A stretch of 35,769 nt of DNA from Desulforhopalus sp. (GCA_013139415.1 WTAT01000020.1:1-35769), one strand, 5' to 3'; shown: positions 1-35,769, numbered from the stretch's first letter. The notes: generated by a model from the letters alone, not told the origin. Numbers and translations: made by a program.

Positions 1-1
1 T

Positions 2-751
2 ATCATCAACGGCATGGAAGCAATTCATGGAGAAGGGACTCTTTCTATCGTCACTGAAGACCATGATCAGAGTCTTCCCTTATCAAAAGGCAGGTTGAAT
101 TTATCCAAAGGAAATTTCTCTAAAATAACCATCCATGATGATGGTTCCGGGATTACACCTCACGACATGGGGCATATTTTCGAACCCTTTTACACTAAAA
201 AAGTTATGGGTAGAAGTGGCACCGGGCTCGGGCTTGCTGTTGTATGGAACACCATGCGTGACCATGGCGGCGCAGTCAATGTCATCAGCAATACGCAAGG
301 GACCACCTTTGAACTCTATTTCCCGAGTATCAAGGCTGACATCGCCCTCAGGCCAGATCAAAAAGACTGGAGGGACTATAACGGCCAAGGAGAAACAATT
401 CTGGTGATAGACGATGAACTGCGTCAACGCGAGATTGCCAGTCAGTTGTTAACTTCTTTAGATTACTCAGTTCAAACGGTCTCTTCAGGGGAGGAGGCGA
501 TAGAATATGCCAAGAACCATACCACTGACCTGATGATCCTTGATATGATTATGCCTCCAGGACAAAATGGGCGAATGACCTTAGAACAAATCCTTAAACT
601 TCACCCTCAGCAAAAAGCAATCATTGCCAGCGGTTTTGCCCAGGATGGTGATGTAAAAGCCACTCTGGCAATGGGCGCAAAGGCATTTATTCCAAAACCT
701 TACACTCTTGAACAGATTGCCTCGACCATATACAAAATTCTGCACACATGA
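2..751 (+). CDS. Hybrid sensor histidine kinase, C-terminal part (HATPase + receiver domain), truncated by window edge
   Basis: Frame stays open upstream of the ATG at 14 (IINGMEAI, N-box-like); [24 protein letters not shown] HATPase motifs; receiver domain with VIDDE..LMILDMIMP..KP. Confidence 0.9.
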   Translation: MINGMEAIHGEGTLSIVTEDHDQSLPLSKGRLNLSKGNFSKITIHDDGSGITPHDMGHIFEPFYTKKVMGRSGTGLGLAVVWNTMRDHGGAVNVISNTQGTTFELYFPSIKADIALRPDQKDWRDYNGQGETILVIDDELRQREIASQLLTSLDYSVQTVSSGEEAIEYAKNHTTDLMILDMIMPPGQNGRMTLEQILKLHPQQKAIIASGFAQDGDVKATLAMGAKAFIPKPYTLEQIASTIYKILHT

Positions 752-798
752 TATGTTATCTTGCCAACTTACAATCTTTCAGACTATGGATATGCTAC

Positions 799-1677
799 AT
801 GGTGTGTAAAAAACATTCTCTACCTCTCACCCTAATATTTCTTGTCACTTTTCTATTTCCGGCAGGAGCATGGCCAAAAGATTCCATTGATTGGATGGAA
901 GCCGATGCACCGCCATTTTTTATTCATGAGGGGATCTTTAAAGGAGAAGGATACGAAGACCTTATAACCGACATCCTGATAAATAATTTGCCGGAATATG
1001 AACATTCACACATAAATGCCAATATTTCCAGGCATTACCAGCAATGGAAACAGGGAGAGAAGGCATGTGGCCTGGCAATGTTTAAGACACCGGAGCGGAT
1101 GGAGTTTGCCTATTTTTCGATACCAAGTGTCTTTACACTGCCCACAGTCCTGATTATCAACAAAGAGAAATTTAATACATTCGGCAGGATGAAGACCCTT
1201 AGTCTGACAGATATTCTAAAAAGCAATAAATATGTTGTCGGAAGATCCAAAAACCGTTCTTACGGGGTAGAGTTTGACAAAACATTAAACGAATACGGCA
1301 ACGATCAGAATATCTTCACCTATGAGGGCCCGGAACTCACATTAAATCTCTTAAAAATGCTGTTGGCAGGGCGTATAAATGCACTCTGCGGGCTACCGGA
1401 AGAGGCCATGTACCTGGCGGAAAAAATGGGTGTACGGGATCAGCTGATGACACTTAACATAGAGGAAAACCTGGTAAATCATGATGCGTCGCTAACCTAT
1501 GTAGCCTGTTCCAAAAACGAATGGGGCGAAAAAACGATCGGAGCCATCAATAAAGTACTCCGCAAGCAACGACCAACCGAAAAATACAGATCCGCCTATG
1601 AAAGATGGCTTGACCCAAGCAGCCTTGAGGGATACCGAAAACTCTACAAGGAAATTTTCCTTACAATTACTGAATAA
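799..1677 (+). CDS. Periplasmic solute-binding protein, family 3-like
   Basis: Signal peptide MVCKKHSLPLTLIFLVTFLFPAGAWP, then SBP-like fold (DWMEADAPPFFI..GYEDLITD..). ORF track starts at 748; start at 799 preferred for the signal peptide. Confidence 0.65.
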   Translation: MVCKKHSLPLTLIFLVTFLFPAGAWPKDSIDWMEADAPPFFIHEGIFKGEGYEDLITDILINNLPEYEHSHINANISRHYQQWKQGEKACGLAMFKTPERMEFAYFSIPSVFTLPTVLIINKEKFNTFGRMKTLSLTDILKSNKYVVGRSKNRSYGVEFDKTLNEYGNDQNIFTYEGPELTLNLLKMLLAGRINALCGLPEEAMYLAEKMGVRDQLMTLNIEENLVNHDASLTYVACSKNEWGEKTIGAINKVLRKQRPTEKYRSAYERWLDPSSLEGYRKLYKEIFLTITE

Positions 1678-1870
1678 ATTGTTCAGCTCTCATACTGCCT
1701 GCGGACAAATTCAAAGCTGCAAGGAGACTGAATAAATAGCCTGTCTGCTAACAGCGAAGCAGGGCTGCTTGACATCTTTTAACGGGCATGCAATATTCCT
1801 CTTAAACCCACCGCCGATCCTCCATTTAGGATCTGCAAAAACGGATGCCTATTATGACAGGTTTCAACAA

Positions 1871-2863
1871 ATGAATATCGTTCTGAATTCCCCCCTCGAC
1901 ATGCATCTCCACCTCCGGGAAGGCACAATGCTGCAAGATGTGGCACCATTTACCACCGGTAGTTTTGCCGGAGCAGTGATCATGCCCAATCTTGTTTCCC
2001 CCGTAGACTCGCTGGAGAAGGTGCGAAGATACAAAGAGGAAATACATGCTGCCGGGAATTCAGATTCATTCGCCGCCTACATGACCCTCTTTTTTAAAAA
2101 TTACACCAGAGCTGAACTCATCGCAGCCAAAGATGAAATCATTGGCATCAAACTCTACCCGGCTGGCATTACCACAAGGAGTGAAAGCGGAGTTAGCAAC
2201 TTTAGCACCATTGATGAGACTCTCTCCCTGATGGAAGAGATGGAAATTCCCCTTCTGGTACACGGTGAATCCAACGGTTTTGTACTGGACAGGGAAAGGG
2301 AATTTTTAACGGTATATGAACGACTGGCTGAAACGTTTCCCAAACTGCATATCATCATGGAACATATTACCACCGCCGAAGCAGTGGAATTTGTCGACCG
2401 CTATCCAAACGTCTCGGCCACGGTCACCCTCCACCACCTGATGATCACTCTGGATGATGTCATTGGCGGCCTTATGGAGCCCGACCTCTTTTGCAAACCA
2501 ATCGCCAAAAGACCTGAAGACCTGGAAAGTCTCAGAGATGCTGTTTTTTCAGGCCATGAGCGGATCATGTTCGGCTCGGACTCTGCTCCCCATCCAAGGC
2601 ATAAAAAAGAATGTTGCGGTTGTGCTGCAGGAATTTTCTCTGCACCTGTTGCCCTGCCGATGTTGGCCGAGCTCTTTGAAGACGTCGGCCGTCTAGATCT
2701 ATTGCAAAACTTTATCAGTGATATAGCCTGCAAACGTTACGGGCTGCATCCGCCTGAAAAGCAGATAACTCTAGAAAAAATCTCTTGGGAAGTCCCGGAA
2801 CTCTATGGCAAGGTGAAGCCATTCGGGGCAGGCAGAACCTTACGATGGTCTATTGCCAGGTAA
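1871..2863 (+). CDS. pyrC: Dihydroorotase (PyrC type)
   Basis: MNIVLNSPLDMHLHLREG..MPN..KLYPAG..LLVHGES..HI..SATVTLHHL..FGSDSAPHP motifs. ORF opens at 1769 but the conserved start is at 1871. Confidence 0.92.
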   Translation: MNIVLNSPLDMHLHLREGTMLQDVAPFTTGSFAGAVIMPNLVSPVDSLEKVRRYKEEIHAAGNSDSFAAYMTLFFKNYTRAELIAAKDEIIGIKLYPAGITTRSESGVSNFSTIDETLSLMEEMEIPLLVHGESNGFVLDREREFLTVYERLAETFPKLHIIMEHITTAEAVEFVDRYPNVSATVTLHHLMITLDDVIGGLMEPDLFCKPIAKRPEDLESLRDAVFSGHERIMFGSDSAPHPRHKKECCGCAAGIFSAPVALPMLAELFEDVGRLDLLQNFISDIACKRYGLHPPEKQITLEKISWEVPELYGKVKPFGAGRTLRWSIAR

Positions 2864-2917
2864 GAGGATCTACCGACATCTTAAACACTAATTGTTAAGA
2901 TCCGTTGCAACACACGC

Positions 2918-3181
2918 TTACTGTTCCATCTCAAGTTCAGTATTTGTCTTTTTCACCTCTGCCGGTGGAATGACAATGACATCGTTTGTTAAATCCGAAT
3001 CCTTTTCCGCCTGCTCATAAAAATCCATCGGTAGACCGGATTGCCTCCCAGAGGAGGAATCAGGTTTCCGGGGATAATTTACCGATTGCTTTTGCTCAGT
3101 TGCGGCGCAGGAACTTATCAGCAAACATACAGCAAAAAGACATATGGCCTTTTTCATGATGAGTCTCATAAGATAGGTCAC
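2918..3181 (-). CDS. Small putative lipoprotein
   Basis: Signal peptide with lipobox MKKAICLFAVCLLISSC; charged C-terminus; overlaps the end of the upstream ORF by 4 nt. Confidence 0.55.
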   Translation of the reverse strand: MTYLMRLIMKKAICLFAVCLLISSCAATEQKQSVNYPRKPDSSSGRQSGLPMDFYEQAEKDSDLTNDVIVIPPAEVKKTNTELEMEQ

Positions 3182-3816
3182 CCAGCCGTCTGTTTATTCA
3201 GGGAAAGGAATATCTTCGACAAAGGAATAGAGTTTATCATTACATAAATGGATGAGATTTCTTCAGTTTTGGCTACTTCTTCCTTCTCAGCTTTATCTGG
3301 TGCTGAGTCTTGCGCAATAGGCAAACTACTGGAAAATTTGACGGTAGCCAATACATCTTCCCCACCACTTTCCCTTGCCATATCAAAGAGGTCTTCCGAG
3401 ATCCGGCCATCTTTACCAAATGCCCAGTATATCAGTTTATCATGGGCCATGGTGGTGGGTTCTTCGAATTGCATCATCAACTCACCCACCATTTTCTTGA
3501 CGTCTTCCCGTGAAGCCTCAGTGTTTTGTTTATAAATCCCGATTACCATATCAGTCTTTTTACCAGCCACGACAAAGACGTCACCGTCCTGAAATTTATA
3601 GGTACCGTTAAGGGTTTTATGGATAATATTTTTCCTCGCAATCTCTCTCTTTTCTGCATTCAGGATCTGACCGATAAAATAGTCACCGAGGCCAAGCTTC
3701 AGGGCAGCGACATCCTTACCAATTCGTTTCATCTTCGTTGCCCCATCCTCGGCCTGCAGTCCGACGGGAACAACCGTAAGAAGCACCCCCAACAACAGTA
3801 AATAAATGCGTTTCAT
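3178..3816 (-). CDS. Periplasmic protein of unknown function
   Basis: Signal peptide MKRIYLLLLGVLLTVVPVGLQA; good-length ORF with coding-like composition; no family recognised. Confidence 0.6.
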   Translation of the reverse strand: MKRIYLLLLGVLLTVVPVGLQAEDGATKMKRIGKDVAALKLGLGDYFIGQILNAEKREIARKNIIHKTLNGTYKFQDGDVFVVAGKKTDMVIGIYKQNTEASREDVKKMVGELMMQFEEPTTMAHDKLIYWAFGKDGRISEDLFDMARESGGEDVLATVKFSSSLPIAQDSAPDKAEKEEVAKTEEISSIYVMINSIPLSKIFLSLNKQTAG

Positions 3817-3838
3817 AGTCTTTATAAATCCTCATTGC

Positions 3839-3872
3839 GAAAAAACACCCCGGCATAAAAAATGCCGGGGTG
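3839..3872 (-). terminator. Rho-independent terminator downstream of the octaheme cytochrome operon
   Basis: Minus strand reads CACCCCGGCATTTTTTATGCCGGGGTG followed by TTTTTT: perfect stem plus T-tract. Confidence 0.85.
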
Positions 3873-3906
3873 AAGGTAACGGCCTGGATTACAATAACAT
3901 TTACGG

Positions 3907-5493
3907 CTACTGCTTATAACGTTCGTCCTGTTCAGCTTTGATATCCTTCATAACGTCAGCATCAAAACCTTCTTTATACCAGGTATGCTCAGGTCTGGAA
4001 AGAATTGCACCCAATTCCTTCTCGTATTTCTCGGTCATGCCTTTTTCTTCTGCCATATGCATAAGCTCAGGGATGAACTTGAAATAGAAGTTATGAGCGA
4101 CATCATACATTCCATGCCAATGGGTATAGTCAGGTCCACTCATTGCAGCACCGTGACGCGCTCGACGTCCTTCATGATGCCAGAGCTCCCACCAATGCCA
4201 CCCAAGCTCGGTGTGAAAAGTTGAACCACTAATGAGACCATCTTTCGCGGCCATTTCATACAATTTTTTAGCCGGCTTTGCGAACTTATCGTTATAGGTT
4301 ACAACCAGTGCATCAAACTGCTTATAAAAAGATTGCACCTTCTGCTCACCATGACACTGTTTACAGACGCCTTGCATGTTTTTGCGGCGCTCTTCCCAGC
4401 TTACGACAGCAATAGCCTCTTTTACAACCGGAACTTTTTTCCATTTATCGTCGACAAACTTGAATTCTTTATACTTCACTTCAGAACCAGCCTGGGGAGG
4501 AATATCACCTGGTATATCTTTTTCGGTACCATCGGCAAATATTACCCTGTTGAGCTTGGAAGAGATCTTTGGTCTCAGAGTCCAGGAAAGCCTGTCACCA
4601 ACATTATGGGTACTCTGGCTGACAGAACCATCGGACTTTTGATACGATCCCATATGGCAGGTAGCACAGGTCGGCGCGGTATAGTAGTCTTTACCCAAGA
4701 CCCATTTGCCGGCTTTCATGATGTTCATACCGTTCATGCCATACTCCCGGGAAGCGGAATAATAAGCAATGCCATGTTTAGACTCGTTATAAATCTCCAT
4801 CTGCGGATGATCCGGGCCAAGGTGGCACTTGCCGCAATTCTCAGGTTGACGGGCGGTTGAAGCACGGAAACTATGCTTGCTGTGACAGGCATTACAGGTC
4901 CCTGCATATCCATCGGGGTTGAGACGACCAACGCCGGAGTTTGGATAGGTCATCGGATCAAACATTACCGCTCCGAATTCATTTTTTAGCGTTTTTCCGT
5001 CTGCACCGGTCTGAACGGTTAACAGAGATCCATGACATTGCCAGCAGCCATTTGCAGCATCGGCTTTGTCTTCCAGAGAACAGATGACCTCACCCAGAAC
5101 ATTGTCTAGAGACGCCATGATCTGACCGGCAGCAGCGTGATGCGAGTTCTGCTGCTCTTTCATTTCCCCTTCATGACAAAACCCACAATCCTTTGGAGTC
5201 TGGATTGTTTTGATAAAAGCACCCTCATGCATATAGGCAGTAATGTCACCTTGATCAGCTGCATGACAGTTGTAACAGGATACTGAGCCATCTTTTCCTG
5301 CTGCGTGTGGAGAATTTTTCCATTGCTGCACTAATGAATTGTTCTCTTTGAGATGGCAGTTCACACATTTTACGTTTGCTTGCTTGTTCTTCTCGTTGGT
5401 CACATCCATGGAAGCTTTTGTCGTGGCAAACGCTGGGACCGCGATAAAAAGTCCCAGAATTGCCATGCAAAGTATTTTACCCCACTGTTGCAT
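3907..5493 (-). CDS. Octaheme c-type cytochrome of the hydroxylamine oxidoreductase (HAO) family
   Basis: Eight CXXCH motifs (CVNCH, CYNCH, CGFCH, CWQCH, CNACH, CGKCH, CATCH, CKQCH); HAO-like blocks YYSASREYGMNGMNIMKAGKWVLGKDYYTAPTCATCHMGS and THNVGDRLSWTLRPKIS; signal peptide. Start 5493 chosen for GGAGG spacing (ORF opens at 5541). Confidence 0.88.
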   Translation of the reverse strand: MQQWGKILCMAILGLFIAVPAFATTKASMDVTNEKNKQANVKCVNCHLKENNSLVQQWKNSPHAAGKDGSVSCYNCHAADQGDITAYMHEGAFIKTIQTPKDCGFCHEGEMKEQQNSHHAAAGQIMASLDNVLGEVICSLEDKADAANGCWQCHGSLLTVQTGADGKTLKNEFGAVMFDPMTYPNSGVGRLNPDGYAGTCNACHSKHSFRASTARQPENCGKCHLGPDHPQMEIYNESKHGIAYYSASREYGMNGMNIMKAGKWVLGKDYYTAPTCATCHMGSYQKSDGSVSQSTHNVGDRLSWTLRPKISSKLNRVIFADGTEKDIPGDIPPQAGSEVKYKEFKFVDDKWKKVPVVKEAIAVVSWEERRKNMQGVCKQCHGEQKVQSFYKQFDALVVTYNDKFAKPAKKLYEMAAKDGLISGSTFHTELGWHWWELWHHEGRRARHGAAMSGPDYTHWHGMYDVAHNFYFKFIPELMHMAEEKGMTEKYEKELGAILSRPEHTWYKEGFDADVMKDIKAEQDERYKQ

Positions 5494-5658
5494 ATTCATT
5501 TCCTCCGAATGAAATTTAAAATCCTCGTTTGCCGGAAACACCGACGCTCCAAATCCTTAAAATCCTTACAGACAGCCTCTTTGTTCACCCTCCTTGCATC
5601 CTCCTCGTATAGGATTCATCTTCATAGCAGTTAAGCGTTCAAACAATATACCGGTAAA

Positions 5659-6861
5659 TCAATCCACCGATGAATCGGCGACCTTTTCACTCATCCAGAA
5701 CGGGAAAATCTTCCCGAGAACATATAAAATCACCAGCGGGGCAATCATGATGCAGAGAGCGGCAATAATGCCCTCTCTTCCGAGCCACTCTGGTATAAAC
5801 ACCACCTGCCCCCTGGTGCTATTGGACATCAACTGACCACCTATGACGACATTCCAACGCATAAGCAAAACCTGTACAAGTATCATCAGAGAGGCGATCG
5901 GGGCAAAAAACAGAATGACCCGATCCTTGAATTTAAACAGACAGAGTGCGGCCAGCAGGAAAAAGGGGATGACGGAAAAAATCTTCACCTGATACAACCA
6001 ATAGGTGTTGTAAAGCGGTCCCCAGAGCAGATTCTCCAGGACATGCCAGTGGTGGGTGCTCATATAGAAATGGCTGAACACCTCAAGCATTTCAAAGACG
6101 AAATCGAGAATAAAAAAGCCCCAAAGAAATTTGAGTGCAGTTCGAATGCAGTCAACATCGATTTGCTGACCGGTAAATTTTTTGATTAAAAAATAGGCCA
6201 AAATGATCCCGGCAATTCCCGAGACACAGGCGGAAAGTAAAAAAATCACCGGCATGAGCGGGGTGGCCCAAAGCGGATTAGCCTTGACTCCACCAAAGAT
6301 AAAGCCAACATAACCGTGCAGGACACAGGCCATTGGGATACCAATCGCCGCTAAAAAATTAATTATTTTATGATCAAGCTGCAGTGACTCTTTGGAGAGG
6401 TTGTCATTATGGAAGGCAAGAAAGCGATACAGCCACTGTATTTTTCCAGAAGAACTCTTCCACAATCCGACCATCGTCGGTCGGTAGATAAACAAAATTT
6501 CATGGAGCAACAGGATAAAATAAGCAGAGTAGATATAGCCAAACCCGGCCATGGCTGAGGTTGGATTAGGCGTCAGCAACATACTAAAGGATCGTTCCGG
6601 ATGGCCAAGATGGAGAAGAAGCGGCCAGGTGGCACAAGCCAGAAAAGCAAGCGCAAAGACCAGTGAAAACCGGGAAATAGGCTCTAGCTGTTTTATGCCG
6701 AATACGTGATAGAGTGATGAGACGATAAAGGCTCCGGCCACAATCCCTGTAATATAAGGATAGAGGACAATCATCAAGCTCCAATGCACATGAAAATCAT
6801 TGGGAAACACATAGTTGGTCAAAGCTGAAATGGCGTCACCATGATGTATTGCTGTGCTCAT
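5659..6861 (-). CDS. NrfD/PsrC-family polytopic quinol dehydrogenase membrane subunit
   Basis: Multiple TM helices and LHLGHPERSFSMLLTPNPTSAM block typical of NrfD; start overlaps the stop of the upstream Fe-S gene (TAATG). Confidence 0.85.
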   Translation of the reverse strand: MSTAIHHGDAISALTNYVFPNDFHVHWSLMIVLYPYITGIVAGAFIVSSLYHVFGIKQLEPISRFSLVFALAFLACATWPLLLHLGHPERSFSMLLTPNPTSAMAGFGYIYSAYFILLLHEILFIYRPTMVGLWKSSSGKIQWLYRFLAFHNDNLSKESLQLDHKIINFLAAIGIPMACVLHGYVGFIFGGVKANPLWATPLMPVIFLLSACVSGIAGIILAYFLIKKFTGQQIDVDCIRTALKFLWGFFILDFVFEMLEVFSHFYMSTHHWHVLENLLWGPLYNTYWLYQVKIFSVIPFFLLAALCLFKFKDRVILFFAPIASLMILVQVLLMRWNVVIGGQLMSNSTRGQVVFIPEWLGREGIIAALCIMIAPLVILYVLGKIFPFWMSEKVADSSVD

Positions 6862-7655
6862 TAGACCACCTCCCTTCGCAGCCCGACATAATGCAGGGCG
6901 GGTTTGTTACCCATATCAGGCTTCAATACGGAAATTACGTGGGGTTCATGGAGAATTTTCCAGACCTCGGAATTCTTATCAGCAAGATCACCAAACTTAC
7001 GGGCGTGGGTCGGGCAGACTTCAACGCATGCGGGCAACAGTCCCTTTCTCACCCGGTGGTAACACCAGGTACATTTTTCCGCGGTTCTGGTTATGGGATT
7101 AATAAAACGCACAGAATAGGGACAGGCCTGTATACAATAGGAGCAGCCAACGCAGCGGGTTTTATCAACCAGAATAAAGCCGTCATCGGTTTTATAAGTC
7201 GCTCCAACCGGGCAAACCTGGACGCAGGAAGGTTTTTCGCACATATTACAGAGCTTGGGGACAAAGAAGGTATCCCGGGTAGGGTTCGGGAGTCCATCAC
7301 GGGCCTTAGTATACCCATCCAGCCCACCGTTAGGCGAGTCGACATAGACATTATCGTGGTCGTCGATAATATATCGCTCGACCCAGGTTCGGTAATTGTG
7401 ATCAGGGACATTATATTCCGCCTTATCTGCAATACAGCAGGAACCGCAGCCGATACAGGCGGTGATATCGACCACAAAGGCAAATCGTTTATGGGTAAAG
7501 ACGCTGTCATCGCCTCGCATGCCGGGTATCTGCTCGATAAGTTCCTCGGCTGTTGCAGGTATAACGAGAAGCAGCGAACCGGCAATTGTACCACCGAGGA
7601 CCTTCTTGATGAAGCCGCGGCGGTCCTGCTCTATTTGTTTTTTAAGTTCTTTCAT
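6861..7655 (-). CDS. NrfC-like periplasmic 4Fe-4S ferredoxin-type subunit
   Basis: Twin-arginine-like DRRGFIKKVLGG; cysteine clusters CIGCGSCC, CNMCEKPSCVQVCP, CVGCSYCIQACP, CTWC..CVEVCP. ORF opens at 7706, but the start at 7655 avoids overlap with the upstream gene. Confidence 0.88.
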   Translation of the reverse strand: MKELKKQIEQDRRGFIKKVLGGTIAGSLLLVIPATAEELIEQIPGMRGDDSVFTHKRFAFVVDITACIGCGSCCIADKAEYNVPDHNYRTWVERYIIDDHDNVYVDSPNGGLDGYTKARDGLPNPTRDTFFVPKLCNMCEKPSCVQVCPVGATYKTDDGFILVDKTRCVGCSYCIQACPYSVRFINPITRTAEKCTWCYHRVRKGLLPACVEVCPTHARKFGDLADKNSEVWKILHEPHVISVLKPDMGNKPALHYVGLRREVV

Positions 7656-7657
7656 CG

Positions 7658-8203
7658 TTATATTGCCTCCTTTATACCAATCATTTCCTTTGCCTGATTG
7701 ATCCAAAGAAGCGGATCATGGACCATGTGGCATTGACTACAGGTATGATCAATCCGAACATTTTTCTCTTGTAGATGTTGGGGCATGCCTACCATTTTGA
7801 TCGATTCCCGGGGACGGGCCTGGATGATCTGGTTATGACAACGCAGACAGAGTGGGATGATCTCCTGTCCGCGCTTTACGGGTAGGGTACCTATTTTTTT
7901 ACCATTCTCAACATGGTCTCCATAGGGGCCGTGACAGATTTCGCATGAAACCGTCTTATGAACACCTGCTTTATGAATTCTGCGGATAGGTTTATGACAT
8001 TGAAAACAGGACTCATTTGTCTGAAGCCTTACGGCAATATTTTTTTGATCTTCAATATCAGCTCCCCGATAATGGCCATACTGCCCCATGCTCTCAGGTG
8101 TAAAAACCTTCCGTGCAATTAATGCGGCAACTCCGAAAACGACCAGAGCGATAATCAGCTTGATCAAATGAGAGTTGTATTTCGATCTTGACTCCGTTTG
8201 CAC
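7658..8203 (-). CDS. Membrane-anchored tetraheme c-type cytochrome
   Basis: One N-terminal TM helix, then CFQCH, CEICH, CLRCH, CSQCH. Directly upstream of the NrfC-like gene. Confidence 0.8.
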   Translation of the reverse strand: MQTESRSKYNSHLIKLIIALVVFGVAALIARKVFTPESMGQYGHYRGADIEDQKNIAVRLQTNESCFQCHKPIRRIHKAGVHKTVSCEICHGPYGDHVENGKKIGTLPVKRGQEIIPLCLRCHNQIIQARPRESIKMVGMPQHLQEKNVRIDHTCSQCHMVHDPLLWINQAKEMIGIKEAI

Positions 8204-8307
8204 TTAAGACCTCCTTAGTTGTACCTGATTGACGAGACCAGCTCCGCCAAGTCCAGGCTATTAGTTTCCACTTTTCCTCATTCGCAACATATCATTCCTC
8301 ATCACTT

Positions 8308-8323
8308 TGCAAATTTGATTCCA
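8308..8323 (-). promoter_or_regulatory. Sigma54 (-24/-12) promoter of the hao operon
   Basis: Minus strand TGGAATCAAATTTGCA: GG-N10-GC spacing, TTTGCA -12 box; about 105 nt upstream of the tetraheme start codon. Confidence 0.7.
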
Positions 8324-8374
8324 TAAAAACAGGATTGTCTTTTCAGGTAATTACCCACTTCAAAACACAAGATC

Positions 8375-8390
8375 GCTACCAAACGGTAAC
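8375..8390. promoter_or_regulatory. Palindrome GCTACC-AAAC-GGTAAC, proximal activator site
   Basis: 6-4-6 dyad, 53 bp from the -24 GG of the hao promoter; matches dyads at 8407, 13728 and 13760. Confidence 0.7.
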
Positions 8391-8406
8391 ATCGACAAGA
8401 GGGCAT

Positions 8407-8422
8407 GTTACCGAAAGGTAAC
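8407..8422. promoter_or_regulatory. Palindrome GTTACC-GAAA-GGTAAC, distal activator site
   Basis: Perfect 6-4-6 dyad, 32 bp from the neighbouring dyad and 85 bp from the -24 GG. Confidence 0.75.
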
Positions 8423-8492
8423 ACTGCCTTCTTTTTGTAAATGCGATAAAATTTGCAACTAAGCTTTCAAAACAGCAAAGGTAACTTCAAGG

Positions 8493-8616
8493 AACCCCGG
8501 TAAATGGAAAAATAAGCCAGGATAAGTGCCTTGGAAGTAACTTTAGGTTTATAATTTCAATTTCCCTTTCAGATTTCTTATTTTTTTTTACAGAAAATCT
8601 GGAGTAAGGCACTAAA
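8493..8616 (+). repeat. Dispersed repeat family A (AACCCCGGTAAAYGG...TAAGGCACTAA), copy 1
   Basis: aaccccggtaaatggaaaaataagccaggataagtgcctt ... ggagtaaggcactaaa; closely matches the copy at 25880. Confidence 0.85.
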
Positions 8617-8634
8617 TTGGTACAAGACAGATAG

Positions 8635-9465
8635 CTATTTTTCTTGCCAATGAAAGTGCAGGGCATCGAAACAGCAGCTGTCCACACACTCGCCACAGTT
8701 CCAACAGTAGGCAGATGTTCCTTCACCAATGCTCGGCAAAAGTCCCATAGGACAGCTTTTCTCACAAATGCCACAATTGGTGCAATTGGCTTGATCAACA
8801 TGCACCCGAAGACTCCTTTTACTACCCAGGAAGGCGAGCAGCCCACCAAGTGGACAGAAAGTCCTGCAAAAGAACCTGCGGGTGGACAATTCCAGCAAAA
8901 GAATCAGCAGAAGTATTACCCCTTCCAAGGCAACTGATTGGAAAAATACCAACATCATTATTTCCCGGCCGATCAGGCCCGGAGGAGAGAGAAAAACAAA
9001 AAGTGGTACTCCGAGAATCATACTGAGTAAGAGTTCTGCAATCAGGACAAACCAGAGTATTTTTTTGGCGACGAGTAGACCGTTTTTTAGAAATTTTCGG
9101 CCCGTGACAAGCTTCCTCAGCTTGTCAAAAAGCTCGAGGAAAAAAGACACCGGGCATACCCAGGAACAAAACACCCTGCCGAGGAAAAGAGCAATTAAAA
9201 CCGGGATCGCCATGCCAATAAACGATGGCATATACACCGACTTGGTCAACAGCAGACTTTCCAGTCCTTCCAGTGGTGAAACAAACCAGAGACTGCCAAA
9301 ACCAAAAGACTGGTACCAGCCTTGAATGAAATTAATATGGTAAAAGTAGTTCAGAAAGGGATTAACTAAAATGAGCAGAAAGGCTCCGGTGAGCAGAATA
9401 AGTCGCCATCGCCCATAGACTATCTTCGGGGTGGAGATAAGACGGGTACTGTCAGCCCTTTTCAC
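8635..9465 (-). CDS. napH: NapH-like quinol dehydrogenase membrane component (polyferredoxin)
   Basis: TM helices, FCSWVCPVSF and FCRTFCPLGG motifs, C-terminal CTNCGICEKSCP and CWNCGECVDSC; overlaps napG by 4 nt. Confidence 0.85.
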   Translation of the reverse strand: MKRADSTRLISTPKIVYGRWRLILLTGAFLLILVNPFLNYFYHINFIQGWYQSFGFGSLWFVSPLEGLESLLLTKSVYMPSFIGMAIPVLIALFLGRVFCSWVCPVSFFLELFDKLRKLVTGRKFLKNGLLVAKKILWFVLIAELLLSMILGVPLFVFLSPPGLIGREIMMLVFFQSVALEGVILLLILLLELSTRRFFCRTFCPLGGLLAFLGSKRSLRVHVDQANCTNCGICEKSCPMGLLPSIGEGTSAYCWNCGECVDSCCFDALHFHWQEK

Positions 9466-10070
9466 GCCGTCACCTTTTCTCCCGCATAGAGCGGTTCAAT
9501 ATTAATCGCCTTATTGCCACCGGGCACGGTGACCGGACAAGCGTTGGTACAAAGACCGCAACCAGTACAGGAGGACTCGTCAATCACCGGTCGCAGTTGA
9601 TCAAGACGGATTGCCTTTTCGGCATAGGGGCATTTATCGTAACAGGTTCGGCACAGAATAGTCCCGATCCATGCGGCACAATGAAATCGATTGATAACCG
9701 CAAGGCCCATGCGGGTATCCTGCTGCCGAATGCGTTGCAGGCTTCCGGTGGGACAGACATCGACACATTTCATACAGAGGTAGCAGGGAATTTTTTCCGC
9801 TTCAACGAGTGGGGTCCCGGCATGAATCCCGGCACGGATATCGAGCATGATAATCGAGCGATACGGACAGACTTCAACACAACGTCCACACCTGATACAT
9901 TTACCTGGAAAAATCTCTTCGGGTACCGCCCCTGGAGGCCGTAACCTGTTAGTTGTAACTGGTGATTGTGCAACGGGTGATTGCAAAAATCTTGCTCCGG
10001 CAGTTCCGGGAAGAAGGGATAGGCTGGTGAGGCTCGCTCCGAGTAACTTGATAAATGAGCGTCTTTTCAC
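9462..10070 (-). CDS. napG: NapG-like ferredoxin-type protein
   Basis: RRSFIKLLGASLTSL twin-arginine-like leader; four cysteine clusters (CIRCGRCVEVCP, CYLCMKCVDVCP, CRTCYDKCP, CTGCGLCTNACP). Confidence 0.85.
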   Translation of the reverse strand: MKRRSFIKLLGASLTSLSLLPGTAGARFLQSPVAQSPVTTNRLRPPGAVPEEIFPGKCIRCGRCVEVCPYRSIIMLDIRAGIHAGTPLVEAEKIPCYLCMKCVDVCPTGSLQRIRQQDTRMGLAVINRFHCAAWIGTILCRTCYDKCPYAEKAIRLDQLRPVIDESSCTGCGLCTNACPVTVPGGNKAINIEPLYAGEKVTA

Positions 10071-10372
10071 GAATTGTCACTTAATGGCTTTCGAAAACCG
10101 AATGGTTTTGCCAACTTTTCCCCTTGGACCATGCGCTCAGCTTCATCTTCGGTATTCAGATAGGTCAGGCCGACATGCAGGACGTTTTGGTCCTTGCTGA
10201 TCCGATCAATAATTTTCTCCATTTCTTCGGATGATTCTGTCTCCAATACGGCAACAATGTTGCCTTTTTCATCATCACCGTGAACTTCAACCTCGGCGAT
10301 GGCAGATAAACATCGTAAAACTTCTTTTTTTTCTGCAGGTCGACTGGTTATGACTACGCCACTAATCGGCAT
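10067..10372 (-). CDS. napD: NapD-like chaperone for NapA
   Basis: Starts MPISGVVITSRP, typical of NapD; small; located between napA and napG. ORF opens at 10432 but 10372 is the natural start. Confidence 0.75.
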   Translation of the reverse strand: MPISGVVITSRPAEKKEVLRCLSAIAEVEVHGDDEKGNIVAVLETESSEEMEKIIDRISKDQNVLHVGLTYLNTEDEAERMVQGEKLAKPFGFRKPLSDNS

Positions 10373-10436
10373 GGTTACTCCCGTAAAAGTTTCAGGTATA
10401 CTTGAGAGCCTCCAAAAAATGGCGACTCTCAAGCAT

Positions 10437-10527
10437 GATGGCGTCGTAAAAAGTCTCCTGCTCCGTCATTCCCGCGTAGGCGGGAATGACGGTAAATTAG
10501 CAAAATATAGTTTTTACGAAGCCATCA
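10437..10527. repeat. Inverted-repeat element, family B (TGATGGCGTCGTAAAAA...TTTTTACGAAGCCATCA)
   Basis: 17-bp terminal arms matching 16/17, enclosing the perfect hairpin CCGTCATTCCCGCGTAGGCGGGAATGACGG. Confidence 0.85.
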
Positions 10528-10552
10528 AGCGTACTATTGATCTGGATCAGGA

Positions 10553-12955
10553 TCAGACAATATAAGGCTTGAGCGGCTTTGGACCAGAGGCCCGTTTTAC
10601 CTGAACTGCACAGATTTTAAATTCCGGTTCTTTCGAGCCCGGATCATAGGCATCTTTTGTTACTTTATTGATCATTCGATCAGGGTGCTGGTCATGCCAG
10701 TAGGCAAAAACCATTCCTTCAACCGGTCCTTCATAGACCTTCGCAGGCAGCAGATTGACACCGCGTCGTGACTTTATTTCCACCATGTCTCCCGGTTTAA
10801 TACCAAGTCGCTCCGCATCTTTTGGGTTAAGCTCTACATACGCGTAAGGATTGGCCCGGAGTAATTCAGGAATACGGCCGGTCATCGACATGGTATGCCA
10901 ATGGTCGATAATCCTGCCGGTAGACAAATAGAAAGGATAGTCAGCATCCGGAATCTCTTCCGGATCCGCCTGCTCACGCTGCCAGATCCACAAAGTACGA
11001 TCGGCATGTGCCGGACCATAGAACTGATAGGGTAGATCATTTTTGGATTCTGTGGTTGCCATCGGATCCCTTCCTTTGACAAATTTTTTCACTGTACCAC
11101 CGGTAAGGGCATATTCCTCTGTCAGTGCCGGCCACTGAACCCCGTCAGCCATTTGCTCCAGCACAGCATAGGTTGCACCGCGAAGATCATTGTCCCTATG
11201 AGCGGTCAGTTTCTGGGAATACTCGTCCCAGATAGCCTTGGGTAACTCATACCCCTCATCCAGGCCCTCAAAGGGTTTAATGCACTGGGCAATAACCGGA
11301 TCTTTCATTTTCTCGGCCAGCTTACGTGCCCACTCCCGGACGATCCAGACCTCGGCCCTTGCTTCACCCGGCGAATCGATGGCCTTTTTCGTCAACTGGG
11401 ACCGACGCTCCGTGCAGCCATAAACCCCGGTTTTTTCAAAATGAAAGGAGGTCGGCAATACCAGATTGGCCTTCTGGGTGGTGAGGGTATGAAAAATATC
11501 GGTACAGACAATAAAAACGTCCTCCCTGTCCATACCTTTATTGTAGAGATTGCAGTTTGGCAGACTCTGTACAGGGCTGGTGCAGTTGACCCAAATTGCT
11601 TTGATCTTTCCTTCGTTTATCGCTGAAAACATGGCCATGGTGTGCAGGCCGGGTTTGGGTGGGATACGCCCCTCTGGTACTCCCCAGGCTGCCTCCACCT
11701 GGCGACGAAGTTTTTCTTTTGCTACCAGTCGGTGACCAGGCAGGATATGACAAAGACCTCCGCCTTCACGGACACCGCCACAGGCGTTGGGTTGACCGGT
11801 GAGACTAAGACTGTCAGCACCGTCTTTTAGTAATTGGCCGGTAAGGATATGCAGATTATGCACGAGATTATTAGCCCAAACGCCCCGCTTTCGTTGATTG
11901 AGCCCCATAGTCCAGAGACTGACTGTGCCTTTAGAAGTAGCAAACCAACGAGCTATGGTTCTTACATCATCGGGTTTAAAGGAGCCACCACATACCTTTG
12001 CAGCCTCTTCAGGAGTGTACTTAGCTAACTGCGCCTTGAAATCTTCCAGAGTCGTCTGCTCCGCTTTTCCTTTTCTAAACGTCGCGTAATTCTTTATGAA
12101 CTCTTCGTCGTAGAGTTTTTCTTCCAGGATGACATGGGCCATGGCATTGAGCAGCGCCAGATCAGTTCCCGGCTTGAACTGCAGATGTATATCGGCAATT
12201 CTTGAGGTCTGGGAAATTCTGGGATCAACGTTAATCACCTTGACTGTATCAGGATTATCGAGTTTCCGGCGCATGATTCTTCGAAAAAGAACCGGATGGG
12301 CTTCAGCGGTATTAGAACCGATAATAAAGAAACAATGGGCCTTCTCCAGATCGGCATAGCCACCAATGGGCTCATCAGCCCCAAATGACGTAAGATACCC
12401 ACCGACCGCACTGGCCATGCAGAGCCGGGGATTACCTTCAACATTATTTGACTGCAGGCCGCCTCGCATAATTTTCTGGAATAAGTAGGTTTCCTCAGTC
12501 AGCGCCTGGCCTGAGCCATAATAGGCTACGGCTTGCCCACCGCCGGCCTTATGCGCCTCTGCAAATTGACTGGCAGCTATATCAAGAGCTTTGTCCCAGG
12601 ATATTTCTCTAAATTTGTCAGTTTTCTTCTCGCGATACAGCGGTTTGGTTAAACGGTCAGGATGGCGCATACATTTCCAGAAGTGCATGCCCTTCATGCA
12701 GACATAGCCAAAATTAGTGCGAGACTCTGCAACACCACGCAGCCCCATAGGCACGCCATCTTTTACCCCAAGTTCAACCCGGCAACCGACACCGCACAGG
12801 CGACAACTGCCCCGATGCCATGCTATACCTTCATCAGCCCGAGCCACATTAACTTTATCAATAGGCAGACTCATACTTACATAGGAGGCCGCCGATAGTG
12901 CCGCCGCCTTTTTTATAAAATCACGTCTCGTTTGTGCCATTATGGTTTGTGTCAT
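10553..12955 (-). CDS. napA: Periplasmic nitrate reductase catalytic subunit NapA (Mo-bisMGD)
   Basis: Tat leader TRRDFIKKAA; 4Fe-4S motif CRLCGVGC..CMKG; Mo-ligand region EGNPRLCMASAVGGY; C-terminal molybdopterin-binding motifs; flanked by napM/D/G/H. Confidence 0.9.
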   Translation of the reverse strand: MTQTIMAQTRRDFIKKAAALSAASYVSMSLPIDKVNVARADEGIAWHRGSCRLCGVGCRVELGVKDGVPMGLRGVAESRTNFGYVCMKGMHFWKCMRHPDRLTKPLYREKKTDKFREISWDKALDIAASQFAEAHKAGGGQAVAYYGSGQALTEETYLFQKIMRGGLQSNNVEGNPRLCMASAVGGYLTSFGADEPIGGYADLEKAHCFFIIGSNTAEAHPVLFRRIMRRKLDNPDTVKVINVDPRISQTSRIADIHLQFKPGTDLALLNAMAHVILEEKLYDEEFIKNYATFRKGKAEQTTLEDFKAQLAKYTPEEAAKVCGGSFKPDDVRTIARWFATSKGTVSLWTMGLNQRKRGVWANNLVHNLHILTGQLLKDGADSLSLTGQPNACGGVREGGGLCHILPGHRLVAKEKLRRQVEAAWGVPEGRIPPKPGLHTMAMFSAINEGKIKAIWVNCTSPVQSLPNCNLYNKGMDREDVFIVCTDIFHTLTTQKANLVLPTSFHFEKTGVYGCTERRSQLTKKAIDSPGEARAEVWIVREWARKLAEKMKDPVIAQCIKPFEGLDEGYELPKAIWDEYSQKLTAHRDNDLRGATYAVLEQMADGVQWPALTEEYALTGGTVKKFVKGRDPMATTESKNDLPYQFYGPAHADRTLWIWQREQADPEEIPDADYPFYLSTGRIIDHWHTMSMTGRIPELLRANPYAYVELNPKDAERLGIKPGDMVEIKSRRGVNLLPAKVYEGPVEGMVFAYWHDQHPDRMINKVTKDAYDPGSKEPEFKICAVQVKRASGPKPLKPYIV

Positions 12956-12999
12956 TATGATCTCCTTCCTCTCTGTCGGTTCAACAGCTTAGCTAATAT

Positions 13000-13377
13000 C
13001 TATTTCTTTTCTTTGAACGAATGAGGTACATGACACTCCCAACATGGTTTGTCTTTGGGACATTTCTCGAGCATGTTGTTATGACAGGTGGCACAGTTCT
13101 GCCTGCTGGGTGTCACAAAAAAATCTCCGTAGGTACCATGACACTGGTAACATTTTACCATGGCAATTCCGTGGAGCGAGTCATACCACTGTTTCTCAAT
13201 CTCCGGAGTTGCTTCCCGATGGCAATCGGCACAGCCCACCAGCATCTCCTGCTCCGACAGATCCGGATGCACAGCTTTACCTTTGTCACCTGCCACCACC
13301 GTCACTGACAGCATTACGATCCCCAAGATGGCCAGTGCAAAACCCGCAAAATGGACTCTTCTCTGTTTGTTCACCAT
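13000..13377 (-). CDS. napM: Tetraheme cytochrome c, NapM-like
   Basis: Signal peptide plus CADCH, CYQCH, CATCH, CWECH; first gene of the nap operon, as in the Desulfovibrio desulfuricans napCMADGH arrangement. Confidence 0.75.
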   Translation of the reverse strand: MVNKQRRVHFAGFALAILGIVMLSVTVVAGDKGKAVHPDLSEQEMLVGCADCHREATPEIEKQWYDSLHGIAMVKCYQCHGTYGDFFVTPSRQNCATCHNNMLEKCPKDKPCWECHVPHSFKEKK

Positions 13378-13398
13378 GTGCCTCCCTTTAAGGTTTTT

Positions 13399-13536
13399 TT
13401 AGTACCTCAGAAATTCTTTGCTTGTTTTTCAACCCTCAAAGGGTGTAGAAAAAAGGTGAAAAAAATTTGCTGAAGGTACTTATACCCCCGAGGGGGTATT
13501 ATAAAGAATCCCGATTCATTCCCCGTTTATCGGGGT
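13399..13536 (-). repeat. Dispersed repeat family A, copy 2 (inside the nap leader)
   Basis: ttagtacctcag...tacccccgagggggta...ccccgtttatcggggtt; reverse orientation of the copies at 8493 and 25880. Confidence 0.75.
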
Positions 13537-13660
13537 TACCCATCTATTATCTCTCTCAAATTATCTCTCTCAACCGACACAGAGCGATCTATGCTTCTGT
13601 TTCCTGAATGAAACCGGTAATTAAGACAGAATTCTACATTTCAACCTATCGAATCAACGA

Positions 13661-13676
13661 TGCAAGCTCTGTTCCA
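13661..13676 (-). promoter_or_regulatory. Sigma54 (-24/-12) promoter of the nap operon
   Basis: Minus strand TGGAACAGAGCTTGCA: GG-N10-GC with TTGCA. Confidence 0.7.
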
Positions 13677-13727
13677 GTAACATGTTACATATATTTCAAG
13701 GGGTTAACGTTCGCACCACCGACAACC

Positions 13728-13743
13728 GTTACCGTGAGGTAAC
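13728..13743. promoter_or_regulatory. Palindrome GTTACC-GTGA-GGTAAC
   Basis: Perfect 6-4-6 dyad, 53 bp from the -24 GG of the nap promoter. Confidence 0.75.
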
Positions 13744-13759
13744 ATATACCCGTCCTCAC

Positions 13760-13775
13760 GCTACCTGACGGTAAC
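13760..13775. promoter_or_regulatory. Palindrome GCTACC-TGAC-GGTAAC
   Basis: 6-4-6 dyad, 32 bp from the neighbouring dyad and 85 bp from the nap -24 GG. Confidence 0.7.
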
Positions 13776-13901
13776 AATCTCATAGAGTGAGCATCAATCA
13801 AAATTCACCGGACATCGCCCCAGCAGCCATCACGATCTCTCCACTTTCTGCCTTCCCACTTCCCTATACCGCTCAACTCATTTATATTAAGTCGATAAAA
13901 T

Positions 13902-13917
13902 TGGAGCGAATATTGCT
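13902..13917 (+). promoter_or_regulatory. Sigma54 (-24/-12) promoter facing the sensor kinase gene
   Basis: TGGAGCGAATATTGCT: GG-N10-GC with TTGCT; about 85 nt upstream of the ATG at 14003. Confidence 0.6.
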
Positions 13918-14002
13918 GCTATGCGAGCAATCAGTTGATTTTCCAACCTGTAAATTTATTGCAAATGATTCGTTCCGGCATCTTATCGAGGATACACACT
14001 CA

Positions 14003-15565
14003 ATGAATTGGCATTTTCCTGCACAAATCTCATTACGAACCAAATTTATCATTTTCATTGGGGCGATTATTTCGGCATTTTATTTATTTATGCTCTATCG
14101 CACCTCCGCATTTGATGAAAAAATGATCATCAAACAAGCAGAACAGCAGGCTCGCATGCTGTTCAAACAGATTCTTCTCACCAGGCAATGGGCAGCTGAT
14201 CATAATGGCTTGTTTGTCCTTAAAAAAAGGGGAATAGAGGCCAACCCCTACCTTGATTTACCAACAGTGACAGACGCCCAGGGACACATCTATTTTCTGC
14301 GCAACCCGGCGATGATCACCCGCGAACTCTCTTCCTACGCCAAACGTGACGGCCTTGGTTATTTTCGAGTGACCAGTCTCAAACCAATAAATCCTCAAAA
14401 CATTCCAGATGAGTTTGAAAAATCGTCCCTGATGGCCTTTGCCCAGGGTGCCAAGGAAGTAATTGATGTCGATGTGTCGGATATGGGTCGAGTGGTCCGT
14501 TTCATCGCCCCTTTGCGAGTAACCGATTCATGTCTTGGCTGTCATGCCCCACACGGATACAGCGAGGGCGACATTCGAGGAGGTCTTTCCATCAGCATAC
14601 CCATTAGTTGGGCTGATGATCTCATCAGAAGAAACATCCACAATCTTATTCTGATAGGTGTTGCGAGTATTTTTTTTGTTACAGTGGCTCTCTTTCTTAT
14701 GTTCGAAACACTGATTGTGCATCGTATAAGACGGTTGACCCAGGCCATGCATAATTTCCCTGATGATCCTCCGGATAAGTTCCTGCTGCCTTCCATATTC
14801 AGAGATGAACTGGACAGTGTAAATGATAACTTTGTACTCTTCTGTGATCGGTTGAAAAGGTCTCGGGAGGAACTCTTAAAAACAAAGGCGCAGGCTCATT
14901 TGAGCGAAAAAATGGCCTCACTGGGCATCCTCTCTGCCGGGATAGCCCATGAAGTAAACAATCCGCTGGGGGGAATGCTCAACTGCGTGAAGTCTATGCG
15001 TGAAAATCCCGATGATCGTGAGCAGACCGAGCGTTATCTCCCCCTACTGGACAAGGGACTGAGACAGATTGAAATGATCATGCGCCAACTGCTCAATTTC
15101 GGCAGAACTGAGCCATTGAAAGCAAGAAAGATAGATCTCCATGTTCTTTTTAGCGAATGCACCCAGCTTCTCTCCTACAAGCTCAACAATATAGAGTTCA
15201 ACACCAACATCTCAGTCTCAACCGAGCATCTGGTGGATTCGGAAGCAGTCAAGCAAATCATTATCAACATTGGCTTGAATGCCATCCAGGCCATGCAGAA
15301 AGGAGGAAAGCTCACCATTGAATGCCGGGAACATGGCGATGAACTGATTTTAATCTTTCAAGACACGGGGCTTGGCATCGCAGAAGAAAACATGCCCCAT
15401 ATCTTCGACCCCTTCTTCACCACTAAAGGAGTCGGGGAAGGAACCGGTCTCGGTCTTGCGGTCACTTACTCGCTGGTTCAACGTATGCATGGGAAAATAT
15501 CTGTGGACAGCAGCCACGGTGAGGGAACTATTTTCACCATTACTATTCCGACCAACAGGGAGTAA
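14003..15565 (+). CDS. Sensor histidine kinase with periplasmic DUF3365/Tll0287-like domain carrying a c-type heme motif
   Basis: Two TM segments flanking a domain with [28 protein letters not shown] (CXXCH); His[24 protein letters not shown]1 and G2 boxes. ORF opens at 13787, but [17 protein letters not shown] at 14003 is the likely start. Confidence 0.88.
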
Positions 15566-15568
15566 TCG

Positions 15569-15693
15569 AACCCCGGTAAACAGGAAAATAAGCCGGGACT
15601 CAGTTCAATACCCCCTAGAGGGGGGCACTAAAAAGAGCAACCCTCGAGGGGGTATTGAACTGAATGACAGGCTTTCAGGGGTAAGCCACTAAA
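15569..15693 (+). repeat. Dispersed repeat family A, copy 3
   Basis: aaccccggtaaacaggaaaataagccggga ... ggggtaagccactaaac, with an internal inverted repeat agttcaatacccccta...tcgagggggtattgaact. Confidence 0.8.
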
Positions 15694-15774
15694 CATCTTT
15701 ATATGGCCAGGCAATATCACAACAATAATTTGATGGCTGCATGCGGCCATAACAATTCTTAAAGAGAGATAATC

Positions 15775-17106
15775 ATGCCCAAAATCCTGCTCGCCGAAGA
15801 TGACGAAATAATGCGGGTTTCCATATACGACTGTCTAAAAAAACACGGCTGGCAGGTAGATGAAGCAAAAGACGGCCTTGAGGCCATGGCGCTGTTCGAA
15901 AAAAACCAGTATCACCTGATAATATCCGACATTCGTATGCCAGGCCTCGATGGTTTAACACTCCTCCAGAATGTGCGCAGGCAGAGCCCTGACACCGACG
16001 TGATTATTATGACTGCCTATGGCTCGGTGAACGATGCCATTGACTGTCTGCGCAGGGGGGCAAGCGATTATATACTCAAACCGTTTGACCTGGACGATCT
16101 TATCATTCGGGTCACACGTCTTTTTGAAACCCAGGCGGTCAAAGCAAAATGTGAAGTTCTTGAGGCCACATGCCAGAAAGACCGCAAACTGTTCGGGAAA
16201 TCATCAGCGATGCAGAAGGTCCATTCGCTGATTGAACAGGCGGCACCCACCAATGCAACTATCCTTATCACCGGAGAATCAGGAACCGGCAAAGAGCTTG
16301 CGGCACGGGCAATTCATAAAGCCAGCAACCGGCATGATAAGCCATTTGTTTCAATCAACTGTGCAGCCATACCAGACGGGCTGATGGAATCCGAGCTTTT
16401 CGGCCATGAAAGGGGCGCTTTTACCGGAGCCGACCAAAAAAGAAAAGGGAAATTCGAACTCGCCGATAACGGTACCCTGCTCCTGGATGAATTAGGAGAC
16501 CTTCCCGGACCACTCCAGGCAAAACTGCTCCGAGTTCTTCAGGAAAGTCGGTTTGAAAGGGTTGGCGGCAGCAAGAGTATTAATGTGGATGTCCGTATCA
16601 TTGCCTGTACATCCAAAAATCTACAAGAAGAAGTGACGGCCGGAAATTTTCGCCAGGATCTTCTCTACCGGCTCCAGGTTATCCCACTGAAAATGCCGCC
16701 ACTGAGGGAACATAAAGAAGATATCGAAGAACTCTGCCGGGTATTTCTGTCTGAATTTAATACCTTGCATGGCAGGTCCGCGGCAATCACGGCTGAGGCA
16801 ATAAACTGTCTCAACCAGTACGATTTCCCCGGAAACGCTCGCGAATTGAGAAACTTGATGGAGAGGGCATCCGTTCTCAGTCGGGGGCCGGAGATCACCC
16901 CTGCTGATCTTCCCACTGAGCTTAATCAACACTCAACACAACAGGAATCAAATTTCAATCTCAGTGACCAACTGGCAATTGTCGAACAGAATTGTCTTCA
17001 GAATGCCCTCGTCCACAGCGGTGGTAACCGTACCGAAGCCGCGCGTCTTCTCGGAATAAGCAGGAAGAATCTATGGGAAAAACTCAAGTCTTACGGCCTG
17101 CAATGA
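15775..17106 (+). CDS. NtrC-type sigma54-dependent response regulator
   Basis: Receiver ([20 protein letters not shown]), AAA+ [21 protein letters not shown] loop, C-terminal Fis-type HTH ([27 protein letters not shown]). Confidence 0.95.
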
Positions 17107-17109
17107 AAT

Positions 17110-17928
17110 TTACCTGGTTGCAGACACGATACTCTGTCTCATAGCCTCAAAAAGAACCACAGCGGCAGCAACAGAACTATTCAACGAGTCAAGAGTGCCG
17201 GTCATTGGAATAGAGAGCAGAACATCACACTCTTTTTTCACCAGCGGCCTGATACCCTTACCTTCGCTGCCAACCACCAGACAGGCAGGCACTGTCAAAT
17301 CAGTTTGATACAGGGAATGAGCGTCAGCATCCTTTACCGCGCCAAAAATCCAGAAACCGGCTTTCTTCAAATCTTTCAAGGCGTTGACCAGATTCGTTAC
17401 CTGACAAATATCAATATGCGACATTGCCCCGGCAGACGACTTTGCGGCGGTCCCTCCCAAGGGTGCAGAACGCTCCCGTGTTACAATAACCCCGGCAGCA
17501 CCTGAAGCCAGTGTGGAACGGATTATTGCACCGAGGTTATGTGGGTCTTGAAGGGAGTCGCACACCATCAGGCGCACATTTTCACCGCCGTCGATACGGG
17601 CCTTCATTTTCAAAACAAAGTCATCAAAATCGATGAGAGGGGCCTCACTCATTCGAGCAATTACTCCCTGGTGACGTACCTGTGAACTCCCTTCGCCAGT
17701 AATACGTAAAGACTCTACAAAGGTAAATTTGACATGGTGTTGTCGGGCCATTTCGATAATTGCCTCGACCTTCCCGCCTCTCTTATCCTTTTGTAAGATG
17801 ATTTCAGTGAATCTTTCGGGTTCTTTTTCCAATGCCTCGAAAACCGGATGGACCCCCCATAACAGATCTTCACTCAAGCGAATATTCTTCTCTGCCGACT
17901 GTTTTTGTCCCCTGCCCTGTCTTTTCAT
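17110..17928 (-). CDS. rlmB: TrmH-family (RlmB-like) 23S rRNA (guanosine-2'-O)-methyltransferase
   Basis: LLWGVHPVFEALE..; SpoU motifs DSLQDPHNLGAIIRSTLASGAAGVI, LVVGSEGKGIR, IPMTGTLDSLNSSVAAAVVLFEA. The longer ORF start (17982) runs into a repeat. Confidence 0.9.
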   Translation of the reverse strand: MKRQGRGQKQSAEKNIRLSEDLLWGVHPVFEALEKEPERFTEIILQKDKRGGKVEAIIEMARQHHVKFTFVESLRITGEGSSQVRHQGVIARMSEAPLIDFDDFVLKMKARIDGGENVRLMVCDSLQDPHNLGAIIRSTLASGAAGVIVTRERSAPLGGTAAKSSAGAMSHIDICQVTNLVNALKDLKKAGFWIFGAVKDADAHSLYQTDLTVPACLVVGSEGKGIRPLVKKECDVLLSIPMTGTLDSLNSSVAAAVVLFEAMRQSIVSATR

Positions 17929-17941
17929 TTGATCACTATTT

Positions 17942-18174
17942 GATGGTGTCGTAGATAAGCGTAGACTTCGAAAACTCTCCATCCGAAGTCTGCGCTTATC
18001 TGCTTCGTTGCGCGCCCTTAGGAGATAAGCGGAGACTTCGAGTGCCCTTGGGGTGCAAATTCCACTATCATTACGACGTACCCTAGTACGCCGAAATAAT
18101 AGTAAAATTCACACGCCTCGAATATGAAGCTTTTTACTTAACCATCTCCAATTTGAGGTTTTTACGAGTTTATC
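17942..18174. repeat. Composite repeat region between rlmB and gmk (inverted 17-mers plus a third direct copy)
   Basis: GATAAGCGTAGACTTCG (17954) / CGAAGTCTGCGCTTATC (17984) / GATAAGCGGAGACTTCG (18024); flanked by tgatggtgtcgta and tttttacgagtttatca, related to family B. Confidence 0.75.
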
Positions 18175-18779
18175 ACTATTTTGCTAATTGGTTTACCGGA
18201 TGGCAGTCTGTGAGCCCTGGCCCGTTCTGCTAGAATGACTGAAGATAAAAGGTTTGCTGCCTCAGCGACGACTTCATTGATGATCAGATATTCATATGCG
18301 CCAGCAGCATTCATCTCGGTTGCAGCATTTTTTAGCCGAACTCTAACCGTTTCCTCACTCTCCGTTCCCCTGCCGCGTAGTCTTCTTTCGAGTTCGGTTA
18401 GATTCGGGGGCGAAACAAAAATATACGTTGCCTCAGGCTGTCCTTTTGCACGCAGTATAGCTGCTCCCTGTACATCAATATCAAGGATGACATCCAGGCC
18501 ATCAAGAAGCTGTGCACCAATGGCATCAATGCTTGTTCCATAGAGATTTTCATGCACCTCGGCGTATTCAAGAAACAGCTCCTTATCAATCATCTCCAGG
18601 AATTCTGCCCGGGAGACAAAGTGGTAATCAACCCCATCCCGCTCTCCCGGTCGAGGCTCTCGGGTAGTGTGAGAGATGGAAAAAACCAACCCGGTAACGT
18701 CGGCCATTACCCGTTTGAGTAAAGTAGTCTTCCCCGCACCTGACGGAGCGGAGATCACAAACAATCTTCCTGCGGTCAT
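18162..18779 (-). CDS. gmk: Guanylate kinase
   Basis: LFVISAPSGAGKTTLLKRV..SHTTREPRPGERDGVDYHFVS.. motifs. Confidence 0.96.
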   Translation of the reverse strand: MTAGRLFVISAPSGAGKTTLLKRVMADVTGLVFSISHTTREPRPGERDGVDYHFVSRAEFLEMIDKELFLEYAEVHENLYGTSIDAIGAQLLDGLDVILDIDVQGAAILRAKGQPEATYIFVSPPNLTELERRLRGRGTESEETVRVRLKNAATEMNAAGAYEYLIINEVVAEAANLLSSVILAERARAHRLPSGKPISKIVINS

Positions 18780-18796
18780 ATCTATCCCTGGGTTTT

Positions 18797-19075
18797 TTAT
18801 TTCTGCTGGTCAAAATATTCAGCCAGATTATAGCCAGGCTGCAGGGCCTGCATCCTCTGACTGATAGTATCAGGCTGCACCGAAGAGAGAATGACATGGT
18901 TTGATTCCATCACCAGAATTGATCTCGTTCTCCTGCCTTCAGTCACATCAACAAGCCTGTCTTTCATTTTCGCCGCCTCCTTCAGTTTTCGTGCAGGGGA
19001 GGAGCCGGTATTAATTACAGCAATAATCTTGTCCATCATAACGGTGTTTCCAAAACCTACGTTTAATAACTGCAT
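18797..19075 (-). CDS. remA: RemA-like (DUF370) regulatory protein
   Basis: LLNVGFGNTVMMDKIIAVINTGSSPARKLKEAAK..LVDVTEGRRTRSILVMESNHVILSSVQPDTISQRM, canonical DUF370; directly upstream of gmk. Confidence 0.92.
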   Translation of the reverse strand: MQLLNVGFGNTVMMDKIIAVINTGSSPARKLKEAAKMKDRLVDVTEGRRTRSILVMESNHVILSSVQPDTISQRMQALQPGYNLAEYFDQQK

Positions 19076-19111
19076 AGCTCACCATAATCTCAAATTACAC
19101 TCAGCTGATCT

Positions 19112-19186
19112 CTAGGCCACTTTTCTATAGGCCACTTTTCGACAGGCCACTTTTCGACAGGCCACTTTTCGATAGGCCACTTTTCG
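19112..19186. repeat. Tandem repeat, five 15-bp units (AGGCCACTTTTCGAY)
   Basis: aggccac recurs at 19114, 19129, 19144, 19159 and 19174 with exact 15-bp period. Confidence 0.95.
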
Positions 19187-19317
19187 ATTCCAATCAAACC
19201 GTCAGCTTATTTAATATTTTGAATCTGCACACCTAACAAAAACATCATAACTGCATACTTCCTGATACTTAGCACCAACAATTCAGCTCCACACACAGCT
19301 ATCCGTCACTACGTATC

Positions 19318-19412
19318 TAACCCCGGTAAACGGGAAAAAAAGCAGGGTCTCTTTTTAGTACCCCCTCGAGGGGTGTCCTTTTCAATGCTCCCTTGAGGGG
19401 TAAGGCACTAAT
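19318..19412 (+). repeat. Dispersed repeat family A, copy 4
   Basis: taaccccggtaaacgggaaaaaaagcaggg...taccccctcgaggggtgt...cttgaggggtaaggcactaa. Confidence 0.85.
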
Positions 19413-19499
19413 TCGTTCACAACTTGGATTATCATTTTATTGGAAGCTGATGATACGTTGTCAGCAGGCAAATTACAAAATAAAAATGGGCCAAATCCT

Positions 19500-20297
19500 T
19501 TACGCTTTTATTATAGTATCAATCTGCCAAGATAACTTTTCAAAAACATTTAGCCATTGTTGATCAAATTTTACTTCAATAGCGATATTTTCATTGGTAA
19601 CCGGATGAACAAAATCAAGTTTTTTAGCGAGTAACATTAATCGTTTGAAACCAAAATACTCTCTAAAGAATGGATTCTGCTTATTATCACCGTAGTTAAT
19701 ATCACCAATAACAGGGTGGCGTAAATGAGCTAAATGCCGCCTGAGCTGATGGCGACGACCTGTCTTTGGTTGCAGTTTTATCAATGAATAGCGAACACTG
19801 TCAAATTTACCTAAGGGAATGGGCAGCGTTGCGATTAACAGTGACTGATAGGCGGTTTGAGCCTGTTGTGGCTCTTTGTCTCGACTTACATTTTTATCGC
19901 CCAACTTATCCAGCTTCTCTTTGAGTGGATAGTCAATAGTTTCATTGCCCAACAAATGGCCCCGAGTTAAAGCATAGTATGTCTTTTGTATGGTTTTACT
20001 GGCAAAAGACTGTCCTATCAGCTGAGCAACTTTAGGGCTTAAAGCAAAGAGCAAGACCCCCGATGTTGGTCTATCCAGCCTGTGAACAGGGTAAACATAT
20101 TGACCAATTTGATCTCTAACAAGTTGTAAAGCGAAATAAATTTCATTTTTATCCATATAACTACGGTGCACAAAGAGCCCGGCTGGTTTATCAACAGCGA
20201 CTAAATATTCATCTTGATATAATATTTCTAATACCGGCTTTACCTCAACAGCTACGCCTGCCTCGCCAGCATAATCTACTCTATTTAAATCATGCAT
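19500..20297 (-). CDS. RluA-family pseudouridine synthase, TruC-like
   Basis: ILYQDEYLVAVDKPAGLFVHRS..YPVHRLDRPTSGVLLFALS..QPKTGRRHQLRRHLAHLRHPVIGDINYG catalytic and RluA-family motifs. Confidence 0.9.
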   Translation of the reverse strand: MHDLNRVDYAGEAGVAVEVKPVLEILYQDEYLVAVDKPAGLFVHRSYMDKNEIYFALQLVRDQIGQYVYPVHRLDRPTSGVLLFALSPKVAQLIGQSFASKTIQKTYYALTRGHLLGNETIDYPLKEKLDKLGDKNVSRDKEPQQAQTAYQSLLIATLPIPLGKFDSVRYSLIKLQPKTGRRHQLRRHLAHLRHPVIGDINYGDNKQNPFFREYFGFKRLMLLAKKLDFVHPVTNENIAIEVKFDQQWLNVFEKLSWQIDTIIKA

Positions 20298-20324
20298 TTT
20301 TATTTTCCCAGATTTAAACGCTGT

Positions 20325-20747
20325 TTATTCTGTGAATCCACGCTCTTTCATAGACTTACTGTTTTTGAAGTGAGCCATGCCCGTTTTCATCTTCCGAAAT
20401 CCGATTTTTTGGTAGAAGCCTTCTTTGCCCGGCGATGCGTAGAGAATGACATTGCAATCTACAATTTGAGCCAAAATGTTCTTCATAAGTGTTGCTCCGT
20501 GCCCTTTCCCTTGAAATTCAGGGAGAACAGCACAATCATAGATAGCCGCTTGATAGACGCCATCTGAAATCGCACGACCAAAACCGATCAACTGTCCAGC
20601 ACGATAAATAAACACAGTTGTATGGCTGGCTTCAAATGCTCTACGGAGTGCCTCGGGTTCGTGATAAGCCATTCCAACTGTTTTCAATATTGCAGATACT
20701 GCACTCCAATCTACTCCGATACAATCTTGCTTAACATTTAATTCCAT
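20325..20747 (-). CDS. GNAT-family N-acetyltransferase
   Basis: AAIYDCAVLPEFQGKGHGATLMKNIL acetyl-CoA-binding motif; FYQKIGFRKM C-terminal motif. Confidence 0.85.
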   Translation of the reverse strand: MELNVKQDCIGVDWSAVSAILKTVGMAYHEPEALRRAFEASHTTVFIYRAGQLIGFGRAISDGVYQAAIYDCAVLPEFQGKGHGATLMKNILAQIVDCNVILYASPGKEGFYQKIGFRKMKTGMAHFKNSKSMKERGFTE

Positions 20748-21000
20748 GGAATGACCACCTCGTAAATAATCTTTCAAGATTGAAATTAGTAAAACCGACT
20801 TCTTTGTAAAACCGACTTCTTATACTGGGTAGAGTCAGGTCGAGTCAAAGAGAATTTAAGAACAGCTGTAATACGACATACGCCAATCAGTTGCCAAATC
20901 TCTTGATTTTCTTTCATTGTATCAAGTAGTGACCATAACTCATGACATTGACACCGTATCATCTAAGAACCAGGCTTTCGGATAATACAATGAAGGTATC

Positions 21001-21147
21001 CTAGGAGGCTGTCCGAGAATAGACATTTCTTCTCAAATCGAGGCATTTAGAAAAAATAAGCACAGTCATATGTCTGATATTACGAGCATTATTTTTTCAG
21101 AATAACGAGGAGTTGAGGATAAAGGGCATTCTCGGACAGCCTCCTAG
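21001..21147. mobile_element. MITE-like element with 16-bp TIRs GAGGCTGTCCGAGAAT and CTAG target duplication
   Basis: CTAGGAGGCTGTCCGAGAAT (21001-21020) is the exact inverse complement of ATTCTCGGACAGCCTCCTAG (21128-21147); no ORF inside. Confidence 0.85.
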
Positions 21148-21317
21148 TACGGAGTGAACAATTGGTGCACTAAGATATCATTATTTTGCACACCCTCCCT
21201 TTTTTCTCCACTTACATAAATAGATCAGGAAACGTTCCTCTCTTACCTTTGCAACCCCACTAAATGTCAGTACATCAGACTCTTACCCCAACCCTCACGA
21301 CACAACACACTACAACG

Positions 21318-21333
21318 TGGCACGGCAATTGCT
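21318..21333 (+). promoter_or_regulatory. Sigma54 (-24/-12) promoter of the hydrogenase genes
   Basis: TGGCACGGCAATTGCT matches the TGGCACG-N4-TTGCW consensus; about 90 nt upstream of the small-subunit ATG. Confidence 0.8.
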
Positions 21334-21424
21334 TTCGACAATGCGACACAATGCGAAACTACAGTTAAACTTTAGCCTACAGCTTGCTACGGGCCATAAT
21401 TTTTAAATATTGGGAGAACACAAA

Positions 21425-22651
21425 ATGCGAATACACAGACGACAATTTTTGAAATACTGCGTTGGATCAGCCGCAGCGCTGGGCCTGCCAATGACAGTTC
21501 TTGGTAAGCTAGAAGTGGCTCTTGCTGCTAACACCTCCACTTTGCCCAAGGTTATCTGGCTCAACGCAGCCAACTGCACAGGTTGCACCATCTCACTTTC
21601 TAACCTGTTTAGCGACAGCGGTCCGACGGATATCGCCGACCTATTGTTCAATACTATTGACCTTGTTTTTCATCCCACCCTCATGAGCGCAGCCGGGGAC
21701 CTCGCCGTGCAACAACTGAAAACCACAGCTGAGGGGAGCTATATACTGGCTGTTGAAGGTGGAATCCCGACTGCATTTGGCGGGCACACCTGCATGCTTT
21801 GGAGTGAAGGTGGCAGGGACGTGACTGCAATGGAAGCTGTACAAATGCTGGCTCCAAACGCTGCGGCCATCTTAAGTATAGGAACTTGTGCCAGTCACGG
21901 TGGGATTCCTGCTGCAAGCCCGAACCCGACAGGTATCGTCAGTGTCGGTGAACTCACCGGTTTAGATACTGTTAATATACCAGGCTGTCCTACTCATCCC
22001 GATTGGATCGTTTGGACCGTGGCCCACCTGCTTGCCGGTGAAATGCCACAGCTTGATAGCCGTCGCCGTCCAATAGAACTTTATGGCACCGAGATTCATA
22101 AAAACTGTCCTCGCAAGGGACAGGGTGAAGCCAAGACCTTCGGCATCGAAGACAAGTGCCTTAAAGAACTTGGCTGTAAGGGGCCCAAGACAAAGTCGGA
22201 TTGTCCGTCTCGTAAATGGAATAATGGCAGCAATTGGTGTATTGGAGCCGGAGCGATATGTATTGGTTGCACTGAACGAGATTTCCCTGACAAGTTTTCG
22301 CCTTTTTACAAACTGCAATACGAGTACAAAGATTTCCAGAAACCAGTTACCGAAGACCCTAACAGTAGTTCCCCCGAGCCGGAACCCACCACCGGTTACC
22401 TTGAGTTCACCAGGGTTGAATGGCAAGAGGACAGGTCCAGGATCGAAGTTAAGGGTAAAGGGGATATTGGCCAAATCGTCAGTGTCTACGATGGGGATTC
22501 CAACACCCAGCTAGGCGCCGTCACCGTAGACAGGGGCGGCAAATGGAGAGTTCGCCAAAATAATCCATCCCCAATTCCTCACAGAGTAAAGGCAACATCC
22601 GGGAACCAGACAGTTTATAGTGCTGTAGCCAACGTGCCGGTAATGGCCTGA
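21425..22651 (+). CDS. Periplasmic [NiFe] hydrogenase small subunit with C-terminal Ig-like extension
   Basis: Tat leader RRQFLKYCVGSAAALGLP; NCTGCTISL, GTCASHGG, IPGCPTHPDW, CLKELGCKGP, NWCIGAGAICIGCTE cluster ligands; about 90-residue beta-rich tail YLEFTRVEWQEDRSRIEVKGKGDIGQIVSVYDGDSNTQLGAVTVDRGGKWRVRQ... Confidence 0.92.
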   Translation: MRIHRRQFLKYCVGSAAALGLPMTVLGKLEVALAANTSTLPKVIWLNAANCTGCTISLSNLFSDSGPTDIADLLFNTIDLVFHPTLMSAAGDLAVQQLKTTAEGSYILAVEGGIPTAFGGHTCMLWSEGGRDVTAMEAVQMLAPNAAAILSIGTCASHGGIPAASPNPTGIVSVGELTGLDTVNIPGCPTHPDWIVWTVAHLLAGEMPQLDSRRRPIELYGTEIHKNCPRKGQGEAKTFGIEDKCLKELGCKGPKTKSDCPSRKWNNGSNWCIGAGAICIGCTERDFPDKFSPFYKLQYEYKDFQKPVTEDPNSSSPEPEPTTGYLEFTRVEWQEDRSRIEVKGKGDIGQIVSVYDGDSNTQLGAVTVDRGGKWRVRQNNPSPIPHRVKATSGNQTVYSAVANVPVMA

Positions 22652-22707
22652 TCACCCTGAATTGTAAAGAATTCAGGATCTGTCAACAGGCGCATAAAAT
22701 TAAGATA

Positions 22708-22797
22708 TTAGTGCCTTACTCCAGATTTCTTGTTTTTTATACCCCTCAAGGGGGTACTGAAAAGAGTCCTGGCTTAATTTCCCGTTTACCGGGGTTA
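22708..22797 (-). repeat. Dispersed repeat family A, copy 5 (between hydrogenase subunit genes)
   Basis: ttagtgccttactcca...tacccctcaagggggta...ggcttaatttcccgtttaccggggtta, reverse orientation. Confidence 0.88.
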
Positions 22798-22829
22798 GTT
22801 GAAAGAACGTACACTTTTGGAGATATAGA

Positions 22830-24254
22830 ATGAAAACAATTACCGTCATGGATCCGGTTACTCGGATTGAAGGTCATATGAAGGTCGAAATAGCCATTGA
22901 TACCAACGGCGGACAGCAACAGATCGTCAATGCACATTGTACCGGAACACTTTTTCGCGGCTTTGAGAACCTTTTAAACGGGCGAAGTCCCCTTGACGCG
23001 CCTATTATCACCCAGCGCATATGTGGCGTTTGCCCCATATCCCACGGGCAGGCTGCAGTGCAGGCTCTGGAAAATGTATCCAACTGGCTGCCGCCAACAA
23101 ATGCACGATTGTTACGCAACCTGACACTGGGAGCCAACTTTCTGCAATCACATATCCTCCATTTTTACCTGCTGGCGGCTCTCGATTATGTTGCCGGACC
23201 AGCTGCCTCGCCATGGGCGACTGCATGGCAAACGGATATGCGTCCAGGTCTTGACAGCGTGGCAGCAAATCTTCCCGCCGCGATAGGCGCCCGCCGCCAG
23301 GCCCACGAAATGGGTGCGGTGTTTGCGGGTAGAATGCCAAGCACCAACAGCTATATCCCCGGTGGATTCACTGCCATTCCCACTGCTAGTGATATCAGCC
23401 GCTATAAACAACACCTCGCTGAGCTCACCCAGTTCATCAACAAAGTTTATCTGCCTGATGTTCAGCAGGTCGGGGACGTCTACAGTGATTATTTCAAGGT
23501 TGGTCGCGGCAGCGGCAATTTGCTCGCTTATGGCGCATTCGAGATGGATGATACCAATAGTTCCCGTTTGTTTTCCGGTGGCTACGCCGAAAGCGGCGCA
23601 GAAAATATTCAGGACAGTGTGAACACCAACGACATCACCGAATCTGTCAAATATTCCTGGTATGCAGATGCGACCGGCAGTCTAACGCCGGCTTCAGGAG
23701 AAACACGGCCTGAATTCCCGAAAGAAGGTGCCTACTCGTGGCTCAAGGCCCCCCGACTGAAGGATAAACCATATGAAGCCGGCCCTCTGGCTCGAATGTG
23801 GATCAACGGTGATTATAGTCGTGGTATTTCGGTCATGGATCGACATGTAGCCCGGGCACTGGAGGCGAAAAAGATCGCTGCAGCCATGGGTGGCTGGCTG
23901 GACGAATTGAATTCCGGGCAAAACGGGTTCGACGAGAACTACGAACAGTTCTCCGGATTCGGCGTAGCATTAACTGAAGCTCCCCGCGGCGCTCTTGGTC
24001 ATTGGGTGGAAATAACCCAAGGGAAAATTTCCCACTACCAGGTGATTACACCTACCTGCTGGAACGCATCTCCCCGTGATAATAATGATGTCGGCGGACC
24101 GATGGAAACTGCCTTAATCGGCACCCCGATAGAAAACCCCGATGAGCCGGTAGAAGCCCTCCGTGTCATCCACGCATATGACCCCTGTTTGTCCTGTGCT
24201 GTGCATATTTTACGCCCGGACAAAAAACCAATTGTCGTCCACACCGGCAAATAA
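22830..24254 (+). CDS. [NiFe] hydrogenase large subunit
   Basis: RICGVCPISHGQAA (L1) and DPCLSCAVH (L2) active-site motifs, with a 15-residue C-terminal tail after His for protease cleavage. Confidence 0.95.
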   Translation: MKTITVMDPVTRIEGHMKVEIAIDTNGGQQQIVNAHCTGTLFRGFENLLNGRSPLDAPIITQRICGVCPISHGQAAVQALENVSNWLPPTNARLLRNLTLGANFLQSHILHFYLLAALDYVAGPAASPWATAWQTDMRPGLDSVAANLPAAIGARRQAHEMGAVFAGRMPSTNSYIPGGFTAIPTASDISRYKQHLAELTQFINKVYLPDVQQVGDVYSDYFKVGRGSGNLLAYGAFEMDDTNSSRLFSGGYAESGAENIQDSVNTNDITESVKYSWYADATGSLTPASGETRPEFPKEGAYSWLKAPRLKDKPYEAGPLARMWINGDYSRGISVMDRHVARALEAKKIAAAMGGWLDELNSGQNGFDENYEQFSGFGVALTEAPRGALGHWVEITQGKISHYQVITPTCWNASPRDNNDVGGPMETALIGTPIENPDEPVEALRVIHAYDPCLSCAVHILRPDKKPIVVHTGK

Positions 24255-24327
24255 TAAATTTCAGTCGGCCACGCTAACCATTTAATGGTAGACACCAACG
24301 TAGCAAAAACAATTTTGAGTAGGGTAA

Positions 24328-24768
24328 ATGCAAACACTTATTCTCGGAATCGGTAATGAACTTTTGGGAGACGAAGGGGTTGGGGTACATGCAGCCCGCC
24401 TTCTTCGTGAAGAAAGCTTACCAAAACAGACAAAGATATTAGAGGTCGGTACCGCTATCCTAGACGCCCTGCCAGACCTGGAACAGGCAGATCGAGTAAT
24501 TATACTCGACGCCATGAAAGACGACCAACCTCCGGGGACAGTTTACAAGATATCCTTGGATCACTGTAGCGGTACATCATGCATCGCCTCAATGCACGGT
24601 TTTGATATTTTCCGTGTACTGGCCCTTGCCGGGCGCAGCACCCCCCCGCCGGTTATGGTCTTCGGGGTGGAACCGCAAGAGATCGGCTGGTCACTTGAGC
24701 TCTCAGCTTCGGTAGCCAAATCCATGCCATACCTGCTTGACGCGGTACGAGCGGAGTTGATGAACTAG
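24328..24768 (+). CDS. Hydrogenase maturation endopeptidase (HyaD/HybD family)
   Basis: LILGIGNELLGDEGVGVHAAR..LEVGTAILDALPDLEQADRVIILDAM motifs; follows the large subunit. Confidence 0.92.
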   Translation: MQTLILGIGNELLGDEGVGVHAARLLREESLPKQTKILEVGTAILDALPDLEQADRVIILDAMKDDQPPGTVYKISLDHCSGTSCIASMHGFDIFRVLALAGRSTPPPVMVFGVEPQEIGWSLELSASVAKSMPYLLDAVRAELMN

Positions 24769-24814
24769 GAGAAAAAAATAACAGGACACATCCTCTCAAC
24801 CTCTTGAGAAACAG

Positions 24815-24842
24815 AAAGGCCCCTAAAACAGGGGCCTTTTTT
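24815..24842 (+). terminator. Rho-independent terminator of the hydrogenase operon
   Basis: AAAGGCCCCTAAAACAGGGGCCTTTTTT stem-loop with T-tract. Confidence 0.92.
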
Positions 24843-24876
24843 CTTCTCTGAATTTTCTAGCAAACATCACAAAGCG

Positions 24877-25758
24877 CTATTCAATGTTTTGGACCTGCTC
24901 TCGCATTTTTTCCAGTTCACTCTTTAAATCTACAGTGAGATGTGCCACATTGGCATCGTTTATCTTTGACGCCAGGGTATTCACCTCCCGCAGGAACTCC
25001 TGAATGAGGAAATCAAGTTTTCGGCCAATACCGCTTTCTTCGGCAAGAAACAGCGTAAACTGCGCGATATGGCAACGCAATCGTACGATCTCTTCGGTAA
25101 CATCGGTTTTGTCAGACATAACGGCAACTTCCTGGGCCAAACGAGCCGGATCAAGCTGAACATTCGCCAACAGCTTTTCAAGCCTTTCCTGCAGATTTTT
25201 TTGCCGCTGTTCCAGTAATTCAGGGATATTTTTTTCGATGTTCTCGATTGTTTTTTCAAAAAACTTTAGCCGAGCTATAAGATCTGCAGCAAGCGCCTCA
25301 CCCTCCTGAGACCTCATCGTGTCACAACTCCCCAGAGCACTATCTATGACTTTTTCCGCCATCCCCCATACAACAGCCAAATCCTCGTCCCTCTGCTCTC
25401 GCGTCAGCACGTCAGGGTAACCGGCCAGCACCTGAGAGGTAATATCGCTTTCCAGCCCAAATTCATCGGACAGGGCTTGCAAAGCATTCCTGTAGTCTCC
25501 TGCCAGAGCCAAATTTACCTTAACCTCCTGCAGGTCTGAAAAATCACCGCTCACGGAAAGAAACAAGTCTACCCTGCCACGCAGGTGAGTCTCTGCTACC
25601 TTTTTTCGTATTCTTTCTTCCAATGAAGAATAGCCTCGCGGGAGTTTCATTTTCAGATCGAGGTATCTGTTATTGACACACCTGATCTCGGCTGTCCAAA
25701 CCCGGCCACCTTGTTCAAACTCTCCCCGGCCAAAACCGGTCATGCTTTTTATTGTCAT
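24877..25758 (-). CDS. yicC: YicC family protein (endoribonuclease-like)
   Basis: MTIKSMTGFGRGEFEQGGRVWTAEIRCVNNRYLDLKMKLPRGYSSLEERIRKKV..; conserved C-terminal REVNTLASKINDANVAHLTVDLKSELEKMREQVQNIE. Confidence 0.94.
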   Translation of the reverse strand: MTIKSMTGFGRGEFEQGGRVWTAEIRCVNNRYLDLKMKLPRGYSSLEERIRKKVAETHLRGRVDLFLSVSGDFSDLQEVKVNLALAGDYRNALQALSDEFGLESDITSQVLAGYPDVLTREQRDEDLAVVWGMAEKVIDSALGSCDTMRSQEGEALAADLIARLKFFEKTIENIEKNIPELLEQRQKNLQERLEKLLANVQLDPARLAQEVAVMSDKTDVTEEIVRLRCHIAQFTLFLAEESGIGRKLDFLIQEFLREVNTLASKINDANVAHLTVDLKSELEKMREQVQNIE

Positions 25759-25879
25759 GCAATCGCCCTATGTTCAAACTTTATCCACAATAAACGTGAC
25801 TCTTTTTAGTACCCCCTTGAGGGGTGCTCTGTTCTGTACCCCCTTGAGGGAGTAAAAATAAAAGAAAATAATAAATATC

Positions 25880-26004
25880 TAACCCCGGTAAACGGGAAAA
25901 TAAGCCGGGATAAGTGCCTTGGTGGTATGTTCAAAGTATTAGCTTTAATAGTACTTTCCGTTTTCTTGTTTTTTATGACAGTATTTCAGGAGTAAGGCAC
26001 TAAA
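25880..26004 (+). repeat. Dispersed repeat family A, copy 6 (with a partial copy at about 25799-25855)
   Basis: taaccccggtaaacgggaaaataagccgggataagtgcctt...caggagtaaggcactaaa; adjacent partial with two TACCCCCTTGAGGG units. Confidence 0.88.
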
Positions 26005-26017
26005 GCACTAAAAACGA

Positions 26018-26056
26018 CAAAACGATGTAGAAGGATAGCCCCCCTACACCGTTTTG
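26018..26056 (-). terminator. Stem-loop terminator downstream of ompH/skp
   Basis: Minus strand GCAAAACGGTGTAG...CTACATCGTTTTGTCGTTTTT, near-perfect 12-bp arms plus a T-rich tail. Confidence 0.65.
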
Positions 26057-26089
26057 CCAACAACCATATCAGTAACACATTCACGAAAA

Positions 26090-26617
26090 TTATTTTTTTG
26101 CTAATGCTCCGTTCAGTTTCTTAATAATAACTTTTGTAATATCAACTTTCTGGTCAAAATAGATGACGCTTTTAGCGTCTAATATTGCAGAGAATCCGTT
26201 CTCTGCACCATATTTGTCAACGACCTTTTCCAGAGCTTTGAGAATCGGCTCGAGTTCCTTGTCTTGCATGTTTTTCATTTCCATACGAGCATCCTCAGTC
26301 TTAGCCTGAAGGTCCCTACCGCTTTTCTGAAACTCCCGAACCTTCTCTGCCCTTTTCGTCTCACTCCAGGCAGAACTTTTTTTCTTTATCTCATCCTGCA
26401 ACCCTTTGAGGTCATCTTCCTCTGCCTTGAATTTGGACTGAAGGCTCTTCATCTTTTCGTCAAACCGCGCTTTCGCTGCCTTGCCCGCATCGCATTCAAC
26501 AATGATTTGTTGAACATTCATGACACCGATCTTCAGATCGGCAGAAAAACAGTTATTTGAAGCAAAAAAGACCAGTGAAAAGATCAATCCTGCTAATAGG
26601 TTTCTTTGAAATGTCAT
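26090..26617 (-). CDS. OmpH/Skp-family periplasmic chaperone
   Basis: Signal peptide; DLKIGVMNVQQIIVECDAGKAAKARFDEKMKSLQSKF..; coiled-coil; C-terminal AENGFSAILDAKSVIYFDQKVDITKVIIKKLN. Confidence 0.85.
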   Translation of the reverse strand: MTFQRNLLAGLIFSLVFFASNNCFSADLKIGVMNVQQIIVECDAGKAAKARFDEKMKSLQSKFKAEEDDLKGLQDEIKKKSSAWSETKRAEKVREFQKSGRDLQAKTEDARMEMKNMQDKELEPILKALEKVVDKYGAENGFSAILDAKSVIYFDQKVDITKVIIKKLNGALAKK

Positions 26618-26655
26618 TATTGTCTCCATAATATTTGTTAATAATCAAACAGTTT

Positions 26656-27171
26656 CTATTCTACAACCACAAAATCTGCCCGTCTGTTCTGAGCCCAGGA
26701 GAGCTCGTCATGTCCGTGGAGCAACATTCTCTCTTCACCATAGCTTACAGTACTGAGTTTAGCCTCGTCAACGCCGAGGTTTACCAAATATTTCTTGGCA
26801 CTCAACGCACGTCTTTCACCCAAAGCCATATTGTACTCGTTCGTGCCACGCTGATCACAGTTCCCTTCTATTGTTATATCGTAATCCTTCTGACTCTTAA
26901 TGTATTCAGCGTTATTTTCGACACGTGGACCCTGATCTCCTCTGATATCCGAAGAATCAAAATCAAAATAAACGGGAAGCATTCCCCCAGTAGTGCGGCC
27001 TTCACTGATTCCCAGAGGCTTTGAATCAAGCGACTCTTCGACACCCATAGCCTCCCCCTTATCCTCCACCTTCAATGCTTGATCAGTTTCACTTTTTGAT
27101 CCACAACCGGATAAAGTCATAACAGATACACACAGCAAAACCGGTAGCATAGCTTTTATTTTTCTTACCAT
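26656..27171 (-). CDS. pal: Peptidoglycan-associated lipoprotein Pal (OmpA-like)
   Basis: Lipobox LSGC; VYFDFDSSDIRGDQ..ITIEGNCDQRGTNEYNMALGERRALSAKKYLVNLGV..SYGEER. Confidence 0.92.
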   Translation of the reverse strand: MVRKIKAMLPVLLCVSVMTLSGCGSKSETDQALKVEDKGEAMGVEESLDSKPLGISEGRTTGGMLPVYFDFDSSDIRGDQGPRVENNAEYIKSQKDYDITIEGNCDQRGTNEYNMALGERRALSAKKYLVNLGVDEAKLSTVSYGEERMLLHGHDELSWAQNRRADFVVVE

Positions 27172-27553
27172 GGAAAGAACCTCCAAAGGTCAATAATTAT
27201 TTTTCAAAAAAATATAATTTCAAAGTGACAATTTCGGTAAAAAACCCTCACTTGCAATTTGATTAACAGGCAGTTAACCATACAAACAAATGTCAGAAAA
27301 TCAACTGATTTTTTCCTTGCCTGGCAAGGATCCAACGAAAAAAAACATAGGCTGTGCCATCAATGTCGGAAGAGTTTTCAAAACTGAAATGTCTCCCTGA
27401 GACACACCTCTAATAGAGAGGTAAATTTTACCCGACCACGTGAAATTTACGCTAGTGATTATTGTATTTTCAGATTATAAAGAAACTCTAGGAATATCTG
27501 AAAAATTACCTATCCCATCTTCCTTGGGAGACGACAACTATATGGAGATTTGA

Positions 27554-27976
27554 ATGGCCAAAGTAAATATCAGCCCCAACAGAACCACCGATAAAACCAT
27601 CCGCACTATTGACCGTAAACGAGAACAGGAACGCCGAAAAATGTTTCTGAGAGCAAAAGATCATGCCCCGGAATTTGCCGCAAAATTAGTTCAGCGCCTG
27701 ATCGACAGAGAAATCATTGAGACGACATCCGTTACTGAAATCAGAGAAGCCTTTGAAAATCAGTTGGGTAAACTTGGCTATATCGAAGAGTTCGAACTGC
27801 AGATGAAGATAGCCCCGGTTCGAACCATTGCTCAGGATCCTAATGTAGTGAGCCTCTATTTCACCCAATATATAGTTGAAGATCTCATCGAACATCCGGC
27901 AATCCAAGATATCTTTGGTGACGACCTCGATATTTACCGGGCGGTTGATTCTATCTTCAGAGTTCTCAGACAATAA
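27554..27976 (+). CDS. Conserved hypothetical protein
   Basis: 140-aa ORF with coding-like composition, 14 bp upstream of a radical SAM gene; no family recognised. Confidence 0.65.
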   Translation: MAKVNISPNRTTDKTIRTIDRKREQERRKMFLRAKDHAPEFAAKLVQRLIDREIIETTSVTEIREAFENQLGKLGYIEEFELQMKIAPVRTIAQDPNVVSLYFTQYIVEDLIEHPAIQDIFGDDLDIYRAVDSIFRVLRQ

Positions 27977-27990
27977 ATTGAACATCCTAA

Positions 27991-29277
27991 ATGGAACATC
28001 CTAAAAATTTCCCTGCCCTGCTCTTTGCCGATGGGGAGGGAAATATCCGAGAATTCACCGACCTTGAAGTAGTCGGCATGAGTAATGGAAATTTCATTCG
28101 GCCCGCTCTTGAGGACTGGATTCCAATGCCCGAAGGCAGTGATCTCTTCACCCTGCCAGGACGTCTTCCCGTCGGTTGGGACCCTCACTCAGGGGAACCA
28201 GTTCTCCTCACCGAGAACCCATATGAAGCAGGCAAACCGGTCCAGGCGGTAGCCGCCTTCATGGCACCTGCCCATACTGCCATCTTTTCCAGTAGTTATC
28301 AGACCCAACCGGGTGCCCCCACCCTGCCGCTCTTTGCCTACACTGCAGTTGGCTGGTATCTGGACAGCTTTTGGGTAACCGGATTTCGCAGCGACATTGA
28401 TAAACGACAGGACGCCGATCAGTACCGTCAGGCCGACGTCACAAAGCGTACCAGGAAAAAACTTCAGCAATTTAAAGACAACCGGCTCATCCAGCACTTG
28501 GGCAAATGTTGTCTCACCTATGGATGCCCGGCCGCCCGAAATTACTTCCTCGGTCGCTGGGAAGCCCCTTTACCGACATCGCCCAGCTGCAATGCTCGGT
28601 GCCTCGGTTGCATTTCTCTGCAAGCATCCGGCTGTTGTCCTTCAACACAGGACCGGATCACTTTTGTGCCAAGTGTAGGGGAAATAAGTCAAATTGCCAT
28701 CTCCCACCTTGATACAGCCGAAAATCCAATTGTCAGCTTTGGTCAAGGCTGCGAGGGCGAGCCACTTTTACAGGCCGATGTCATCGAAAAAGCTATCCAA
28801 CGTATCCGCAGTAAAACTTCCAGGGGCACAATAAACCTTAACTCAAATTCCAGCCTCCCGGTGAGTGTCAAACGACTTGCTGTTGCCGGACTGGACAGCA
28901 TTCGTGTCAGCCTTAATTCGGCACAGCAAGATTGCTATAACCTCTATTTTCGCCCTACCAATTATAGTTTTTCTGATGTCATGAAATCCATTGATGTCAT
29001 GAAGGAAAGTGGTCGTTTTGTTTCCCTTAACTATTTCGTTCTCCCAGGTTTTACCGACTCAATCCAGGAGTTTGAGGCATTTTGCACGTTGATTAGGCGC
29101 CACCATCCTAATTTTATCCAGCTGCGCAACCTGAATATGGATCCGGAATGGTACCAGCAAAGCCTCGCGCTATCAAAAGAAACTCAGACACTAGGCATTA
29201 GCCAATGGTTTGATATGGTGCAAAAAGAATTCCCCGCTCTCCGTTTTGGCTATTTTAATCCACAGGTAAATCCATAG
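27991..29277 (+). CDS. Radical SAM protein of uncharacterised subfamily
   Basis: SCNARCLGC (CxxxCxxC) cluster; FGQGCEGEPLL; SIRVSLNSAQQDCYNLYFRPTNYSFSDVMKSI barrel motifs; about 180-residue N-terminal extension. Confidence 0.8.
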   Translation: MEHPKNFPALLFADGEGNIREFTDLEVVGMSNGNFIRPALEDWIPMPEGSDLFTLPGRLPVGWDPHSGEPVLLTENPYEAGKPVQAVAAFMAPAHTAIFSSSYQTQPGAPTLPLFAYTAVGWYLDSFWVTGFRSDIDKRQDADQYRQADVTKRTRKKLQQFKDNRLIQHLGKCCLTYGCPAARNYFLGRWEAPLPTSPSCNARCLGCISLQASGCCPSTQDRITFVPSVGEISQIAISHLDTAENPIVSFGQGCEGEPLLQADVIEKAIQRIRSKTSRGTINLNSNSSLPVSVKRLAVAGLDSIRVSLNSAQQDCYNLYFRPTNYSFSDVMKSIDVMKESGRFVSLNYFVLPGFTDSIQEFEAFCTLIRRHHPNFIQLRNLNMDPEWYQQSLALSKETQTLGISQWFDMVQKEFPALRFGYFNPQVNP

Positions 29278-29446
29278 CTAATCAATGACTCCTATTGCTT
29301 GTACCCTGCTCAATGCCCACTCCCCGTGGGCTCTGAGATTTTTTCAAAGAACAGTTATGGCTGATTTGCCTTTGCATTCTCTTCATGATAGGATATGATG
29401 TTATTTAATAAAGCTTATCAATATTTATTCATCTTGAGGTAGAATC

Positions 29447-29863
29447 ATGGAACAGTTTCCAAACATGCGGCTAACGACCCAACGGCAAATCATTTTGGAA
29501 GAATTGGAAAAAGTAACCTCCCATCCCACCGCCAACGAGGTTTATGACATGGTGCGCAGGCGTTTGCCTCGTATCGGCCTTGGAACTGTGTACAGGAACT
29601 TGGAACTCATGGCTAATAGCGGCATTATCCTCAAGCTTGAAGTCGGAGGCACTCAAAAGCGTTTCGATGCAACCGTCGAGCCCCACTACCACATTCGTTG
29701 CTCTTCATGCGGCAAGGTCAATGATATTAATATTGCTGTTCAGGAGCATATTAACCAGGAGGCCGAAAAAGCCAGCAACTACAAAATCCTCGGTCATCAT
29801 ATTGAATTTTCAGGAATATGCAGGAGCTGTTCTGAAAAAAGTATGGAGACAGCTACCAATTAA
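29447..29863 (+). CDS. Fur/PerR-family transcriptional regulator
   Basis: MRLTTQRQIILEELEKVTSHPTANEVYDMVRRRLPRIGLGTVYRNLELMANSGII..HYHIRCSSCGKV..GICRSCSE. Confidence 0.93.
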   Translation: MEQFPNMRLTTQRQIILEELEKVTSHPTANEVYDMVRRRLPRIGLGTVYRNLELMANSGIILKLEVGGTQKRFDATVEPHYHIRCSSCGKVNDINIAVQEHINQEAEKASNYKILGHHIEFSGICRSCSEKSMETATN

Positions 29864-29892
29864 TTTTTCTTGTATTTCCTCACCGTAGAACG

Positions 29893-29937
29893 AAAAAAGG
29901 GGCAACGGCGGAAAATTCGTCGTTATCCCTTTTTTTG
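29893..29937 (+). terminator. Stem-loop terminator after the Fur-family gene
   Basis: AAAAAAGGGGCAACGGCGGAAAATTCGTCGTTATCCCTTTTTTT, imperfect stem with T-tract. Confidence 0.7.
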
Positions 29938-29990
29938 ATGATCACAAATATATTTTTTCAGTTTCAGACAAAAATCACTTTACTGAACCT

Positions 29991-30093
29991 TGATGGACTC
30001 GTAAAAAATACCCAAGGGGTATAGAAATCTGATCTACTTCGATTGCCCTTGGGGTGCAACAAAGTAAATGGAGATTTTTTTACGACGCCATGA
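29991..30093. repeat. Inverted-repeat element, family B, second copy
   Basis: tgatggactcgtaaaaa ... tttttacgacgccatga; contains ttcgattgcccttggggtgcaa, near-identical to ttcgagtgcccttggggtgcaa at 18037. Confidence 0.75.
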
Positions 30094-30094
30094 T

Positions 30095-31660
30095 CTATTT
30101 TGCGAATTCCACAGCGCGGGTTTCCCGTATAACTGTAACCCGTATCTGACCAGGATAGGTTAGTTTGCTCTCTATCGCCCTGGCAATATCCTGGCTCAAA
30201 AGAGCAGCTTCCTCGTCTTTCACCTTGCCGGAATCGACAATTATCCGCAAGTCGCGTCCGGCCTGAATAGCATAGGATTTTTCAACCCCGCTGAATCCGT
30301 TGGCAATGGCCTCAAGGTCTTCAAGGCGTTTGACATAACTCTGCAGCATTTCCTTCCTCGCTCCAGGTCGAGCACCGGACAGGGCATCAGCAGACTGCAC
30401 CAGAATGTCAATAACGCTTTGAGGTGGCTGCTCCTCGTGATGAGCACCAATGGCATACACCACCTGCTCAGGTTCCCCGTATTTTTTCGCGAGATCACGA
30501 CCGATTATAGCATGGGATCCCTCTACTTCATGATCAACGGCCTTACCTATATCATGCAACAACCCAGCACGTTTGGCCATCTTCACATCTACGCCAAGTT
30601 CAGACGCCATTATCCCACAGAGAAAAGACACTTCTAGAGAATGCTGGAGAACATTCTGTCCATAACTGGTCCGGTATTTTAAACGTCCGAGCAATTTTAT
30701 CAGTTCAACATGCACTCCATGAGCCCCAACGTCAAAGGTCGCTTGCTCCCCGGATTCCCGCATACTGATTTCGAGTTCCTGGGTCATTTTTTCGACCACT
30801 TCCTCAATGCGACCGGGATGAATTCGACCGTCGCTAATAAGCTGCAGTAGAGACAATCGAGCAACTTCCCGCCGTACCGGATTAAAACCAGACAGAATCA
30901 CCGCTTCCGGAGTATCATCAATAATGATATCAATCCCCGTTGCAGCTTCGATAGCCCTGATATTCCGTCCTTCTCGACCAATGATCCGTCCTTTCATTTC
31001 GTCGCTTGGCAACGGAACCATTGAAACGGTTCTGTCTGCAACATAATCACCAGCATAACGAGAGATAGCCAGGGCCAGAATATTTTTCCCTTTCCGGTCC
31101 GCCTCCATCTTCATTTCGTTCTCTATCCTGACAAGTCTTTTGGCTGCTTCCATTCTCGCTTCACTTTCCAAAGAGTCCATAAGGAGCTTCTTGGCTTCTT
31201 CCTGACTTATCCCGGCTAGTTGTGCTAACTCGTAACGTTTTTTACTGACCAGCGCATCTATTTCCTTGTGCTTCTCATGCCATTCAAATTCCTGCTGTTT
31301 GACCTGGCGTTCACTATTGTAGAGTTCAGTCTGTTTCCGATCAAAACCGTCCCACTCTCGTTTCAAGCTATCTCTTTTTCGCTTTAGCTGTCGCTGCTCC
31401 TCTTTGAACTCGTCTCTTTCCGTCTTAAGCTCTGACTCCAAGGCCTGTTTAATCTGGAATGCCTTCTCCTTACTTTGCAGCAGCGCTTCTTTTTTTAGCT
31501 GTTCAGCTTCCTTTAGGGCTTTTTCTACAATCTCTTTACTTTGAATTTTTATATTTTTTTGGTGCCCCTCAACTACCAACTTCCTCAAGTAAATACCCAG
31601 GAAGGTACCAATAATGAGACTGACAAAGACGAGCAAATATGGATGGCTTGATAAACCCAT
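30095..31660 (-). CDS. rny: Ribonuclease Y
   Basis: N-terminal TM, long coiled coil, KH domain ([44 protein letters not shown]), HD domain ([21 protein letters not shown]). Confidence 0.96.
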
Positions 31661-32279
31661 TGAACAATCCTATCTGGTGATGACTGACAGGACAGAAGAA
31701 AAAAGCAGAAGAATGCAAAATAAATGGAGGGAATTTTGAGAAAACTCAAGCCTGCCACGTTTAGTGGCCGGACCATATCGAGCGGTATAAATAACAGCCA
31801 ACAATAACTTCGATTTTTGTTATTACTTACCTGGGGTCAACAACCTTTCAAACAAAAACACTCAACCAGTTGACAACCTCTCCTCAATTCTGCAGATAGT
31901 TCTAAGGCCATTGACCATTTTATTTCCCTGGCTACAACGCGCCATACATCATCAAACGCTGACTGTAACCAGGCTGAAACTGAACAATCCGTTTTACGTT
32001 CAGATAATTATAATACCAGTAAACAGACTTTTTTGCGTACTGCCCCTTTTTCAGGGGTTATTCCACGGTTTTATGTGAGAACAAGTCAACCTGGATACGC
32101 TGATCGAATCAGCTTATCCAGAGAAATATCTAAAAAAAAGCAGTCCTGCTTCCCTTTAATTTGTATTTTGTATCCAACAGCACTTTTCCGCTGACGTCAA
32201 TCTTCTGTTATATGTTTAACCGGTCTGATATTTCCAGAAATATTTTTTTGAAAAAAAGCCGGATAGAAAAAATAGCAAG

Positions 32280-32430
32280 CGAATAGCTCCATTCACCTCA
32301 AATGGATGTCTCCCCACACTGCCGTGTCACCAGGAAAGTTAAACCTATAAAATAGGTGGGTAGCCTCATAATAACCTCAGCAAATTCGATAAACGATTTT
32401 CCTTTAACTATCAGTGGAGTCACCCTTTTT
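32280..32430 (-). ncRNA. Candidate 6S RNA (ssrS)-like structured RNA
   Basis: Intergenic between zapA and rny, a common position of 6S RNA; local hairpins CCTATTTTATAGG and TCCATTtgaggtgAATGGA. The closing stem was not resolved by eye. Confidence 0.35.
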
Positions 32431-32606
32431 TTGGGAGTTGGCTCAACACACACTGAAGATCACCAACAGTGCAGGGAAAACTCTTGTTTCTAATATATTC
32501 AAGTAAAACTTTATAGATGTCGTTAGTACAGTTTTTAAGGATTTTCACCCTTTACAGAATTATAACAGACTTTCCAGTAAACGAAAACAAATTATACCTG
32601 CAGACA

Positions 32607-32906
32607 TCATTCCGACAGCAGTTTAGATCTAATTTCTTCATTGAGCCGGACAATTCTTTCCTCTGAATCCTTTTTATATCCTTCCAATTCATGCTTGAGT
32701 TTCACATAGCGGGACGCAATATTCAGGCAGGCTAGTATCGCTACCTTGCCAACAGGCAGGGTTCCTGTGGTTTGCGGCGAACTGGTTTCAACAAGTTCGC
32801 GTACCAGGGAAAGAATCGCCCTCATTTCCTCCTCCGAGGAAGCGGTATAAAATTTATATTCCTGTCCTAGCAGTTCAAATTTTATCAACCTTTCAGTTTC
32901 AGACAT
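32607..32906 (-). CDS. zapA: Cell division protein ZapA
   Basis: KFELLGQEYKFYTASSEEEMRAILSLVRELV..VAILACLNIASRYVKLKHEL, ZapA-like. Confidence 0.85.
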   Translation of the reverse strand: MSETERLIKFELLGQEYKFYTASSEEEMRAILSLVRELVETSSPQTTGTLPVGKVAILACLNIASRYVKLKHELEGYKKDSEERIVRLNEEIRSKLLSE

Positions 32907-32963
32907 ATCAATCCAGATCCACCATTAATTCTGCCGCGCAACATACATCGATCTGTATGCGTG

Positions 32964-33012
32964 TCTAACCCTGATAAACGGGACTTTTTTCAGTGCCCAT
33001 TTGAGGGATGTT
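32964..33012 (+). repeat. Degenerate partial copy of repeat family A
   Basis: tctaaccctgataaacgggacttttttcagtgcccatttgagggatg resembles the family A left end and centre. Confidence 0.5.
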
Positions 33013-33016
33013 CTTT

Positions 33017-33406
33017 TTATTCCTTGGAATCAGACGTCGAAAAGAGATCGTGCTGCATACGCCTTTCCTCTTCATCACTTCTGTCTTCAGTCTCCTGTCC
33101 GTTGACAAGAACACCTTCCTCGTCAAGATCCGGCCTTGCAGAAGGTTGATTCGTCGTTACTTCCTTACCCTGCTCCAGGTTGATTTCCCAGTCCTCTATC
33201 TGATCAACAATTTTATTTACTCTCTCACTTATCTCGTTTCGTTCTGTGACTTTAGAAGAAATGTTGTCTCTCAGTTCCTCTATCAAAAGATCGCGATCAA
33301 ACACTTCCTGCTCGAGTTGCGCTTTTTCCGCCTTCAATGCGGAAAAGCGTGTCAATATTTTTTCAACAAATTTTTCAAGACGCTGCAGTTCACTCTCCTG
33401 CTCCAT
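33017..33406 (-). CDS. Small coiled-coil protein, ZapB-like
   Basis: N-terminal heptad-rich MEQESELQRLEKFVEKILTRFSALKAEKAQLEQEVFDRDLLIEELRDNI; next to zapA. Confidence 0.6.
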   Translation of the reverse strand: MEQESELQRLEKFVEKILTRFSALKAEKAQLEQEVFDRDLLIEELRDNISSKVTERNEISERVNKIVDQIEDWEINLEQGKEVTTNQPSARPDLDEEGVLVNGQETEDRSDEEERRMQHDLFSTSDSKE

Positions 33407-33571
33407 ATCCTTATCTCCCTCTACTATTTATGTTCTTAAAGTATTAATTTTTCCTGGTTGGCTCTTACCCGACCGGAACATCACGAGAATTAACCACATT
33501 CCCGGCCAAAGTAATTATTTATTACTATTTCTCAGGGAATATACCATGCGCCCTGCTCACTGCAACCCCAA

Positions 33572-34057
33572 TCAGATTCGGGAATAATGCCAGTCGATAG
33601 GCCTGGCATTGTCATATGGCATGAATCCATGGAAAACCCTGGGGTCATCATCAAATACCATCGGTAAAAAAAATCTATCCCCTTCCCACATTGGCAGTTT
33701 CATGATATCTGCCACATCAACCCAGACGAGATCACCTTCCTCGTTAGAAGTCATTGGAATTCCGCTGAAACGGTCAATTCGGTAAATAAAACCAAACCAG
33801 TCTTCTCCCTGCGGCCCAAAACCCGTCCAGTTTATCGTCCCCCTCAGCACCGCCTTTTCACAAACAATGTTTGCTTCTTCGTGTATCTCCCGGATCAGAC
33901 ACTGGTAAATATCCTCCTCCGATAGCATCTTCCCTCCCAAACCATTATATTTGCCGAGGTGCTGATCATCCGCTCTTTTGTTTCGATGTACCAAAAGAGT
34001 CTTTTTACGGTCAGGAGACATTATATATCCCAGAGTCGCAACTATTGGTGTATACAT
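33572..34057 (-). CDS. NUDIX hydrolase
   Basis: GLGGKMLSEEDIYQCLIREIHEEANI NUDIX box; MYTPIVATLGYIM start. Confidence 0.9.
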   Translation of the reverse strand: MYTPIVATLGYIMSPDRKKTLLVHRNKRADDQHLGKYNGLGGKMLSEEDIYQCLIREIHEEANIVCEKAVLRGTINWTGFGPQGEDWFGFIYRIDRFSGIPMTSNEEGDLVWVDVADIMKLPMWEGDRFFLPMVFDDDPRVFHGFMPYDNARPIDWHYSRI

Positions 34058-34133
34058 CTCATCTCCCATTTTTCTGTCTTTAAATGAAGATACATATTCC
34101 GATGCTCCCTCTCTTGTGATACAATAATTAATA

Positions 34134-35657
34134 TTGTTTGATACCTATTCACGAATCATACTTCCTATTCTCATAATGACTTTGATGCCTGCCAATTCTT
34201 TCTCCATACGCAAAACCTCTATCCTTCTGGGAATACTTTGTCTGCTGATTTTTATGTCGACATATCGTCAAGCAACAGCCACGAGTAATCAGCTTTTCCC
34301 ACACTACAAAACTATTGCTAAGAACATCACTTTCTGGGAGAAGATCTATTCACATTATTCCCTCACCGAGGCAGTTATACATGACTCGAAAGATTTATCA
34401 AAAATATATGAGATAATTCCCCTCCTCGGCAAGGACCTGCCGGGAGCAAGTCGTTTAAACTCCATTTTCCAGAAACACGCCAAAGAAAAATACCGTACGA
34501 TTCTAAAAAAAATCGCCAGCCAGAAGCCGACTACTTCCGATGAAAAAAGGATAGCTGCACTTTTTACCGGAAAAGACAGGCGCAAGAAAATAGCCATGGC
34601 GGTAGACACTGTCCGAAGCCAAAGAGGACAAAAAGAACGTTTCCTGACCGGGGTAATCCACTCGGGAAGATATATGAAGGAAATCAAAAGAATTATTCGG
34701 GTCTACCGTTTACCGGAAGAACTGGCCTACCTCCCCCACGTTGAGTCATCTTTTAATTACAAAGCCTATTCTAAATTCGGGGCGGCGGGCATATGGCAGT
34801 TCACCAGACCAACGGGAAAGGAATACCTGACAATAGATCACACCCTTGATGAACGCCTCGATCCGATCCTTGCCACCCATGCTGCTGCAAAATATCTAAA
34901 AAACAGCTATTATACCCTTGACAGTTGGCCCCTGGCTCTCACCTCGTACAACTATGGTTTGGCTGGCATGGTAAGGGCTGTCAACGAGGAGGGCAACTAT
35001 GAAAATGTATTCAATAATTACAGCAAGGGGTATTTCAAATTTGCTTCGAAGAATTTTTATTCCGAATTTCTGGCAGCACTGAAGATTGCCAAGCAGCTAG
35101 AAAAAAAACAAAAAGCAAAACTTGATCCTCCTCAATCTACTCGATATCTCACTCTTTCTGGATACGTCCATATAAAAAACGTCCGCAACCACTTCGGCAT
35201 TTCAATAGAAACAATTAAATCACTCAATCCAGCTCTGCGGCCATCAGTTATCAGCGGTGAAAAACATATCCCTAAAGGTTATGTCCTCAGGCTACCTGCA
35301 GGAAAAAAGATCAACAGACTTCTCGCCTCAATCCCCTCCGGATTTTATAAAAGAGAACAGAAACCCAGCCTTTTTCATCGGGTCCAAAAGGGTGATACTG
35401 CTGGAAGTATCGCTAAGTTACACGGTATATCCCTTAGAAGTCTGATAAGGGCAAACAACTTGAACAAGTATGCGACAATCTATCTCAAACAAAAATTGAG
35501 GATCCCAAAAACAGCAAAAACTGTTACGAAAACAAAACAAAAGATTCGCAGGTTTTCGGGCTCAACCAATGCTGAAACAGGATCATCCGCTCATGGCTCT
35601 ACGCCACCTGTTCTTCTTGCGAAAAAAAAAACAACCTTCGTCGGAAAATGGTTATGA
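34134..35657 (+). CDS. MltD-like lytic transglycosylase with LysM repeats, apparently frameshifted near the 3' end
   Basis: SLT core LAYLPHVESSFNYKAYSKFGAAGIWQFTRPTGKEY..LTSYNYGLAGMVRAV; LysM FHRVQKGDTAGSIAKLHGISLRSLIRANNLNKYATIYLKQKLRIP; coding continues in another frame after an A10 run. Confidence 0.85.
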   Translation: MFDTYSRIILPILIMTLMPANSFSIRKTSILLGILCLLIFMSTYRQATATSNQLFPHYKTIAKNITFWEKIYSHYSLTEAVIHDSKDLSKIYEIIPLLGKDLPGASRLNSIFQKHAKEKYRTILKKIASQKPTTSDEKRIAALFTGKDRRKKIAMAVDTVRSQRGQKERFLTGVIHSGRYMKEIKRIIRVYRLPEELAYLPHVESSFNYKAYSKFGAAGIWQFTRPTGKEYLTIDHTLDERLDPILATHAAAKYLKNSYYTLDSWPLALTSYNYGLAGMVRAVNEEGNYENVFNNYSKGYFKFASKNFYSEFLAALKIAKQLEKKQKAKLDPPQSTRYLTLSGYVHIKNVRNHFGISIETIKSLNPALRPSVISGEKHIPKGYVLRLPAGKKINRLLASIPSGFYKREQKPSLFHRVQKGDTAGSIAKLHGISLRSLIRANNLNKYATIYLKQKLRIPKTAKTVTKTKQKIRRFSGSTNAETGSSAHGSTPPVLLAKKKTTFVGKWL

Positions 35658-35769
35658 TTTCCTTCCGATGAAAGATTCTACAGTGTACAACGTGTTCAAT
35701 ATCCACCAGAAAAATGGTAAAACATATGGATACATAACCGTTCAACCAGAGGAATCTCTCGGACTTTAC

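Follow-up and report, generated by a model that had tools for sequence, protein, structure and literature searches.

Sigma54-dependent control of nitrate-ammonification genes has so far been described mainly in Desulfovibrio. In this genus, the NrfS-NrfR two-component system (NrfR being DVU0621) acts through sigma54 in response to nitrite and controls nrfHA and nap (PMC5701242, PMC12285233), and the NrfR motif is reported to resemble closely that of LurR, with 16-mers of the form GTC(C/T)...GAC (PMC6456213). At the E. coli glnAp2 promoter, tandem sites for NtrC dimers lie upstream of a sigma54 promoter (PMC4740811); the NtrC box is TGCACCA-N3-TGGTGCA (PMC8743547), and the enhancer can act from widely differing distances, as far away as 15 kb (PMC4641369). 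In the orp2 promoter of D. vulgaris (DVU2106), experiments placed an activator site at -88, an IHF site at -43 and the sigma54 box at -11 (PMC3897727). We found no described regulon combining GTTACC/GGTAAC with sigma54 in the open-licence literature, and nothing there on nitrate regulation in Desulfobulbales.

We analysed a stretch of 35,769 nucleotides from Desulforhopalus sp. (GCA_013139415.1 WTAT01000020.1:1-35769; the window), which carries a nap operon in the order napM-napA-napD-napG-napH and a cytochrome-NrfCD-HAO (hao) operon:

13000-13377, minus strand: napM-like cytochrome c, first gene of the nap operon (domain search)
10553-12955, minus strand: NapA periplasmic nitrate reductase, divergent clade (PRK13532, 641.9 bits; equivalog cut-off 904)
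10067-10432, minus strand: NapD (PF03927)
9462-10070, minus strand: NapG ferredoxin (family match)
8635-9465, minus strand: NapH ferredoxin-type membrane protein (family match)
7658-8203, minus strand: tetraheme cytochrome c, first gene of the hao operon (domain search)
6861-7706, minus strand: NrfC-like 4Fe-4S protein (family match)
5659-6861, minus strand: NrfD-type quinol-interacting membrane protein (PF03916)
3907-5541, minus strand: octaheme HAO-family cytochrome (PF13447; 8 CxxCH)

NapA has PRK13532 as its best match and scores below the equivalog cut-off. By its family, the HAO-type cytochrome is a probable nitrite/hydroxylamine reductase.

Promoter architecture of the nap and hao operons

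Upstream of each operon, we identified the following elements:

8407-8422, no strand: distal dyad of the hao operon, GTTACCGAAAGGTAAC (pattern and genome-wide search)
8375-8390, no strand: proximal dyad of the hao operon, GCTACCAAACGGTAAC (pattern and genome-wide search)
8341-8353, minus strand: IHF-like site of the hao promoter, TAATTACCTGAAA (exact match to YAANNNNYTGAWW, 17 bp upstream of TGG)
8308-8323, minus strand: sigma54 -24/-12 element (GG-N10-GC) of the cytochrome-NrfCD-HAO operon, TGGAATCAAATTTGCA (sequence; order-wide recurrence)
13760-13775, no strand: distal dyad of the nap operon, GCTACCTGACGGTAAC (pattern and genome-wide search)
13728-13743, no strand: proximal dyad of the nap operon, GTTACCGTGAGGTAAC (pattern and genome-wide search)
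13694-13706, minus strand: IHF-like site of the nap promoter, TAACCCCTTGAAA (exact match to YAANNNNYTGAWW, 17 bp upstream of TGG)
13661-13676, minus strand: sigma54 -24/-12 element (GG-N10-GC) of the nap operon, TGGAACAGAGCTTGCA (sequence; order-wide recurrence)

The dyads are 16 bp long, of the form GYTACC-N4-GGTAAC, and in both pairs they start 32 bp apart, about three helical turns; the two strong NtrC sites of glnAp2 are also spaced 32 bp. NarL and NarP sites are TACYYMT heptamers in a 7-2-7 arrangement, giving TACY...RGTA over N8, whereas the present dyads read TACC-N4-GGTA. Counted from the first G of the -24 box (8322 for hao, 13675 for nap), the near dyad edges are 53 and 85 bp off in both promoters. 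The sequence-only reading had claimed these four dyads, with their 32-bp starts and 53/85-bp distances to the -24 GG, and we reproduced them to the base. Exact GYTACC-N4-GGTARC sites occur four times in the whole 4.5-Mb assembly (637 contigs), and these are the four dyads listed above; instead of many dyads genome-wide, the search found zero exact sites beyond them. When up to two mismatches were allowed, the window yielded 17 matches to the dyad pattern against 2.6 +/- 1.5 in shuffles. A chance origin of the dyads is excluded by this shuffle comparison together with the four-site genome count.

The identical 32/53/85 spacing of the two copies could also reflect a recent segmental duplication in one genome rather than a selected regulon. 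However, outside the dyads and the sigma54 element the nap and hao promoters are identical at only 59 of 187 positions (32%, ungapped), close to the 27% expected from composition, in line with the earlier remark that the flanks do not look duplicated. Between the elements 28 of 67 positions are identical (42%), largely because an IHF-like site is common to both promoters in equal register. In relatives, the flanks have diverged while the elements stay, and the dyad-sigma54 unit precedes unrelated gene families. Flank divergence thus contradicts a duplication, to which we give practically no credence.

The IHF-like site represents a predicted fourth element, situated between the enhancer and the -24 box, that the sequence-only reading had missed. 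We scanned the spacer of 71 promoters with YAANNNNYTGAWW, which is the reverse complement of the IHF consensus. Exact matches were present in 19 promoters, on one strand only, against 0.5 in shuffles; with up to one mismatch the figure was 44 against 8, and 41 of these 44 near-matches sit 17 or 18 bp upstream of TGG. At offsets of 17-18 bp, 57/71 promoters lie within two mismatches of YAANNNNYTGAWW, compared with 32/355 at control offsets, and the opposite orientation showed no enrichment in the 71 promoters. Both IHF-alpha/beta-like genes and rpoN (PF04552, 200.6 bits) were found in the genome.

Order-wide geometry, targets and linkage to the regulator

Divergent from the nap operon lie the genes of a sensor kinase and, next downstream of it, an NtrC-type regulator, a gene pair that is conserved in relatives:

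14006-15565, plus strand: sensor kinase with Tll0287/sCache_heme (CLGCH), HisKA and HATPase_c domains (PF11845, 8.1e-19; PF00512; PF02518)
15775-17106, plus strand: NtrC-type response regulator with receiver, sigma54-interaction AAA+ (GAFTGA) and Fis-type HTH domains (PF00072, PF00158, PF02954)
13902-13917, plus strand: candidate divergent sigma54 promoter of the kinase-regulator genes, TGGAGCGAATATTGCT (proposed from relatives)

ATG 14006 is a likelier start of the kinase than GTG 13787: in most relatives, the alignment with the longer ORF begins no earlier than about residue 61-82. In the window and in most close relatives, TGG-GCGAA-ATTGC elements face the kinase at -56 to -112 from the gene, and this second sigma54-like element suggests that the kinase-regulator genes are autoregulated from 13902-13917.

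We surveyed dyad pairs in all fetched loci of the order, allowing spacings of 17-60 bp. The 86 distinct pairs were spaced by 32 bp (36), 33 bp (48) or 34 bp (2) and by no other distance, the exact 32/33 split being biased by the search, since many loci had been found with 32- and 33-bp patterns; loci fetched by the kinase alone likewise showed no spacings other than 32-34 bp. A sigma54 element had its first G 51-57 bp from the proximal dyad in 64/86 pairs, with a mode of 53, although the sigma54 promoter formed no part of any search pattern. In an initial set of 40 pairs, the element lay at 52-56 bp in 34, for a chance expectation of 0.2% per pair. The 22 pairs without a sigma54 element at the chosen cut-off include several near contig ends or beside the kinase gene. 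The earlier claim of a 32/53-bp spacing is therefore exact in the window, but across the order it widens to 32-34 bp between dyads and 51-57 bp to the promoter; the term "base-exact" fits the window, whereas "nearly fixed" describes the order. An invariant 32-bp spacing is ruled out, 33 bp being the commoner value across the order (in the same search-biased split).

Behind the 64 complete promoters we found nap, nrfA/nrfHA, NapC-octaheme or cytochrome-NrfCD-HAO genes in 60 cases, the nap targets beginning with NapM-NapA or NapD-NapA; most NrfA and the NrfH tested score above curated cut-offs. Of the other four promoters, two run off contigs, one precedes a DoxX-family gene (L174) and the last was placed on the kinase side. 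Paired sites with a sigma54 element thus recur throughout the order ahead of nap, nrf and hao-type genes, the reverse of the lack of conservation that would have counted against the sequence-only reading. Which nitrite reductase follows the dyad-dyad-sigma54 switch varies from lineage to lineage, and this argues strongly for a functional regulon.

The same reading had named the neighbouring NtrC-type regulator as candidate ligand of the dyads. In a first search of 97 relatives (pair at 32 bp, up to three mismatches), 21 contained a pair, all 21 of which also carry the kinase, and a reversed control pattern had no match in the 97. Order-wide, we scored 243 genomes for the regulator (E<=1e-135) and for a pair with at most two mismatches, spaced by 32 or 33 bp: 64 have both, 10 the pair only, 37 the regulator only and 132 neither (Fisher p=1e-21, phylogeny being ignored in this and the following p-value). 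Three of the 10 pair-only genomes (G008, G041, G082) have truncated regulator or kinase copies. To exclude that both features merely track nitrate metabolism, we repeated the test within the set of genomes that have NrfA or the present NapA, where the pair occurs in 46/67 with the regulator and in 2/49 without it (p=1.5e-13).

We also inspected the nap/nrf loci of 20 further genomes. Four regulator-positive genomes scored as pairless have degenerate pairs, spaced 33-34 bp and with sigma54 at 55-56 bp, and G229, scored as regulator-negative, carries a split regulator copy. The remaining 15, all regulator-negative, have no pair at these loci; within 450 bp upstream of 14 such loci, a sigma54 box was likewise mostly lacking. 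Degenerate pairs explain only some of the 37 regulator-positive genomes having no pair at up to two mismatches. The most clear-cut example is a member of the same genus (G005): its NapA is 91% identical, and regulator, dyads and sigma54 element are all missing. In the cultured relative Desulforhopalus singaporensis DSM 12130, the whole arrangement is present (L067). Outside the order, pairs matched in 2/285 genomes of the phylum (G312 and G468, same genus), with two mismatches; the match examined (L186) has no nap, nrf or kinase nearby, and these matches look like background rather than genuine sites.

This cosegregation supports the neighbouring regulator as the probable ligand. It might be argued that the dyads belong to another protein, such as HcpR, a NarL-type regulator or a different enhancer-binding protein, and that the NtrC-type regulator acts elsewhere: in the sulfate reducer D. 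desulfuricans, HcpR1 too controls nap (PMC5701242), and binding of the present regulator to the dyads is deduced. Yet HcpR1 sites have a different sequence, TGTGA-N6-TCACA (PMC5701242), the fixed distance between dyads and sigma54 box implies an enhancer-binding protein, the pairs adjoin the kinase gene in many loci, and they track the present regulator also when only genomes with nap or nrf are compared. We consider another ligand very unlikely. Judging from the elements and their order, conservation, targets and linkage to the regulator, as seen in sequence and comparison, the regions upstream of nap and hao are most probably (at about 0.92) sigma54-dependent promoters of one nitrate-to-ammonium regulon under the 15775-17106 regulator and its heme kinase.

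The heme kinase and its signal

In the kinase, a PF11845 domain with CxxCH lies between predicted membrane segments and is fused to the kinase part, the organization described for the sCache_heme (DUF3365/Tll0287) family (PMC12889525). By sequence, the sensor part matched no solved structure. In the preprint that defines this family, a kinase-type member is reported as an extracytoplasmic NO sensor with tight NO binding; slow NO dissociation and no stable oxy complex are reported for an sCache_heme member other than the present kinase, and proteins of the family in which the domain stands alone act as redox proteins (PMC12889525). Nitrate, nitrite, operons and regulons are unmentioned there, whereas we propose a target regulon.

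The reduction of nitrite yields NO as a by-product in such bacteria (PMC5701242), and NO is for this reason a plausible cue for the kinase, by analogy with other members of the domain family, to which the preprint's NO-sensor reading pertains; nitrite, nitrate or redox state are also possible signals. The earlier idea of a dedicated nitrate/nitrite regulon stands for the targets, nearly all of which are nap, nrf or octaheme genes (60/64). The signal itself may be something other than nitrate or nitrite, given that the c-heme Cache sensor domain belongs to a family for which NO binding has been reported. Direct sensing of nitrate or nitrite, or of the heme redox state, has close to an even chance in our view: the regulon consists almost purely of nitrate and nitrite reductases, and the redox behaviour of the stand-alone members points the same way (PMC12889525), whereas the tested member fused to a signalling module bound NO tightly (PMC12889525).

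Under the regulon proposed here, the periplasmic c-heme domain would sense a nitrogen-oxide signal (most likely NO, or else the heme redox state) and the kinase would then phosphorylate the regulator. Two regulator dimers may occupy the dyads in a cooperative manner and seed assembly of the AAA+ ring, and IHF would bend the short spacer such that the ring meets sigma54-RNA polymerase, with sigma54-dependent initiation expected near 8297 (hao) and 13650 (nap). The nap and hao operons would be switched on together, and the kinase-regulator genes would probably self-activate from the divergent element at 13902-13917. In its fullest form, which we advance tentatively and at somewhat less than even odds, the proposal is that the c-heme Cache kinase senses nitrite-derived NO and drives a sigma54 regulon that amplifies itself and covers the entire route from nitrate to ammonium in the order, a rigid dyad-dyad-IHF-promoter unit being kept while the nitrite reductase behind it is exchanged (NrfA, NapC-octaheme or NrfCD-HAO).

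The sensor link is the most interesting part of these results. It provides predicted targets for the heme-Cache sensor family; the defining preprint does not describe what these sensors control physiologically. For nitrate ammonification in sulfur-cycling bacteria, the analysis also yields a binding motif and a regulon that spans the order, and about 70 unusually stereotyped natural sigma54 promoters form a set for studying geometry and IHF in activation.

Comparison with described systems

The kind of system is known, namely an NtrC-type activator acting with tandem dyads, IHF and sigma54, and it is the present motif and regulon that appear undescribed. NrfSR, which the sequence-only reading did not name, is the functional analogue: as here, a two-component sigma54 activator controls nitrite and nitrate reductases in a sulfate-reducing lineage. 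The two differ in their sites, a LurR-type GTCC...GAC 16-mer for NrfSR and GYTACC-N4-GGTARC here, and in their targets, which here also include octaheme HAO-type operons, unlike those of NrfSR (nrfHA and nap). We searched for LurR/NrfR-type GTCY...RGAC, a consensus taken from the LurR sites printed in PMC6456213 and not from NrfR sites; the pattern is absent at both promoters and occurs four times in the window against 7.4 by chance, and such a motif was rejected for the nap and hao promoters. The present regulator could still be NrfSR under another name, an ortholog whose binding motif has shifted, given the equal architecture class and the shared targets nap and nrf (PMC5701242, PMC12285233); the absence of the LurR-type 16-mer, a stand-in for the NrfR motif, from both promoters speaks against this, and we regard it as unlikely.

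E. coli NtrC at glnAp2 likewise uses tandem dimer sites before a sigma54 promoter, but with another box and at variable enhancer distance, whereas the distance here is fixed within a few bp. The layout of the D. vulgaris orp2 promoter is close to the one predicted here (about -86, -50 and -12); it differs in activator, signal and target, and is without a tandem dyad of the present sequence.

Predicted leader of the nap mRNA and neighbouring features

The nap mRNA is predicted to carry a long 5' leader of ~270 nt (window 13378-13650, minus strand), which has a folding z-score of -2.85 and contains the stable hairpins CCCCGATAAACGGGG and ATACCCCCTCGGGGGTAT. A search of this predicted leader against Rfam gave no match. 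Two further features were recorded in the window:

21410-24768, [NiFe] hydrogenase operon
32307-32480, minus strand, 6S RNA (RF00013, Rfam match)

The small subunit of the hydrogenase bears a C-terminal extension of ~100 residues that, as read from its sequence, looks Ig-like.

Loss and differing targets of the switch in relatives

In G005, a genome of the same genus (locus L299), the regulator, the dyads and the sigma54 element are all absent, although its NapA is 91% identical; this genome represents a natural loss of the entire switch. Elsewhere, a dyad pair and sigma54 element face a DoxX-family gene (L174:5869-6600), the only target of this arrangement found outside nitrogen-oxide metabolism. 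Finally, in some relatives (loci L148, L151 and others), the switch precedes genes for NrfA or for NapC with an octaheme cytochrome in place of the NrfCD-HAO operon seen in the window, indicating that the nitrite reductase varies while the switch is conserved.
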